Of a stretch of DNA of 64,000 nt, positions 1 through 64,000 are shown piece after piece. A program made the translations under genes and the position numbers. Where the stretch lies: positions 992,001 to 1,056,000 of the forward strand of contig NZ_CP012898.1 of assembly GCF_001310225.1 (NCBI RefSeq), written 5' to 3'. The stretch is from Pseudalgibacter alginicilyticus. Its GTDB lineage: Bacteria; Bacteroidota; Bacteroidia; Flavobacteriales; Flavobacteriaceae. Below the pieces are notes generated by a model. It saw nothing but the letters and a program-made list of their open reading frames with translations, had not been told where the DNA came from and did no database searches. Every line of letters starts with the position of its first letter. The first letter of the stretch is position 1.

Positions 1-354
1 ATGATGACACATTTCAAGCAATAAAGCCATAGTAAATTGAGCTACTGCATTTGTTCCATATGTTGGTACATTACTAACCACAATCCCCCTATTTTTTGCG
101 GTTTCAACATCTATAATATTATAACCTGTTGCTAATACCCCAATATATTTTAAATGAGGCACATTAATCAAAACTTCTTTTGGTAGTGGAGTTTTATTCG
201 TGAAAACAATTTCTGCTTCACCAATATTTTTGATGATATTCTGATTATCAATTTTAGTTCGGTCATATACAACCAAATCTCCAAATTGTTCTACTCCTTC
301 CCAACTCAAGTCTCCTGGATTTAACGTGTACCCATCTAAAACCACTAATTTCAT
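1..354 (-). CDS. D-2-hydroxyacid dehydrogenase, N-terminal part (cut by window edge)
   Basis: The first 118 residues of a D-isomer-specific 2-hydroxyacid dehydrogenase are present, and the rest lies before base 1. The family reduces 2-keto acids or oxidises D-2-hydroxy acids with NAD(P)H in the cytoplasm. The visible part is the first half of the substrate-binding domain. It starts MKLVVLDGYT and carries the family-typical ATGYNIID segment (residues about 75-82) and VPTYGTNAVAQ, just before the Rossmann domain would begin. The closest family guess is hydroxypyruvate/glycerate dehydrogenase, but the catalytic Arg/Glu/His are outside the window, so the substrate cannot be assigned. The ATG at 352-354 is the only sensible start; no clear -7 box was seen upstream. 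Confidence 0.85.
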   Translation of the reverse strand, partial: MKLVVLDGYTLNPGDLSWEGVEQFGDLVVYDRTKIDNQNIIKNIGEAEIVFTNKTPLPKEVLINVPHLKYIGVLATGYNIIDVETAKNRGIVVSNVPTYGTNAVAQFTMALLLEMCHH

Positions 355-480
355 TGCTAATATTTTTAATTAAGTAAAGCTATATTAAAATTTAGAAATA
401 GAAAAACTTATAATAATAGAGCCACGGAAAAAGAAACAAGTTTCAAAGCTTTTAACGTTACATTATCAAGTCCAGTTTTG

Positions 481-1041
481 TTATTTTAATAGGTTATCAA
501 TAGTATTTCTAACAGAATAACTATTCCAATTAGCTGCACCTGTTTTGTCTATGACTATAGCTCCACTTTGGTCAATCAAAAATGTTCTTGGAATACTGCT
601 CGTTGCTAAATCCTTTGGAACATTTGACAAACTACCATATACTCCAAATGAATACCCCTTACCTTCTATAAATTTATTAATAGTTTCTGAAGATTCATTT
701 GAAACTAATAAGAAAAGTATTTTATCCTGATAATCCTCATACAATTCTTGCAGGCTTGGCATTTCGGCAATACAAGGCGGACACCAGGTTGCCCAAAAAT
801 TGACTAAAATCACCTTTCCTTTAGCATCTTCAAAATTAAATAAGTTTCCATTAGCATCAACTAATTTCCAATCATAGTCCCTTAACACCTTTTGTTTTTC
901 ATCATTTATAACAGACGGGCTAAATAATGCCAACCCTTTATGAATAAACACTTGAATTGGTTGTCGTGTTTGTGGAATAATTAGTAATAGTAAAATTGCA
1001 AAAAAAAGAATATTACTTGTTTTTGGTTTTGAAATTTTCAT
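481..1041 (-). CDS. TlpA-family thioredoxin-like protein, membrane anchored
   Basis: 186-residue TlpA/ResA-type thiol-disulfide oxidoreductase, expected to reduce or shuffle disulfides on the periplasmic side, for example in cytochrome maturation. Residues about 10-25 form a single hydrophobic signal anchor. The thioredoxin domain follows, with the active-site segment NFWATWCPPC (CPPC, around residues 81-90) and a cis-Pro region SSIPRTFLID near residue 150. The length is normal for the family. The gene stands alone, with about 125 bp on either side to its neighbours. A true TlpA and a ResA-like protein cannot be told apart from sequence alone. Confidence 0.9.
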   Translation of the reverse strand: MKISKPKTSNILFFAILLLLIIPQTRQPIQVFIHKGLALFSPSVINDEKQKVLRDYDWKLVDANGNLFNFEDAKGKVILVNFWATWCPPCIAEMPSLQELYEDYQDKILFLLVSNESSETINKFIEGKGYSFGVYGSLSNVPKDLATSSIPRTFLIDQSGAIVIDKTGAANWNSYSVRNTIDNLLK

Positions 1042-1114
1042 TCTAATATAATTAAATATGTCATATTAGTCGAAAGTATTACGCAGTAATAACACCTCAA
1101 AATATTTAACTAAA

Positions 1115-1147
1115 GGACAAAAAAAACCTCCCAAAACAGGAGGTTTT
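1115..1147 (-). terminator. Intrinsic terminator downstream of DUF5606 gene
   Basis: A 9 bp perfect stem (AAAACCTCC 1123-1131 with GGAGGTTTT 1139-1147) is followed, reading on the minus strand, by a run of eight T. It sits 24 bp after the DUF5606 stop and ends the def/DUF5606 transcription unit. Confidence 0.8.
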
Positions 1148-1170
1148 ATTAGTATTTTAAATTTAAAATT

Positions 1171-1602
1171 CTATTCTTCTTCGTCTGCTGTTTTTTCAGT
1201 ATCCGCTTTAGAATCTAATAAATCCAACATATTATGTTCTTGTAATAAATTATACCACTTAATTACTTTTTTTATATCACTTACATACACCCTATCTTCA
1301 TCATAATCTGGTAATATTTCAAAAAAGTATTCTTCTAATTTATCACTACTATCTTTTGCTTTTACTCGTGTTTGCTCGCCGTTTTCTTTAGTTTTTATAC
1401 TTGCTAAAACGTTTACCAAAGGCACTTCTTCTGTTAAAGTATAAATAGCTATTTCGCTAAGTACACTTACATTTTGTTGAATACTAATAGAAATACGCTT
1501 TTTGTCTAATAAAGATTCAGCAACAAAACCACCTCGTGTTTGTGTTACTAATTTATAAAGTCCAGGTTTTCCTGCAATTGCTAATACTTTTTCTAAGCCC
1601 AT
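1171..1602 (-). CDS. DUF5606 domain protein
   Basis: 143-residue cytoplasmic protein of the DUF5606 family, which is conserved in Bacteroidota and has no established function. It begins MGLEKVLAIAGKPGLYKL, a glycine-rich SH3-like N-terminal segment that is the family hallmark, and ends in an acidic tail. The ATG at 1602 is chosen because the longer reading frame would need a TTG at 1608. It lies 53 bp downstream of the peptide deformylase gene on the same strand, and the def-DUF5606 pairing suggests a translation-linked housekeeping role (inference only). A near-match to the -7 box (GATATTTG on the minus strand) lies just upstream. Confidence 0.85.
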   Translation of the reverse strand: MGLEKVLAIAGKPGLYKLVTQTRGGFVAESLLDKKRISISIQQNVSVLSEIAIYTLTEEVPLVNVLASIKTKENGEQTRVKAKDSSDKLEEYFFEILPDYDEDRVYVSDIKKVIKWYNLLQEHNMLDLLDSKADTEKTADEEE

Positions 1603-1655
1603 AATCAATTTTTAAAAGTGGCAAATATCATCTGTTTACAACTGTTTTGCAAATA

Positions 1656-2246
1656 TTATCGCGTCTTTTTTTGTGCAGGAAATCGCATTCTATAATCTAC
1701 ATCTATTTTACCTTTAGAAATATTTATAAGCTTACCTTTTATCAAGCGCTTTTTAAATGCTGATAATTTATCAGTAAACAAAACACCTTCAATATGGTCA
1801 TATTCATGCTGAATGACGCGAGCAATCCAACCATCAAAAACCTCAGTGTGTGGTTCAAAGTTTTCATCCAGATATTCAATCGTTATTTTGGGTTTTCTAA
1901 AAACATCTTCCCTAACATTCGGGATACTCAAACAGCCTTCGTTAAATGCCCACTCTTCCCCCTCTTCTTTAATGATTTTAGGATTTACAAAAACACGTTT
2001 AAATGCTTTTAGCTGAGCTTTTTCTTCTTCTGTTAGCTCTTCATCTTCTGAAAAAGGTGTTGTATCAACAATAAACAATCGAATTGACAATCCTATTTGA
2101 GGAGCGGCTAGCCCTACTCCATAGGCATTGTTCATAGTATCAAACATATTTGATAAAAGCGTATCAAAATTTGGATATCCTTTTTCAATATCCGTTGCCT
2201 TTTTCTTTAAAACAGGGTCGCCGTAGGCTATAATTGGTAAAATCAT
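1656..2246 (-). CDS. def: Peptide deformylase
   Basis: 196-residue iron/zinc peptide deformylase that removes the formyl group from the N-terminal Met of nascent proteins. All three family motifs are visible: GVGLAAPQIG (motif 1), EGCLSIP (motif 2, Cys metal ligand) and HEYDH (motif 3, two His ligands and the catalytic Glu). The ATG at 2246 (MILPIIAYGDP) is preferred over a TTG at 2279, because the latter would lie upstream of the promoter -7 box at 2269-2276. The gene precedes DUF5606 and follows ruvX on the same strand. Confidence 0.97.
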   Translation of the reverse strand: MILPIIAYGDPVLKKKATDIEKGYPNFDTLLSNMFDTMNNAYGVGLAAPQIGLSIRLFIVDTTPFSEDEELTEEEKAQLKAFKRVFVNPKIIKEEGEEWAFNEGCLSIPNVREDVFRKPKITIEYLDENFEPHTEVFDGWIARVIQHEYDHIEGVLFTDKLSAFKKRLIKGKLINISKGKIDVDYRMRFPAQKKTR

Positions 2247-2268
2247 GAAATTATTTGATTGGTTGCTG

Positions 2269-2276
2269 CAAAAATA
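2269..2276 (-). promoter_or_regulatory. -7 promoter box of def
   Basis: Minus-strand TATTTTTG matches the Bacteroidota -7 consensus TAnnTTTG and lies 22 bp before the def ATG. It decides the start-codon choice. Confidence 0.65.
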
Positions 2277-2337
2277 CAATTCTTAATTAATATTTAGGAA
2301 ACGTTTTGATGCTTAAAAAGGCTATAATCAAAAAAAA

Positions 2338-2748
2338 CTACTTTGAATACAAATAACTTTGCAAAATAAGCGTGGCACTAATTTCATCTACCAATGCTTT
2401 ATTTTTCCGTTGATTTTTCTTGAGCCCACTATCAATCATGGTTTGGAATGCCATTTTAGAAGTAAACCTTTCATCAACACGAACAATAGGAATATGAGGA
2501 AATTGCTTTTCTAATTTAACTATAAATGGCGTTATAAGTGCTTCACTTTCAGAGGCCGTATTATCCATTTGTTTAGGTTCTCCAATAACAAACAGTTCAA
2601 CAGTTTCTTTAGTGGTGTATTCTTTTAAATACTTTATAAGTTCGTTTGTATTTATAGTTGTTAAGCCAGAAGCAATAATCTGTAGCTCGTCAGTTACCGC
2701 TATACCGGTTCTTTTCATTCCATAATCTATTGCCAAAATACGAGCCAT
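2338..2748 (-). CDS. ruvX: Putative Holliday junction resolvase / pre-16S rRNA nuclease RuvX (YqgF)
   Basis: 136-residue YqgF/RuvX family RNase H-like nuclease. The family is annotated as a Holliday junction resolvase, and in E. coli YqgF takes part in 16S rRNA 5' end maturation. It begins MARILAIDYGMKRTG, the canonical first catalytic Asp strand, and contains FVIGEPKQMDN and VRVDERFTS, which carry the other acidic residues. The start at 2748 is chosen over one at 2766 because the upstream codon falls within the promoter -7 box at 2764-2771. Length is normal for the family. Confidence 0.95.
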   Translation of the reverse strand: MARILAIDYGMKRTGIAVTDELQIIASGLTTINTNELIKYLKEYTTKETVELFVIGEPKQMDNTASESEALITPFIVKLEKQFPHIPIVRVDERFTSKMAFQTMIDSGLKKNQRKNKALVDEISATLILQSYLYSK

Positions 2749-2763
2749 CCTTTTAATTTTTAA

Positions 2764-2771
2764 CAAAAATA
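2764..2771 (-). promoter_or_regulatory. -7 promoter box of ruvX
   Basis: Minus-strand TATTTTTG, 15 bp before the ruvX ATG, matches TAnnTTTG. It lies directly after the terminator of the preceding gene, so ruvX starts its own transcript. Confidence 0.6.
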
Positions 2772-2783
2772 AAGTATTAAAAC

Positions 2784-2815
2784 AAGAAAGACTGCCTTTT
2801 CAGACAGTCTTTCTT
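2784..2815. terminator. Terminator of the small secreted gene at 2860-3147; member of a repeated terminator type
   Basis: A perfect 11 bp inverted repeat (AAGAAAGACTG 2784-2794 with CAGTCTTTCTT 2805-2815). It separates the 2860 gene from ruvX on the minus strand. The core is nearly identical (23 of 26 positions, opposite orientation) to the terminator at 56923-56948. Confidence 0.75.
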
Positions 2816-2859
2816 AAATTGACAATTAACCTTAATTATTAATATTTGAATTTTTATTC

Positions 2860-3147
2860 TTAAGCTGATTTTTGTTTGTTTATGTTAGGGAATAACAAGC
2901 TAATGTTATCTACATTTCTTTCTATGTTTAAGTAAATTCTAATATCACTTGCACTTCTTGCAACAGATTCTTTTACCTTATTAGCATCAATTAACAATGC
3001 CTCATTTTCTTTTTCATTTACATCCTCATTAGTTTTAGAAACAGTAACCGTATTGTTTTTTAAAGCCTCTGCACTTACATCATTACTCTGAGCATTTGCA
3101 AAAGTAACCGTTAGTAATAAAATTAATAAAGTGTAAATAGTTTTCAT
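2860..3147 (-). CDS. Small secreted protein of unknown function
   Basis: 95-residue protein that I do not recognise. Residues 1-20 form a clear Sec signal peptide ending ANAQ, followed by a polar Asn/Glu/Lys-rich mature region with no cysteine and no type IX tail. The ATG at 3147 is chosen because it starts the signal peptide exactly and lies behind a good -7 box at 3169-3176; the longer frame would begin upstream of that box. It is a monocistronic unit, bounded by its own promoter and by the terminator at 2784-2815. About 80 bp beyond the promoter lies a paired GTCGTT repeat (3256-3290) that might regulate it. Confidence 0.7.
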   Translation of the reverse strand: MKTIYTLLILLLTVTFANAQSNDVSAEALKNNTVTVSKTNEDVNEKENEALLIDANKVKESVARSASDIRIYLNIERNVDNISLLFPNINKQKSA

Positions 3148-3168
3148 TGTTCTTATTGTTTGATGAGA

Positions 3169-3176
3169 CAAATATA
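3169..3176 (-). promoter_or_regulatory. -7 promoter box of the small secreted gene
   Basis: Minus-strand TATATTTG, an exact TAnnTTTG match, 21 bp before the ATG at 3147. Confidence 0.65.
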
Positions 3177-3249
3177 TATTCTCCAAAGACCTTCAAAACA
3201 ATAAATTAGTTGTACCTACAAGGAAATTCGATTAGTAGTGAAGCGGCAT

Positions 3250-3297
3250 ATTTTCAACGACGAATAGGTAAACATCTTATTTTTAACGACAAAAAAC
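3250..3297 (-). promoter_or_regulatory. Paired GTCGTT direct repeat (candidate regulator site)
   Basis: Two copies of TTTYAACGAC (AACGAC at 3256-3261 and 3285-3290; GTCGTT on the minus strand) lie exactly 29 bp apart in the divergent region between the small secreted gene and dapD. A pair with the same core and the same 29 bp spacing occurs at 30447-30481. The regulator is unknown. A LytTR-type site is one guess, because the AlgR/LytTR core also contains CGTT. Confidence 0.4.
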
Positions 3298-3415
3298 ACC
3301 TTGAAATGCAGTTCATCTGCTCATTTAATATTTTTAAAGAAAAAACACTAAAATTTAGCTCTCAAAAAACACCAGATATTCGGTCATTTTACATGAAAAA
3401 TAAAACATAGAATAC

Positions 3416-3423
3416 TATCTTTG
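3416..3423 (+). promoter_or_regulatory. -7 promoter box of dapD
   Basis: TATCTTTG matches TAnnTTTG and ends 19 bp before the dapD ATG. A single GGTCATTT element lies about 35 bp upstream (3382-3389). Confidence 0.65.
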
Positions 3424-3442
3424 CGACAAACATTAAACACCA

Positions 3443-4258
3443 ATGACAGAATTACAGAACATTATAGAAAAAGCTTGGGATAACCGAGACTTATTAAAGA
3501 ATGACGTTACAACTTCAGCAATTAGAGAAGTTATTGAACTATTAGATAAAGGAAAATTACGAGTAGCTGAGCCTATTGAAGGTGGATGGCAAGTAAACGA
3601 ATGGGTAAAAAAAGCTGTAGTTTTATATTTCCCAATTCAAAAAATGGAAACTTTAGAAGCAGGTATTTTTGAATACCACGATAAAATGCCTTTAAAAACA
3701 GACTATAAAGAACAAGGGGTTCGAGTTGTTCCAGGTGCTTCTGCAAGAAAAGGATCTTACTTATCTCCAGGAACTATATTAATGCCAAGTTATGTAAATA
3801 TTGGTGCTTATGTAGATGAAGGCACTATGGTTGATACTTGGGCTACTGTTGGTAGTTGTGCGCAAATAGGTAAAAATGTCCATTTATCAGGTGGCGTAGG
3901 AATTGGAGGTGTTTTAGAACCTCTTCAGGCTGCTCCTGTGATTATAGAAGACAATGTATTTGTAGGATCACGTTGTATTGTAGTGGAAGGAGTGCATGTT
4001 GAAACCGAAGCCGTTTTAGGCGCTAACGTGGTTTTAACAATGAGTACAAAAATTATTGATGTAACCGGAGACACACCTGTTGAAATGAAAGGCCGCGTAC
4101 CTGCTCGTTCTGTAGTAATACCAGGTAGCTATACCAAAAAATTTGCTGCTGGCGATTATCAAGTACCCTGCGCCTTAATTATTGGAAAACGCAAAGAAAG
4201 TACCAATAAAAAAACATCTTTAAACGATGCGCTTCGTGAAAATGATGTTGCTGTTTAA
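3443..4258 (+). CDS. dapD: 2,3,4,5-tetrahydropyridine-2,6-dicarboxylate N-succinyltransferase
   Basis: 271-residue cytoplasmic enzyme of the succinylase branch of diaminopimelate/lysine synthesis, transferring succinyl from succinyl-CoA to tetrahydrodipicolinate. The N-terminal helical domain (residues 1-100, opening MTELQNIIEKAW) is followed by a left-handed beta-helix of hexapeptide repeats, including YVNIGAYVDEG and GGVGIGGVLEPLQAAPVIIEDN. Full length for the family. The lysA product for the last step of the pathway is encoded at 32595-33812. The glycosyltransferase gene begins 7 bp after the stop, so read-through into the glycan genes is likely. Confidence 0.97.
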   Translation: MTELQNIIEKAWDNRDLLKNDVTTSAIREVIELLDKGKLRVAEPIEGGWQVNEWVKKAVVLYFPIQKMETLEAGIFEYHDKMPLKTDYKEQGVRVVPGASARKGSYLSPGTILMPSYVNIGAYVDEGTMVDTWATVGSCAQIGKNVHLSGGVGIGGVLEPLQAAPVIIEDNVFVGSRCIVVEGVHVETEAVLGANVVLTMSTKIIDVTGDTPVEMKGRVPARSVVIPGSYTKKFAAGDYQVPCALIIGKRKESTNKKTSLNDALRENDVAV

Positions 4259-4265
4259 GCTTTAA

Positions 4266-5312
4266 ATGAAAATACTTATCATACAGCAGAAAATGATTGG
4301 GGATGTTTTAACATCAAGTATTTTGTTTAAGGCTATTAAAGATGAATATCCAAACGCCGAATTGCATTACTTGATTAACACCCACACATTTTCTGTTGTT
4401 GAAAACAACCCCTTTATAGATAAGTTTATTTTTTTTACAAAAAAAGCAGAATCAAATAAAAAGGAATTTTATAGACTTATAAAATCGGTAAAAAAAGAAA
4501 AGTTTGATGTTGTTATAGATGTTTACTCTAAACTATCTAGCAACATCATTACTTTGTTTTCTGGAGCAAAAACAAAAATATCTTATTACAAATATTATAC
4601 TACCTCTATATACAATCACAACATTAAGCGCAAATTAACTACTGCTACAAAAGCAGGATTAGCTATTGAGCATAGGCTGCAATTGCTAAAGCCTTTGGGT
4701 ATTAACAAAACTTCTGAGATACCTAAAATTTTTATTTCTAAAAAAGAAATTGAAAACAGCCAATCCTTTTTAGAGGAAAGTGGTATCAATTTTGACCAAT
4801 CACTATACATGATAAGTGTTTTAGGTAGTAGCCTAAACAAAACTTATCCTTTTAAGTATATAGCTAAAGTTATTGATACTGTTGTAGAGGAAACCAACGG
4901 TCAAATTTTATTCAATTACATCCCTAACCAACTAACCGAAGCTAAAACCATCTATAATTTATGTAAGCCTAAAAGCCAGAAACATATTTTATTTGATGTA
5001 TTTGGTGAAAGTTTACGAGATTTTTTAGCAATTACTTATCATTGTGATGCATTAATTGGCAATGAAGGAGGTGCTATAAATATGGCTAAGGCTTTAAACA
5101 TTAATACATTTGCTATTTTTTCTCCATGGATTGATACAACTACCTGGGGCACTTTTGAAAATCATCATCATATAAACGTGCACTTAAAACACTATAAACC
5201 TGAGTTGTATTCTGATAAGATTGAAAAAGACATGAAAAAGGAATCTTTAAAACTTTATGAGGCATTTAAACCTGAGTTTTTTATTGAAAAACTTAAGACT
5301 TTCTTAAATTAG
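4266..5312 (+). CDS. Glycosyltransferase family 9 (heptosyltransferase-like)
   Basis: 348-residue GT9 family enzyme related to ADP-heptose:LPS heptosyltransferases, which build the inner core of lipooligosaccharide on the cytoplasmic face of the inner membrane. It starts MKILIIQQKMIGDVL, the usual GT9 first strand with the Gly-Asp phosphate-binding turn. The C-terminal half holds the donor-site segment GNEGGAINMAKALN, corresponding to the family G-x-D-[ST]-G-x-x-H region. In place of the common Asp-Ser-Gly it reads Asn-Glu-Gly-Gly, so the donor sugar may differ. It follows dapD by 7 bp and precedes the GT2 gene by 33 bp, forming one plus-strand run. Confidence 0.85.
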   Translation: MKILIIQQKMIGDVLTSSILFKAIKDEYPNAELHYLINTHTFSVVENNPFIDKFIFFTKKAESNKKEFYRLIKSVKKEKFDVVIDVYSKLSSNIITLFSGAKTKISYYKYYTTSIYNHNIKRKLTTATKAGLAIEHRLQLLKPLGINKTSEIPKIFISKKEIENSQSFLEESGINFDQSLYMISVLGSSLNKTYPFKYIAKVIDTVVEETNGQILFNYIPNQLTEAKTIYNLCKPKSQKHILFDVFGESLRDFLAITYHCDALIGNEGGAINMAKALNINTFAIFSPWIDTTTWGTFENHHHINVHLKHYKPELYSDKIEKDMKKESLKLYEAFKPEFFIEKLKTFLN

Positions 5313-5345
5313 CCTTACACTGTTCTTAATAAAAAAACAGAAATA

Positions 5346-6101
5346 ATGACCAAACTTACCGCTATTATTCCCACGGGAAACGAAATACACAATATTGAAG
5401 CTGTTGTTGCTTCGGTAAGTTTTGCTGATGAAATTCTGATAGTTGATAGTTTTAGCACAGATGGCACCTATGAAAAAGCATTAGAACTTGATGTGAAGGT
5501 TATCAGACGAGATTATGAATATTCAGCATCTCAAAAAAACTGGGCCATTCCACAAGCCAAACATGAGTGGGTTTTATTAGTGGACGCAGATGAGCGTGTA
5601 ACTCCAGAACTTAAAAATGAAATTTTAGACACCCTCAAAAACCCCAAAGACCATATTGTTGCTTATTGGATTGGAAGACTCAATCATTTTATGGGAGAAC
5701 CCGTACATTATAGCGGTTGGAGAAACGATTCGGTTATCCGCTTATTTAAACGTGATTTCTGTAAATATGAAGACAAACATGTACATGCTGAAATTATAGC
5801 TCAAGGACATATTGGCAAACTAAAAAACAAACTGTATCATAATACCTATATTACTTTTGATAAGTATATTGAAAAAATGAATCGTTATGCCACTTGGCAA
5901 GCTAAAGATTATGATACAAAAACGGGTAGGCTAACACCTTATCATTTTGTAGTTAAGCCTTTCTGGGGCTTCTTTAAACATTATATAGTACAAAGTGGTT
6001 TTAGAGATGGCGTGGTTGGTTTAACCATTGGCTATATTCAAGGTTATGTTATTTTTATGCGCTATGTGAAAGTTTGGTTATTGAGAAAAAACAGACAGTA
6101 A
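5346..6101 (+). CDS. Glycosyltransferase family 2, WaaE/KdtX-like
   Basis: 251-residue GT-A fold glycosyltransferase similar to the WaaE/KdtX group that adds glucose to the LPS inner core. The nucleotide-binding start is MTKLTAIIPTGNE, where most relatives have Tyr instead of Gly before Asn-Glu. IVDSFSTDGT follows, and VDADER near residue 80 is the metal-binding DxD-type motif. The C-terminal 60 residues are aromatic and basic, consistent with membrane association. It is the last gene of the plus-strand dapD-GT9-GT2 run; its stop is only 2 bp from the convergent GT4 gene. Confidence 0.87.
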   Translation: MTKLTAIIPTGNEIHNIEAVVASVSFADEILIVDSFSTDGTYEKALELDVKVIRRDYEYSASQKNWAIPQAKHEWVLLVDADERVTPELKNEILDTLKNPKDHIVAYWIGRLNHFMGEPVHYSGWRNDSVIRLFKRDFCKYEDKHVHAEIIAQGHIGKLKNKLYHNTYITFDKYIEKMNRYATWQAKDYDTKTGRLTPYHFVVKPFWGFFKHYIVQSGFRDGVVGLTIGYIQGYVIFMRYVKVWLLRKNRQ

Positions 6102-6103
6102 GA

Positions 6104-7120
6104 TTATTTACTTAAAAACAAAGCGTCAATAGTTTTAGCACAATTCTCCCAAGTATAAGGCATTACTGTACTTCTAATATCTGTATCAAGTTCAAAAGCT
6201 TTTTCTATTAAAGGAATTACTTCTTTATAAGTAGCTTGTGTATTAAAAATAAAACCATTTACATTATGACTTATTAAATCGGGACAAAAACCTGTATTAG
6301 AAGCAACAGGAACACAGTTAGACATCATAGCTTCAAGTACAGGAACAGGGCCACCTTCAAGCGATGAAGGTGATACAAAAACATCTATTTTATTATACAA
6401 ATCTGGATATGATTCATAAGGTAAGTTATCATAATACGTAAAGTTTGGTAATCGCTTTAATTCATCAAACTTCTCATAATTATCCCATTCTCTTCCTATT
6501 AAATAAAATACTCTATCAGGCATATTTTTGACAATATCAAAAATTAAATCAGGGTTTTTACGAGGCCCAAAAATAGAACAAAACCCAATACCTCCATTGC
6601 CTCTTTTATGTTCATAAAAAAAGCTTGAAGATGTAGCTATATGTAAAACCTTAAGCAATTGAGGTTTTATACCAATTTCAATTAAATAATCCTTTATAGA
6701 TGAATTTAAGCAAATAATATAATCAGCCTTATTAAGACACCAAACAACATGAGTTTTAGAGTATTTCTTAGTCCAATTAGGGTGCGTAAACATCACTATG
6801 TTTTTCTTATTCAAAATACTTGGCGTACTTCGAATACAACGACAAAAATAATTTTGATAAATATAATAGTAACCATCAGATTCAGGTAAACCTTTTAATT
6901 TATCATGAAAGTAAGTATCAGCATTCAACGATGAAAATTTAGAGAGCCTCCTTACTTTAGCTCCAAAAATCCATTCTTTATCTTTTTCCCTAGCTATAAA
7001 TGTCACTTTTTTAACGGAACCTAATAATGGCGAGGCATCAAACTTTGAGAGTAACATCGCCCATAAATACTTCCATTTATGAAATAGTATAAAATAAAGT
7101 TTCTCTCCAAAATCATCCAT
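6104..7120 (-). CDS. Glycosyltransferase family 4
   Basis: 338-residue GT-B fold retaining glycosyltransferase (group 1). The C-terminal donor domain is clear: GFCSIFGPRKNPDLIFDIV, YESYPDLYNKIDVFVSPSS, then the E-x7-E signature in LEGGPVPVLEAM with SNTGFCPDLI behind it. The N-terminal acceptor domain is basic and divergent. It is transcribed on the minus strand after the Kdo-kinase-like gene, 32 bp apart, so the two probably form an operon that modifies the lipooligosaccharide core or another glycan. The sugar and linkage cannot be read from the sequence. Confidence 0.88.
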   Translation of the reverse strand: MDDFGEKLYFILFHKWKYLWAMLLSKFDASPLLGSVKKVTFIAREKDKEWIFGAKVRRLSKFSSLNADTYFHDKLKGLPESDGYYYIYQNYFCRCIRSTPSILNKKNIVMFTHPNWTKKYSKTHVVWCLNKADYIICLNSSIKDYLIEIGIKPQLLKVLHIATSSSFFYEHKRGNGGIGFCSIFGPRKNPDLIFDIVKNMPDRVFYLIGREWDNYEKFDELKRLPNFTYYDNLPYESYPDLYNKIDVFVSPSSLEGGPVPVLEAMMSNCVPVASNTGFCPDLISHNVNGFIFNTQATYKEVIPLIEKAFELDTDIRSTVMPYTWENCAKTIDALFLSK

Positions 7121-7152
7121 AATTAAGCTTGTTTAAATCAATATTAATATAC

Positions 7153-7923
7153 TTATTTATAAGATTTCCAGAATTTCAACTTTTTCTTTAATTTCTGCTT
7201 ACGATGAAATTTATTTTGAAAATTTTTAGTTTCTTCCCACATTAGATTAAAAACCTTATCATATTCTACCCCTAAACATTTGGCATATTCATCACTCATA
7301 ATTTCTACCATAGATTTATGAGTCGTTAAACGTGCAAAGTTTTTAATCCGTGTTTGAAAATCTAACGGCCCAAAATTCATTCTATTTAAATCAACCAAAT
7401 AAAATTTATAACTACCTTCCCTCAAAAGAATAAGAGTATTTCCTGGAGAATGATCTAAAAAATGAACATCATTTTCATGCATATTAAAAGTAAAACGTGT
7501 AAAAGCTCTTAAAATAGCTTCATGATTTGGATAATTTAAATCATTGTTTAATTCTCTGTATGTTAAATCATAATTTAAATGTTCACTTATATAATAACTC
7601 TTTTTAAAAAAAAAAGGAGTAGTATATTCATAATAAGCAATGGGTTGTGGAGTAACAATTTTTAATTTTTTAAGCTTTTTTGCGTATTCAAAAGAACGTT
7701 GTGCCTTGCTCTTTCTAAAAAAACGATAAGCTATTTGATTAACAATATTAGGGGTTTTAAACGACTTAACATTGAGCGTTTTTTTCTTAAACTTAAATAG
7801 CTTTAAAGTATTGCGGTCTTGATTACCATATTCTTCTCCTTTGGTTTCAAAGTTTTTGATGATATCATCAAAAAAATCTGTTGCCATTAAATATTTCTTT
7901 CGAATCTTATGGTTACTTTTCAT
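7153..7923 (-). CDS. Lipopolysaccharide core kinase, Kdo/WaaP family
   Basis: 256-residue kinase-fold protein of the WaaP/KdkA type, which phosphorylates Kdo or heptose in the inner core. In order: LKLFKFKKK and LNVKSFK (N-lobe strands, with the Lys of NVKSFK as likely ATP anchor), YYISEHLNYDLT (hinge), the catalytic loop HFLDHSPGN (Asp-x4-Asn around residues 160-165) and YLVDLNRM (metal-binding DFG equivalent as DLN). Full length compared with the family. It leads a minus-strand pair with the GT4 gene; its -7 box lies at 8007-8014, leaving a leader of roughly 80 nt. Confidence 0.87.
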   Translation of the reverse strand: MKSNHKIRKKYLMATDFFDDIIKNFETKGEEYGNQDRNTLKLFKFKKKTLNVKSFKTPNIVNQIAYRFFRKSKAQRSFEYAKKLKKLKIVTPQPIAYYEYTTPFFFKKSYYISEHLNYDLTYRELNNDLNYPNHEAILRAFTRFTFNMHENDVHFLDHSPGNTLILLREGSYKFYLVDLNRMNFGPLDFQTRIKNFARLTTHKSMVEIMSDEYAKCLGVEYDKVFNLMWEETKNFQNKFHRKQKLKKKLKFWKSYK

Positions 7924-8006
7924 TAAAAAATTTAGTTCTGTTAAATTAAATACAAACGGTTTATCTATATAAAAATCTTTTATATTTTTATATAAAACAA
8001 AGAATG

Positions 8007-8014
8007 CAAAGATA
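8007..8014 (-). promoter_or_regulatory. -7 promoter box of the LPS kinase/GT4 unit
   Basis: Minus-strand TATCTTTG, an exact TAnnTTTG match, lies 83 bp upstream of the kinase ATG in the divergent region 7924-8211. That region otherwise holds no gene. Confidence 0.55.
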
Positions 8015-8211
8015 ATAAATACACCTAACTTAAGAAATTAAAATAACTTTTATACTTTTACCAATACAAATAACAACTGTACAAAATTGCTATAATTTGA
8101 ACATTTCTTCATGCTAAATATCGTAAAATTTAACAGAAACTTCAATCAAAAAACACAGCTTTTTCTATCATTAAAAGCCAAACAAACCATCAATTACAAT
8201 AAATATAACTA

Positions 8212-9324
8212 ATGACAATTTTACATATTTCTGGAGTATCAAGTTGGGGTGGAGGCGAAAATCATTTAGAAAATTTATACTATGAATTAAACAAATCTAC
8301 TTCTGATGTAAATCAAATTATTCTTTGTGTAAAAAACAGTGATTTTCACAAGAGACTAAAACGAGGGAACTATAATTACATTGCTGCGCCCCTTGGTATA
8401 AAAATAGACCCAAGATTTATATTTAAACTTATTAGAGTGTGTATTTTCAATAAAATAGACCTCATTCATTTGCACGACCCCACAGCACTGACATTAACTG
8501 TTATAGCAGACAGAATTTACGGAAAACTACCTAACTTTGTTTACGGAAAAAAAACATCCTTTCCTATAAGAAATAAAAAATCTACACTTTATAAATATAA
8601 TTACCCTAAAATACAAAAGTACATTTGTGTTTCTAAGGCTGTAGAGCAAGTAGCATCACAAAGTATACAAGAAACCTCAAAAATATTAACTATTTATAAC
8701 GGTATTAGGTTTAGCAATAAAAATGACCAAACCGATTATTTATTAAGAGAAAAATATAAGATTTCAAAGAACAAAATTATTATTGGCAATATAGGCAATC
8801 ATATTAGAGCCAAAAACCTATTGACATTTATCAATGTTGTTAATGATGTTGTGAATACAAAAAACATAAAAGACTTTCATTTTGTTCAAATTGGAGATTT
8901 CACAAATAGAACATCAAATTACCTTAATAAAGTAAAAGAATTTAATTTAGAAAAGCACATAACTTTTACCGATTTTATTGATAATGCTTCTGCTTTTATT
9001 CCACAGTTTGACATATTCCTACTAACCTCACAATCAGAAGGTTTACCTCAAGTTATTAATGAAGCTTTCTTTTTTAAAATACCCGTAGTGTCTACCGCCG
9101 CTGGTGGTATTCCTGAAATCATAAAAGATGGCGAAAATGGATTTTTATCAGATATTAATGACTACAAAGATTTATCGAATAAATTAGTTTTATTACATTC
9201 AAACGAAGACTTAAAAAATAAATTTATAGAAAAATCACATACACAAATCATGGCTGATTTTTCTTCGACAACTATGGCTCAAAAAACGCTTAATGTTTAC
9301 AAATCCATAATAGATAACAAATAA
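8212..9324 (+). CDS. Glycosyltransferase family 4
   Basis: 370-residue GT4 family enzyme. The N-terminal domain opens MTILHISGVSSWGGGENHLENL, with the glycine-rich acceptor-site loop typical of these enzymes, and DLIHLHDPTAL follows. The donor domain carries IIGNIGNHIRAKN and FDIFLLTSQSEGLPQVINEAF (the E-x7-E region, Glu-Gly-Leu-Pro through Asn-Glu-Ala), then STAAGGIPEIIKDGENGFL. Length is normal. It is divergent from the Kdo-kinase-like gene and 38 bp before tsaC, closing the glycan block begun at 4266. Likely substrate: a lipooligosaccharide or surface glycan acceptor; specificity unknown. Confidence 0.9.
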   Translation: MTILHISGVSSWGGGENHLENLYYELNKSTSDVNQIILCVKNSDFHKRLKRGNYNYIAAPLGIKIDPRFIFKLIRVCIFNKIDLIHLHDPTALTLTVIADRIYGKLPNFVYGKKTSFPIRNKKSTLYKYNYPKIQKYICVSKAVEQVASQSIQETSKILTIYNGIRFSNKNDQTDYLLREKYKISKNKIIIGNIGNHIRAKNLLTFINVVNDVVNTKNIKDFHFVQIGDFTNRTSNYLNKVKEFNLEKHITFTDFIDNASAFIPQFDIFLLTSQSEGLPQVINEAFFFKIPVVSTAAGGIPEIIKDGENGFLSDINDYKDLSNKLVLLHSNEDLKNKFIEKSHTQIMADFSSTTMAQKTLNVYKSIIDNK

Positions 9325-9362
9325 TTCACTTTTCATAAAAAAGAACATCTACATTAATTGCT

Positions 9363-9923
9363 ATGCTAAACGATATAAAAAAGGCCATTGAAGTTTTAAA
9401 AAATGGAGGCCTAATCCTCTACCCTACAGACACCGTTTGGGGTATTGGTTGCGATGCTACAAACCCAAAAGCTGTTGAAAAAATTTTTAAACTAAAACAA
9501 CGTATAGATTCTAAAGCTTTAATTTGCTTAGTAGCTGATGACAGAATGTTAAAAAAATACGTAAAAGACATTCCGAGAGCGGCTTATGATATTATAGATA
9601 TTACAGACTCCCCAACCACTATTATTTATGATGATGCTCAAAACCTAGCTCAAAATTTAATTGCTGAAGATGGCACTATTGCCATTCGCATCCCAGATGA
9701 CGATTTTTGTTTTCAATTATGTCGGAAACTTAATGGAGCTATTGTTTCAACATCAGCTAATATAAGTGGCCAACCGACACCAAAATCATATAAAGAAATA
9801 ACTCAGGAGGTTTTAAAAGGTGTAGACTATGTTGTAAATTTGCACCGCGAAAAAATTTGTTCAAAACCATCAGCTATTATCAAGCTAAGCAATAATGGCG
9901 TTGTAAAGGTTATAAGAGCATAA
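9363..9923 (+). CDS. tsaC: L-threonylcarbamoyladenylate synthase (Sua5/YciO/YrdC family)
   Basis: 186-residue YrdC-fold enzyme that makes threonylcarbamoyl-AMP from threonine, bicarbonate and ATP for the t6A37 tRNA modification. The family signature is clear: GGLILYPTDTVWGIGCDA near the N-terminus, FKLKQRIDSKAL (Lys-Arg-x3-Lys core) and STSANISGQP near residue 140. It lacks the extra C-terminal Sua5 domain, so it is the short TsaC/YrdC form. The CCA-adding enzyme gene follows 51 bp downstream, so two tRNA-maturation genes are adjacent and probably co-transcribed. Confidence 0.95.
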   Translation: MLNDIKKAIEVLKNGGLILYPTDTVWGIGCDATNPKAVEKIFKLKQRIDSKALICLVADDRMLKKYVKDIPRAAYDIIDITDSPTTIIYDDAQNLAQNLIAEDGTIAIRIPDDDFCFQLCRKLNGAIVSTSANISGQPTPKSYKEITQEVLKGVDYVVNLHREKICSKPSAIIKLSNNGVVKVIRA

Positions 9924-9974
9924 TATGACCAATAGTCAATGCATGTAAGACTATGGAAATGTGACAAAATACTT

Positions 9975-11396
9975 ATGAATTACAAACAAGCATTACAAGT
10001 CCCTATTTTTAAAATCATTTCAAAATCAGCTAAAGAACTTCATTTGGATAGTTTTGTTATTGGTGGTTTTGTACGCGACTTTATGCTACAACGTGGCCAT
10101 GTAAAAGATATTGATATAGTTGCTATAGGAAGTGGTATTTCTTTAGCTAAGCAAGTAGCAAAAAACCTTCCCAACAAACCAAAGGTTCAAATTTTTAAAA
10201 CTTATGGCACCGCCATGCTTAAGCATGGTGATATTGAAATTGAATTTGTAGGTGCACGAAAGGAATCCTACAGCGAAAATAGTAGAAATCCAATGGTAGA
10301 AGATGGTACGCTTGAAGACGACCAAAACCGACGAGATTTTACCATCAATGCCTTGGCATTAAATTTAAACAACGAAAGCTTTGGAGAGTTATTAGATCCC
10401 TTTAATGGTATAGATGATTTAAAAAATAAAATCATCCGTACACCTTTAAACCCAGATATTACCTATAGTGATGACCCATTGCGTATGCTTCGAGCCATAC
10501 GGTTTGCGTCACAACTTCATTTTAAAATTGAAGACAACTCGTTAAAAGCTATATCAAAAAATAGGGAACGCATAAAAATCATTACTAATGAACGTATTGT
10601 TGTTGAACTCCATAAAATTTTAGAAAGCACAACACCTTCTATTGGTTTTCTATTACTTGAAAAAACAGGATTATTAAATTACATACTCCCAGAACTTACT
10701 GCCTTAAAAGGTATAGATGAAGTAGATGGTCAACGCCATAAAGATAATTTTTATCACACTCTTGAAGTTGTTGATAATATTGCAAAACACACTGATGATG
10801 TATGGTTACGTTGGGCAGCACTTTTACATGATATAGGAAAAGCTCCAACCAAAAAATTTAGCAAAAAAGTAGGCTGGACCTTTCACGGACATGAATTTAA
10901 AGGCTCAAAAATGGTATATCATATATTTAAGCGTTTAAAAATGCCGCTGAATGAAAAAATGAAATTTGTTCAAAAAATGGTTTTGATGAGTTCGCGCCCT
11001 ATTGTTCTTGCTGAAGATACAGTTACCGATTCTGCTGTACGTCGCTTGGTTTTTGATGCTGGTGATTATGTAGAAGATTTAATGACACTTTGCGAAGCAG
11101 ATATCACTACAAAAAATACTAAAAAATTCAATAAATATCATAATAATTTTAAAATTGTTAGAGATAAAATTATTGAAGTTGAAGAAAGAGATCAAGTTAG
11201 AAATTTTCAACCCCCTGTTTCAGGTGAAGAAATAATGAAAACATTCAATTTGAAACCATCACGTGAAATTGGTATTATAAAGGAAGCTATTAAAGAAGCT
11301 ATTCTTGAAGGTGAAATTCCAAACGAACACGATGCTGCGTTTAAGTTGATGTTGGAAAAAGGAAAGAAATTAGGATTGATTGTAAATAATCAATAG
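9975..11396 (+). CDS. cca: CCA tRNA nucleotidyltransferase with HD domain
   Basis: 473-residue class II tRNA nucleotidyltransferase that adds or repairs the 3' CCA end. The N-terminal polymerase head shows GGFVRDFML and KDIDIVAIG (the DxD metal pair), then [12 protein letters not shown] and the [13 protein letters not shown] nucleotide-recognition segment. A C-terminal HD phosphohydrolase-like domain contains LLHDIGK and the HGHEFKG histidines. The ATG at 9975 ([10 protein letters not shown]) is preferred over the one at 9939, whose extra 12 residues have no family counterpart. It sits after tsaC, and ctaA follows 59 bp downstream. Confidence 0.95.
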
Positions 11397-11427
11397 TCAA
11401 ATTAGTATTTTCTAACCATATAAATTA

Positions 11428-11452
11428 GATTCCCGCCTTTGCGAGAATGACA
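11428..11452. repeat. Short palindromic repeat element (GATTCCCGC...GAATGAC type)
   Basis: A hairpin (ATTCCCGC, 4 nt loop, GCGAGAAT; one mismatched pair) flanked by G and GAC. It is GC-rich against the AT-rich surroundings and resembles the short dispersed CATTCCCGC-type palindromes seen in many bacterial genomes. It lies directly in front of ctaA and contains a spurious upstream ATG (11447). No second copy was seen in this window. Confidence 0.6.
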
Positions 11453-11455
11453 AAA

Positions 11456-12469
11456 ATGAAAAAAAACAACAAAAAAGTAATTTACTGGCTGCTTACAGGG
11501 TGTATACTCATTTTTATAATGGTGATAGTTGGCGGTATTACTAGACTCACCGATTCTGGTTTATCCATATCGAATTACAAACTAATTACAGGAACCATTC
11601 CTCCCATAGGAGAAGTTGAATGGCAAGAAGCTTTTGATTTATATAAACAATATCCTGAATACCAAAAACTGCATTACCATTTCACTTTAGAAGATTTTAA
11701 AAGTATCTATTTTTGGGAATGGCTACATAGGCTTATTGGCCGAGTTATTGGTTTGGTTTTTATTATTCCCTTTATTTACTTTATTGCAACTAAACAACTC
11801 ACAACAGCAACCATTAAAAAATGCATCATATTGTTGGTACTTGGTGGTTTTCAAGGTTTTTTAGGTTGGTATATGGTAAAAAGTGGCTTAGTAGATATGC
11901 CAGACGTGAGTCATTATCGGTTAGCCGCACATTTAACAACCGCATTCTTAACATTTGCTGCAACCCTATGGGTAGCATTAGATTTAATTTATACCAACAG
12001 AAAACCCATCAATATTAAGTTTAGAAATCTAATAATAATTAGTTACCTCATTTTAATTATACAAATAGTTTACGGTGCATTTGTTGCAGGACTTAAGGCT
12101 GGTTTACTGCATAACCATTGGCCATTGATGAATGAAAATAAATTCATACACGAAACAGTTTACGTATTAGAGCCATTTTACAAAAACCTCATTGAAAACC
12201 CAAGTGGTATTCAATTTGTTCATAGAACTTTAGCCTATTTGGTAGTCATTTCCATTGTTATGCTTTGGATGAAGTCTCGAAAAATGTCATTAACACTACT
12301 TCAAGAAAAAAGTATCAACGTGTTATTAATCTTAGTTGGTTTTCAATTTTTATTAGGAATTTTAACGATAGTAATGGCTGTACCTTTATGGTTGGGAATT
12401 GCACATCAAGTAGGAGCTTTTTTCCTATTGAGTGCCATGACTTTTACCTTACATCGTTTTAGTAAATAA
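11456..12469 (+). CDS. ctaA: Heme A synthase (COX15/CtaA family)
   Basis: 337-residue polytopic membrane protein that oxidises the C8 methyl of heme O to a formyl group, giving heme A for aa3-type cytochrome oxidase. The family start is visible, with a first transmembrane helix followed by VGGITRLTDSGLSI. The conserved heme-ligand histidines lie in EWLHRLIGR, VSHYRLAAHL, FVHRTLAYL and IAHQVGA, spread over eight predicted helices. The ATG at 11456 (MKKNNKKV) is preferred over 11447, because 11447 lies inside the palindromic repeat element. It is last in the tsaC-cca-ctaA plus-strand run. Confidence 0.95.
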   Translation: MKKNNKKVIYWLLTGCILIFIMVIVGGITRLTDSGLSISNYKLITGTIPPIGEVEWQEAFDLYKQYPEYQKLHYHFTLEDFKSIYFWEWLHRLIGRVIGLVFIIPFIYFIATKQLTTATIKKCIILLVLGGFQGFLGWYMVKSGLVDMPDVSHYRLAAHLTTAFLTFAATLWVALDLIYTNRKPINIKFRNLIIISYLILIIQIVYGAFVAGLKAGLLHNHWPLMNENKFIHETVYVLEPFYKNLIENPSGIQFVHRTLAYLVVISIVMLWMKSRKMSLTLLQEKSINVLLILVGFQFLLGILTIVMAVPLWLGIAHQVGAFFLLSAMTFTLHRFSK

Positions 12470-12481
12470 ACAAAAAATGCA

Positions 12482-12489
12482 TACATTTG
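12482..12489 (+). promoter_or_regulatory. -7 promoter box of the pRiA4b-like gene
   Basis: TACATTTG matches TAnnTTTG and ends 20 bp before the ATG at 12510. Confidence 0.6.
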
Positions 12490-12509
12490 CAGACTAATTT
12501 TTTCTACTA

Positions 12510-13022
12510 ATGATTTATAGATTTAGAGTCATCCTTGATAATGATACCGAAGACGATGTGTTCCGTGATTTAGAAATCCGTGAAGCTGATACGCTTGAAG
12601 ACTTACACAACGCCATAAACCAGTCTTTTGGATTTGAAGGTAATGAAATGGCATCGTTTTATGTCAGTGATGAACAATGGAATCAGGGCGAAGAAATTTC
12701 TTTATTTGATTTGAGTGATGAAAATCCTACTCGCTTAATGAACGAAACCACTTTAAACGATGTGGTACACGAAATGCAAACAAGACTTATTTATGTGTAT
12801 GACTTTTTTAGTATGTGGACCTTTTATGTGGAATTAGCAGAAATTGTTGAAGAAGCTGAAGGCGTTGACTATCCAAACCTTATGTTTGTTCATGGACAAA
12901 TTCCAGATGATGCTCCTGAGAAAAACTTTGAAGCGGATTTGGACGATGATTTTGACGAATTTGAAGACGGATTAGATATTGATGATTATGACAATTTAGA
13001 TTTTGATGAAAATTGGAATTAA
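12510..13022 (+). CDS. Plasmid pRiA4b ORF-3-like family protein
   Basis: 170-residue soluble protein of the pRiA4b ORF-3/IS1096 TnpR-like family, whose function is not established. The N-terminal domain starts YRFRVILDNDTEDDVFRDLEI and contains DTLEDLHNAINQSFGF, the conserved helix of the family. Residues about 135-170 form a very acidic Asp/Glu tail. The name derives from plasmid and transposon neighbours, but nothing mobile is visible here and the gene sits among housekeeping genes with its own -7 box. It is convergent with the kinase-like gene, 10 bp apart. Confidence 0.8.
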   Translation: MIYRFRVILDNDTEDDVFRDLEIREADTLEDLHNAINQSFGFEGNEMASFYVSDEQWNQGEEISLFDLSDENPTRLMNETTLNDVVHEMQTRLIYVYDFFSMWTFYVELAEIVEEAEGVDYPNLMFVHGQIPDDAPEKNFEADLDDDFDEFEDGLDIDDYDNLDFDENWN

Positions 13023-13032
13023 AACAAAACAA

Positions 13033-14091
13033 CTACATTTTTTGTGGATTCACATTTTCATAGTTATGCTTTAAAAATTCAAATGCATTTAGTAAAATTT
13101 CTCCCATAGATTGGCATTCCATAAATTTATCATCCAAAGTATAATCGTATATCTTTCCTTTAAGCATATCAATATGATCCTTTTTAGAAATTGTGTCATC
13201 AACCATACACGCCATTAATTCTTTAATTCTATCTTGAAAACTCTTTAAACGTTTTACCAAAATAGAACGTTCTTCAATTTTATATTGATCAATCGATAGT
13301 TTTTGAAAACTCTCAGCAACTAACTCAACCATTTTTAAATTTTCCTTAAAAAACTGAGGTCTATATACGTTAAACTTGCCTTCATAAGATTGCTGATCAA
13401 AATCAATGGGTCTAATATTATATTCTACATGATCAAAATCATGAGTGGTTACTATAACATAATTATAAGAACGCATATCTCCCAAAAGGCGTATCATACA
13501 GCGTTCATTAAACTTCACAAACTCTTTAGCTATTTGTGTTTTTTCCGATTTACTACACTTTGGGAGCATATTTTTTATAAACTCATCACCAGGTATTCCT
13601 GCAATATGATCTTCAATTAATGTGTCATCATGAACTAAAAAATTCAAATTATAAGGTGACAACATATGCTCTAACTCCAACCCATAAATACGAGATGCAT
13701 CAGCTTTCTTAACATAAAAATATGTGTAATTATCATTAAGAATATTTCTTATTTTAATGCGAAAAGGTTTGGAGTTCCCAAAGGTACAGTAGTCAATAGC
13801 ATCCACATTTAAATAGGCAATGGTACTTTCATTACCATCAGAACGAAATATGGAATACACTTTTTTTAAAGACAAATCTATTTCTTGTCTATCAAATTCA
13901 TTATAATACACACGAACCCAAAGTGTATCTTCATCATTTTTGTCATAAACAACAATGGAGCCTTGAAAACGGAGCAAATCATCATACAGAATAGGTAAGT
14001 TAATATTTCTGTTATATTCAAAAAGATATTTACTTAACTTTTCTGTGATTGGATAGGATGGTTTCTTTTTTGAAATCTTTAAATCTTGCAT
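13033..14091 (-). CDS. Unrecognised protein with a kinase-like residue pattern
   Basis: 352-residue soluble protein that I cannot place in a named family. Residues 119-232 show, in the correct order, the landmarks of a protein-kinase or APH-type fold: YFYVKKAD (K128/K129 as the strand-3 Lys), a helix with E139/E141, a hinge-like LIEDHIAGIPG (158-168), GDMRSYN (D205-x4-N210, like the catalytic loop) and RPIDFD (D230-F-D232, like DFG). A charged N-terminal beta-rich part precedes and a helical C-terminus follows. No signal peptide. It is monocistronic with a -7 box at 14106-14113. The kinase assignment is inference; a pseudokinase is equally possible. Confidence 0.7.
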   Translation of the reverse strand: MQDLKISKKKPSYPITEKLSKYLFEYNRNINLPILYDDLLRFQGSIVVYDKNDEDTLWVRVYYNEFDRQEIDLSLKKVYSIFRSDGNESTIAYLNVDAIDYCTFGNSKPFRIKIRNILNDNYTYFYVKKADASRIYGLELEHMLSPYNLNFLVHDDTLIEDHIAGIPGDEFIKNMLPKCSKSEKTQIAKEFVKFNERCMIRLLGDMRSYNYVIVTTHDFDHVEYNIRPIDFDQQSYEGKFNVYRPQFFKENLKMVELVAESFQKLSIDQYKIEERSILVKRLKSFQDRIKELMACMVDDTISKKDHIDMLKGKIYDYTLDDKFMECQSMGEILLNAFEFLKHNYENVNPQKM

Positions 14092-14105
14092 AGCATAAAG
14101 TTATT

Positions 14106-14113
14106 CAAAATTA
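14106..14113 (-). promoter_or_regulatory. -7 promoter box of the kinase-like gene
   Basis: Minus-strand TAATTTTG matches TAnnTTTG, 14 bp before the ATG at 14091. Confidence 0.55.
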
Positions 14114-14293
14114 CAGATTTTAATGGTATTGGATTCAAAAAAAAGCAATCTATTTATAAAAAATTTAAGATAAAATGTATGTATAAAACCTTTTCAAAAT
14201 TTTTATTATTTCAATAAAAAATATCTTTTTTTTAGTAGAACTGCTTAATTTGTCTTTTTGTCGTCACAATTATTATAAACTAAGGATTTATAA

Positions 14294-14301
14294 TATCTTT
14301 G
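14294..14301 (+). promoter_or_regulatory. -7 promoter box of the first giant secreted protein
   Basis: TATCTTTG matches TAnnTTTG and ends 20 bp before the ATG at 14322. Confidence 0.6.
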
Positions 14302-14321
14302 ATTACTATCACTAAGTAAAA

Positions 14322-17078
14322 ATGAAAAACGCCCTCACCCTATTATTAGTATGCCTTTTTGTAATAAGCTCTTTCGCTCAAAAAGAAGCCAATAATTGGT
14401 ACTTTGGATCTTATGCAGGTATGAAATTTAATCCTGATGGATCAACTACTAATTTATCAGATGGAAAATTAGACACTTATGAAGGTTGTACAACAATATC
14501 AGATAGTAATGGCAATTTATTATTTTACACAGATGGAATTAGCATATGGAACAAATTACACCAACCCATGTTTAATGCAAACAGCTCTTATGGGAATGGC
14601 CTTTACGGAGACCCTTCAAGCTCTCAATCAGCCATTGTAGTTCCAAAACCTGACGATCCTAATATTTATTATATTTTTACAGTTGACACGTCTACAAATG
14701 ACAACGACCCCAATAGAGGTTTTAATTATTCTACCGTTGATTTAACTTTAAATGGTGGCTTAGGTGATGTCATTGCCTCTACAAAAAACACCAATTTACT
14801 ACCATATAGCTCAGAAAAAATCAGTGCTGTATTAAAAGACTGTATTTCTCAATCTATTTGGATTATAACTTTTGGAGCTTCCGGTGGTCCCTCTTCATAT
14901 TTCGACACATTTTATGCTTATGAAATTTCTACTTCAGGAGTTAACACAACACCTGTAATATCAACTTTTAATGTGTATGTTGAGGACGCTAGAGGATATT
15001 TAAAGCTATCCCCTGATGGTACAAAATTAGCATGCGCTAATGCAACATCAGGACTATACTTATATGATTTTGATGCTACAACAGGTATTGTAAGCAATCA
15101 AAAACCTATAAATATCAATTTTTATCAACCAGGAAAGCCTCAATCTCCTTATGGTGTAGAATTTTCTCAAAACAATGAACTACTCTATGTATCTGCTTAT
15201 TACAATCCTTCTAGAGAAGAAACTGACGTTCCATCCAGTCAATATGGTTCTTTACTTCAATATGATTTAACCGCAGCTAACATTAGTGATAGTGAGATTG
15301 TAATTGATGCTAGACCACAATATCGCGGAGCGTTACAATTAGGGCCAAATGGAAAAATTTACAGAGCCATGAGCACTACTTATAATATTGGAGCGCCATA
15401 CCTTTCTACAATTAATAACCCCAATGAACGTGGACCTGCATGTGATTATGAGCACAATGCTGTAGCATTAAGCTCCAATTCAAGCCAAGGACTTCCTCCT
15501 TTTATTTCATCTTTTTTTTCTGAAAAAATTGACATTATAGGAAACCAATCCTCTTCTACCAACTTATCCTTATGTGTTGGAGATACTTACATTTTAAAAG
15601 GCCCTGAAATACCAGGAGCAAAATATATTTGGACCTTTAACGATCAACCCTTAAGTAACAATGATTTTGATTTAGAAGTTTCACAAGTAGGATTATATAA
15701 AGTGGTAATAGACCAACAAACTGGAAACTGCGATGGTTTACTTGAAGGGGAAGCCTATGTTTCTTATAATCCTTTACCAGTGGCTTATGACGCTACACTT
15801 GTTCAATGTGATGAAGACGGAATTCCTGGTGGTATTACCCGTTTTAATCTCAATGAAGCTAATGATGAATTAACAGGTGGTATTGCTGGCTTAACAACAA
15901 AATTTTATTCTGATTTGGGAAGAACTATAGAAATTGATGGCAATAATTATTATCATGACACAAGTAATCCAAACCCTATCTATGTTAAAGTATTTAAGGA
16001 TTCTTGCTTTGATAGCTCTATATTAACCCTATCAGTAAATGATGTGCCTCGTGATAATTTTACAGCAACCGCTTTATGCGATGAATTAAATTCTGAAGAT
16101 GGTTTTAACACTTTTAATCTTAATACCATCACTTCAGAAATTCAAACACAAAAAAATATAATATTTCCTATAATTTACTATGAAACCATTGAAGATGCAC
16201 TTTTAGAAAAAAATGAACTAACAGGAAGTACTTACAAAAACACAACACCCTATTCACAAACCATTCATGCGCGTTATGAAAACCAAAATGCTTGTAATGG
16301 TATTATGGATGTACACTTAACTGTTAATAAACTACCAAATATTGAGGTTGAAGAAACCACTTATTATTGTAGCAATTATTTCCCCGAAACCATAACTATA
16401 AATGCTGGAAAATTAAACTCTGTAAATCCATCTGCCACTATTTCTGATTATAACTACCAATGGTCTACAGGGGAAACCACTTATCAAATAGATATAAATG
16501 AAGCAAAAATATACACCGTCTTAATTACCAACAAATCCACAAACTGTTCTAAAGAACGTACTATTAACGTATTAGAATCAAGCATAGCTACAGATCCAAA
16601 ATTTGAAGTAACCGATGCTACACAAAATAATGTTATAAGCCTATTTGTTTCAGGAACTGGCACTTATGAATATGCCATAGAAAATGATTCTGATTATTTT
16701 TATGTGCCATTTCAACAGAACCCTGTATTTAATAACATTCCACCTGGCATACACACAATACTTATTAAAGATGTTAAAAATGATTGTGGAACAACAACTC
16801 TTCAAGTACCTGTTATTGGATTCCCTAAATTTTTTACCCCAAATAACGATGGTTTTAATGATACATGGCAAGTATTTGGAATATCAGAACAATTTTATTC
16901 CAACTCCAAAGTTTTAATATATAATCGTTATGGAAAATTGATTAAAGAAATTGACCCCACAGGAAATGGATGGGACGGTTTATTTAATGGCAAATTACTT
17001 CCTGCGGACGATTATTGGTTTTTAGTAACATTAGAAGATGGTAGAATTTTCAAAAATCATTTTACCTTAAAAAGATAG
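14322..17078 (+). CDS. Type IX-secreted surface protein, propeller-like head, gliding-motility C-terminal domain
   Basis: 918-residue secreted protein. Signal peptide is residues 1-19 (ending SSFAQ). A head of about 370 residues begins with the family-typical NNWYFGSYAG and GCTTISDSNGNLLFYTDG and looks beta-propeller-like. Then come an Ig-like segment, two copies of a ~85-residue Cys-flanked repeat (VQCDEDG and ALCDELN starts) and another Ig-like segment. The last ~85 residues (FPKFFTPNNDGFNDTW to HFTLKR) are the CHU_C/TIGR04131 type B tail, read by the type IX system for export and surface attachment. First of three such genes in a row, and the shortest. Likely adhesin or glycan-binding surface protein; ligand unknown. 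Confidence 0.88.
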   Translation: MKNALTLLLVCLFVISSFAQKEANNWYFGSYAGMKFNPDGSTTNLSDGKLDTYEGCTTISDSNGNLLFYTDGISIWNKLHQPMFNANSSYGNGLYGDPSSSQSAIVVPKPDDPNIYYIFTVDTSTNDNDPNRGFNYSTVDLTLNGGLGDVIASTKNTNLLPYSSEKISAVLKDCISQSIWIITFGASGGPSSYFDTFYAYEISTSGVNTTPVISTFNVYVEDARGYLKLSPDGTKLACANATSGLYLYDFDATTGIVSNQKPININFYQPGKPQSPYGVEFSQNNELLYVSAYYNPSREETDVPSSQYGSLLQYDLTAANISDSEIVIDARPQYRGALQLGPNGKIYRAMSTTYNIGAPYLSTINNPNERGPACDYEHNAVALSSNSSQGLPPFISSFFSEKIDIIGNQSSSTNLSLCVGDTYILKGPEIPGAKYIWTFNDQPLSNNDFDLEVSQVGLYKVVIDQQTGNCDGLLEGEAYVSYNPLPVAYDATLVQCDEDGIPGGITRFNLNEANDELTGGIAGLTTKFYSDLGRTIEIDGNNYYHDTSNPNPIYVKVFKDSCFDSSILTLSVNDVPRDNFTATALCDELNSEDGFNTFNLNTITSEIQTQKNIIFPIIYYETIEDALLEKNELTGSTYKNTTPYSQTIHARYENQNACNGIMDVHLTVNKLPNIEVEETTYYCSNYFPETITINAGKLNSVNPSATISDYNYQWSTGETTYQIDINEAKIYTVLITNKSTNCSKERTINVLESSIATDPKFEVTDATQNNVISLFVSGTGTYEYAIENDSDYFYVPFQQNPVFNNIPPGIHTILIKDVKNDCGTTTLQVPVIGFPKFFTPNNDGFNDTWQVFGISEQFYSNSKVLIYNRYGKLIKEIDPTGNGWDGLFNGKLLPADDYWFLVTLEDGRIFKNHFTLKR

Positions 17079-17090
17079 TATCAACAAATC

Positions 17091-17124
17091 AACAAACAAA
17101 AATGCATTTTTGTCTGTTTTTTTT
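17091..17124 (+). terminator. Intrinsic terminator after the first giant secreted protein
   Basis: A long inverted repeat centred at 17104/17105 (ACAAAAATG with CATTTTTGT, extending to 13 of 14 pairs) is followed by a T run. It lies 12 bp after the stop and separates this gene from the next adhesin. Confidence 0.7.
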
Positions 17125-17201
17125 GCTTCTAGCCTTTAACTTGTCTATTTTTCGCAATTTAAACAGATTCAACATAATGTTTTTTACCCAAATAAAGCAA
17201 A

Positions 17202-20200
17202 GTGAAAAAAAACCTACCATATTATATTTCCTTATTTATATTTATTTGCAGCTTAAGCAACTTGCATTCTCAGCTAATATCAGTAGATAGTTCTATACCT
17301 TTAGAACAACTTATTCTGGACAATCTCATAAAAAATGGCTGTGTTGAAATATCAAACATTAGCTCGTCAATAAATGGATCAGCCTCTGGTTTTTCTAGTT
17401 ACGGACAATTTAGTAGAGCTGGATCTAATTTTCCTTTTGAAAATGGCATCGTTTTAACAACAGGAAATGCTGAATCTGCAGGAAATACGCCTATAACACC
17501 TCCTTTAACAGAAGGGGCTACTGATTGGGGATCAGATGCTGACTTAGAAAATGCTTTACAGGTTACCAACACTTTAAATGCCACCTCTATAGAATTTGAT
17601 TTAATATCCACTTCCAATAATTTACAATTTAATTATTTATTTGCCTCTGAAGAATACTTTGGCACAAACCCTTGTAATGTATCTGATGGCTTTGCTTTTT
17701 TAATTAAAGAGTCTGCTGGATTACATGCATACCGAAATATTGCTTTGGTTCCTGGCACCACAGATCCCGTGAACACAAACACCATTCGTACGGATATTTT
17801 CAATGCTACTGGAAATCTTGTATGTCCTGCTCAAAACACACAATATTTTGATGGCTTAGGAAATGGAGATACTAATTATAATGGAAGAACCACCACATTA
17901 ACCGCTTCTACAACTATTATCCCCTACACCCGTTATCGTATAAAATTAGTAATAGCAGACCAGAGTGATTTTCAATTTGATTCTGCCGTATTTATAGAAG
18001 GTAATAGCTTTAAAACAGTAGATTTAGGTGATGATATTTCAACCTGTAATAGCTCTGCTGTTCTTAATGCTTATACAGGAAACCCTTTTGCAGGATATGA
18101 ATGGTTTTACAATAATACACCCATACCAGGCCCCCTACCTTCGTCCTATACAGCTATGCAAAGTGGTACCTATCGCGTAGAAGTCACTGTGCAACTTTCT
18201 AATGGAGATGAATGTGTGGAATCTGATGAGATAGAAGTGGTTTTAAACACAGAAGAACCTGTTCCTACGCTTTCCGACTATGCATTATGTGGCGACCCGT
18301 CGAACGTGACAGACACTGAAACGTTTAATCTTAACATTAAAAATTCAGAAATAGCCACTATTAGCCCCTATTCAAATTATAATGTTACCTATCACTATAA
18401 TGAAGAAGAAGCAAGAAGTAATTCAAACAGTATAAGCTCACCAATTCCAAACACGACTAATCCGCAATCTATTGTTGCGCGTATAAATGACTTAGATACA
18501 GGGTGTGCTACTTACACATCTTTTAATTTAATAGTAAATACAGCTCCTAACGCTATAACACCAACAACTCTTGAAGTTTGTGATAATGACGACATCCCTG
18601 ATGATGGATTTTATTTTATAGATTTAACCGAAAAAGATGATGAAATAACAGGAGGACTTCCTGATTTAGCGGTTACTTATTACTATAATTCAACAGATGC
18701 TGCTAATGGTATCAACCCTATAACATCACTCTACAGAAATACTACAACACCAACAGACCAAGTTTTTGCTACGGTTATCAATACTCAAACAACCTGTGTA
18801 AGCTCTGTTGTGCCTGTAAACATTAATGTAACAAGCAGTCCACTTATTGACTTTGAAAAGCAATTTATCGATGCTTGTGATCCAGACCACGATGGGTTTG
18901 CTACTTTTGATTTAACAGAAGTACTTAATAATGTTTTAAACGGTATTGACCCAAGTAGTGTAACAGCCACTTACCATGAAGTTGAAAACGATGCTGACCT
19001 TGGAATTAATCCCATTACCAACGAAACCAATTATGCCAATATTGTTTCAAATGTACAAACAGTCTTTATAAGAATTGAGGATAATGTATCATTATGTGCT
19101 TCTGTAGCTGAAATTGAAATCCACACCAATTTATTATTAACAGGTACGGATATTACAGATTTTGCAATATGTGATAACAATGCAGACCCTAATGATGAAG
19201 CTAATTTTGACCTTAATTCAATTGAGTTTTTTATCAATAATGGCCTCGACTTTGATGGAGACCCTAATACGCTTGAAATTAGTGTTGATTTTTTTGAAGA
19301 TGAAGACGATAGAGATGCCAATACAAATGCTTTGGATAAATCTGCTTTATATTCTGCACCTAACCAAACAACATTATACATTCGGTTAACAAACACCATA
19401 ACCAACTGTGAAGATATTGAAGATATTCAATTGATAATTAACCCGATTTTAATATTTAATCCTGTAGACCCACTTCCCTATTGTGATAGTGACTCTGATG
19501 TTACTGATGGAATTACTCTAATAGATTTACATTCATTGGATGATATGATAACAAATGGTAATCCAGATTTTGCAACAAGTTTCTTTCCAACTGAAACAGA
19601 TGCAGACATGAATAATACTGCAAACCTGCTTCCGGATATGTATTCCGTAAATACACAAGAAACAATTTTTGTTAGAATTGAAAATACAGATACAGCCTGT
19701 TATACTTCCAATTCTTTCGATATACGCGTGGTTCCTTCACCTGAAACCATGCAACCAATTGATGACGTTTTTTGTGATACCAGTGATACCAAAATATTTA
19801 ATCTTGAAGACAAAATACCAGAAATAGTTTCGAGCACTGCTGGTATTGATATTGGTTTTTTTACCTCGTTGGATGATGCAGAAAATAATACAAATCCAAT
19901 AACAAACCGAACTACCTATACCGCCAATACACAAACCATGTATGTTAGAATTGGCGACAATACACCAGGAACTAGTTGTTATAAAATTGTTTCTTACGAA
20001 ATAATTATAAATACAATACCTGTTTTTCCTACTAATGGCATCAATGATTTTGTTATTTGTGATGGTGATGAAAATAACGAAGCTGAATTTTTATTTAGCA
20101 ACAAGGATGCAGAGATTTTAGATGGACAAACTGGCAAAGAAGTCCTCTATTTTGAAGATTCTGCATATAGCATTGAAATTCCAAAAAACATACCATATAA

Positions 20201-22124
20201 ATCTGGTGATAGAACCGTATATGTTCGTATTGAAAACACTACAGATTCAAGCTGCTTTACTACTTCATCATTTGAAATTAAAGTGGCATCAGAAATCATT
20301 TTTAATGCTTTCATTCCTTTTAATGAGTGTGATGATGCAAGCAATGATGAAAAACATGCGTTTGATTTAGGTTTCAAGCGAACTGAAATCACCCAAGGCG
20401 TCCCAGAAAATTTAAATGTTTCATTTCATTTAACAGAAGCTTTGGCTGAAAGCAACACCAATCCATTACCTGACACCTATACCAATGTTACCCCGCAACA
20501 AACATTATATGTTAGAATTGAAAATGTTAATTCTTCGTGCTATACAATCGAAGAATTGGATTTAGGGATAACGCCTAGTATTGAGCTTACAGACGCTGCA
20601 CCTTTTGAACTTTGTGATGATAATAATGATGGTTTGGCTACTTTTAATTTAGAACTTGCTGATTTTGAAATATTAGATAGAGTAATTGGTCCGCCACCAG
20701 TTATAAATTATTTTGAAAATGAAGCTGATACTATTGATAATACTTTACAAATTACAAATCCTACTTCGTATATAAGCGAATCTAAAACAATCTACATAAA
20801 AGTGACTCCCCAATCAGGATGTTATAGCGTAATTCCATTACAACTTGTTGTTAACCCCTACCCAACCATTAATAACATATCTACATTAGAAGATTGTTTT
20901 AGTACCACTTATGATTTAACACAAGTAGATAATTTAATAGTAAATAACCCAAGTAATTATAACATTACTTACTATAGTAATGAAAACGATGCAAATGATG
21001 GTTTAGGAAACATCGGAAACACATTTAACTATACAAACCCTGGCAATTATACCATTTGGTTCCGTACAGAAAATCCAACAACCGGCTGTTTTATAACCTC
21101 TTCATTTGTTTTGGAAATTAACGCAAACCCTATTGCAAACACCCCTCCAAATTTGGAAGCCTGTGATGATGACTATGATGGCTTCCTCACTTTTGACCTA
21201 TCCAATTCAAGTAGTACGAGTTATGCTATTAGAGGTTCTCAAAGTATTTCTAATTTTACTGTTACTTATTATGACAATTTAGCAAATGCTGAATCTAAAA
21301 CCAACCCCATAGCTACAAATTACTCATCTGTAGATGGCGAGGTTATTTATGCTAGAATAGAAAATAATGCTACTGGATGTTTCAATATCACGCAATTTGA
21401 TATTACAATTAATCCAAAACCTATAATACCTATTGATGATGTGGTAACACTTTGTATCAATAATTTACCTCTAACCATTTCTGCTGAGACCAGCAATATA
21501 GGTGACATTTATTTATGGTCTACCGGGGAAACGACATCTGAAATATTACTTACAGACCCAAATGATATTGGTTCATATTGGGTGAATGTAACCACACCAA
21601 CCACTGGGTGTTCTACAACAAAATCATTTGAAGTTATAGAATCTGCCATAGCTGATATAAATTTTACCACAACAGTAGATTTTGCCGACCCTAATAGAAT
21701 CACCATTGATGTTAGCGGTATTGGTAATTATGTTTTTAGCATAGATGGTGGCGAACCACAAACTTCAAATATTTTTGAAAATGCACCTATTGGTGAACAC
21801 ACTATTACAGTAACAGATTTAAATGGATGTCATGACGTAAGTAAAGAAGTTGTGGTTATAGATGTTCCAAAATTTGTAACTCCAAATGGTGATGGCTATT
21901 TTGATACTTGGCATATAACAGGGGTTAATCAACTAACAGGAACAGTTGTGTATATTTATGACCGATACGGAAAACTGCTTAAAACACTACATCATACATC
22001 TCCAGGATGGGATGGCACTTTTAACGGGGCTAATATGCCTGCTGATGATTATTGGTACACCGCTCAAGTTTTTTACAATGGTGAAGAGTTGAATCTTAAA
22101 GGGCATTTTACTTTAAAACGATAA
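17202..22124 (+). CDS. Giant type IX-secreted protein: choice-of-anchor L head, 11 repeats, gliding-motility C-terminal domain
   Basis: 1640-residue secreted protein with a GTG start that opens a signal peptide (MKKNLPYYIS to NLHSQ, about 23 residues). Residues about 25-270 are a choice-of-anchor L domain, with ENGIVLTTGN, LQFNYLFASEEY and VSDGFAFLI. After an Ig-like stretch come eleven ~85-95-residue repeats, each opening with a Cys-Asp-rich segment such as EVCDNDD, DACDPDHDGFATFDL or EACDDDYDGFLTFDL and closing with a Cys before a hydrophobic strand. An Ig-like unit and the type B tail (PKFVTPNGDGYFDTW to HFTLKR) end it. The Asp-rich motifs suggest calcium binding. It probably forms a rod-like surface adhesin; the ligand is unknown. 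Confidence 0.88.
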   Translation: MKKNLPYYISLFIFICSLSNLHSQLISVDSSIPLEQLILDNLIKNGCVEISNISSSINGSASGFSSYGQFSRAGSNFPFENGIVLTTGNAESAGNTPITPPLTEGATDWGSDADLENALQVTNTLNATSIEFDLISTSNNLQFNYLFASEEYFGTNPCNVSDGFAFLIKESAGLHAYRNIALVPGTTDPVNTNTIRTDIFNATGNLVCPAQNTQYFDGLGNGDTNYNGRTTTLTASTTIIPYTRYRIKLVIADQSDFQFDSAVFIEGNSFKTVDLGDDISTCNSSAVLNAYTGNPFAGYEWFYNNTPIPGPLPSSYTAMQSGTYRVEVTVQLSNGDECVESDEIEVVLNTEEPVPTLSDYALCGDPSNVTDTETFNLNIKNSEIATISPYSNYNVTYHYNEEEARSNSNSISSPIPNTTNPQSIVARINDLDTGCATYTSFNLIVNTAPNAITPTTLEVCDNDDIPDDGFYFIDLTEKDDEITGGLPDLAVTYYYNSTDAANGINPITSLYRNTTTPTDQVFATVINTQTTCVSSVVPVNINVTSSPLIDFEKQFIDACDPDHDGFATFDLTEVLNNVLNGIDPSSVTATYHEVENDADLGINPITNETNYANIVSNVQTVFIRIEDNVSLCASVAEIEIHTNLLLTGTDITDFAICDNNADPNDEANFDLNSIEFFINNGLDFDGDPNTLEISVDFFEDEDDRDANTNALDKSALYSAPNQTTLYIRLTNTITNCEDIEDIQLIINPILIFNPVDPLPYCDSDSDVTDGITLIDLHSLDDMITNGNPDFATSFFPTETDADMNNTANLLPDMYSVNTQETIFVRIENTDTACYTSNSFDIRVVPSPETMQPIDDVFCDTSDTKIFNLEDKIPEIVSSTAGIDIGFFTSLDDAENNTNPITNRTTYTANTQTMYVRIGDNTPGTSCYKIVSYEIIINTIPVFPTNGINDFVICDGDENNEAEFLFSNKDAEILDGQTGKEVLYFEDSAYSIEIPKNIPYKSGDRTVYVRIENTTDSSCFTTSSFEIKVASEIIFNAFIPFNECDDASNDEKHAFDLGFKRTEITQGVPENLNVSFHLTEALAESNTNPLPDTYTNVTPQQTLYVRIENVNSSCYTIEELDLGITPSIELTDAAPFELCDDNNDGLATFNLELADFEILDRVIGPPPVINYFENEADTIDNTLQITNPTSYISESKTIYIKVTPQSGCYSVIPLQLVVNPYPTINNISTLEDCFSTTYDLTQVDNLIVNNPSNYNITYYSNENDANDGLGNIGNTFNYTNPGNYTIWFRTENPTTGCFITSSFVLEINANPIANTPPNLEACDDDYDGFLTFDLSNSSSTSYAIRGSQSISNFTVTYYDNLANAESKTNPIATNYSSVDGEVIYARIENNATGCFNITQFDITINPKPIIPIDDVVTLCINNLPLTISAETSNIGDIYLWSTGETTSEILLTDPNDIGSYWVNVTTPTTGCSTTKSFEVIESAIADINFTTTVDFADPNRITIDVSGIGNYVFSIDGGEPQTSNIFENAPIGEHTITVTDLNGCHDVSKEVVVIDVPKFVTPNGDGYFDTWHITGVNQLTGTVVYIYDRYGKLLKTLHHTSPGWDGTFNGANMPADDYWYTAQVFYNGEELNLKGHFTLKR

Positions 22125-22279
22125 GATAAGTTTTATATAAAACAACCTATCAACGTTATTTTTATCTTTTCATCTTTTTTAAATAAACCTTTTTTATTTC
22201 GTTAAGTCTAATTTAATTATATGTTATACTTTAGTTATTTAGCTTTAATCAAATTAAACGATACTTAATTGAATTACGA

Positions 22280-25200
22280 ATGTTTAATAAACTTATTTTA
22301 AAGTGTTTTTTCTTTATAGTATTTAATTTTTCTGGGGGATTCATTTCTGCTCAATTAAGTAAAACCCATTACATACCACCATTAACAGAGTCTGGTACAA
22401 ATTCATCTGAACCCGAAGACCATTATATTTACATTTCAACGCCAAAATCTACTTCAGTAAGTTTTACAATAAAACCTGTTGGCTTAGGTACTGCAAGTTA
22501 TATTACGGGTAGTGTTTCCAATACCAGCCCCTTTACATACAACATAGGAAGTGGCAGAAACACTCCTTTGTTTGTAAATGTAAACCAAACAAGCACTGTT
22601 CAAACCAACAAAGGATACATTATAGAAGCACAAGACGTCATATATGTTTCTGTGAGAATAAATGCTGGTTCGCAAGCAGGTGCACTGGTTAGTAAAGGAC
22701 TAGCATCTTTAGGAACCACTTTTAGGGTAGGAAGCTATACCAATGAAAATCCACAAAGTAATTATCTAAATTTTGTTTCGGTTATGGCTACTGAAGACAA
22801 TACGCAGGTTTCTTTTAGCGATTTACCATCTGGACTTATCATAGAAAATTATTCTGGTACAACACCAGTAATAACAACATTAAATAAGGGAGAAAGCTAC
22901 ACCTTAGCTACAAATAGTTATAACAATAATATTAACCGTGATGGACTTATAGGCTGTTTGGTAACTTCAGATAAACCTATTGTTGTTAATTGCGGTTCTA
23001 CCAATGGTAGTTTTCATAATGGCGGTGGTAGAGATTATGGTATCGACCAGATTGTAGACCTCTCTAAAGTTGGAACAGAATACATTTTTGTAAAAGGTGA
23101 TGGAGCCAATGGCTGGGAAAATGTTTTAATTGTTGCGCATTCAAATAACACCTCAATAAGTATCAATGGAGGCACTTCCATAGCCACTGTAAATGCAGGT
23201 GATTATTATTTAATTGAAGGCAATCAATTTAATAACAGTGGCAATATGTATGTCCAGACCTCTCAACCTGTATTTGTTTACCAAGGCGTAGGAGCAACTA
23301 CTAACGAAGCCAATCAAGGCATGTTTTTCGTTCCTCCTTTAAGTTGCGAAACTCGTGGTAACTTAGATAATATTGCAAATATTCAATCTATTGGAAATAT
23401 TAATTATACGGGAGGTATATCAATTGTTACTAAAGTGGGGGCTACTGTTACTATAAACAACTCACCCATCAATAATTTTTCATCTGTTGGTCCCAATAAT
23501 GTTAATGGAAAATCTGACTATGTCACCTACAAAGTTACAGGGCTTAGCGGCAACATATCCGTTGAAAGTACTGATGAATTATATTGTGCCTATTTTAATT
23601 TTAATGGAGCAGCCACTTCTGGTAGTTTTTATTCTGGGTTTCCAAGTCCACCAGAAATTAATTTTGATGCACAATTTGTAACACTTGGTAATTGTATTCC
23701 AAATGTTAAACTAAAAGCTGCAAATATTGAAAACTTTGATAGTTTTCAATGGTTTTTTGATGATGGCACGGGATATGTAGATATGATGATTACAACCGCT
23801 GAAATTACTCCTCTCCTTCCTGGGAAATATAAATTGGCTGGAATTATCACCTGTACCGGTGAGCTTCTAGAATCTATTGAAGTTCCTATCAGTATTTGCC
23901 CTGATGATATTGATAATGATGGTATTATTGATAATTTAGATGTAGACAATGATAATGATGGCATTCTTAATTACACTGAATCGAAAGGAAATGCGATAAT
24001 AAACTTAAGTGATTTTAATGACCCCGAACTAATCTTTGAGGATTTTACTAGAAGTAAAACTATTTTAAGTGGAAGCTATACACAATCAAATAGCTCTGGA
24101 ACTATTAACCCTTTTAGCGGAAATAGTTCTGGAGGTTTCACTAGTGTTTTAGAAAGTGCAGCTGAAGCAGAAAACACCTTATCTATTTCATTTACAGAAC
24201 CTGTAAATATTAAGTTTGAAGAAACCATATCACTTCCAAACACGAATATTGACGGTGAGTATTTTATTGTTAAAATTTCTCCAATAAATAAAAACATCAC
24301 TTTAGTAGATCCTGATAATCATTTATTAATAGATTCAAATTTTGATGGTATTTTTGAATCTGGTGTTACTCAAATTTCAGGATCCGAAATTCATTTTAAA
24401 ATAAACCCATCACCTACTGGAAACACGCCATTTCAATTTTTAGCAAATCAAGTAGATGGATTTACCTTTATTCATACATCAAACAACGCTACAACATCTA
24501 CTATTTTTAATGGAGGACTTTCGCTTACTTCCTTTAAAAAAGATACTGATTTAGATGGAATTGAAGACGCATTAGACTTAGATAGCGACAACGATGGTAT
24601 TCCTGATTTCATTGAAAACACTGGAACATTTATACCCTTATCAGGTATTGATATTGATTTAAATGGTTTAGATGATGCTTACGACATCACTACATTACCT
24701 ACGGACACTGATGGGGATGGTATTTATGATTTTTACGATTTAGATAGTGATAACGATGGTATTTATGATCTGTATGAATCTGGTAGTGGTTTACCTGATT
24801 TAGATATGAACGGTATAGTAGATGGTAATTCATTTGGCACCAACGGATGGGCTGATGCGGCTGAAACAACTCCAGACAGTAGTTTTATTGGTTATATACT
24901 TAATGATTTAGACGCTGACAATATTTTTAGCTATTTAGATTCAGATAGTGACGGCGACGGTTGTACCGATGTTATTGAAGCTGGTTTTTCTGATGGTAAT
25001 GGAAATACTTTTTTAGGAGATAATATTCCCACTATTAATTATAATGGTTTAGTTAATAATGCCTCCGATGGTTATACCCTTCCAAATTCAGATTATTTAA
25101 CTGCTGCCCCTATTAGCATTATAACGCAACCCATAAACACCGAAGTTTGTGAACTTTTAGATACCACCATCTCTGTAATTAGTGACTCCATTGACACTGT

Positions 25201-27436
25201 GCAATGGGAAGTTAGTACTGATGGTATTAGTTGGGCACCTATTATTGATAATACCACTTATAATGGCTCACAGTCCAGTGATTTAAAAATTTATGCAGCG
25301 CCATTATCTATTAACACTTATAAATACCGTGCATTTTTAAACGTAACTGGTAATAGTTGCGGTTTGTATACCAATGAAGTAAATCTAACCGTATACCCAC
25401 AACCTATAGTAAACCCTACTGTTGTTCTAATTCAATGTGATGATGAAGATGCTTCAACGGTAGGCTACAGCCCATTTAACTTAACTGAAGCCAATGATAA
25501 AATTTCAGCAAATGCCGCCAATGAAATATTTACTTATTTTTTAACACAAGCTGCAGCAATTTCTGGAGATATTACAAACCCTAATTATATTAGCAATCCA
25601 ACAGCATTTACTAACAGAACGATTAGCACAGATGTTATTTGGGCTCGTATTGAATCTCAATTAGGTTGTCCTTCTTTTTCTGAAATCACATTAAATGTTT
25701 CATCCACAGCAATCCCTTCAACATTTTTAGTAACCTTTAATCAATGTGATGATTTTCTTGATATCAATGGAAACAACAATTCCAATAATGATGATAGAGA
25801 TGGTATTGCTACTTTTGATTTCAGTAGTGTAACAGCTACTCTTTTAAGTTTTATCCCTTCGGGACAAAATCCTTTAGCGCCACGTTATTATAGAAATAAA
25901 GTGGATGCTTTAGCTGAAGTTAATGAAATTACCAACATTTCAAATTATAGAAATATAGGCTACCCTGGTTCACAAAATATTTATGTCAGGATAGATAGTG
26001 CCATTGCAAACGATTGTTTAGGTTTAGGTGCACATATCTTGTTAAATGTAGAACCATTACCAATAGCAAATCCTGTAACAATACCTCGACAATGCGATTA
26101 TGACTTAAGTGATACCATACTAAGTTATCCTTTTGATACATCACAATTAGAAAACAATATTTTAAATGGACAAAACCCATTGGATGTAACAATAAGCTAT
26201 TATAATAGTACTGGAGCTCCTTTATTGTATGCAGATGGCACGGCTGTTACAAGCCCAATTCAACCTACATTTTTAACAGAAAATCAAACTATTACCATTC
26301 GAGTGACTAATAATGTAATGACAGATCCAAATGGGCCTTGTTATGATGAAACTGATGTAGAATTTATTGTAGATGAACAGCCAATAATTGCTAACACCAT
26401 TCCAGACCAAATAGTTTGTGACAATGGAAATGATGGTACTGATGAAAACGATGGCCTTCATAGTTTTAACACATCAACTTTTGAAAATATAATTAAAGGT
26501 ACCCAATCAAATATGGATATCTATTTTAATTATTTAGATAAAGATGGTACTTTAATTACCAAAAGTAACACATTACCAAACCCACTTGTTTCTAGTAACC
26601 AAACCATATCCGTGGAAGTAGTAAATCCTAATAACTCAAATTGCTCAGCAACAACTACTATTAATCTAATAGTAAACCCAATACCTGAATTCTCTTTAAA
26701 TGAAGAAGAAATAGTATGTACTTCAGACCCTACGTTTACAGTAGTTTTAGAAGCGCTTCAAACAAATTCATCAGAAATATTTAATTACAAATGGATTTAT
26801 GAAGAAGATGGCACTGAGCTCTCAAATTCACCATCCATAGTGGTTTCATCCCCTGGTGCATATACCGCTACACTTGAAAACCCTAATACTTTATGTTCAA
26901 AATCCAAAACTGTTTTTGTGAAAGCTTCTGAGATTGCAACTATCAGTTTAAACGATATAGAAATTAACGATTTTTCTGAAAACAACACTGTTACTATTAA
27001 AAACCCAACAAATTTAGGTGTTGGATCATATGAATTTTCACTAGAGTCTAAAGATGGAACCATTACCTACCCATTTCAGGAAAACCCTGTGTTTAATAAT
27101 GTTAGAGCTGGTTTATATACATTATTAGTTCGTGATGCCATTTGTGGTACCACAACTATAGATATTTCTGTAGTTGGATACTTTAAATTTTTCACTCCAA
27201 ACGGTGATGGTTATAATGATACTTGGCAAATTAAAGGTATAAGCTCTAATTTCCAATCTAATAGTTTTATTTACATTTATGATAGATACGGGAAACTCCT
27301 TAAGGAATTAAACCCTTTGGAAATTGGTTGGAACGGAACTTACAATGGCTCCTTAATGCCAAACGATGACTATTGGTTTAAAGTTTTATTAGAAGACGGC
27401 AGAACCTACACTGGACATTTTACTCTAAAACGTTAA
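22280..27436 (+). CDS. Giant type IX-secreted protein: IgGFc-binding-like head, Asp-rich repeats, gliding-motility C-terminal domain
   Basis: 1718-residue secreted protein. The signal peptide (about residues 1-25) ends GFISAQ. Residues about 30-450 match the IgGFc-binding N-terminal domain type (HYIPPLTESG, VIYVSVRINAG, SDKPIVVNCGS, GIDQIVDLSKVGTEYIFVKG). Two blocks of thrombospondin-3-like calcium repeats follow, near residues 535-560 (DDIDNDGIIDNLDVDND) and 740-900. Then come four of the same ~90-residue Cys-flanked repeats found in the two upstream proteins, and finally the type B tail (FKFFTPNGDGYNDTW to HFTLKR). Despite the domain name, antibody binding is not implied. Last of the trio; uvrB starts 36 bp downstream. 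Confidence 0.88.
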   Translation: MFNKLILKCFFFIVFNFSGGFISAQLSKTHYIPPLTESGTNSSEPEDHYIYISTPKSTSVSFTIKPVGLGTASYITGSVSNTSPFTYNIGSGRNTPLFVNVNQTSTVQTNKGYIIEAQDVIYVSVRINAGSQAGALVSKGLASLGTTFRVGSYTNENPQSNYLNFVSVMATEDNTQVSFSDLPSGLIIENYSGTTPVITTLNKGESYTLATNSYNNNINRDGLIGCLVTSDKPIVVNCGSTNGSFHNGGGRDYGIDQIVDLSKVGTEYIFVKGDGANGWENVLIVAHSNNTSISINGGTSIATVNAGDYYLIEGNQFNNSGNMYVQTSQPVFVYQGVGATTNEANQGMFFVPPLSCETRGNLDNIANIQSIGNINYTGGISIVTKVGATVTINNSPINNFSSVGPNNVNGKSDYVTYKVTGLSGNISVESTDELYCAYFNFNGAATSGSFYSGFPSPPEINFDAQFVTLGNCIPNVKLKAANIENFDSFQWFFDDGTGYVDMMITTAEITPLLPGKYKLAGIITCTGELLESIEVPISICPDDIDNDGIIDNLDVDNDNDGILNYTESKGNAIINLSDFNDPELIFEDFTRSKTILSGSYTQSNSSGTINPFSGNSSGGFTSVLESAAEAENTLSISFTEPVNIKFEETISLPNTNIDGEYFIVKISPINKNITLVDPDNHLLIDSNFDGIFESGVTQISGSEIHFKINPSPTGNTPFQFLANQVDGFTFIHTSNNATTSTIFNGGLSLTSFKKDTDLDGIEDALDLDSDNDGIPDFIENTGTFIPLSGIDIDLNGLDDAYDITTLPTDTDGDGIYDFYDLDSDNDGIYDLYESGSGLPDLDMNGIVDGNSFGTNGWADAAETTPDSSFIGYILNDLDADNIFSYLDSDSDGDGCTDVIEAGFSDGNGNTFLGDNIPTINYNGLVNNASDGYTLPNSDYLTAAPISIITQPINTEVCELLDTTISVISDSIDTVQWEVSTDGISWAPIIDNTTYNGSQSSDLKIYAAPLSINTYKYRAFLNVTGNSCGLYTNEVNLTVYPQPIVNPTVVLIQCDDEDASTVGYSPFNLTEANDKISANAANEIFTYFLTQAAAISGDITNPNYISNPTAFTNRTISTDVIWARIESQLGCPSFSEITLNVSSTAIPSTFLVTFNQCDDFLDINGNNNSNNDDRDGIATFDFSSVTATLLSFIPSGQNPLAPRYYRNKVDALAEVNEITNISNYRNIGYPGSQNIYVRIDSAIANDCLGLGAHILLNVEPLPIANPVTIPRQCDYDLSDTILSYPFDTSQLENNILNGQNPLDVTISYYNSTGAPLLYADGTAVTSPIQPTFLTENQTITIRVTNNVMTDPNGPCYDETDVEFIVDEQPIIANTIPDQIVCDNGNDGTDENDGLHSFNTSTFENIIKGTQSNMDIYFNYLDKDGTLITKSNTLPNPLVSSNQTISVEVVNPNNSNCSATTTINLIVNPIPEFSLNEEEIVCTSDPTFTVVLEALQTNSSEIFNYKWIYEEDGTELSNSPSIVVSSPGAYTATLENPNTLCSKSKTVFVKASEIATISLNDIEINDFSENNTVTIKNPTNLGVGSYEFSLESKDGTITYPFQENPVFNNVRAGLYTLLVRDAICGTTTIDISVVGYFKFFTPNGDGYNDTWQIKGISSNFQSNSFIYIYDRYGKLLKELNPLEIGWNGTYNGSLMPNDDYWFKVLLEDGRTYTGHFTLKR

Positions 27437-27460
27437 CAATGTTTTCGTGTTTTTTTTGCG

Positions 27461-27468
27461 TAATTTTG
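27461..27468 (+). promoter_or_regulatory. -7 promoter box of uvrB, unusually close to the ATG
   Basis: TAATTTTG matches TAnnTTTG and ends only 4 bp before the uvrB ATG (27473). Transcription would start at or within a base or two of the ATG, predicting a leaderless mRNA. Confidence 0.55.
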
Positions 27469-27472
27469 TTTT

Positions 27473-29476
27473 ATGCAATTTAAAATCGAATCTGAATTCA
27501 AACCTACAGGTGATCAACCTAAAGCCATAACCCAACTTGTTAATGGCATTGAAACCAATGAAAAATACCAGACACTTTTAGGTGTTACAGGTTCTGGAAA
27601 AACATTTACCGTAGCTAATGTCATTAAGGAAGTACAAAGACCTACTTTAATTTTAGCGCATAACAAAACTTTAGCGGCTCAATTATATTCTGAGTTTAAA
27701 CAGTTTTTTCCAGATAATGCTGTAGAATATTTTGTATCTTATTATGATTACTATCAACCAGAAGCCTATATACCTGTTTCTGGCGTTTATATAGAAAAAG
27801 ATTTATCTATTAATGAAGAAATAGAAAAAATGCGTTTAAGCACCACGTCCTCCCTGCTTTCTGGACGTCGTGATGTATTGGTTGTTGCATCAGTATCCTG
27901 CTTATATGGAATTGGAAACCCTGTGGAATTTCAAAAAAATGTAATTACTTTAGAACGCGATCAAGTTATTTCTAGAACTAAACTTCTTCATCAATTAGTG
28001 CAAAGTTTATATTCTAGAACGGAAGAAGATTTTAAGCATGGTAATTTTAGAATAAAGGGGGATACGGTAGATATATTTCCAAGTTATGCAGACGATGCTT
28101 TTAGAATTCACTTTTTTGGAGATGAAATTGAAGACATTGAATCCTTTAATATTCAAACCAATCAAGTCGTTGAAAAATACGACCGGTTGAATATTTATCC
28201 AGCTAACATGTTTGTAACCTCTCCTGATATTTTACAAGGCGCTATCAAAGAAATTCAAGATGATTTAGTAAAACAACATGACTATTTTAAAGACATTGGT
28301 AAACATTTAGAAGCCAAACGCCTTAAAGAACGAACCGAATTTGATTTAGAAATGATTCGAGAATTAGGCTATTGCTCGGGAATTGAAAATTATTCCCGGT
28401 ATTTAGATGGCAGACAGCCTGGTACCCGCCCTTTCTGTTTATTAGATTATTTTCCTGATGATTATTTAATGGTGGTTGATGAAAGCCATGTTACCATTTC
28501 ACAAGTACATGCCATGTATGGTGGCGATAGAAGTAGGAAAGAGAACTTAGTAGAATATGGTTTCAGATTACCCGCTGCTATGGATAACCGCCCGTTAAAA
28601 TTTGAAGAGTTTGAAGCCTTACAAAACCAAGTGATTTATGTAAGTGCTACACCTGCAGATTACGAACTTCAAAAAACTGATGGCGTTTATGTGGAGCAAG
28701 TCATTAGGCCCACAGGATTATTAGATCCCATCATAGAGGTAAGACCAAGTTTAAACCAAATTGATGATTTAATTGAAGAAATCCAACAACGTGTTGAAAA
28801 AGACGAACGCACCTTAGTAACTACTTTAACCAAAAGGATGGCTGAAGAATTGACTAAATATTTAGATCGTATTCAAATCAGATGCCGATACATTCATAGT
28901 GATGTAGATACCTTGGAACGTGTGGAAATCATGCAAGATTTACGAAAGGGCTTATTTGATGTTTTAGTGGGTGTTAACCTACTTCGTGAAGGTTTGGATT
29001 TACCAGAAGTTTCATTAGTCGCTATTTTAGATGCTGATAAAGAAGGCTTTTTACGTTCTGCCCGCTCATTAACACAAACTGTTGGAAGAGCCGCTAGAAA
29101 CCTCAACGGAAAAGCCATTATGTATGCAGATAAAATCACCAATAGTATGCAAAAAACCATTGATGAAACCAATTACAGACGAGAAAAACAAATCAATTAC
29201 AATACAGCTAACAATATTATTCCAAAAGCATTGAATAAAAGTTTAGCAAATGCATTAACCAAAAATTCCGTAAGTACTTATAGTTACGAATTAGAAGCAG
29301 CTAAAGCAGCCGAGCCAGAAAGTGACTATTTAAGCAAACCCGAATTAGAAAAAAAAATAAAGGAAAAGCGCAAGCTTATGGAAGAAGCTGCTAAACAATT
29401 AGATTTTATTATGGCAGCTAAAATGCGAGACGAAATAAAAAACTATCAAACAAAATTAGAAAAACTCAACGCTTAA
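27473..29476 (+). CDS. uvrB: Excinuclease ABC subunit B
   Basis: 667-residue DNA-damage recognition helicase of nucleotide excision repair, acting with UvrA and UvrC. Landmarks in order: FKPTGDQPKAI, Walker A GVTGSGKT (about residues 38-45), the YYDYYQPEAYIP beta-hairpin that inserts into damaged DNA, the DESHVT box, the helicase motifs SATPADYE, VGVNLLREGLDLPEV and QTVGRAARN, and a C-terminal UVR motif (AKQLDFIMAAKMRDEI) that contacts UvrC. Full length. The start is fixed by the MQFKIESEFKPTGDQP opening. DUF1569 follows by 34 bp. Confidence 0.98.
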   Translation: MQFKIESEFKPTGDQPKAITQLVNGIETNEKYQTLLGVTGSGKTFTVANVIKEVQRPTLILAHNKTLAAQLYSEFKQFFPDNAVEYFVSYYDYYQPEAYIPVSGVYIEKDLSINEEIEKMRLSTTSSLLSGRRDVLVVASVSCLYGIGNPVEFQKNVITLERDQVISRTKLLHQLVQSLYSRTEEDFKHGNFRIKGDTVDIFPSYADDAFRIHFFGDEIEDIESFNIQTNQVVEKYDRLNIYPANMFVTSPDILQGAIKEIQDDLVKQHDYFKDIGKHLEAKRLKERTEFDLEMIRELGYCSGIENYSRYLDGRQPGTRPFCLLDYFPDDYLMVVDESHVTISQVHAMYGGDRSRKENLVEYGFRLPAAMDNRPLKFEEFEALQNQVIYVSATPADYELQKTDGVYVEQVIRPTGLLDPIIEVRPSLNQIDDLIEEIQQRVEKDERTLVTTLTKRMAEELTKYLDRIQIRCRYIHSDVDTLERVEIMQDLRKGLFDVLVGVNLLREGLDLPEVSLVAILDADKEGFLRSARSLTQTVGRAARNLNGKAIMYADKITNSMQKTIDETNYRREKQINYNTANNIIPKALNKSLANALTKNSVSTYSYELEAAKAAEPESDYLSKPELEKKIKEKRKLMEEAAKQLDFIMAAKMRDEIKNYQTKLEKLNA

Positions 29477-29510
29477 AATCCATCTATTAGTTTAATTCAA
29501 ACTTAATATC

Positions 29511-29963
29511 ATGAAAAATATGTTCGATTTAAAAGACTGTACCGAAGTTATTAATAGAATAAATCAATTAACTCCAGATGCAAAAAATTTATGGGGAAAA
29601 ATGAGTGTTGACCAAATGTTGGCTCATTGCAATGTGCCGTACGGTTATATCTATACCGACAAATACCAAAAACCAAATGCATTCAAAAAGTTTATGATTA
29701 CATTGTTTGCTAAAAAAATGGTTGTTGGAAATAAGCCTTACCCTAAAAACTCAAGAACTGCACCTGAATTTATAATTACGGATAAAAAGCATTTTGAAAA
29801 AGAAAAAACACTATTAATCGATAACATCAAAAGAACACAAAATCTTGGTGAAACTCATTTTAAAAACAGAGAATCTCATTCTTTTGGACCTTTAAGCGTT
29901 CAGGAATGGAATACTATGTTTTACAAACATTTAGACCACCATTTAAAACAGTTTAATGTGTAA
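29511..29963 (+). CDS. DUF1569 (DinB-superfamily) protein
   Basis: 150-residue DUF1569 protein. The family belongs to the DinB/YfiT-like four-helix superfamily, whose members are often metal-dependent thiol transferases or are uncharacterised. The conserved features are NLWGKMSVDQMLAHCNVPYG near residues 27-46, with the first His ligand, and TMFYKHLDHHLKQF at the C-terminus, with the last His pair. No signal peptide, so cytoplasmic. It follows uvrB by 34 bp on the same strand and may be co-transcribed. It converges with the TerB-like gene, 2 bp between stops. Confidence 0.87.
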   Translation: MKNMFDLKDCTEVINRINQLTPDAKNLWGKMSVDQMLAHCNVPYGYIYTDKYQKPNAFKKFMITLFAKKMVVGNKPYPKNSRTAPEFIITDKKHFEKEKTLLIDNIKRTQNLGETHFKNRESHSFGPLSVQEWNTMFYKHLDHHLKQFNV

Positions 29964-29965
29964 GT

Positions 29966-30376
29966 TTAATTGTATTGTGTTTTAAAAATATCAATCAGTA
30001 CATCTGGTGGAACAATTTTATTAGGAAAACTGTCCATTAAATATAACACTTTAGTTATTGATTCGTGACTTAAACCCATACGTAATCCAAAGTTGTATAA
30101 CTTAATAGCCCCTTTTGAATTATTATCACCCTGATCATCAATATTCATTAGTAAAACCAAACGATGAAATTGCACAATACGTTCACTGTGCGATTTTAAA
30201 TGGGTATAGTTGATAGGATTTTCTATTAGATACTCAAAGTCTTCACGAGCAATATCTAATTGCTTAGCGACACCCAATAAAAAATTATATTCAATATTTT
30301 TCATTACAGGCTTATCATACTTTGCAAAAGCAATCATTTCTGACAAAAGACTCAATTTTTCTACTCTATTAATCAT
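29966..30376 (-). CDS. TerB-like all-helical protein
   Basis: 136-residue soluble protein, predicted all alpha-helical. The pattern SLLSEMIAFAKYDKPVMKNIEYNFL is built like TerB-fold proteins, with a helix, an acidic/charged turn where TerB has its metal-binding Asp/Glu, and a second helix. The rest, LYNFGLRMGLSHESITKVLYLM, is also helical. I do not recognise a function; tellurite resistance is not implied. In related genomes such small proteins are sometimes called UvrB because of the neighbouring uvrB, which would be wrong here as no UvrB motif is present. A variant -7 box (TATCTTTA) lies at 30405-30412, with the paired GGTCG repeats just beyond. Confidence 0.65.
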   Translation of the reverse strand: MINRVEKLSLLSEMIAFAKYDKPVMKNIEYNFLLGVAKQLDIAREDFEYLIENPINYTHLKSHSERIVQFHRLVLLMNIDDQGDNNSKGAIKLYNFGLRMGLSHESITKVLYLMDSFPNKIVPPDVLIDIFKTQYN

Positions 30377-30747
30377 ATGAAGAGAGGATTAATTATTAAT
30401 AACATAAAGATACACCTCAATAACTCATAAATAATCGGTGATATACGGTCGCTTATCGAAAAACAGAGGGTATTTGGTCGTTATTTTTATTGATTTTATC
30501 AATACCCATTTTTATTCATCTAATAAAACAGCATTTCATCTTTTGAAAACAACATGTTAAAAACAAAAACACCCAACAATAAACCATTAACAATCAGGTT
30601 TTTAAAGTCAATTTATTAAACAAAAAAACAATGTGAAAAAATAAAAATTTAAGGTATCTTTACAAAAGTTAAAAAAACGACAGAAAAACAAAGTCTTTTA
30701 TATAAAATCGATAAAATGCATCCGTAAAAGCCTTAAAAAACACCAAT
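30377..30747. other. Divergent intergenic region with two promoters and a paired repeat
   Basis: 371 bp without a gene. Contents: a minus-strand -7 variant TATCTTTA (30405-30412) for the TerB-like gene, two GGTCG direct repeats 29 bp apart (30447-30451 and 30476-30480), and a plus-strand -7 variant TATCTTTA (30655-30662) for the YehS-like gene. No ORF or structured RNA was evident. Confidence 0.6.
30441..30488 (+). promoter_or_regulatory. Paired GGTCG direct repeat (candidate regulator site)
   Basis: ATACGGTCGCTTAT and ATTTGGTCGTTATT lie 29 bp apart, from roughly 30 to 80 bp upstream of the TerB-like gene's -7 box. A CGGTG half site lies one helical turn before the first copy. Same core and same spacing as 3256-3290, in the opposite orientation. 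Confidence 0.4.
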
Positions 30748-31107
30748 ATGACAAACAATGATATTTTTAAAAAGCTACGTGTCGCATTAAAGCTTCGAGA
30801 TGATGATATTGTAAAAATTTTAGAATTGGTTGACTTTAGAATTTCAAAAAGTGAATTAGGAGCATTTTTCCGAAATGAAGACCACCCAAAGTATATGGAA
30901 TGTGGCGATCAAATTTTACGCAATTTTTTAAACGGTTTAGTAATTCATTTACGAGGGCCAATGCCTCCAAAATCAAGTAAGATTTCCAAATCTCTAAAAT
31001 CTAAAAACATTACAAAAAACAACAGAGATGTAAAACCAGCGTTAAAAAAAGCTGGAAGCAATAAAAACTTTAAAAAAGTTAATCCACAAAAAAAGAGCAA
31101 CGGTTAA
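30748..31107 (+). CDS. DUF1456 protein, single-repeat YehS-like
   Basis: 119-residue protein of the DUF1456/YehS family, function unknown. E. coli YehS has two DUF1456 units; this one has a single unit of about 75 residues (TNNDIFKKLRVALKLRDDDI, ISKSELGAFFRNEDHPKY and CGDQILRNFLNGLV) followed by a strongly basic Lys/Ser/Asn-rich tail that could bind nucleic acid. Cytoplasmic. A monocistronic unit with a -7 variant at 30655-30662 (leader about 80 nt) and a terminator whose stem begins inside the last codons. Confidence 0.87.
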   Translation: MTNNDIFKKLRVALKLRDDDIVKILELVDFRISKSELGAFFRNEDHPKYMECGDQILRNFLNGLVIHLRGPMPPKSSKISKSLKSKNITKNNRDVKPALKKAGSNKNFKKVNPQKKSNG

Positions 31108-31126
31108 AGTTGCTCCTTTGTTTTTT
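31095..31126 (+). terminator. Intrinsic terminator overlapping the end of the DUF1456 gene
   Basis: Stem GAGCAAC (31095-31101) with GTTGCTC (31109-31115), followed by CTTTG and six T. The left arm and part of the loop encode the last residues and stop codon of the gene. Confidence 0.85.
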
Positions 31127-31193
31127 ATAAAACTCTTCAACTTACTTTACTTTAATATGTAAAAGCGCTCAGAGTTCTAATCTATTTTGGCGA

Positions 31194-32384
31194 CTAAGCT
31201 AATACTTGTTGTACCTTATCTGCTGCTTCTTGAAATTCCGTTGCACTTAAAACAGCCAACCCTGAATTATCAATCAACTCTTTAGCGATATCTGCATTGG
31301 TACCTTGTAAACGTACAATAATTGGTACATTAATGTTACCCATATTTTTATAAGCATCTATAACACCTTGAGCTACACGGTCACAACGTACAATACCTCC
31401 AAAAATATTTATCAAGATCGCTTTAACTGCTGGGTCTTTTAAAATTATTTTAAAAGCAGCCTCAACACGAGCTGCATCTGCAGTACCTCCAACATCTAAA
31501 AAGTTTGCTGGCTCACCTCCTGCTTGTTTTATCAAATCCATAGTGGCCATTGCCAATCCTGCTCCATTAACCATACAGCCAACATTTCCATCAAGATCAA
31601 CATAGTTTAAACCTAATTCTCCAGCTTCAACTTCAATAGCACTTTCCTCACGCACATCACGTAAATCAACATAATTTTTATGTCTAAATAGCGCATTATC
31701 ATCAATGGTTACTTTAGCATCAACAGCTAATATTTTATTATCACTTGTTTTTAATACTGGATTGATTTCAAATAGAGAAGAATCAGAATTCACATAAGCT
31801 TTATAAAGATTAGAAACAAACTTAGTCATTTCCTTAAAAGCATTTCCAGACAGGCCTAAATTAAAAGCAATACGTCTGGCTTGAAATGGCATTAAACCTA
31901 CAGTAGGATCAATTTCTTCTGTAAAAATTAAATGCGGTGTTTCTTCTGCAACAGTTTCGATGTCCATACCACCTTCAGTAGAATACATAACCATATTACG
32001 TCCTGTGGCACGATTTAATAAAATGGACATATAAAATTCGTCTGTTTCACTTTCTCCTGGATAATATACATCCTCAGCAATTAAAACTTGATGTACCCGT
32101 TTTCCAGCTGCAGAAGTTTGAGGGGTAACAAGATCCATCCCAATAATGTTTCCTGAAATTTCTTCAACTTCTTTTAAGTTTTTAGCCAACTTTACGCCGC
32201 CACCTTTTCCGCGACCACCTGCATGTACTTGGGCTTTAACTACGTACCAACTTGTACCTGTTTCCTCTGTTAACTGTTTTGCAGCAACAACTGCTTCATT
32301 AGCATTTTGAGCTACAATACCACGTTGGATACGTACCCCAAAGCCACTCAATATTTCTTTGCCTTGATATTCGTGTAAATTCAT
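31194..32384 (-). CDS. sucC: Succinyl-CoA synthetase, beta subunit (ADP-forming type)
   Basis: 396-residue TCA-cycle enzyme subunit that forms succinate and ATP (or GTP) from succinyl-CoA with the alpha subunit SucD. The ATP-grasp domain opens MNLHEYQGKEIL, with VKAQVHAGGRGKGGGVK for nucleotide binding. The C-terminal ligase-CoA domain has NGAGLAMATMDLI, GEPANFLDVGG and INIFGGIVRCD. Full length. sucD is not adjacent within the window. A -7 box lies at 32411-32418. Confidence 0.98.
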   Translation of the reverse strand: MNLHEYQGKEILSGFGVRIQRGIVAQNANEAVVAAKQLTEETGTSWYVVKAQVHAGGRGKGGGVKLAKNLKEVEEISGNIIGMDLVTPQTSAAGKRVHQVLIAEDVYYPGESETDEFYMSILLNRATGRNMVMYSTEGGMDIETVAEETPHLIFTEEIDPTVGLMPFQARRIAFNLGLSGNAFKEMTKFVSNLYKAYVNSDSSLFEINPVLKTSDNKILAVDAKVTIDDNALFRHKNYVDLRDVREESAIEVEAGELGLNYVDLDGNVGCMVNGAGLAMATMDLIKQAGGEPANFLDVGGTADAARVEAAFKIILKDPAVKAILINIFGGIVRCDRVAQGVIDAYKNMGNINVPIIVRLQGTNADIAKELIDNSGLAVLSATEFQEAADKVQQVLA

Positions 32385-32410
32385 AATCTGCTTAATAGTT
32401 ATAAGTGTGG

Positions 32411-32418
32411 CAAATGTA
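32411..32418 (-). promoter_or_regulatory. -7 promoter box of sucC
   Basis: Minus-strand TACATTTG matches TAnnTTTG, 26 bp before the sucC ATG. Confidence 0.65.
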
Positions 32419-32561
32419 AATAATAGGTGTTAATTAGACTAATAATTTGTTTAGGAATCTATAAACAAGTAAGTTGTTTTATTAACAACTGTTAAATAAT
32501 TAACATTTTGTTTAATTTGATTAATATTTAAGTTTTTTATTTTTTATTAAAAGGAAAAAAA

Positions 32562-32569
32562 TACCTTTG
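32562..32569 (+). promoter_or_regulatory. -7 promoter box of lysA
   Basis: TACCTTTG matches TAnnTTTG and ends 25 bp before the lysA ATG. Confidence 0.65.
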
Positions 32570-32594
32570 GCAAAAATTTATAGAAAGTAGTATT

Positions 32595-33812
32595 ATGGAA
32601 AAAAGTCAATTGCTAAAAATAGCACAAGATTATGGAAGTCCTGTTTATGTTTATGATGCTGAAAAAATTGAGCAACAATACAAACGTTTAACAAATGCTT
32701 TTAAAGGTGTTAAGCAGTTAAAAATCAATTATGCTGTAAAAGCGCTTTCTAATATTTCTGTTTTAAAACTATTACACTCTTTTGGTTCTGGTATTGATAC
32801 GGTATCTATTCAAGAAGTTCAATTAGGTTTAGCTGCTGGTTTTCCTGCTGACAAAATAATTTTTACACCTAATGGGGTTTCTTTAGAAGAAATTGAAACG
32901 GTTACAAAACTTGGAGTTCAAATTAATATAGATAACCTTTCTATTTTAGAGCAGTTTGGTGCTAAACATCCAAATATACCCGTTTGTATTCGTATAAACC
33001 CACATATTATGGCTGGTGGAAATGCAAATATTTCTGTAGGACATATAGATAGTAAATTTGGTATTTCTGTACACCAGATTCCTCACATCCTTCGTATTGT
33101 TGAAAATACAGGTATGACTATTAATGGCATCCATATGCATACAGGAAGTGATATTTTAGATATTGAAGTATTTTTATATGCCAGTGAAATTTTATTTGAT
33201 ACCGCTAAACAATTTAAAGATTTAGAATTTTTAGATTTTGGTTCAGGCTTTAAAGTACCTTATAAAAAAGATGATATTGAAACCAATATTGAAGAACTTG
33301 GAAAAAAATTAACCAAGCGTTTTAATGATTTCTGTAAAGATTACGGTAAAGAATTAACCTTGGCTTTTGAACCTGGTAAATTTTTAGTGAGCGAAGCAGG
33401 ACAGTTTTTGGTAAAAGTTAATGCTGTAAAGCAAACCACATCTACCGTGTTTGCACAAGTAGATTCTGGATTTAATCATTTAATACGCCCCATGCTTTAC
33501 GGTTCCCAACATGTTATTGAAAACATTTCAAACCTTAAAGGAAAAGAACGTTTTTACTCGGTTGTAGGTTATATTTGCGAAACCGACACCTTTGCAAATA
33601 ACAGACGTATTAATGAAATAAATGAAGGTGATATTTTAGCATTTAAAAATGCTGGAGCCTATTGCTATTCTATGTCTAGTAATTACAACTCACGTTACAG
33701 ACCTGCCGAAGTGTTATGGCATAATAATAAAGCACATTTAATTAGAAAAAGAGAAACTTTTGAAGATATTTTAAAGAATCAAATTGAAATTGATTTTTCT
33801 TCTAAAAAATAA
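32595..33812 (+). CDS. lysA: Diaminopimelate decarboxylase
   Basis: 405-residue PLP-dependent fold-III decarboxylase for the final step of lysine synthesis (meso-DAP to L-lysine). The PLP lysine is in INYAVKALSN near residue 50. The glycine-rich PLP phosphate loop is in FLDFGSGFKVPYK near residue 215, and the catalytic Cys segment is GYICETDTF near residue 325; ExGK appears in AFEPGKFL. Full length. It is monocistronic, between its own promoter and the terminator at 33841. Pathway partner of dapD at 3443. Confidence 0.97.
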   Translation: MEKSQLLKIAQDYGSPVYVYDAEKIEQQYKRLTNAFKGVKQLKINYAVKALSNISVLKLLHSFGSGIDTVSIQEVQLGLAAGFPADKIIFTPNGVSLEEIETVTKLGVQINIDNLSILEQFGAKHPNIPVCIRINPHIMAGGNANISVGHIDSKFGISVHQIPHILRIVENTGMTINGIHMHTGSDILDIEVFLYASEILFDTAKQFKDLEFLDFGSGFKVPYKKDDIETNIEELGKKLTKRFNDFCKDYGKELTLAFEPGKFLVSEAGQFLVKVNAVKQTTSTVFAQVDSGFNHLIRPMLYGSQHVIENISNLKGKERFYSVVGYICETDTFANNRRINEINEGDILAFKNAGAYCYSMSSNYNSRYRPAEVLWHNNKAHLIRKRETFEDILKNQIEIDFSSKK

Positions 33813-33840
33813 AAAGTAATTTCATATTTAAAATAAAAAA

Positions 33841-33865
33841 GCGTTTCAAAATCGAAACGCTTTTT
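33841..33865. terminator. Bidirectional terminator between lysA and a convergent type IX gene
   Basis: Stem GCGTTTC (33841-33847) with GAAACGC (33854-33860), flanked by A6 on the left and T5 on the right. It can end both lysA (plus) and the 33884 gene (minus). Confidence 0.85.
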
Positions 33866-33883
33866 ATGTTTTAAAACTCGAAC

Positions 33884-34858
33884 TTATTGCTTTATAAATT
33901 TTTTAGTTATAGTACCTTTATTAGTACGAACGGTTGCCAAAAACAAACCAGACTTTAATTGATTAACAGATATTATAGCTTCATTACCTTCTGATATTAA
34001 AACAGTTTTTCCTAAAAGATCTGAAATAATAATAGATTGTATTTCAATATTATCACTTACTTCAAATTTAAGGTCATGTTGTACAGGGTTAGAAATCAAT
34101 TTTATATTAGATTCTTCTATCTGATGCTTATTAGTATCTAAAGTATACGTAGACAAGACTTCCATACTAGTCACATCAATACTATAACTTTCAAAAGGAG
34201 AAGGAACAACAACTTGTATACGGTTGGTTCTAAAAATAAGATCATTACTATTGGCGTCATAATAAAAATAAGACGTTTGAGTTCCAGCAGCAGTTAGTAT
34301 GCCTCCAAACGCTGAAAGGTTTAAATTTTGGACCATTTTTAATCTAGTGACTGCCCCATCAAAAGTACCCACTTTTAAATTCCCCCAAGCATCTACATTA
34401 ACATTTATAGTACTGGTATCCAAAACATCTCCAGACACTTCTTCCGAAGTAAATGTGCCTTCAACTCCGTCTGTATTTGAATCCTCATAATTCATAGGAA
34501 ACAACCCTATTATACCATAATTAGAATAATTCAACCCAAAACTATCTGAATTTAAAGACACTAAAGATAATATACCTCCAGAAGTATTGAGTCCAAGTTC
34601 ATTTACTACCGTAGTCCCTTCTTTAGTTTGAATAGTAGATGTTGGTGGTTCGTCTGTATAAGTATCTACAAATAGTGAAGCTGTACTTGTTAAACTTGTA
34701 AAATCCCACGAAGTATTTATTCCAGATGACGACTGATTTATAGTTCCTGTTAACACGGTATATTGAGAACCACTTGGACTATGGAATTGTTCAATATTAG
34801 TTTGAGAATAACCTAAAACAGTTATAAATAGCAATACTAATTGTAATGTTGTTTTCAT
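33884..34858 (-). CDS. Type IX-secreted protein with type A C-terminal sorting domain
   Basis: 324-residue secreted protein. Signal peptide is residues 1-18 (ending LGYSQ). The mature part (about 20-245) is Ser/Thr-rich and beta-strand-rich, with no enzymatic motif that I recognise. The last ~75 residues, from NIKLISNPVQHDLKFEV to LATVRTNKGTITKKFIKQ, are the Por/type A sorting domain recognised by the type IX system. It may be a surface or secreted binding protein. It shares a bidirectional terminator with lysA and is otherwise isolated. Confidence 0.82.
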   Translation of the reverse strand: MKTTLQLVLLFITVLGYSQTNIEQFHSPSGSQYTVLTGTINQSSSGINTSWDFTSLTSTASLFVDTYTDEPPTSTIQTKEGTTVVNELGLNTSGGILSLVSLNSDSFGLNYSNYGIIGLFPMNYEDSNTDGVEGTFTSEEVSGDVLDTSTINVNVDAWGNLKVGTFDGAVTRLKMVQNLNLSAFGGILTAAGTQTSYFYYDANSNDLIFRTNRIQVVVPSPFESYSIDVTSMEVLSTYTLDTNKHQIEESNIKLISNPVQHDLKFEVSDNIEIQSIIISDLLGKTVLISEGNEAIISVNQLKSGLFLATVRTNKGTITKKFIKQ

Positions 34859-35032
34859 ATACTTTTAAATTTAATGATGAAATTATATAACAACAAATCT
34901 AAGAAAAATTAGTTCCATGTATTAAACACAAAATAGTTTCAAATAATAATCAATATACTTTATAACAGAATGACTGATAATTTTTATTTTAAATAAATCA
35001 AAATTAATAGCCTTTAATCCCTATAATCATTC

Positions 35033-35040
35033 TATTTTTG
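35033..35040 (+). promoter_or_regulatory. -7 promoter box of the desaturase-like gene
   Basis: TATTTTTG matches TAnnTTTG and ends 19 bp before the ATG at 35060. Confidence 0.6.
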
Positions 35041-35059
35041 AAAATTAACAATTGTCTTA

Positions 35060-35992
35060 ATGAGTTTTACAAATCCCTTAGTATATGGTGTTCCTTGCTT
35101 TTTAGCTCTTATTTTACTCGAGTTAACTTATAGCAAACATCATGAAGAAAAAAAAGATTTATATAAATGGAAAGATTTAGCTGCGAGTCTTAGCATGGGA
35201 GTGGGTTCTGCTATTTTAGCACCACTTACCAAAACAATTGCAGCTATTGTTCTTTTTGAGTTTGTTTATGAAATTTTTAATCCTGTAATTGATGGTGTTC
35301 GCACCAATATTATGGGATGGGAATCATTTGGCTACGCATGGTATATTTGGATTATTTGCCAATTATTAGATGATTTTAGTTACTATTGGTTTCATAGGCA
35401 AAACCACAATGTACGTTTTCTCTGGGCCGCTCACATTGTGCATCACTCCTCAGATAACTTTAATTTAGGCACTGCTGTAAGAAACGGTTGGTTTACACTT
35501 TTCTATAAACCGTTATTTTATATGTGGATACCCGCCATTGGTTTTCCGCCAGAAATACTTGTGGTTTGTTTAGGCATTGAATCCTTATGGCAATTTCAAT
35601 TACATACGGTTTATATAGGTAAATTAGGTTTTTTAGAAAAATTTATGAATACACATACCATGCACCAAGTACACCATGCTCAAAATATAGAATACATGGA
35701 CAAAAACCATGGTGGTTTCTTAAATATTTTTGATAAAATGTTTGGTACCTGGAAAGAACTAGATGAAACTATAGATATAAAATACGGTGTAACACATGCA
35801 CCAAATTCATACAACCCATTAATTATTTTAACCCATGAGTATAAAGATATTTGGAATGATATGAAAAAATCAAAAAATTGGTATCATAAATTTATGTATG
35901 CTTTTGGAGCACCTGGCTGGAGTCATGATGGTAGTACCTTAACTATTAAACAAATCCAAAAACTAACAAAAGCTGAACAACGTGCACTTTAA
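35060..35992 (+). CDS. Sterol desaturase / fatty acid hydroxylase family membrane protein
   Basis: 310-residue integral membrane di-iron enzyme of the fatty acid hydroxylase superfamily. The eight-histidine pattern is present: HRQNH (about residue 115), HIVHH (about 130) and HTMHQVHH (about 200), followed by HGGFLNIFDKMFGTW near residue 220. Transmembrane segments lie near residues 5-22, 45-75 and 140-175. In Bacteroidota, relatives hydroxylate carotenoids or lipids, but the substrate here is not readable. It is an isolated transcription unit with its own -7 box. Confidence 0.9.
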   Translation: MSFTNPLVYGVPCFLALILLELTYSKHHEEKKDLYKWKDLAASLSMGVGSAILAPLTKTIAAIVLFEFVYEIFNPVIDGVRTNIMGWESFGYAWYIWIICQLLDDFSYYWFHRQNHNVRFLWAAHIVHHSSDNFNLGTAVRNGWFTLFYKPLFYMWIPAIGFPPEILVVCLGIESLWQFQLHTVYIGKLGFLEKFMNTHTMHQVHHAQNIEYMDKNHGGFLNIFDKMFGTWKELDETIDIKYGVTHAPNSYNPLIILTHEYKDIWNDMKKSKNWYHKFMYAFGAPGWSHDGSTLTIKQIQKLTKAEQRAL

Positions 35993-36017
35993 AAATTATG
36001 CTTTTTTAAAGAGTTAA

Positions 36018-36578
36018 TCAATCCTTCAGTTTTCCTGTAAAAAGATTTACTTTAGAATTAAATGGATTGCCTGAAGCTCGTCGTAACAAAACTACTTGTC
36101 CGCAATGCCAAATAGCATCAGCAATAGGGCCATTTATAATATTCCAAAATGGCATACTTGTTTTATTAAGGTTAAAGGGGATTTCTGTATTTCTTAAAGT
36201 ATCTGAAACAATTTTAAAATTATATAAAGTTTGTCTACGCATGGCTTCATAGTCAAGTTCAGATTTATTTTCATCTTTATCAGTTTCCAAAACACTGTTT
36301 CTTATTGTCTTAGATAACCCATAAATATGCTTAATGATTTCTAGTGATTCTCTACCTGTTTCACTAGGTTTATAAGTTAAATCTTCTCGTCTTAAAGCTT
36401 CTGTTGCCCAATAGTATCTAAATCCTAAGCCATCAATCATTCTTGCTGCCACAGTAGCATCAGTATAAGCATCTGGATGCTCTGGAATTTCATAATAAAG
36501 TAAATCTTGTTGTTTCATTTCTTGGGCATTTATATTCATAAAACAAATACATATTAATATAATCGCAAATATTTTCAT
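36018..36578 (-). CDS. Secreted DinB-like four-helix protein
   Basis: 186-residue protein with a signal peptide (MKIFAIILICICFMNINAQ, start at 36578). The mature part resembles the DinB/YfiT superfamily, with SLEIIKHIYGLSKTIRNSV in the middle helix and IADAIWHCGQVVLLRRASGNP near the C-terminus, the usual His-x2-Gln turn. Most DinB-fold proteins are cytoplasmic, so the exported form is unusual. The ATG at 36578 is preferred, since the longer frame adds 11 residues before the signal peptide and overlaps the preceding gene. It lies 4 bp after the M28 peptidase stop and is surely in the same operon. Confidence 0.72.
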   Translation of the reverse strand: MKIFAIILICICFMNINAQEMKQQDLLYYEIPEHPDAYTDATVAARMIDGLGFRYYWATEALRREDLTYKPSETGRESLEIIKHIYGLSKTIRNSVLETDKDENKSELDYEAMRRQTLYNFKIVSDTLRNTEIPFNLNKTSMPFWNIINGPIADAIWHCGQVVLLRRASGNPFNSKVNLFTGKLKD

Positions 36579-36582
36579 GCTG

Positions 36583-37962
36583 TTAATTCTTTTTAATACC
36601 ATAATTATCAACCAAATAAACCAATGCGGTCATGGTAGCTGCACCCAATTCTAATTCTCGCTTATTAACAGCCTCAAAAGTATCATTACTAGCATGATGA
36701 TAATCAAAATAACGCTGTGAATCTGTACGTAGTCCTACTAAAACATTATGCTCATTTTTTAGAAGTTTAACACCTGCTGCACTTCCACTCTTTTTAAAAT
36801 AATGAATCAAATAGGGCTCAAATAAAGGTTTCCAACTTAAAATATTATTAAAATTTGCATCACTACAATCAAAATTAAAACCACGTGGTGTAAATCCTCC
36901 TGCATCACTTTCTAAAGCAAAAATGTGAGTTTCATTCTTTTTCCTAGCGTCTTCTTCATATTTTTTAGCACCTCGTAATCCATTTTCTTGATTCATAAAA
37001 AGCACCACTCTTATACTACGCTTGGGCTTAATTCCTGATGCTTTTAAAAGCCTTAAAACATCCATAGATTGTACAACTCCTGCCCCATTGTCATGTGCCC
37101 CATCACCTAAATCCCACGAATCTAAATGTCCGCCAACCAACATGTATTCATTTGGATATTCACTTCCAGTAATTTCTCCAATAACATTATAAGATTGTAC
37201 ATCACTCAGCTGTTTACAATTTTGCTTAAAATAAAAAGAAATACTTTTATCAAGTTTTAGCATGGTACTTAGCAAATCTGCATCCTTAGTACTTATTGCT
37301 GCTGCTGGAATACGTTTTTCAATAGGTATATTACCATAAGTTATGTTTCCTGTGTGTGGCAAATTATCTAACCTCAAACTCAAAGAACGTACAATAACTG
37401 CAACGGCTCCATATTTAGAAGCTTCAATAGCGCTTTTATAATGCTGATTTACACCACTACCATAAGCCTCAAAAGTTTCAATTAAACCTGCTTGCATGGG
37501 ACGGTTATAAAACACAATTTTCCCTTCTATATTTTCTTTTCCTAAAACTTCTAATTGTTTAAAATCTTGTATTTCAACTACTTGAGATTTCAAACCTAAT
37601 GAGGATGTTGCCACAGAGCCACCTAAAGCACAGATATTTACTGATGTTGTTTTTCCTGGTACGGTTTCAATAAAAGCATATTCTTTAGTACCTCGCACCC
37701 ACTTAGGTACCATAACGGGTTGCAACCAAACTTTATCTAACCCTAAACTATCCAATTCAGATTTTGCCCAAGCCACCGCTTTTTCTGCATTATATGAACC
37801 AGACAAACGTCCTCCTATTTGAGTTGACAAATAGGCTAACCAATCATAACTTTTACCGTTAGTCAAAGATTGAGTATAAATTTTTCTTATGATTTCTTGA
37901 TCCGATTGAGCAGAGATGGTTAACGAAAATGTGATAACAATAACTAAAATAACTTTTTTCAT
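36583..37962 (-). CDS. Secreted M28-family zinc aminopeptidase/carboxypeptidase
   Basis: 459-residue exported metallopeptidase. The signal peptide ends TISAQ (residues 1-18). An inserted PA domain (about residues 115-240) precedes the M28 catalytic core. Metal-binding residues are in GGHLDSWDLGDGAHDNGAG (His and bridging Asp), NQENGLRGA (catalytic Glu and ligand Glu), LESDAGGF (Asp) and YFDYHHASNDTFE (His). Length suits glutamate carboxypeptidase-like M28 members. It leads a two-gene operon with the secreted DinB-like gene. A -7 variant TATCTTTA lies at 37982-37989. Confidence 0.93.
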   Translation of the reverse strand: MKKVILVIVITFSLTISAQSDQEIIRKIYTQSLTNGKSYDWLAYLSTQIGGRLSGSYNAEKAVAWAKSELDSLGLDKVWLQPVMVPKWVRGTKEYAFIETVPGKTTSVNICALGGSVATSSLGLKSQVVEIQDFKQLEVLGKENIEGKIVFYNRPMQAGLIETFEAYGSGVNQHYKSAIEASKYGAVAVIVRSLSLRLDNLPHTGNITYGNIPIEKRIPAAAISTKDADLLSTMLKLDKSISFYFKQNCKQLSDVQSYNVIGEITGSEYPNEYMLVGGHLDSWDLGDGAHDNGAGVVQSMDVLRLLKASGIKPKRSIRVVLFMNQENGLRGAKKYEEDARKKNETHIFALESDAGGFTPRGFNFDCSDANFNNILSWKPLFEPYLIHYFKKSGSAAGVKLLKNEHNVLVGLRTDSQRYFDYHHASNDTFEAVNKRELELGAATMTALVYLVDNYGIKKN

Positions 37963-37981
37963 CTTGATATTTTATGAACCC

Positions 37982-37989
37982 TAAAGATA
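37982..37989 (-). promoter_or_regulatory. -7 variant box of the M28 peptidase operon
   Basis: Minus-strand TATCTTTA, one base off TAnnTTTG, 19 bp before the ATG. The same variant occurs at four other promoter positions in the window. Confidence 0.45.
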
Positions 37990-38119
37990 AAATTTCTCTA
38001 AAAGTGAGTTTATTCAGAGAACATAAAATTGTGTTAAGAATTATTTTAAGGCATTTAAAAACGAAAAAAAGTACAAATACATAGCTTTATTTAACCCAAT
38101 TTAGCTCTAATTTCAAAAA

Positions 38120-38998
38120 CTACTCTTTACTAAGTTGTTCTTTATACAATTCTAAATTTGCTTTTATAGCATCATCAAGTTCAGGTTCTTGAATATCAGT
38201 ATATTCTTTTAAAGTATCGTACATAATTTTGGCTACTATATATCGTGCTGTAGGCTTATCATCTGCTGGGATATTATACCATGGTGCATGAGGTTTAGAA
38301 GTTCTATTAATAGCATCTTCATAACAGTTTTGATAATTATCCCAAAGTTTTCGTTCTTTTAAATCTGCAGGTGAAAATTTCCAGTTTTTTTCTTGTTTTT
38401 CTAAACGACGAATCAATCTGTTTCGCTGTTCATCTTTTGAAAGATTCAAGTAAAATTTAAAAATAATAGTCCCATTTTCTGAAATATGCTTTTCAAAATT
38501 ATTTATTTGTTCAAAACGTTTATCCCAAAATTCATCATTAATATCTTCAATTGTATTTACCGATGGGATTTTTTCTCCCAAAATATAATTAGGGTGTACT
38601 CTGGTTACTAATACATTTTCATAATGTGTTCTATTAAAAATACCAAATTTACCACGTTCAGGTAGTGCTATATAATGACGCCATAAATAATCATGCCCCA
38701 ATTCTAAATCCGTAGGAACTTTGAAACTATGCACTACAATACCACGAGCATTAAAATTTTTAAAAACCTCTCTTATCAAACTATCTTTTCCAGAAGTATC
38801 CATACCTTGTAAGCAAACCAAAACACTATATTTATCATGTGCATACATGGTATTTTGTAATTCAGCTAACTTTTTACTAACCTTACTTAGAGCTTTTTCT
38901 ATTTTCTTTTTAGAAAGTTCCAAATTATAAGTTGAAACTTGTTCTTTTAATTTAATTTTTTCTGTAATCTTAAAATCTGATAGATTAATTTCTTTCAT
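38120..38998 (-). CDS. Polyphosphate kinase 2 family nucleotide phosphotransferase
   Basis: 292-residue PPK2 family enzyme that uses inorganic polyphosphate to phosphorylate nucleotides (AMP/ADP/GDP). Motifs: Walker A GMDTSGKDS (about residues 65-73), the lid/arginine segment GIFNRTHYENVLVTRVHP, and KFYLNLSKDEQRNRLIRR in the region binding the phosphate donor. A single-domain, short PPK2 like the class that acts on mono- and dinucleotides; the class cannot be fixed from the sequence. It is isolated, with a variant -7 box at 39028-39035. Confidence 0.92.
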   Translation of the reverse strand: MKEINLSDFKITEKIKLKEQVSTYNLELSKKKIEKALSKVSKKLAELQNTMYAHDKYSVLVCLQGMDTSGKDSLIREVFKNFNARGIVVHSFKVPTDLELGHDYLWRHYIALPERGKFGIFNRTHYENVLVTRVHPNYILGEKIPSVNTIEDINDEFWDKRFEQINNFEKHISENGTIIFKFYLNLSKDEQRNRLIRRLEKQEKNWKFSPADLKERKLWDNYQNCYEDAINRTSKPHAPWYNIPADDKPTARYIVAKIMYDTLKEYTDIQEPELDDAIKANLELYKEQLSKE

Positions 38999-39124
38999 TA
39001 ATAATTGGTATTAAATTTTAATTTCCATAAAGATAGTAAAACAATAAATTTTAAAACCAAAGTCAAATTCTAAAATTCCATTACATTTATAACTTACCTA
39101 CTTAATATTATAATCAAAAAAGCC

Positions 39125-39539
39125 ATAAAAAAACTACCTGCTTTTCCTGATTCTTACAGTGTATTCATTTTCTTATGGGCAAGAAAATTGTCAAGAAGCT
39201 GATTCTGATTTGATTTATGCCTATTCCCATATTAAGTCTGCTTATAGTTCAAACAATATTAATCATTTAAAATATTATGCCAAAAAGTCATTAAAGGGTT
39301 TTAACGAGCGCCTCCAAAGCTAAAAGCGAGTAGTTACGATGTGGCTTACAATAGGGTGTCAGATACCATAGAAATATTAGAAGATATTGACCGTTATAAA
39401 AACTAATGATGACGGCCGTTTTTATATAAAACGCACCCGAAAAATTGCTAAAGAAAGTATTACTGAAATGAATAATTGCACCACTGCTTTTAATGAAAGT
39501 AAAGCTACAATAGCCTTACAAATTGACCCTAAAAAATAA
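39125..39539 (+). pseudogene. Disrupted small secreted protein gene
   Basis: A decayed gene of about 138 codons. The initiator is ATA (39125) instead of ATG. Deleting one C near 39137 restores a signal peptide reading KKLLLFLILTVYSFSYGQ. The frame then continues (ENCQEADSDLIYAYSHI), shifts near 39311 in CGCCTCC, continues as LKASSYDVAYNRVSDTIEIL, and shifts again at the A-run 39398-39402 to finish DDGRFYIKRTRKIAKES to a stop at 39537-39539. The strand is also marked by its own terminator. The protein family is unknown. Sequencing error is unlikely to explain the lost start plus three shifts, but is not excluded. Confidence 0.8.
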
Positions 39540-39556
39540 AAATTTCACATATAAAG

Positions 39557-39593
39557 AAAGGTCTGAAAATTGTTAGTTTACAAACCTTTTTTT
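39557..39593 (+). terminator. Terminator of the disrupted gene
   Basis: Stem AAAGGTCTG (39557-39565) with CAAACCTTT (39581-39589), 8 of 9 pairs, then a T run. It supports a former plus-strand transcription unit here and lies 23 bp before the stop of the convergent response-regulator gene. Confidence 0.6.
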
Positions 39594-39615
39594 AATGAGT
39601 TTTTAATATACTTTG

Positions 39616-40779
39616 TTATTTTGATGCAAATAAGCTGACATCTGTTTCACTAACTTCTGCACCGCCAAGTATTATCAAGCGTTCCACCACGTTTCGCAAT
39701 TCTCGAATATTTCCAGTCCAATCATATTCTTGAAGCATTTTTATAGCTTTTTCAGAAAACACCTTTACAGCTGTTCCTTGCTCTGTAGCTATTTTTTCTG
39801 CAAAATGTTTAATAAGTAGTGGTATATCTTCTCGCCTATCATTCAATGCTGGTACTTGAATTAAGATCACAGCAAGTCTATGGTATAAGTCTTCACGAAA
39901 TTTGCCTGCTTCAATCTCCTTTTTTAAGTCTTTATTAGTTGCTGCAATAATTCTAACATCCACTTTTATATCCTTATCACTTCCAACACGTTGGATTCTA
40001 CTTTCCTGTAAAGCCCTAAGTACTTTTGCTTGAGCCGGCAAGCTCATATCTCCTATTTCATCTAAAAAAATAGTCCCGCCATTAGCAGCTTCAAACTTAC
40101 CTGCTCTATCCTTAACAGCACTTGTAAAAGCTCCTTTCACATGACCAAACAACTCACTTTCTATTAATTCACTTGGTATAGCAGCACAATTAACTTCTAT
40201 CATTGGTGCTTTTACACGTTCGCTTTTTTGATGAAGCCAGTGAGCCACTAATTCTTTTCCAGTACCGTTGGAACCTGTTATTAAAACACGAGCATCGGTA
40301 TGTGCAACTTTTTCAATAATATCTTTTATATGAGAGATAGCATCGCTCTCCCCAATCATTTCAAAATTTTTACCTACTTTCTTTTTTAATAACTTGTTTT
40401 CAACTACCAATTCCTTTCTGTCAAGAGCATTTCTAACTGTATTTAAAAGTCTGTTCAAATCTGGCGGTTTTGAAATATAGTCAAAAGCTCCTAAACGCAT
40501 CGTATTTACTGCTGTATCTAAATCACCATGCCCCGAAATCATAACTATTGGTATTTCTGGTTTTATTTTTTTAACTGCTTCAAGGACTTCAACGCCATCC
40601 ATTTTTGGCATTTTTATATCACAAAGAATCAAATCGTAATCATCTTTTTTGATTTTCTCTATACCAACTAATCCATCCTCGGCCTCATCTACTTGATAAG
40701 TATCATTTTCTTCAGAAAGTATCTTTACCAAAACACGTCTAATAGCTGCTTCGTCTTCAATTATTAAAATTTTAGGCAT
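39616..40779 (-). CDS. NtrC-like response regulator with AAA+ domain but no DNA-binding domain
   Basis: 387-residue two-component regulator. The receiver domain (1-120) has the acidic pair EDE and phosphoacceptor D54 in LCDIKMPKMDG. The sigma-54-activator AAA+ domain (about 140-375) has Walker A GSNGTGKE, GTIFLDEIGD (Walker B) and the sigma-54-contact loop as GAFTSA rather than GAFTGA. The protein stops after NIRELRNVVERLIILGG and a short tail, so the usual Fis-type helix-turn-helix of about 60 residues is missing. Last gene of the minus-strand ABC-2/MscS/regulator run; no kinase gene is nearby. Confidence 0.9.
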   Translation of the reverse strand: MPKILIIEDEAAIRRVLVKILSEENDTYQVDEAEDGLVGIEKIKKDDYDLILCDIKMPKMDGVEVLEAVKKIKPEIPIVMISGHGDLDTAVNTMRLGAFDYISKPPDLNRLLNTVRNALDRKELVVENKLLKKKVGKNFEMIGESDAISHIKDIIEKVAHTDARVLITGSNGTGKELVAHWLHQKSERVKAPMIEVNCAAIPSELIESELFGHVKGAFTSAVKDRAGKFEAANGGTIFLDEIGDMSLPAQAKVLRALQESRIQRVGSDKDIKVDVRIIAATNKDLKKEIEAGKFREDLYHRLAVILIQVPALNDRREDIPLLIKHFAEKIATEQGTAVKVFSEKAIKMLQEYDWTGNIRELRNVVERLIILGGAEVSETDVSLFASK

Positions 40780-40828
40780 CTTTAATATATTTTAAAATTC
40801 TATTGAATATCTATTTTAAATTAATTTT

Positions 40829-41713
40829 TTAATTCGGCTTTTGAATGATATGAATATCGCGTTGAGGAAATGGAATACTAATGTTGTTTTCTCTAAACAA
40901 CCTATCTATTTCAAAACGAATATCACTTTCAGGAATTCTTGCATTAAAACTATCATTTAAAGTAAACACTACTTTAAAGTTTAATGAACTATCTCCAAAA
41001 TCTAAAAATCGAACTACAGTAGCTTTTTTATCTATTACCTGAGCATGAGAGTTTGCTGCTTCAATTAAAAGTTTTTCAACTAACCGTACATCACTACCAT
41101 AAGCAACACCTACCGAAACTGACTCTCTTGTAGATGTTCCATTTTGGGTCCAATTATACAAGCTGTTTTCTAAATATAAATGGTTTGGAATAATTAATAC
41201 TTTATTATCAACTGTGGTTGCTCTGGTTGTTCTTAGTTTGATTTCTTCAACACGACCAACTTTTCCTTCAATTTCAATGATATCACCAACATGAACTGTT
41301 TGATCTACTAATATAAAAATACCAGAAATAATATCTTGAAATAATGTTTGAAGCGCTAAGCCTACTCCTATTAATAGCGCTGCAGATGCAGCAAAAACTG
41401 CTGTAACATTTATTCCTAAAGAACTTAATACTATAAGTAAAACTATAATATAGACAATCCACCTAGCGAATGAAAAAACGGTAGTAAATTTTGCTTTATC
41501 ATCATTAGGCATTGAACGTGTAACAAGCTTTCTTATCCACCTTAGTAAATAGGTTGTTAAAATTAAAATTGCTATAACTCCTAACAAATTCTTTACTTTA
41601 ATAACACTTGTAATATTATTTGCGTTATCTGTAAACGTATAAATATTGTAGTTAAAAAACTCAATAACGTTCTCCCAAATTGAACTTTCTATTTTTTTTA
41701 ATTCTTGAGTCAT
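40829..41713 (-). CDS. Small-conductance mechanosensitive channel, MscS family
   Basis: 294-residue inner-membrane channel that opens under membrane tension to release solutes during osmotic downshift. Helices lie near residues 38-60, 77-100 and 103-130. The third carries the pore-lining pattern FAASAALLIGVGLALQ followed by QDIISGIFILVDQ. The beta domain has GDIIEIEGKVGRVEEI, and the C-terminal cytoplasmic cage is present (PFPQRDIHII at the end). Typical length. It lies 1 bp from the ABC permease stop and 49 bp before the response regulator, so it is probably co-transcribed with both. Confidence 0.93.
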   Translation of the reverse strand: MTQELKKIESSIWENVIEFFNYNIYTFTDNANNITSVIKVKNLLGVIAILILTTYLLRWIRKLVTRSMPNDDKAKFTTVFSFARWIVYIIVLLIVLSSLGINVTAVFAASAALLIGVGLALQTLFQDIISGIFILVDQTVHVGDIIEIEGKVGRVEEIKLRTTRATTVDNKVLIIPNHLYLENSLYNWTQNGTSTRESVSVGVAYGSDVRLVEKLLIEAANSHAQVIDKKATVVRFLDFGDSSLNFKVVFTLNDSFNARIPESDIRFEIDRLFRENNISIPFPQRDIHIIQKPN

Positions 41714-41714
41714 A

Positions 41715-43028
41715 TTAATATTTTAACCATTTTATTAATTCTTTATAGCTTGGCTTTTTTCCATACATTAAAATACCCACTCTATAGATTTTAGCGGCAA
41801 ACCACACAGCGAACATAAAAGTTCCAATTAATAACAATAATGATACCAATTGTTGCCAAAGTGGCACTCCAAAAGGAATACGCATAACCATTACAACCGG
41901 TGATGTAAAAGGAATAAAAGAAAACACCGTTGAAACCGTACCATGAGGATCTTCAATAACCGTAAATATACCCACATATACAGCTAACATTAAAGGTACC
42001 AAAATTGGCCAAATAAATTGTTGTGTATCTGTTTCATTATCTACAGCCGCACCAATAGCTGCATAAAGCGAGCTAAAAAGCAAAAAACCACATATAAAAA
42101 ACAAGATAAAAGCTATAATAAGATTTACTATTGGCAAATGATAAAAAGCCAACATAAAGTCTTGTACTTGTGAATTCAACTCTGAATTTGATGCCGCTTG
42201 TTGTATTATTTCTTGTTGTTGAGATTGTAATTGAGAAACATCAATATTAAAAACTATAGACACAACCGTTAATAAAACGCCTCCTAAAAACAACCAAACA
42301 AAAAATTGAGTAAGCCCTGCCAAGGAAGTACCTATAATTTTACCAAGCATTAACTGTACAGGTTTTACAGATGAAATTATAACTTCAATAATACGACTGG
42401 TTTTTTCTTCAATAACACTACGCATAATCATATTGCCATAAATAATAATGAACATAAATAACAAATACCCTACGGCAATTCCAAAAGCAAGCTTTATCAA
42501 GCTATCCATTTTTGAAGATTTTTCACCGGCAAAACTTTCTTGCACAATACTAACCCGTGTTTTTGAGTTTTTTATCAATTCAATATCAACCCCTTTTTCC
42601 TCTAATATTAAATTATTAAGTTTACTTTCTATTTTAGATTCTAATCCAGAAAGCACACTTAAAGACGGTGGATCGTCTGAGTAAAATTTAATGTTTTTTG
42701 AAATATCACTTATATACTCTTGCTTTTCTATATGCAACAGGCCATACCCAGACGTACTTGACACAATTGTTTTTGCTGTTTCTAAACTTGTATTTTTTAA
42801 TATATGATAGGTTGTGCTACTTGTGCTTTCAAACAAATCTTCCATAATGCCAGATTCATCTAAAACAGAAATAGTACGCTGTTTATCATTGTTTAATTGT
42901 GATAAATAAGCAACAAAAGTTATTAGTGCAATCATAATCATAGGACTTAAAAAAGTCATAACTATGAACGACTTATTTTTTACTTTGGTTAAATATTCTC
43001 GCTTAATAATAAGTGGTAAATGATTCAT
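41715..43028 (-). CDS. ABC-2 type transporter permease (NatB-like)
   Basis: 437-residue inner-membrane permease of the ABC-2 family, akin to NatB sodium-efflux or other exporters. One N-terminal helix (about 23-45) is followed by a large extracytoplasmic loop to about residue 180, then five more helices near 180-430 with IRSVIEEKTSRIIEVIISSVKP, the cytoplasmic motif that contacts the ATPase. Length and arrangement match the family. It is 2 bp from the ATPase gene and forms the transporter with it. The substrate is not readable. Confidence 0.9.
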   Translation of the reverse strand: MNHLPLIIKREYLTKVKNKSFIVMTFLSPMIMIALITFVAYLSQLNNDKQRTISVLDESGIMEDLFESTSSTTYHILKNTSLETAKTIVSSTSGYGLLHIEKQEYISDISKNIKFYSDDPPSLSVLSGLESKIESKLNNLILEEKGVDIELIKNSKTRVSIVQESFAGEKSSKMDSLIKLAFGIAVGYLLFMFIIIYGNMIMRSVIEEKTSRIIEVIISSVKPVQLMLGKIIGTSLAGLTQFFVWLFLGGVLLTVVSIVFNIDVSQLQSQQQEIIQQAASNSELNSQVQDFMLAFYHLPIVNLIIAFILFFICGFLLFSSLYAAIGAAVDNETDTQQFIWPILVPLMLAVYVGIFTVIEDPHGTVSTVFSFIPFTSPVVMVMRIPFGVPLWQQLVSLLLLIGTFMFAVWFAAKIYRVGILMYGKKPSYKELIKWLKY

Positions 43029-43030
43029 CT

Positions 43031-43957
43031 TTAACTGTTCTTAACGGTTTGTATAAAAATATCATTAACACTCGGTATTAATTCTACAAAATGAGATACA
43101 TTACCTTGTGTTGTTAAATATTGGAGCAAATCGTTTGGTGTATCACGTTCAGAAAGTTTTATCTTGAGCTTCAAATCATCTTCTAATGATTTAAAATTTG
43201 TAGATGACACCTGAAACTTTTCTTTTAAAATACGTTCTAAATTAGTTTGATCTTGAGTTTTTATTCCTACTTCGTAAGTATTCGTTTTATATTGTCTTTT
43301 AATGTCCATTAATTTTCCATCTAAAATTTTATTTGACTGATGAATTAATGCAATGTCATCACACAACTCTTCAACAGATTCCATTCTGTGTGTAGAAAAA
43401 ATAACAGTGGCGCCATTTTCTCGTAACCGAAGAATTTCATCCTTGATCAAATTAGCATTTATTGGATCAAAGCCAGAAAATGGTTCATCAAAAATTAAAA
43501 GTTTAGGTTCATGTAAAACGGTAACCACAAATTGAATTTTTTGAGCCATCCCTTTTGATAGTTCCTGGATTTTTTTATTCCACCAATCTCCAATTTCCAA
43601 CCTATCAAACCAATATTTTAAACGAATTTTAGCTTCTGTTTTGCTCAAACCTTTCAATTGGGCTAAGTAAATGGCTTGCTCTCCAACCTTCATGGTTTTA
43701 TACAAACCACGTTCTTCTGGCAAATAACCTATATCTTTAATATGAGAATCATTAAGTAGCATCCCATCCAATAAAACCTGACCAGTATCTGGCATGCTTA
43801 TCTGGTTTATAACTCTTATAAGAGTTGTTTTGCCAGCACCATTTGGACCTAATAATCCAAAAATACTACCCTTTTTTACAGATAAAGAGACACTGTTTAG
43901 CGCTGTAAAATTTCCAAATTGTTTTGAAACAGAATTAACTTCTAATAAGTTATACAT
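43031..43957 (-). CDS. ABC transporter ATP-binding protein (NatA-like)
   Basis: 308-residue ATPase of an ABC-2 exporter. Motifs: Walker A LLGPNGAGKTT (about residues 35-45), Q-loop region near GYLPEERGLYK, signature ELSKGMAQKIQ, Walker B LLIFDEPFSGFDP, and the H-loop FSTHRM. The C-terminal 85 residues form the accessory domain seen in NatA-type ATPases. First gene of the minus-strand operon with the permease, MscS and response regulator. A near-match -7 box (TCTATTTG) is at 43974-43981. Confidence 0.95.
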   Translation of the reverse strand: MYNLLEVNSVSKQFGNFTALNSVSLSVKKGSIFGLLGPNGAGKTTLIRVINQISMPDTGQVLLDGMLLNDSHIKDIGYLPEERGLYKTMKVGEQAIYLAQLKGLSKTEAKIRLKYWFDRLEIGDWWNKKIQELSKGMAQKIQFVVTVLHEPKLLIFDEPFSGFDPINANLIKDEILRLRENGATVIFSTHRMESVEELCDDIALIHQSNKILDGKLMDIKRQYKTNTYEVGIKTQDQTNLERILKEKFQVSSTNFKSLEDDLKLKIKLSERDTPNDLLQYLTTQGNVSHFVELIPSVNDIFIQTVKNS

Positions 43958-44044
43958 TGATATTTTTTATTGACAAATAGAGTTGTAAATATATTAAATG
44001 TTGCTAAGCTACTTTACAAATAAATGTTTTTTGATTAAATAACC

Positions 44045-44092
44045 ATGTTTTATTAAAAACAAAACCCACCCTTAAAAACAATTAAGGATGGG
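44045..44092 (-). terminator. Terminator of grpE-dnaJ
   Basis: An inverted repeat with one mismatch (44065-44075 CCCACCCTTAA with 44082-44092 TTAAGGATGGG) is followed on the minus strand by TTTTGTTTTT. It lies about 160 bp after the dnaJ stop. Confidence 0.7.
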
Positions 44093-44250
44093 AAAAAAAT
44101 TGCTATGAAAAAGAAAAATTACCACTAAAATATATTAGTGGCAAACCAAATATACTATTTTTTTTATAAAAAGCGAATAAAATAAACCATCGTCCTTTTA
44201 AATTTTAAAATTTAAAATCAATCCAAGCTGCTTTTATAACTCTTTATATT

Positions 44251-45375
44251 TTAAGAAAACATATCTTTTACTTTTTCAAAGAATGATTTGTCAGAACTTT
44301 CTGGTTTTGGAGAAAAATGTTCATCATCTTTCATTGTTTCAAAAAATTCTTTTTGCTGTTTATTTAAAGTCTTAGGAGTCCAAACATTAACATGTACTAA
44401 GAGATCTCCTTTTCCATACCCATTAATACTTGGTATACCTTTACCTCTTAAACGCAATATTTTGCCCGATTGTACACCTGCTTCTACTTTTATACGTACT
44501 TTACCTGTAACCGTATCAATTTCTTGAGATGTTCCTAAAACAGCATCTGGAAAACTAACATATAAATCATAATGTAAATTATCTCCCTCACGTTGTAATT
44601 TCTCATGAGCTTCCTCTTCAATAGCAACTAATAAATCTCCTGAAATACCATTTCCTGGTGCTTCGTTTCCTTTACCTGCCACTTTAAGTTGCATCCCATC
44701 AACAACACCTGCTGGAATTTTAATGGACACTGTCTCTTCTGAGAGTTTCAAGCCCTGTAAATCAGCATCTGCGGGTTTTTTATCAATAATTTCTCCTGCA
44801 CCTCCACATACATTACATGGTGCAGAAGTTTGCATTCTACCTAAAATAGTATTAGCAATACGTGTTACTTGTCCACTACCATGGCAGGTAGAACACGTTT
44901 TATAAGTAGTTCCTGGTGCTTGAATTTTACGACGTACTTTTATTTTTTTCTCTACACCATTGGCTATTTCCTCTAATGTTAATTTTACGCGTATTCTTAG
45001 GTTACTCCCTTTAACTCGTCTCTGACCTCCGCCACCACCAAAACCAGAAAAACCGCCACCGCCGAAACCGCCGCCACCAAAGATATCACCAAACTGACTA
45101 AATATGTCATCCATATTCATGCCACCACCGCCAAAACCGCCACCGCCGTTTTCAAAGGCTTGATGTCCATACTGATCGTAGCGAGCCTTTTTATTCTCGT
45201 CACTCAATACTTCGTAGGCTTCTGCTGCTTCTTTAAATTTGGCTTCAGCTTCTTTATTATCGGGATTTTTATCTGGGTGAAACTCTATTGCTTTTTTACG
45301 GTACGCCTTTTTAATTTCGGCTGCATTAGCACCTTTACTAATTCCTAATATTTCGTAATAGTCTCTTTTTGCCAT
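44251..45375 (-). CDS. dnaJ: Molecular chaperone DnaJ with two instead of four zinc-finger repeats
   Basis: 374-residue Hsp40 co-chaperone that stimulates the DnaK ATPase. The J domain (1-70) has the HPD motif in [11 protein letters not shown] long Gly/Phe-rich linker (about 75-120) follows. The central region holds only two CxxCxGxG motifs, CSTCHGSG and CNVCGGAG. By position these match motifs 2 and 3 of E. coli DnaJ, which form zinc site II; the flanking motifs 1 and 4 (zinc site I) are replaced by VRRKIQAPG and KKPADADLQ. The C-terminal substrate-binding domains are normal. It follows grpE by 71 bp. Confidence 0.95.
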
Positions 45376-45446
45376 ATCTTAAATTCCTTTTTATTTTTTG
45401 GTTGCAATTAACAAAATCTCTAAAAAGGACTTTTTAAATTAAAATT

Positions 45447-46013
45447 TTATTGCCCTATGACTACTTTTGGAAAACGAATAACTTTTTCTCCAAGTTTATA
45501 GCCCTTCTCTACCACATCAATAATTTTGCCTTTCAAATCATCACTTGGTGCAGGAATTTGAGTAATTGCTTCATGATTGTCAGCATTAAACGCTTCTCCT
45601 TTCTCAACTTTAATAACTTTAAGACCTTTTTGCTCTAGTGTTGACACCAATTTTTGATAAATTAACATCACTCCTTTACGTAATTCTTCAGCCTCCTTAT
45701 CTTCTTCTATATGACTTAAAGCACGTTCAAAATCATCTAATACAGGCAACATTGTTTTCATAACATCCTCACTCGCTGTTGAAAACAATTCTATACGTTC
45801 TTTTGAAGTACGTCTTTTATAATTTTCAAATTCAGCAAAAAGTCGTAAAAACTTATCCTTTTCCTGTTTTAATTCTGTTTGAAGTTTTTCTTCTACAGTC
45901 TGCTCTTCCACAACTTGATCTTCTAAAACTTGCTCTTCAGTCGCAATAGTTTCTTCTACTGCATTTTCAACAGCGTCGTTATCAATGCTTTTATTTTTAT
46001 CTTTTTTACTCAT
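45447..46013 (-). CDS. grpE: Nucleotide exchange factor GrpE
   Basis: 188-residue GrpE that releases ADP from DnaK. Acidic N-terminal tail (about 1-55, many Glu/Gln), a long coiled coil (about 55-125, KFLRLFAEFENYKRRTSKERIEL) and a C-terminal beta domain with ADNHEAITQIPA and GYKLGEKVIRFPKVVIGQ. The ATG at 46013 (MSKKDKNKSID) is chosen because the upstream 10 residues have no counterpart and the -7 box lies at 46048-46055. Operon with dnaJ. Confidence 0.96.
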   Translation of the reverse strand: MSKKDKNKSIDNDAVENAVEETIATEEQVLEDQVVEEQTVEEKLQTELKQEKDKFLRLFAEFENYKRRTSKERIELFSTASEDVMKTMLPVLDDFERALSHIEEDKEAEELRKGVMLIYQKLVSTLEQKGLKVIKVEKGEAFNADNHEAITQIPAPSDDLKGKIIDVVEKGYKLGEKVIRFPKVVIGQ

Positions 46014-46047
46014 CGGTATATTTATTTTCCAATAATCTTTCAATTTG

Positions 46048-46055
46048 CAAAAGTA
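46048..46055 (-). promoter_or_regulatory. -7 promoter box of grpE-dnaJ
   Basis: Minus-strand TACTTTTG matches TAnnTTTG, 34 bp before the grpE ATG. No CIRCE-type inverted repeat was seen. Confidence 0.6.
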
Positions 46056-46165
46056 CTGCCATTATTATTAAATTGTCAAAATGTCACAAAATAATTTTAA
46101 TCTCTCTGAAGTTTTCGTATATTCATAGTCATAGTCTAAGTCATTAACCCTAAAATATATTTAAA

Positions 46166-46804
46166 ATGAAAAAACATATTACAGCATTTTTTATTATGGT
46201 TAGTATGTCTTTAGCTTTTATTGGCTGTAAAGACAAAGCGAAAGAAGCTACTACAACCGAAGCTGAAACCATTATTGAAGAAGATTTAGCTACCGAGAAA
46301 TATAATGTAGATACCGATGCTTCTATTATTGAGTGGCAAGGATATAAACCAGCAGGATCACATAATGGCACGATCTCTATTGAAAACGGGATTATTAGCA
46401 CCTCCAATGGCACTATCGTTGGTGGCTCTTTTTCTATTAGTATGAATTCTATAAAAGATTCAGAAAATAATGCAAAACTTGAAGGTCATTTAAAAAGTGG
46501 CGATTTTTTTGAAGTTGAAAAATATCCAAGTGCTGCTTTTGAAATTACAGGTTTGGAGGAAACCGATGGTAAAACTATGCTTTCAGGCAACTTAACCATC
46601 AAAGAAATTAATAATAATATTACATTTCCTGTAACCATTACCAATAATAATGACACCTTAACCCTTTCTAGTGAAACGTTTAGTATTGATAGAACAAAAT
46701 GGGATATTAAATTTAAATCAAAATCGTTTTTTGATGAGTTGGAAGATAAATTTATTAATGATGATATTGCAATAAAAATAAATGTAAAAGCTGATAAATT
46801 ATAG
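46166..46804 (+). CDS. YceI-family lipoprotein
   Basis: 212-residue YceI family protein, an antiparallel beta-barrel lipocalin-like fold that binds long isoprenoid or lipid chains. The N-terminus is a lipoprotein signal with the lipobox FIGC (Cys at about residue 21) followed by a charged Lys/Glu linker. Domain: YNVDTDASIIEWQGYKPAGSHNG, then VGGSFSISMNSI, and the C-terminal SIDRTKWDIKFKSKSFFDE. Predicted membrane-anchored in the envelope. It is divergent from grpE, with its own terminator at 46829-46862. Confidence 0.9.
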   Translation: MKKHITAFFIMVSMSLAFIGCKDKAKEATTTEAETIIEEDLATEKYNVDTDASIIEWQGYKPAGSHNGTISIENGIISTSNGTIVGGSFSISMNSIKDSENNAKLEGHLKSGDFFEVEKYPSAAFEITGLEETDGKTMLSGNLTIKEINNNITFPVTITNNNDTLTLSSETFSIDRTKWDIKFKSKSFFDELEDKFINDDIAIKINVKADKL

Positions 46805-46828
46805 CCTTTAATTTATTAACGACACACT

Positions 46829-46862
46829 AACCACTCCAATTTAGATTTGAAGTGGTTTTTTT
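46829..46862 (+). terminator. Terminator of the YceI gene
   Basis: Stem AACCACT (46829-46835) with AGTGGTT (46851-46857), followed by a T run, 24 bp after the stop. Confidence 0.8.
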
Positions 46863-46947
46863 ATTACAAAAATATTTTTAGAGCAGATTAAACTATTTCA
46901 AAAAAAAGTAGTCTGATTGACATATTAACAATTAAAACAATAACAAA

Positions 46948-47241
46948 ATGAAATTAATTAAAATAGGATTTGTGGTATTAAGTTTATTAGTTTTCTCAAA
47001 CGTTAACGCTCAGGAAAAAAATAGCAAAAAAGGTCCTGAAGCTGCTTTTGCAAAATTAGACAAAGACAGTGATGGAAAAATCAGTTTGGAAGAATTTAAA
47101 GCTAAACCTGTAAGAGCAAAAGAAGGAGAAACTAACAAGAAAACCGTTGATCCAGAAAAAGTATTTGCCAGAAAAGACACAAATTCTGATGGGTTTATTG
47201 ATCTTGAAGAATTTAAAACTAGACCTGAAAAAAAGAAATAA
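46948..47241 (+). CDS. Small secreted EF-hand protein
   Basis: 97-residue exported calcium-binding protein. The signal peptide (1-22) ends SNVNAQ. Two canonical EF-hand loops follow: DKDSDGKISLEE (about residues 38-49) and DTNSDGFIDLEE (about 76-87), separated by a Lys-rich linker; position-12 Glu and the Asp ligands are intact in both. No type IX tail, so probably periplasmic. Role unknown; a calcium buffer or sensor is possible. A terminator is at 47266-47295. Confidence 0.9.
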   Translation: MKLIKIGFVVLSLLVFSNVNAQEKNSKKGPEAAFAKLDKDSDGKISLEEFKAKPVRAKEGETNKKTVDPEKVFARKDTNSDGFIDLEEFKTRPEKKK

Positions 47242-47265
47242 TCTTATTTTTAAAAAACAGCTTCA

Positions 47266-47295
47266 AAGCATCTTTATAAGTAGAGATGCTTTTTT
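47266..47295 (+). terminator. Terminator of the EF-hand gene
   Basis: Stem AGCATCT (47267-47273) with AGATGCT (47284-47290) followed by a T run. Confidence 0.8.
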
Positions 47296-47415
47296 ATTTT
47301 AACAATCCTTTCATTTATTCAAAATACTTTTATTTAAAAATATTTCTTAATTTTAGAATATTAACTTTTTTGTAATCAGAAACATACATAAAAACCATTT
47401 CAACAATATTACACC

Positions 47416-48306
47416 ATGGAAAAATTAAAAAAAGAAGATATAAAGCAAGAAGTTTTTGATTTATACGATGATTATGCTCATAGTAAAATTGACAGAAGAC
47501 AATTTGTTGAAAAACTATCGCTTTACGCTATTGGAGGTATAACAGTAACATCATTATTAGGTTTTATTATGCCAAACTATACAGATTCAATTACGATAAA
47601 AGCTGATGACCCAAGAATAAAATCAGAATATATCACCTACACATCCCAAAAAGGTGGCGGTAATATAAAAGCGCTGCTAACAAAACCAGTAAATACAAAA
47701 AAGAAATTACCTGGTATTATTGTTGTTCATGAAAATAGAGGCTTAAACCCATACATTGAAGATGTTGGACGACGTACTGCTATTGATGGATTTATTACTA
47801 TTGCACCAGATGCGTTATCGCCATTAGGAGGCTATCCAGGAAATGATGATGATGGTAGAGCATTGCAAAAGAAACGGAATCAAAATGAGATGTTAGAGGA
47901 CTTTATTGCTGCTTTCGAATATCTTAAATCTCACAATGATTGCGATGGCAATATAGGTGTAGTAGGGTTTTGCTTTGGTGGTTGGATTTCAAATATGATG
48001 GCAGTAAAAGTACCAGAACTTAAAGCGGCTGTACCATATTATGGAAGACAACCTAATGATGAAGATGCTGCTAAAATTAAAGCACCTCTTTTGTTACAAT
48101 ATGCAGAATTAGACACACGTGTTAATGAAGGTTGGCCTGCTTTTGAAAAAATATTAAAAGTGAATAATTTGGAATATACCGCTCATTTTTATCCAGACGT
48201 AAATCACGGCTTTCATAACAACACAACACCTAGATATGATGAAAATGCAGCAAATTTATCTTGGAAACGTACCATTGCTTTTTTTAAAGAAAAGCTGACT
48301 AAATGA
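47416..48306 (+). CDS. Dienelactone hydrolase family protein with Tat-like signal
   Basis: 296-residue alpha/beta hydrolase of the dienelactone hydrolase (carboxymethylenebutenolidase) family. The nucleophile elbow is GFCFGG (Cys around residue 183). The acid is in ELDTRVNEGW, and the catalytic His is in VNHGFHN near the C-terminus. The N-terminus (residues 1-55) contains DRRQFVEKL, resembling a twin-arginine signal, followed by a hydrophobic stretch SLLGFIMP. Export in folded form is likely. Several Bacteroidota relatives share this layout; substrate unknown. Confidence 0.88.
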   Translation: MEKLKKEDIKQEVFDLYDDYAHSKIDRRQFVEKLSLYAIGGITVTSLLGFIMPNYTDSITIKADDPRIKSEYITYTSQKGGGNIKALLTKPVNTKKKLPGIIVVHENRGLNPYIEDVGRRTAIDGFITIAPDALSPLGGYPGNDDDGRALQKKRNQNEMLEDFIAAFEYLKSHNDCDGNIGVVGFCFGGWISNMMAVKVPELKAAVPYYGRQPNDEDAAKIKAPLLLQYAELDTRVNEGWPAFEKILKVNNLEYTAHFYPDVNHGFHNNTTPRYDENAANLSWKRTIAFFKEKLTK

Positions 48307-48478
48307 TAATAAAAAATAGTACACCCCTAAAAAAGACTCTAAAATAATATCATATTCTATAGAGTTTTGTTTACGAAACATGCATTACTCTTTACCTTGA
48401 TGAAAAAAGATTTTTTAGGCATCACAACAAAGTAAAAGAATTGTACGTTTCTTAATTATACATTATCACTTTTTAAAG

Positions 48479-48486
48479 TATCTTTA
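48479..48486 (+). promoter_or_regulatory. -7 variant box of the DUF2911 gene
   Basis: TATCTTTA, one base off TAnnTTTG, ends 18 bp before the ATG at 48505. Confidence 0.4.
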
Positions 48487-48504
48487 TCGCTTCAAAAAAA
48501 AACT

Positions 48505-49059
48505 ATGAACACCTTTTTAAAACGCACATTAATCACTTTGTCAATTATAGCCCTGGGTCTATTTCTATATTCTGCTTTTGTAGAGAATATTTTTGCTGCT
48601 CGCTTAAGCCCAAAAGATATTGTTGAATTTAAACTTAATGATTTAAAATTACAGGTTTTTTACAACAGACCCTCTAAAAAAGGACGTGAAGTTTTTGGTG
48701 CACTGGTTCCTTACAACAAGGTTTGGAGGACAGGTGCTAATGAAGCTACCACATTTGAAACCAACAAAGCTTTAAAAATTGGCAACGACTCATTACCTGC
48801 TGGAAAGTACACACTATGGACTGTTCCTAACGATACGCTTTGGCATGTTATTTTTAATAAAAAACAATATCCATGGGGTGTTGATACTGAAATGAATCCT
48901 ATGTGGGACCCTAATTATGATGTATTAGATTTAAAAGTACCCGTTCAAAAAATACCAAATACCGTAGAACAATTTACCATAGCTTTTGATAATTCTACAG
49001 ATAATTTATCGTTAACAATGGCTTGGGATAACATCAAAATTGAAGTGCCCCTAAAATAA
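48505..49059 (+). CDS. DUF2911 domain protein, membrane anchored
   Basis: 184-residue protein with one N-terminal transmembrane helix (about 8-28) and a DUF2911 domain outside. DUF2911 is common in Bacteroidota and lacks a proven function. Conserved features: VFYNRPSKKGREVFGALVPYNKVWRTGANEA (in part), LPAGKYTLWTVP and WHVIFNKKQYPWG. Predicted anchored on the periplasmic face. Convergent with the PAP2 phosphatase gene. Confidence 0.87.
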   Translation: MNTFLKRTLITLSIIALGLFLYSAFVENIFAARLSPKDIVEFKLNDLKLQVFYNRPSKKGREVFGALVPYNKVWRTGANEATTFETNKALKIGNDSLPAGKYTLWTVPNDTLWHVIFNKKQYPWGVDTEMNPMWDPNYDVLDLKVPVQKIPNTVEQFTIAFDNSTDNLSLTMAWDNIKIEVPLK

Positions 49060-49140
49060 ATCTATACCCCTTATTAAGCCTAAACTTGTTTTAAATAAGT
49101 GACAAATTTTAAGGTTTAAATTTTGAAACAAATCCTCTTT

Positions 49141-49710
49141 TTAAGAAGTAACAAAACGCTTTAAAAGAGACTTTGTAAGTTTATAAAATAAAAAACCTGA
49201 CATTGCTCCAAAGGTCATCCCGCAAATAATGTCCAATGGATAATGAACTCCAACATAAATTCTGCTATATGCAACTAAAACGCTCCAAAATACTAATATA
49301 AAAATTAGATTTTTATAATATGGTTTTAGCAATAATCCTGTAAAAATAGCTGTTGCCATGGTATTTGAAGCATGTCCTGAAAAGAATCCATATTTTCCAC
49401 AACGCACTGCAATAAATCGCATTTGGTCCATGATTTCTAAAGCACCACATGGCCTTGGTCTTTCAAAGCCCCGTTTAAATACATTGGTAATTTGGTCTGT
49501 AAACGTAATCATTAAAGCTACAACAACAATAAAAATTAATAAGGATTTAGCTCCATATTTTTTGTAAAGCAAAAACAACAAAAAGCTGTATAAAGGTATA
49601 AATGTTAACTTATTGGTTATAACCAACCACAAACCATCCCAAGTCTCCGAACCAAATCCATTTAAAAATAAAAATAATTCACTATCATAATTTAAAAGTT
49701 GCTCTATCAT
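49141..49710 (-). CDS. PAP2-family membrane phosphatase
   Basis: 189-residue integral membrane lipid phosphatase of the PAP2 superfamily, acting on undecaprenyl pyrophosphate or phosphatidic acid at the periplasmic face. The three-part phosphatase signature is intact: KRGFERPRP (KX6RP), FFSGHASN (PSGH-type) and YSRIYVGVHYPLD (SRX5HX3D). Five to six transmembrane helices. Shares a convergent region with DUF2911. The small acidic gene lies 48 bp upstream on the same strand. Confidence 0.92.
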   Translation of the reverse strand: MIEQLLNYDSELFLFLNGFGSETWDGLWLVITNKLTFIPLYSFLLFLLYKKYGAKSLLIFIVVVALMITFTDQITNVFKRGFERPRPCGALEIMDQMRFIAVRCGKYGFFSGHASNTMATAIFTGLLLKPYYKNLIFILVFWSVLVAYSRIYVGVHYPLDIICGMTFGAMSGFLFYKLTKSLLKRFVTS

Positions 49711-49758
49711 AAATTATTAATTTGAGTATTAGCATATCTGCTGTTCTGTATCTGCCTA

Positions 49759-49986
49759 TTATTCGTCGTATTTAGCTATTTCGTTATCATAAAACTCGGT
49801 AGCTTCTTTTATAGCATTTTCGGTTTCGTTCTCCAATTCTTTTTCATCTTCAGCATCAAAATCTTCAAACCATTCCACTTCATCATCTTCTAGATTAATA
49901 ATAAACCTCGGAAACTCTGTATGAATTACAAAAATAGCATTTGGATAATCTGAATTATCGCCGAGTATAAATTTTGGAAGTTGCAT
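49759..49986 (-). CDS. Small acidic conserved protein
   Basis: 75-residue protein with no recognised domain. The first half (residues 1-35) is mixed beta-strand, with hydrophobic and acidic patches (QLPKFILGDNSDY and FVIHTEFPRFIIN). The second half is very acidic and helical (Asp/Glu-rich, residues 36-75). The sequence pattern and size resemble a common Bacteroidota hypothetical protein. No signal peptide. Upstream of PAP2 on the same strand, so possibly the first gene of a small operon. Confidence 0.6.
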   Translation of the reverse strand: MQLPKFILGDNSDYPNAIFVIHTEFPRFIINLEDDEVEWFEDFDAEDEKELENETENAIKEATEFYDNEIAKYDE

Positions 49987-50171
49987 AAAATAAGTTTTAA
50001 GTATCTAAAATATTTGAATTAAATAAAATTAAAAAATCATTCAATAACGACTAATTAAAATTTTAATTGCAAACTTAACAGTTCTTTTCTCAAATAAAAC
50101 TGCCAGGTTGTTTATTTAACATAATTATTTATAACGGCTGCTTCTAACTTTAAAAACCTAAACACTCAAAC

Positions 50172-51551
50172 TTACTTTAAACCTTTTCCAATTAGTTTTT
50201 TTGTCAAAAAATTAAATCGAATATATAATAAAATGGCTGCAATAGTTAAGCCAGCCAACAATCCAATCCAAATACCAAAACTACCATAAACAGTTTCTTT
50301 ACCTAAAAACCAACAAACGGGAAAGCCTACCATCCAATAAGAGAAGAAAACCAACAACATTGGTATTTTAACGTCTTGCAAACCTCTTAAGGCTCCAAGC
50401 ATGACAACCTGAATACTATCACTTATTTGAAAAATAGCAGCTACCACCAATAGGTTTGAAGCAATACTGACAACTTCATTATTATCAATAAAATTTTTAG
50501 CATCGTTTAAATCTAAATACAACATGGGTAAATATTCATGAAAAATTAAAAAGATAATAGCAAAAATAGACGCTAAAATAATTCCGAATAAAAAAATGGA
50601 AAATGCAATGCGACGCAACTCATAATAATTCTTTAATCCTTTTTGATTTCCAACCCGTATCATAGCGGCCACGCTTAAACCTGTTGCAACCATAAAAGTC
50701 ATAGATGATAAATTTAAAGCAATTTGATTTGCTGCCTGCGGATTTTTACCTAACAATCCACTTAACCAAATGGCCGCAGTGAAAATAGCAACTTCAAAAA
50801 ACATTTGCATAGCACTAGGCGCTCCTAAATTTAGTATTCGTTTTATCATCAAAGTATCTAAAACAAAAAACTTAATATGCTCTAAATATGCTTTAGATTT
50901 TTCTTTTCTTTTAAGTAAAAACCAAATATGCCAAACCATTACACCTCTGGATATTAAAGTTCCATAAGCTGCTCCTACAATTCCTAATTCAGGAAACCCA
51001 AACTTTCCAAAAATTAATACATAATTTAAAACAATATTAATAATGTTAGATAATAACGTGGCATACATGGGGAATTTAGTTAGTGAAAGCCCATCACTAA
51101 ACTGTTTAAATCCTTGAAAAATGATTAAAGGGATTAATGAAATAGCCACCAAATTAAGGTAAGGCATTGCCAATTCTACAACTTCAATAGGTTGCTTCAT
51201 CATATACATGATTGGTTTTGCTAAAAGCAGCAATAAAAACAACAGTATTCCCAAAACAGTACATAAAAACAAGCCATGTTTAAAAGAAGATTTTCCTTTT
51301 TTAAAATCTTCTTCTGCATCCGCCTCAGCAACCAATGGTGTTATGGCTGTAGAAAAACCAATCCCTAAAGACATTGCTATAAACACAAAACTATTTCCTA
51401 ATGAAACCGCAGCTAATTCGGCCGTTCCTAATTGCCCAACCATTATATTATCTACCAAACTTACAAAAGTATGTCCCAACATCCCCAACATTACTGGTGA
51501 TGCCAATTGCCAATTGTATTTAAACTCTTTGGTATAATTTTGTAATTGCAT
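50172..51551 (-). CDS. MATE-family multidrug efflux transporter
   Basis: 459-residue MATE/NorM-like transporter exporting cationic drugs with sodium or proton import. Twelve predicted helices in two symmetric halves of six. The N-terminal half starts WQLASPVMLGMLGHTFVSLVDNIMVGQLG, of which GMLGHTFVSLVDNIMVGQ is the usual first motif, and the second half repeats it as LGAPSAMQMFFEVAIF. Full length. The start at 51551 is only 4 bp from a -7 box at 51556-51563, predicting a leaderless transcript. Confidence 0.94.
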   Translation of the reverse strand: MQLQNYTKEFKYNWQLASPVMLGMLGHTFVSLVDNIMVGQLGTAELAAVSLGNSFVFIAMSLGIGFSTAITPLVAEADAEEDFKKGKSSFKHGLFLCTVLGILLFLLLLLAKPIMYMMKQPIEVVELAMPYLNLVAISLIPLIIFQGFKQFSDGLSLTKFPMYATLLSNIINIVLNYVLIFGKFGFPELGIVGAAYGTLISRGVMVWHIWFLLKRKEKSKAYLEHIKFFVLDTLMIKRILNLGAPSAMQMFFEVAIFTAAIWLSGLLGKNPQAANQIALNLSSMTFMVATGLSVAAMIRVGNQKGLKNYYELRRIAFSIFLFGIILASIFAIIFLIFHEYLPMLYLDLNDAKNFIDNNEVVSIASNLLVVAAIFQISDSIQVVMLGALRGLQDVKIPMLLVFFSYWMVGFPVCWFLGKETVYGSFGIWIGLLAGLTIAAILLYIRFNFLTKKLIGKGLK

Positions 51552-51555
51552 TTGG

Positions 51556-51563
51556 CAAAAGTA
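51556..51563 (-). promoter_or_regulatory. -7 promoter box of the MATE gene, unusually close to the ATG
   Basis: Minus-strand TACTTTTG matches TAnnTTTG, 4 bp before the ATG at 51551. Same spacing as uvrB. Confidence 0.5.
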
Positions 51564-51666
51564 GTTTTTATCTAAGGATTTTAAATGCCTTGACTAACAA
51601 AAAATCACATTAACATATGTTAATAAGTCAAGATAACTTTTTTAAAAAATAAAGACAGTGATTTTA

Positions 51667-51674
51667 TATATTTG
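51667..51674 (+). promoter_or_regulatory. -7 box of an orphan transcription unit
   Basis: TATATTTG exactly matches TAnnTTTG on the plus strand, yet no plus-strand gene follows until far downstream. It precedes the terminator at 51762-51792. Confidence 0.5.
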
Positions 51675-51679
51675 CCCGC

Positions 51680-51795
51680 CAAATACTACCAGATATATAG
51701 AAACATTTAAGCTTTCATTTTATAGGGATTTAAAAATTTAAAGTTTATTCGTTTCAATATTAAAAGGAGGAAAATATATTTTCCTCCTTTTTACT
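51680..51795 (+). ncRNA. Candidate small RNA
   Basis: A plus-strand unit of about 110-115 nt begins a few bases after an exact TAnnTTTG box (51667-51674) and ends in a strong terminator (51762-51792). It contains no ORF with a plausible start. The interior has self-complementary AT segments (GAAAC near 51700 with GTTTC near 51750), so a long bulged hairpin is possible. A 6S-like RNA is one candidate in Flavobacteria, but I cannot fold or search it here. The exact ends are estimates. Confidence 0.4.
51762..51792 (+). terminator. Perfect 30 bp palindromic terminator
   Basis: AAAAGGAGGAAAATA followed by its exact reverse complement (51762-51791), then further T. It could end the candidate small RNA on the plus strand and, reading on the minus strand, the nitronate monooxygenase transcript that stops at 51923. 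Confidence 0.8.
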
Positions 51796-51922
51796 TTAAC
51801 AAATTTATAGAATTCTAAAGTCAAAATCTCTTTTTTTTAAAGTCCTAATTCATTTGAAAATAGTAGATATGTTTATTTATTGATTTTAATAATTAAATTG
51901 ATCTTTTCTGGTTAAACAAACC

Positions 51923-52861
51923 TTAAAAGTTTGACATATTTTTTTTAGCATTTTCAAATTCACTAATCATATCTTCAACAATTTCTGCTACTGGTTTTAT
52001 ATCATGTATTAATCCTGAAACTTGACCAATTTCTAATTCGCCATTAACTAAGTCACCTTCAAACATACCTTTTTTTGCTCGGCCCTTTCCTAATAATTGT
52101 TTTAAACTTTCAGTTGTTGGTACCGTTTTATACAAATCTTGAATCTCATCATAAAACTTATTTTTAATAAGTCGCACTGGTGCTAATTCTTTTAAGGTTA
52201 ATTGCGTATCCCCTTCTTTGGTTTCTATAACTAATTTCTTAAAAGCTTCATGCGAAGATGCTTCATTACTTGCCACAAACCTGCTTCCTACTTGAACAGC
52301 ATCAGCTCCTAAAACCATTGCTGCCAACATAGCGTTACCAGAAGCAATCCCTCCGGCAGCAATCAATGGAATTTTAGTCTTTTCTTTTACCATTGGAATA
52401 AGTGTAAACGTTGTTGTTTCATCTCTGCCATTATGACCACCTGCTTCAAAACCTTCAGCTACAATAGCATTTACCCCTGCTTCTTCTGCTTTTTTTGCAA
52501 ATTTGACACTGCTTACAACATGAACAACTGTAATACCTCGTTCTTGCAACCATGTAGTCCACGTTTTTGGGTTTCCTGCGGAAGTAAAAACAATCTTAAC
52601 AGCTTCTTCAACAATAATATCCATTATTTTTTCAATATCTGGATACAACATTGGCACATTAACCCCAAACGGCTTGTTAGTTGCTTTTTTACATTTCTGT
52701 ATATGTTCTCGTAAAACTTCAGGATACATGGACCCCGCTCCAATAAGCCCTAATATCCCTGAGTTACTTGACGCTGATGCCAGCCTCCAACCACTATTCC
52801 AAACCATACCTGCTTGAATAATAGGATATTTTATTTTAAATAGTTCTGTAATTCTATTCAT
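51923..52861 (-). CDS. Nitronate monooxygenase / FMN-dependent oxidoreductase
   Basis: 312-residue TIM-barrel flavoprotein of the 2-nitropropane dioxygenase (NMO) family, which oxidises nitronates or acts as an NAD(P)H:quinone-like oxidoreductase. Markers: YPIIQAGMVWNSGWRLA at the N-terminus, IVAEGFEAGGHNGRDE (FMN phosphate and active-site His near residue 145) and PLIAAGGIASGNAMLAAMVLGADAVQ with GSRFVASNEA. Length is normal. Last gene of the mnmA-subtilase-NMO run, 3 bp after the subtilase stop. Confidence 0.93.
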   Translation of the reverse strand: MNRITELFKIKYPIIQAGMVWNSGWRLASASSNSGILGLIGAGSMYPEVLREHIQKCKKATNKPFGVNVPMLYPDIEKIMDIIVEEAVKIVFTSAGNPKTWTTWLQERGITVVHVVSSVKFAKKAEEAGVNAIVAEGFEAGGHNGRDETTTFTLIPMVKEKTKIPLIAAGGIASGNAMLAAMVLGADAVQVGSRFVASNEASSHEAFKKLVIETKEGDTQLTLKELAPVRLIKNKFYDEIQDLYKTVPTTESLKQLLGKGRAKKGMFEGDLVNGELEIGQVSGLIHDIKPVAEIVEDMISEFENAKKNMSNF

Positions 52862-52864
52862 TAT

Positions 52865-54478
52865 TTATTTTTTTAAAACCTTGATTGTATTTGAAGTATT
52901 ATTAGAATCTATTTTAATTAAGTACATGCCATTTGATAAAGATGATATATCCATCACATTATTTCCTATGGAAAGTAATGCCATTTTAACTTCTCTTCCT
53001 AAAACATCAAAAAGCCTGATTGTCCATATACTTTCATCATCAGAAGCTCTATTAAAATAAAGCATGCCTGTTGTTGGGTTAGGAAATAGTTGAATTTCAT
53101 CACTTTTACCCATCAAAACTTCTCCCATAACAAGAGCCGCTTGTAAATCTGGAATACCATAACCCAAAAAATAATCGGGTGACTTGTATTGGGATGCGGA
53201 CTCTCTTACCAATTGCATAATTTCAGCATTGGTTTTATCTGGTAAAGCTTGCCATAAACACACAATGCCCCCAGCTAAAATTGGCGAACTAAAAGACGTA
53301 CCATTTGCAGATACAATAACATCATTTTCCGTAATAACATAACTCGCTTGTCCTTGCGCAACTACATCTGGTTTTTGGGTAGGCTGTACTGCATTTCCTT
53401 TTGAACTAAAAGTAGCATAATGCCCATTGGCATCTACCGCTCCAATACTTAAAACACCTCTGGCATCAGCAGGTGCTCCAACTATTTGCCAGCTATCATT
53501 TCCTGAATTACCCGCCGAATTAACTAAAAGCATCCCTTTTTCAAAAGCAATATTAGCTCCTTTGGTAATATACGCTGTATTTCCATCCATATCTGAAGGA
53601 TCATAACTATAATTAGGATTATCATAAGTTGTGTACCCCAATGATGTATTAATTATATTAACCCCCAAACTATCCGCTCGTTCTACGGCCTCAACCCAAT
53701 AACTCTCTTCTACAGGATTTTCAGTTAGAGCATCTTCCGTTACGAACAAATAATAAGAAGCATCGGGTGCCGTACCAATAAATTCATTTTCTATATAGCC
53801 TGCCATGTTACTTAAAACCCATGTACCATGATTACTTGATGTTCCCGTAAAAACATTGGAATCTCTATGAACAAAATCATAGCTGCCCAATAAATTACCG
53901 TCATCTCTTAACTTTTGAAAAGAAGCCATGGTGTTGACATTTGGAAAACCAGCATCAATCACAGCAACTGTCATACCTGTTCCCGAATAACCTGCAAGGT
54001 GCAGAGCATCACCTTTAAACATTTCTATTTGGTTTAATGCATTTCCATAATTAAACATGGTAAGCGTATTTTCTAATTTTTCTTGTTTTTTTTGTTGAGA
54101 AGAAAACTTACTTAGATTCAAACTTTTATCAGCAAAATCAATTTGAGCCACAAACCCAAAATTTATAAGTTCTTTAATATCGGATTCGCTTCCTCGAACA
54201 TGTATTGCATTAAACCATTTCGACTTTGCCATTACAGTAATGCCAGGTACAATTTTTATTTGAGAAATATAGGTTTCATTAACAGGAACATCTCTCGCAT
54301 CAATTACAACTTGATGCGCCTGTTTTCTATCAATAGCTTTTTGGGTAAGAATCGTTATAGGATTAGCTATGGCTTCTGATACATTTTCCTTATCTAAAAA
54401 ATATATCCAAGCATCCTGTTGCGCAAAGACACAAAATGGGATATAAAACAAACTAATCAAAAGCAATCCTTTTTTCAT
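52865..54478 (-). CDS. Secreted subtilisin-like serine peptidase with type IX tail
   Basis: 537-residue S8 family protease. Signal peptide is residues 1-19 (ending CVFAQ). Propeptide-like region (about 20-150), then the catalytic domain with the triad in AVIDAGFP (Asp), SSNHGTWVLSNMAGY (His) and GTSFSSPILAGG (Ser); the oxyanion Asn is in NSAGNSGND. The last ~75 residues (FPNPTTGMLYFN to NTIKVLKK) are a type A Por sorting domain, so it is exported by the type IX system. It sits 26 bp downstream of mnmA and 3 bp before NMO. Confidence 0.93.
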   Translation of the reverse strand: MKKGLLLISLFYIPFCVFAQQDAWIYFLDKENVSEAIANPITILTQKAIDRKQAHQVVIDARDVPVNETYISQIKIVPGITVMAKSKWFNAIHVRGSESDIKELINFGFVAQIDFADKSLNLSKFSSQQKKQEKLENTLTMFNYGNALNQIEMFKGDALHLAGYSGTGMTVAVIDAGFPNVNTMASFQKLRDDGNLLGSYDFVHRDSNVFTGTSSNHGTWVLSNMAGYIENEFIGTAPDASYYLFVTEDALTENPVEESYWVEAVERADSLGVNIINTSLGYTTYDNPNYSYDPSDMDGNTAYITKGANIAFEKGMLLVNSAGNSGNDSWQIVGAPADARGVLSIGAVDANGHYATFSSKGNAVQPTQKPDVVAQGQASYVITENDVIVSANGTSFSSPILAGGIVCLWQALPDKTNAEIMQLVRESASQYKSPDYFLGYGIPDLQAALVMGEVLMGKSDEIQLFPNPTTGMLYFNRASDDESIWTIRLFDVLGREVKMALLSIGNNVMDISSLSNGMYLIKIDSNNTSNTIKVLKK

Positions 54479-54504
54479 AGATGTACAGATTTTAAAATAC
54501 TGAA

Positions 54505-55692
54505 TTACGAAATAACTCCAGAACCAATAAGCTCTTCATCTAAATACCAAGCAACAAATTGCCCCTCTGTAATAGCTGATTGTACTTCTTCAAATTCTAC
54601 ATATAAGCCGGTTTCAACTTTATGTAATGTAGCGTTTTGTAATGGTTGCCGGTAACGAATTCTAACTTTAAGTGTCATGCTTTCATCAACTTGAAGGGCT
54701 AAATCTTCGCGAACCCAATGCAATTCTTCATTACTAACAAACAATGCTTTTTTAAATAATCCAGGATGATCTTTCCCCTGTCCTGTATAAATAACATTAT
54801 CATTAACATTTGTATCAATAACAAATAAAGGTTCAACATAACCTCCAACGCCTAAACCTTTACGCTGTCCTTTAGTAAAATAATGCGCTCCTTGATGCTT
54901 ACCAATAACTTTACCATCTTCTATATGGTAATTTATTTTTCGTGTTAAAAAAGATAATTTTTCTTCTACAGAATCAAAATTAGGAACTTGAAAATTATAA
55001 AAATCACTTTCTTTAGAAACTTCTACTATCACCCCTTCTTTAGGCTTTAATTGTTGTTGTAAAAAATCGGGCAATTTTACTTTACCAATAAAACAAAGTC
55101 CTTGAGAATCTTTTTTATTAGCAGTTACTAAATCTAAATCCATGGCAATTTTCCGAACTTCTGGTTTGGTTAACTCTCCAATTGGAAATAACGATTTTGA
55201 TAATTGTACTTGCGATAACTGACATAAAAAATAAGATTGATCCTTATTTTTATCCATACCTGATAATAATTGATAGATTGTCTTACCATCTTTTTCAACA
55301 ATCCCTTTTCTACAATAATGACCGGTAGCTACATAATCTGCTCCTAAATCCAGAGCAATTTTCATAAAAACATCAAATTTGATTTCTCTATTACAAAGCA
55401 CGTCAGGATTTGGAGTTCTTCCCATTTCGTATTCATGAAACATATAATCAACTATACGTTTTTTATACTGCTCACTTAAATCAACCGTTTGAAAAGGAAT
55501 TCCTAATTTATCTGCCACAAGCATGGCATCGTTACTATCATCTAACCAAGGGCACTCATCTGAAATGGTTACAGAATCATCATGCCAATTTTTCATAAAT
55601 AAGCCTATTACTTCATAGCCTTGCTCTTTTAATAAATAAGCTGCAACACTAGAATCCACACCTCCAGAAAGCCCAATAACTACTCGTTTCAT
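54505..55692 (-). CDS. mnmA: tRNA-specific 2-thiouridylase MnmA
   Basis: 395-residue enzyme that thiolates U34 of Lys, Glu and Gln tRNAs. Markers: the PP-loop [12 protein letters not shown] at the start, [14 protein letters not shown] with the first catalytic Cys (about residue 110), GLCFIGK with the second Cys (about residue 207), and ATGHYCRK. The ATG at 55692 is supported by the family start and by the -7 box at 55709-55716; an adjacent ATG at 55695 adds one Met. The longer frame to 55755 starts upstream of the promoter. First gene of the mnmA-subtilase-NMO run. Confidence 0.96.
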
Positions 55693-55708
55693 CATTAAAT
55701 TTAAGCTA

Positions 55709-55716
55709 CAAAGATA
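55709..55716 (-). promoter_or_regulatory. -7 promoter box of mnmA
   Basis: Minus-strand TATCTTTG matches TAnnTTTG, 16 bp before the ATG at 55692. Confidence 0.6.
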
Positions 55717-55797
55717 CATATTATTAGCATATTTTACCATGTAAACAATCAACATATCAATCTACAAAGGTATTTTTTGTTTGGATTTATTTAAAAA

Positions 55798-55854
55798 ACA
55801 TTAAACAAAACTTGTTATTTTGTTTAATGTTTTTATATATTTGTTAAACAAAAT
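55798..55854. promoter_or_regulatory. Three-copy TTAAACAAAA operator candidate around the fasciclin promoter
   Basis: A perfect 13 bp inverted repeat ACATTAAACAAAA/TTTTGTTTAATGT (55798-55810 and 55818-55830) lies immediately upstream of the -7 box, and a third TTAAACAAAA (55844-55853) lies immediately downstream. Together they bracket the promoter. The regulator is unknown. Confidence 0.5.
55836..55843 (+). promoter_or_regulatory. -7 promoter box of the fasciclin gene
   Basis: TATATTTG matches TAnnTTTG, 26 bp before the ATG at 55870, between the second and third TTAAACAAAA copies. Confidence 0.65.
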
Positions 55855-55869
55855 AAAAAACTATTAAAA

Positions 55870-56850
55870 ATGAAAAACTTAAATTATTTAAAAAAAACAG
55901 CAATTCTTTTAATAGGATTGATACTAATAGCATCATGTGATAGTGATGACAACAACAGCCCACAAGCATTAAACATCGTTGAAACGGCACAATCAGTACC
56001 GGAGTTAAGCATATTAGTGGAAGCAGCAATAAAAGCAAATTTAGTAGATGCTTTAACCTCTTCAGGAGACAAAACAATTTTAGCTCCAACAAACGCTGCC
56101 TTTTCAGCTTTTTTAGCAAACAAAGGATTCAGTTCTTTATCTGAGGTACCAAATGATATTTTAAATCAAATTTTGTTAAATCATGTTATTGATGGTACAA
56201 ACATTACCTCTTCATCTCTCATAGGAAATACAGGATATACTAACACATTGGCTGATGGACCTAATACTTCAAAACTCAGTATATATTTTAATGGTACATC
56301 AGGGGTTGTTTTTAATGGTGAAGCCACAGTTACAACACCTGACATTCAAACTTCCAATGGTATTGTACACATTATTGACAAAGTAATTGACTTACCAAGT
56401 ATTGCTACTTTTGCAACAACAAATTCAGACTTATCAAGTTTAGTTTCAGCTCTGGCATATGCTGACACAGGAAATGACCCGTCTGTAGAATATATTAATA
56501 CCGTTTCTGATATCGAATCTGGGCCCTTTACTGTTTTTGCTCCTACAAATGATGCTTTTTCTGCATTACTAACAGAATTAAATGTAAATGCACTTACAGA
56601 CATACCTGCAGCAACCGTTGATGCTGTTTTATTACAACATATTGTAAATGCTAATGTGCAATCAAGTCAACTTACAAGCGGTTCAGTAACCACTTTGGGT
56701 GGAACAATAACGGCCAATGCTACAACATTTACATTAACCGATGCCAATGGCAGAATGAGTAACATCGTTACAACATTAGTAGACATTCAAGCAGCTAATG
56801 GTGTAGTACACGTCATTGACAAGGTTTTATTACCACAACAACCCCAATAA
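55870..56850 (+). CDS. Fasciclin (FAS1) lipoprotein with two FAS1 domains
   Basis: 326-residue envelope lipoprotein. The signal peptide ends with the lipobox IASC (Cys at about residue 23), followed by DSDDNN, whose acidic residues resemble the surface-export signal of Flavobacterium lipoproteins, so surface exposure is likely. Two FAS1 domains follow, at about residues 40-175 and 180-325. Each has the family motifs TILAPTNAAFSAFL / TVFAPTNDAFSALL, LLNHVIDG / LLQHIVNA and GIVHIIDKVI / GVVHVIDKVL. Fasciclin domains mediate adhesion. Own promoter, operator candidate and terminator. Confidence 0.93.
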   Translation: MKNLNYLKKTAILLIGLILIASCDSDDNNSPQALNIVETAQSVPELSILVEAAIKANLVDALTSSGDKTILAPTNAAFSAFLANKGFSSLSEVPNDILNQILLNHVIDGTNITSSSLIGNTGYTNTLADGPNTSKLSIYFNGTSGVVFNGEATVTTPDIQTSNGIVHIIDKVIDLPSIATFATTNSDLSSLVSALAYADTGNDPSVEYINTVSDIESGPFTVFAPTNDAFSALLTELNVNALTDIPAATVDAVLLQHIVNANVQSSQLTSGSVTTLGGTITANATTFTLTDANGRMSNIVTTLVDIQAANGVVHVIDKVLLPQQPQ

Positions 56851-56922
56851 TAATTTTATAGTTGGTTTATGAGTAAGCAATCAGGGATTTTTGGTTAGTT
56901 TAAATTGCTTACAAATAAAGGG

Positions 56923-56952
56923 AAAGGCTGTCTGAAACGACAGTCTTTTTTT
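56923..56952. terminator. Bidirectional terminator; second copy of a repeated terminator type
   Basis: Stem GGCTGTC (56926-56932) with GACAGTC (56939-56945) and a T run for the fasciclin gene; the minus strand also ends in a T-rich stretch for the MORN-like gene. On the minus strand it matches the terminator at 2787-2812 in 23 of 26 positions. Confidence 0.75.
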
Positions 56953-56956
56953 ATAT

Positions 56957-57652
56957 CTATTTTTTTAATTTACTTTTTGGCGTAAAATCGACTTCTTCAG
57001 TAAGGCTACCATTTTCATAATACTGCCATATACCATTTTTTTTTCCTTGCTTGTAAGTTCCTTCAACTATTAGTTCTCCTTTTGCATTGTATACTTTGGA
57101 CAAACCATGCAATACATCATTTTCATAAACAAACTCTTTAATAACCACATTCGTATCTGAATACCATTGAGATATACCATTTAGTTTTCCATTTACATAA
57201 TGCTGTTTTTCTGCTACTTTTCCATTTGGATAGTACACAAAACGTTCACCATCTAATTTTCCAGAATCATTATAATATTCTAATGTAAGTAGTTTATTGG
57301 ATGTTTTCTGGTAATATTTCCAAGTACCAACATACATTTTTCCGTTCATAACCCCTTCCGTTATCAATTTTCCTGAAGAAGAATAAAATTTAACTTCAGC
57401 TATATTATTATCTTTATTAAATAACTTAGTAGCTGATAAAACTGCTTTTTTATTAATATTTTTATAAAACTTAAAAAGACCTATTTCTTTTCCATGCAGA
57501 AACGCTCCTTCATATCTTAAAACATCAGTCCCTTCAAAATTCTTTTTCCAAATACCATGACGTTGCCCATTAGCATCAAACTGGTTTATATTTTGAGCAA
57601 AAACCATACTAGTAAATAGAAAAAATGACAAAAGAAGAACTGTTATTTTCAT
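56957..57652 (-). CDS. Secreted MORN-repeat-like (YwqK-type) protein
   Basis: 231-residue protein of the family labelled toxin-antitoxin YwqK antitoxin. Signal peptide is 1-19 (ending MVFAQ). Six or so repeats of about 24 residues follow, each with a G-x-x-x-G-x-W-x-x-Y type core, such as GQRHGIWK, GTWKYYQ, GKLDGERFVYYPNG, GKLNGISQWY and GKKNGIWQYYENG, typical of MORN-like beta hairpins. The signal peptide argues against an antitoxin role; envelope localisation is likely. It follows yidC by 122 bp on the same strand, after the terminator at 57722-57756. Confidence 0.85.
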   Translation of the reverse strand: MKITVLLLSFFLFTSMVFAQNINQFDANGQRHGIWKKNFEGTDVLRYEGAFLHGKEIGLFKFYKNINKKAVLSATKLFNKDNNIAEVKFYSSSGKLITEGVMNGKMYVGTWKYYQKTSNKLLTLEYYNDSGKLDGERFVYYPNGKVAEKQHYVNGKLNGISQWYSDTNVVIKEFVYENDVLHGLSKVYNAKGELIVEGTYKQGKKNGIWQYYENGSLTEEVDFTPKSKLKK

Positions 57653-57721
57653 ATTAAAAACACTTTTTTGATAGTATCAATTTATATATCATAAACGGTA
57701 ATATACTTGATTTCTTATAAC

Positions 57722-57756
57722 AAAAAAGCTGTTAAAATTTATTCAACAGCTTTTTT
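57722..57756. terminator. Terminator after yidC
   Basis: Stem AAAAAAGCTGTT (57722-57733) with AACAGCTTTTTT (57745-57756), 12 bp. A-run and T-run flanks make it bidirectional; it is 19 bp downstream of the yidC stop on the minus strand. Confidence 0.85.
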
Positions 57757-57774
57757 GATTATTATTTAAAGCAA

Positions 57775-59682
57775 TTATTTTTTCTTTTTTTGTTGCATTT
57801 GTTTTTGTTTTTCGGCTTGCTCCATCATTTCTGCCATTTTCTTTTGAAAACGACTTTGTTTTTTGGGAGCTTTTTTCTTAACCTGAATCTGAGCATGGAT
57901 TTTATCTTCATCAAGAATAAAATGCTTAATAACCAATATAATACCAATACTAATTAAGTTAGAAATAAAGTAATACAAACTCAACCCAGAGGCATAATTA
58001 TTAAAGAAAAACAACATCATAATAGGCGAAAAGTACATCATATACTTCATCATTTTTGCCATATCAGGCATTCCTTCTTGTTGTGGCTGTGTAGCCATAT
58101 TTTGCCCTGTAGTTAATTGCATATAAAAGAAAATAGCTATAGAAGCAAGTATAGGAAACAAACTAACATGATCACCATAAAATGGAATATGAAATGGAAG
58201 TTCTGCAATAGTATCATAAGAAGACAAATCATCTACCCAAAGGAAACTTTTTTGGCGCAAATCAAAAGCCGATGGAAAAAACTGAAACAAGGCATAAAAT
58301 ACTGGCAACTGAACCAATGCTGGTAAACATCCAGCCAAAGGACTTGCCCCTGCTTTAGTTTGCAAAGCCATAGTTTCTTGTTGCGCTTTCATTTTGTTGT
58401 CTTTATACTTCTCGCGGATTGCATCCAATTCTGGTTTAAGAATCTTTAATTTAGCTTGCGATAAAAACTGCTTGTATTGTACGAAAGACATTAGTAGTTT
58501 TATTAAAATAGTCATTACAATAATGGCTATTCCATAAGACATATAACTCCCTAAAAAGGCAAATAACGGAATAAATAAATACTTATTTATCCATCCAAAA
58601 ATACCCCAGCCAAGTGGTAATATTTCATCTAAATTTCTATCGTATTTATTTAATATTTTAAAATCGCTCGGCCCATAGTACCAATCCAAGGATTTATTTA
58701 TTTCACCTCCTGTAAGTTCCATTGGTAATTTAACAGCAAACATTTTAGTATAAACCGTATCTAATTCTTCATCTTGAACTAAGTTTTCAGATTCCAATAC
58801 TGCTGTTTTAAAAGGCGTATCAGCTAATAAAATAGATGTAAAAAAGTGTTGTTTATACGCTACATAGGTTAAGTCTTCTGCTGTATCATCCGTATTTTCT
58901 TGTTGGCCTAAATAATCATCCTTACCTCCCTCGTATTCAAAAACTACTTCGGTATACCTATTTTCATAAGAAATACTTTTAGCATGTCTGTAAGTTTTTA
59001 GTTTCCAGTCTAAATTTACATCTTGCGAAGCATTAATTACGTCACTCAAACCTTGGGAACGGATATTAAAATCCATCATATATTCGCCTTCTTTCAACTC
59101 ATAACGATACTCTAAAAATTTACTTTCTGAAACTTTAAGCTTCATAGTAACTACCGTAACATCACCATTTTTAGTAACCGAAGGTTGAAAAAACAAATCT
59201 TGTGTATTTAAAATACGACTATCAGTGGTTCCAAAATTAATATTGAAAGCCGCATTTCCATCTTTAACAATATAAATTGGTTTATCTTTAAAATCGACAA
59301 ACTTCTTTAATCTTATTTCTGACAAATACCCCCCTTTACTACTGAATTTTAAAGCAAATAAATCGGTTTCAACCAAGGTTTCTGCATTATTATCAGAAGA
59401 TGCTAAAGTTGAAGAATAAGCAAAAGCACCTAATTTGTTCTGTAATTGAATTAATTGTAGTGAATCTGAAAGATTACTAACAGAATAGTCTTCTGCCGTT
59501 GTTACAAGCGTTTCTTGCTGAGTTTTATTTTGTTCCTCTTTAGCTATTTGCTCTTGTTTTGCTTTTTCCTGTGCTTCTAACTCTTCTGGAGTTGGCTGGT
59601 TTTGCCAAAGCATGTACATTAAAATTCCGAAAATAAGCACAAAGCCCAATATCGAATTTAAATCTAATTTTTTTTCTTCCAT
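57775..59682 (-). CDS. yidC: Membrane protein insertase YidC
   Basis: 635-residue inner-membrane insertase that helps SecYEG fold membrane proteins. One N-terminal helix (about 10-22), a large periplasmic beta domain (to about residue 350), and the conserved C-terminal five-helix 60KD_IMP core (about 360-600). The core includes YGIAIIVMTILIKLLMSF, LPALVQLPVFYALFQFF and the basic hydrophilic tail KKKAPKKQSRFQKKM. Full length for a Bacteroidota YidC. Downstream of pyrG by 91 bp on the same strand, a pairing commonly kept in this phylum (from recollection). Confidence 0.97.
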   Translation of the reverse strand: MEEKKLDLNSILGFVLIFGILMYMLWQNQPTPEELEAQEKAKQEQIAKEEQNKTQQETLVTTAEDYSVSNLSDSLQLIQLQNKLGAFAYSSTLASSDNNAETLVETDLFALKFSSKGGYLSEIRLKKFVDFKDKPIYIVKDGNAAFNINFGTTDSRILNTQDLFFQPSVTKNGDVTVVTMKLKVSESKFLEYRYELKEGEYMMDFNIRSQGLSDVINASQDVNLDWKLKTYRHAKSISYENRYTEVVFEYEGGKDDYLGQQENTDDTAEDLTYVAYKQHFFTSILLADTPFKTAVLESENLVQDEELDTVYTKMFAVKLPMELTGGEINKSLDWYYGPSDFKILNKYDRNLDEILPLGWGIFGWINKYLFIPLFAFLGSYMSYGIAIIVMTILIKLLMSFVQYKQFLSQAKLKILKPELDAIREKYKDNKMKAQQETMALQTKAGASPLAGCLPALVQLPVFYALFQFFPSAFDLRQKSFLWVDDLSSYDTIAELPFHIPFYGDHVSLFPILASIAIFFYMQLTTGQNMATQPQQEGMPDMAKMMKYMMYFSPIMMLFFFNNYASGLSLYYFISNLISIGIILVIKHFILDEDKIHAQIQVKKKAPKKQSRFQKKMAEMMEQAEKQKQMQQKKKK

Positions 59683-59773
59683 TTTTCTAATTTAGACTTG
59701 ATTATTATTTAATATGAACAGCCAAGCCTTTTTAAGTGTATAAAGTTTCTCTTAGTCAAAAATGTATCCAAAA

Positions 59774-61456
<1,683 letters not shown>

Positions 61457-61675
61457 TTATTAGCGAATTGTTTTTAGATATTTAAAAGCGAGATTTTAAC
61501 CTATTTTTTAGTAAGAAAAATAATCTATTCTATGAATAAAAAATTTGACTGTATGAATAAAAATATTGAACCCAGTTTATTAACATATAAAGTTCCATTG
61601 AAAGGAAACCTTATTATTCCTTTCACTCTAATTTGAAAAAAATTATAAATGGTAAGAATATACGGAACAATATAA

Positions 61676-61855
61676 TCATTGAAATCTTTAAAATCAGAAT
61701 TTGAGGACAAAGGAATTTCTCGATTTAGTTCTGTAAAAACGAGAAATGATTTCTTATCAAATTACAATTCAGAAAAACTTACAATTATCAAAGACACTTC
61801 ATACGAGTTAAAAAAAATATTTGGAGCCTGTTTTAACAGAAAATCAAATCAATAA
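61676..61855 (+). pseudogene. Possible gene remnant
   Basis: About 58 sense codons in one plus-strand frame end at TAA 61853-61855, reading like the end of a soluble charged protein (KSEFEDKGISRFSSVK, NSEKLTIIKDTSYELKKIF), but no ATG, GTG or promoter begins it and upstream codons stop at once (ATATAA). It may be the tail of a lost gene. The family is unknown and the call is tentative. Confidence 0.3.
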
Positions 61856-61921
61856 AATAATAAACAAATTAATTTAATAAAACTATAACGAACAACACCA
61901 ATTTCCTAAAAGTTTAAAAAT

Positions 61922-62149
61922 CTATCGAGGATACCGCTGTTTAATATTCCTAATCAAATCTTCCAAACCATTCAATTTAAGTTCATAAACTTGTTCTAAC
62001 ATATCACCCAATTTTCCTTTAGGAAAACCTTTATTATGGTACCAAACAATGTAATATTCCGGTAAATCAATTAAATAGCGGTCTTTATATTTTCCAAAAG
62101 GCATTTTGGTATGTGCCAGTTTAATCAAAAAATCTTTATCTGGAATCAC
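61922..62149 (-). CDS. DUF3820 protein, GTG start
   Basis: 75-residue soluble protein of the DUF3820 family, function unknown. Core features: KMPFGKYKDRYLIDLPEYYI (residues 15-34) and WYHNKGFPKGKLGDMLEQVYEL. The start is the GTG at 62149, with an in-frame TAG immediately upstream; the alternative ATG 15 codons later would cut into the domain. Same strand as, and 26 bp downstream of, the LysM gene, so likely co-transcribed. Confidence 0.82.
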   Translation of the reverse strand: MIPDKDFLIKLAHTKMPFGKYKDRYLIDLPEYYIVWYHNKGFPKGKLGDMLEQVYELKLNGLEDLIRNIKQRYPR

Positions 62150-62175
62150 CTATAGATGGATTTGTATTATATTGT

Positions 62176-64000
62176 TTACTGTTCTATTTCTACAATACTC
62201 AAATCTTCATACTTTACTAAATAAACAGCTTCATTATAGTAACCTCCAAAAGCTTTCTTTTTATAAGCAAATTTATTTTCTACGTATTGTGTTAAAGCAG
62301 CTTCATTTACAGACATATAAATATCATCTGAAGTTACTAAACGCAATACCACATCCATAGTTAAATCAAACCCTTTTGTAGCTCGACTGTTGGGAGTTGT
62401 TTTATAAATGCCTACATATTTTTTAATAAATGAATTGGCTGCATCAGAATTATAAGGTTTTGATGCCGCTGCATAGGTAAACTTAAGACTAGATAAGTGC
62501 TCATTTGAAATTTGATCTCCTTCAAATGCACTATTAAAATTGGTAGTTACTAACACTATTTCAATTTTAGCTTTTCCGGTTTCTTTATTTTCTTTTTGAA
62601 TTAATGACTTTAATATACTGGATACATTTGAAGCCAACCCTTCACTATTCGTTTCTAAAAACACTACGTTTTTCCCTGGTTTTAACGTTCCTTTTATATC
62701 ATCAATAAGTATATAATTTTGTTCTTTACCTTCTTTATCTTTTCTTGAACGCACTTGTTTTGCTTGATAAAAATCTTTTAACAAACTATTGGCAACGTCT
62801 GTATTTTTAGAATCTGACACTATAACAATATTATTAACCAAACTGTCTGCTTTTATATAATTTACAATCTTATCTCTAAATAACTTTTCAGATGGTTTAG
62901 ATTGAAAAACGTTATCATATAAATTTAAATTTTCACCAATTGGAGAAATAACTGGTGTATGCAGACCTCTTAATTCTGAAGCAACTTTTTCGAATGTGTT
63001 AGGTGTTAATGGCCCAATAACAGCATCTACATTCTCAAAATTATTTTCTTTCATAATTTTAATAACTTCACCAACTTCATATTTTGTGTCATACACATCT
63101 ACTTTTAATGAAACACCTAATTGTTTTAGAGAATCAATGGCCACCAAAACCCCTGAATGAAAATCTAATGAAGCATTTAAATATGGGTCTTTATTAATAT
63201 GATTTTTTATACCTGAAACAGAATCATAACGCACACGATGTAACCTAAAAGGTAACATAACAGCAATATGTTTAGTTTCAAAATTTTTAATATTATTAGT
63301 TAAATCTATCTTTTTTGAAGCCTCTTCTATACCCGAAGCCACTTGAGAAAACGGAATCTTTAAAATCATACCTACTTTTAAACCTGTTTCCTTTAGTCCA
63401 GGGTTTAATGATTCTAATACTTCTTGTTCCACACCTATTTTAAGCTTTAATCTGTAAAAACCCTCTTTTGGCAATACTTTATAATAGCTATAATTTTCAT
63501 CAACAACCTTTTCTTCTTCGTCCTCAATATTGGGTACATTCAAAACTTGTCCTTCTTGCAAAACAGCTCCCATTTCTGGATTTAAATCCTCTAATTCTTT
63601 AACCGTAATTCCAAATTTATAAGCCACCCGCCATTTACCCTCTTTAGGTAGAACTGTATATGTTTTTGTTTGTTTTACTTCCTTAACAACTTCTGTAACC
63701 TTAAATATGGGAATTTGAAGTTTATCGCCTTTTCTTAATGGATTAGCATATAAAAAAGTGTTATGTTTTTTTATTTCATCTTCAGTTACATTATATGTTT
63801 TAGCTAAACTATATAAAGTTTCTTTTCTACTTGTTTTATGAGTTTTATAACCTTGTAGCTCTTTTACTATAGTAATTTCAGGTTTAACCGCTTTAGTCAA
63901 CGGAATAATTAAAACCGTATTAGGTTTTAACTCTTTTCTGGCATCAGGATTTAAATCATAAATATCTGAAGGTGTAATGTAATAACGTTTTGCTATTGCA
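62176..64000 (-). CDS. LysM-repeat and periplasmic-binding-domain envelope protein, 5' end beyond window
   Basis: At least 608 residues, open at the window end. Apparent starts inside the window (a TTG at 63900) are false: the frame runs on to the edge with an intact LysM unit (KRYYITPSDIYDLNPDARK, continuing to VLIIP). Four LysM-like units of about 45 residues are visible in all, for peptidoglycan binding. A type-1 periplasmic-binding-protein-like domain follows, with VDAVIGPLTPNTFEKVAS and HTPVISPIGENL (residues about 280-560 of the visible part), resembling the amino acid ABC-transporter binding fold but without a transport partner. Likely a periplasmic or outer-membrane cell-wall-sensing protein; its lipoprotein or signal region is outside the window. 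Confidence 0.88.
   Translation of the reverse strand, partial: AIAKRYYITPSDIYDLNPDARKELKPNTVLIIPLTKAVKPEITIVKELQGYKTHKTSRKETLYSLAKTYNVTEDEIKKHNTFLYANPLRKGDKLQIPIFKVTEVVKEVKQTKTYTVLPKEGKWRVAYKFGITVKELEDLNPEMGAVLQEGQVLNVPNIEDEEEKVVDENYSYYKVLPKEGFYRLKLKIGVEQEVLESLNPGLKETGLKVGMILKIPFSQVASGIEEASKKIDLTNNIKNFETKHIAVMLPFRLHRVRYDSVSGIKNHINKDPYLNASLDFHSGVLVAIDSLKQLGVSLKVDVYDTKYEVGEVIKIMKENNFENVDAVIGPLTPNTFEKVASELRGLHTPVISPIGENLNLYDNVFQSKPSEKLFRDKIVNYIKADSLVNNIVIVSDSKNTDVANSLLKDFYQAKQVRSRKDKEGKEQNYILIDDIKGTLKPGKNVVFLETNSEGLASNVSSILKSLIQKENKETGKAKIEIVLVTTNFNSAFEGDQISNEHLSSLKFTYAAASKPYNSDAANSFIKKYVGIYKTTPNSRATKGFDLTMDVVLRLVTSDDIYMSVNEAALTQYVENKFAYKKKAFGGYYNEAVYLVKYEDLSIVEIEQ

Follow-up and report, generated by a model that had tools for sequence, protein, structure and literature searches.

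UbiB proteins are marked by a KxGQ motif and an Ala-rich nucleotide loop. HipA, a genuine kinase-fold family, has a long Asn-to-Asp spacing in its D...N...D series, while in PKA, APH, and PI3K the Asn and the DFx motif lie about 13 residues apart. Most protein-kinase-like families lack the Gly of DFG, DFD is the natural motif of Mnk kinases, and the His of HRD was lost in several families that kept both fold and function (PMC1821047). Reactions other than those of kinases also occur in the kinase fold (PMC10870513).

We analyzed a window of 64,000 nucleotides from Pseudalgibacter alginicilyticus, whose genome is a single contig of 3.99 Mb. The window contains a gene for a predicted kinase-fold protein. 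This protein likely has the protein-kinase-like (PKL) fold, is active as an ATP-dependent phosphotransferase, and founds its own Bacteroidota family, absent from the libraries searched. The basis for this reading is the observed conservation, the order of the predicted secondary structure, and the result of the fold search. A literature search found no description of the family.

Motif residues are conserved in a family spread through Bacteroidota

The gene and the regions of its product discussed below are as follows (window coordinates).

13033..14091 (-): gene for the predicted kinase-fold protein, 352 aa; ATG at 14091, stop at 13033
13813..14091 (-): N-terminal extension, residues 1-93 (helix, beta hairpin, helix in the predicted secondary structure); K10, Y36, and Y79 invariant
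13759..13785 (-): loop TFGNSKPFR, residues 103-111, between the first two core strands; N106, P109, and R111 invariant
13705..13731 (-): third core strand, residues 121-129, with invariant K128 at the ATP-lysine position (predicted structure and conservation)
13660..13698 (-): C-helix equivalent, residues 132-144, with E139/E141 (predicted structure and conservation)
13588..13623 (-): fifth strand and hinge TLIE[E/D]HIxGIPG, residues 157-168; E160, H162, G165, and P167 invariant; aligns to the UbiB hinge
13462..13482 (-): putative catalytic loop GDM[R/H]xxN, residues 204-210; D205 and N210 invariant, position 207 always basic
13390..13404 (-): putative DFG-equivalent metal-binding motif DFDQQ, residues 230-234; D230, F231, D232, and Q233 invariant

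We counted conservation in an alignment of 195 homologues with identities down to 37%. K128, E160, H162, G165, P167, D205, N210, D230, F231, D232, and Q233 are identical in 195 of 195 sequences. Position 139 is Glu in 193 sequences and Asp in two, and position 141 is Glu in 194. Two residues past the putative catalytic Asp, position 207 is Arg in 175 homologues and His in 20, and thus basic in all of them. K129 is variable, being Lys in 45 of 90 representatives. As no more than 32 of the 352 columns are without variation, and these include K128, D205, N210, and D230, the pattern of these four residues is, judged from the alignment, beyond chance. The chance that four random columns would all be invariant is ~6e-5, a figure that ignores the commoner conservation of polar catalytic-type residues. 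N210 and D230 are spaced 20 residues apart, farther than the ~13 of PKA, APH, and PI3K, a difference that speaks against the kinase reading.

An earlier sequence-only reading had placed K128/K129, E139/E141, LIEDHIAGIPG, D205-x4-N210, and D230-F-D232 in the protein encoded at 13033-14091. The ORF (minus strand, ATG start, 352 aa) and the position of every named residue proved correct, with LIEDHIAGIPG at 158-168, and the variability at K128, D205, N210, or D230 that would have spoken against its kinase assignment was not found.

Homologues occur in 32 of 60 related genomes, including 29 of 37 from the same family (Flavobacteriaceae), and on at least 80 named genome contigs, the named ones being Flavobacteriaceae. 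More widely, they were found in 85 of 247 genomes of a class sample, 68 of 247 genomes of a phylum sample, and 96 of 199 genomes sampled from another order of the same class. The family is thus strongly conserved in about a quarter to half of the sampled Bacteroidota genomes and is present in most genera of Flavobacteriaceae. A contig titled "uncultured Rhodobacteraceae" (L062) carries a copy 73% identical to the protein and probably belongs to a flavobacterial MAG that was misnamed or contaminated. As the gene was not found in the plasmids, phages, and viral contigs searched, we dropped a mobile or defense role.

The predicted structure follows the order of a kinase

AlphaFold2 with a 90-row alignment spanning Bacteroidota gave a model with a pLDDT of 93.6 and a pTM of 0.90, and all five models agreed (pLDDT 92.9-93.6). 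This model superseded one made with a 36-row alignment (pLDDT 85.9). In the 90-row model, strands at 94-102, 110-116, and 121-129 (containing K128) are followed by a helix at 132-144 (containing E139/E141), strands at 151-154 and 157-161, the hinge, and helices at 168-178 and 181-201. D205 and N210 lie in the loop after the long 181-201 helix, and D230 directly follows a beta hairpin (211-217/222-228), with helices thereafter. The order of elements in the predicted structure is that of a kinase. In this model, the TFGNSKPFR loop sits in place of the glycine-rich nucleotide loop, a position that suggests a corresponding role.

A Foldseek search of the PDB with the 90-row model returned 138 matches at E≤0.001. 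The 50 of these 138 that were listed were all kinases, with probabilities up to 1.00. The 36-row model gave a similar list of kinases with weaker E-values, none below 0.001. In BFVD, the 36-row model had three matches at E≤0.001, all of them viral Ser/Thr kinases. The TYK2 and JAK2 pseudokinase domains were high in the fold-search lists, where pseudokinase matches were interleaved with active kinases.

The matches would fit a two-lobed kinase fold, but the TM-scores were at most 0.40, under the 0.5 usual for a shared fold. They ranged from 0.21 to 0.40, most between 0.21 and 0.31, and the best among the matches listed were Vps34 (2x6j_B, 0.40) and p110alpha (0.36). Possibly, the lobe arrangement or the C-lobe differs from that of known kinases, or the Foldseek alignments are poor. 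Given these scores, the likeness to kinases would be one of local structure and topology with a poor superposition of the whole, and the C-lobe is probably divergent. The fold search that the sequence-only reading had proposed as a check returned kinases alone among the 50 PDB matches listed, with TM-scores below 0.5.

Sequence profiles do not place the protein in a known kinase family

The protein matched no family in the Pfam, NCBIfam, PHROGs, and PADLOC libraries, nor any among PDB sequences searched with phmmer and profiles. No known kinase family gave a significant sequence match, the best HH probability being 19.5%. PF01636 (APH) did not match the protein at E≤10 or any of 36 homologues. 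Neither PF00069 (Pkinase), whose HRD and DFG are replaced by LGD and DFD, nor PF07804 (HipA) gave a profile match to the protein or these homologues, and the SelO and SidJ profiles did not match the protein. The only match of a known-kinase Pfam family to any family member was to ABC1/UbiB (PF03109), at a sub-threshold E of 0.24 in one member, spanning the sequence that leads to the catalytic loop and the loop itself. We rejected an NCBIfam NAD-kinase match (E 0.0022, residues 256-324), which falls on the C-terminal helices and lies far below the cut-off.

For profile-profile comparison, alignments of APH, HipA, Pkinase, and UbiB were built from Bacteroidota genomes, and ten distinct unrelated neighbor families served as decoys. 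DUF2252, with only two members found, was too small for a profile. Among these profiles, APH gave the full family its highest score (24, with decoys at most 19.3), at HH probabilities of 2-7%. The best-scoring APH segment puts D205...N210 on the APH catalytic loop, and the best-scoring Pkinase segment aligns both the catalytic loop and DFG. With hhalign, HipA remained at decoy level. The subset of members with GDMHxGN aligned to UbiB with a score of 30.5 (E 0.0012, probability 19.5%; decoys at most 19.4), and for this subset the alignment was co-linear over 72 columns that take in the hinge, the GDMHxGN loop, and IDF[D/G]. We regard this UbiB alignment as suggestive only. By the same method, HipA also fails to match the Pkinase, APH, and UbiB profiles. 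As HipA is invisible to the other kinase profiles, the test has low power, and a negative result in it is weak.

The source genome also encodes two ordinary APH-family (PF01636) proteins (genome coordinates 3075076-3075792 and 3296566-3297276) and one HipA_C protein (1714348-1714980). The orphan is therefore not the sole kinase of such a kind in this genome.

The gene probably stands alone in Flavobacteriaceae and adjoins bshA or clp genes elsewhere

At 80 Flavobacteriaceae loci, the recurrent neighbors on both sides lie on the strand opposite to the kinase gene. A PRiA4_ORF3-like protein gene adjoins it at 71 of the 80 loci, and genes that read from their sequences as ABC transporter genes are found at 60. 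In the window, the PRiA4_ORF3-like protein (PF07929, E 4e-21) is encoded at 12510-13022 (+), convergent with the kinase gene. The genes at 14322-17078 and 17202-22124 (+) code for two large secreted proteins, both of which bear T9SS type B sorting domains (TIGR04131); the second also has a choice-of-anchor L domain.

A promoter-like element lies upstream of the start codon.

14106..14139 (-): promoter-like TTTG-N22-TAATTTTG; the -7 box ends 15 nt before the ATG, and the position of this box recurs in homologues

The Bacteroidota -7 box TAnnTTTG occurs within 150 nt upstream of the gene in 38 of 80 homologues, and 24 of the occurrences lie 15-19 nt before the ATG. By itself, the full TTTG/TAnnTTTG pattern is no more frequent in the window than expected by chance. 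As the neighbors are on the opposite strand, the gene would stand alone in Flavobacteriaceae, and its leader would be very short. Together with the recurrent box, this supports, for Flavobacteriaceae, the earlier proposal that the gene has its own promoter and is not part of the neighboring genes.

Outside Bacteroidia, the kinase gene lies 9-114 bp downstream of bshA (TIGR03999) on the same strand at 11 of 15 loci (L156-L158, L161-L167, and L170), which fall in about six GTDB families. At the Bacteroidia loci, bshA is elsewhere; in the source genome it is at 878131 and the kinase gene at 1005036. As bshA is near universal (241 of 247 phylum genomes, against 68 of 247 with the kinase), co-occurrence of the two genes is uninformative. 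In one genus (g187), three species have a kinase copy between clpP (clpP2) and clpX on the same strand (L155 in G287, L354 in G641, and L327/L356 in G658), and a fourth has its copy elsewhere. G287 and G658 hold a second kinase copy elsewhere. The clp-locus kinase has diverged within the genus: it shares 49-53% identity with the G287 copy, against 85-94% for the Clp proteins. Both adjacencies are weak leads to function rather than proof.

Discussion

We propose that a two-lobed core follows the N-terminal extension of ~93 residues. The N-lobe would contribute the GN[S/T]xPFR loop, K128 as the ATP lysine, and E139/E141 on the C-helix, and the hinge (E160-x-H-x-x-G-x-P) would connect it to a helical C-lobe. 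In the GDM[R/H]xxN loop of the C-lobe, D205 may act as the base, R/H207 contact phosphate, and N210 bind metal, as may D230 of DFDQQ. The protein would thus bind ATP and Mg and transfer phosphate. By analogy, the substrate is a little more likely to be a small molecule than a protein, since the DxH/R-xx-N and ExxxGxP motifs resemble those of small-molecule and UbiB-type kinases and an extended activation segment like that of eukaryotic protein kinases was not recognized.

The sequence-only reading had suggested that the protein could be inactive, citing DFD and the missing His of HRD. These features, together with the TYK2 and JAK2 domains high in the fold searches, would fit a pseudokinase or nucleotide-binding scaffold that has a kinase fold without phosphate transfer. 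We disfavor this suggestion: DFD, as in the Mnk kinases, and loss of the HRD His, as in several active families, are normal variants (PMC1821047), and the pseudokinase matches were interspersed among active kinases. Pseudokinases by definition lack catalytic residues, and here the Lys, Glu, Asp, Asn, and metal Asp are strictly, or almost strictly, constrained across a phylum. We therefore think it more likely that the protein is active, and a pseudokinase is improbable. It is also unlikely that the protein has an unrelated alpha/beta fold and that its conserved polar residues fall in kinase order by accident. The lack of a significant kinase-family profile match and the TM-scores below 0.5 would be expected of such a protein; against this, the PDB matches listed were kinases alone, two separate models gave lists of kinases, the catalytic residues are invariant, and HipA is a genuine kinase fold equally invisible to the APH, Pkinase, and UbiB profiles.

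A kinase-fold enzyme could instead use ATP for AMPylation, as in SelO, for glutamylation, as in SidJ, or for ATPase-driven work, as in UbiB/COQ8. The kinase fold supports such non-kinase reactions (PMC10870513), and the best profile alignment is to UbiB, for which an ATPase activity has been discussed (PMC7263595). We give this alternative little credence, since SelO and SidJ profiles do not match, the residue pattern is that of a canonical phosphotransferase, and the KxGQ of UbiB was not seen, the Lys motif being YVKK. A role in the metabolism of bacillithiol, a low-molecular-weight thiol, overlaps with the active-kinase explanation and would add only a substrate area to it: BshA, a precursor of bacillithiol, or an enzyme that depends on bacillithiol. 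The position of bshA directly upstream at most loci outside Bacteroidia points in this direction, but the genes are apart in Bacteroidia, their co-occurrence says nothing, and the gene order at the 11 loci may go back to a single ancestor, leaving this role quite improbable. A long shot is that the protein serves across Bacteroidota as a kinase, regulatory or metabolic, with a link to thiol redox balance or Clp proteolysis. If so, it might modify a bacillithiol intermediate or mark proteins for ClpXP, and the bshA-kinase and clpP-kinase-clpX arrangements would reflect one conserved function.

An active phosphotransferase thus remains our preferred explanation, and the protein represents a real, conserved, and probably catalytic kinase-fold family that would be new within a known superfamily and has no Pfam or NCBIfam model. 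Confirmation would enlarge the protein-kinase-like superfamily by one family, and a deletion phenotype and a substrate search would be directly feasible in tractable flavobacteria.

Comparison with known kinase families

Eukaryotic-type protein kinases (PF00069) account for most Foldseek matches, with the DxxxxN and DFx positions in register, but the orphan lacks HRD, the Gly of DFG, and a recognizable extended activation segment. PI3K-type lipid kinases (Vps34 and p110alpha) are among the top TM-scores listed and have a GDxHxxN-style loop, yet the orphan has neither a sequence match to them nor the accessory PI3K domains. With HipA (PF07804), also a stand-alone bacterial kinase, it shares the D...N...D order with long N-to-D spacing, whereas the profile score of 15-20 is at decoy level.

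The likeness to APH (PF01636) and ChoK comprises a GD-x-[H/R]-x-x-N loop, an ExxxGxP-like hinge, a conserved Asn-Ser/Thr in the nucleotide loop, and IDFD; in contrast, the His of HGD is Leu in the orphan (LGD). Of the earlier proposal of a kinase of the APH/protein-kinase group, the kinase fold is supported by the invariant residues and Foldseek, while APH-family membership is not, as PF01636 does not match. Unlike UbiB/ABC1/COQ8 (PF03109), the orphan has DFD, a hairpin about seven residues longer between the Asn and DFx, and YVKK and TFGN[ST]xPFR where KxGQ and the Ala-rich loop were not seen. Its GDMHxGN members are nevertheless co-linear with UbiB through the E-x-I-x-G hinge, the DxHxGN loop, and IDF[D/G].
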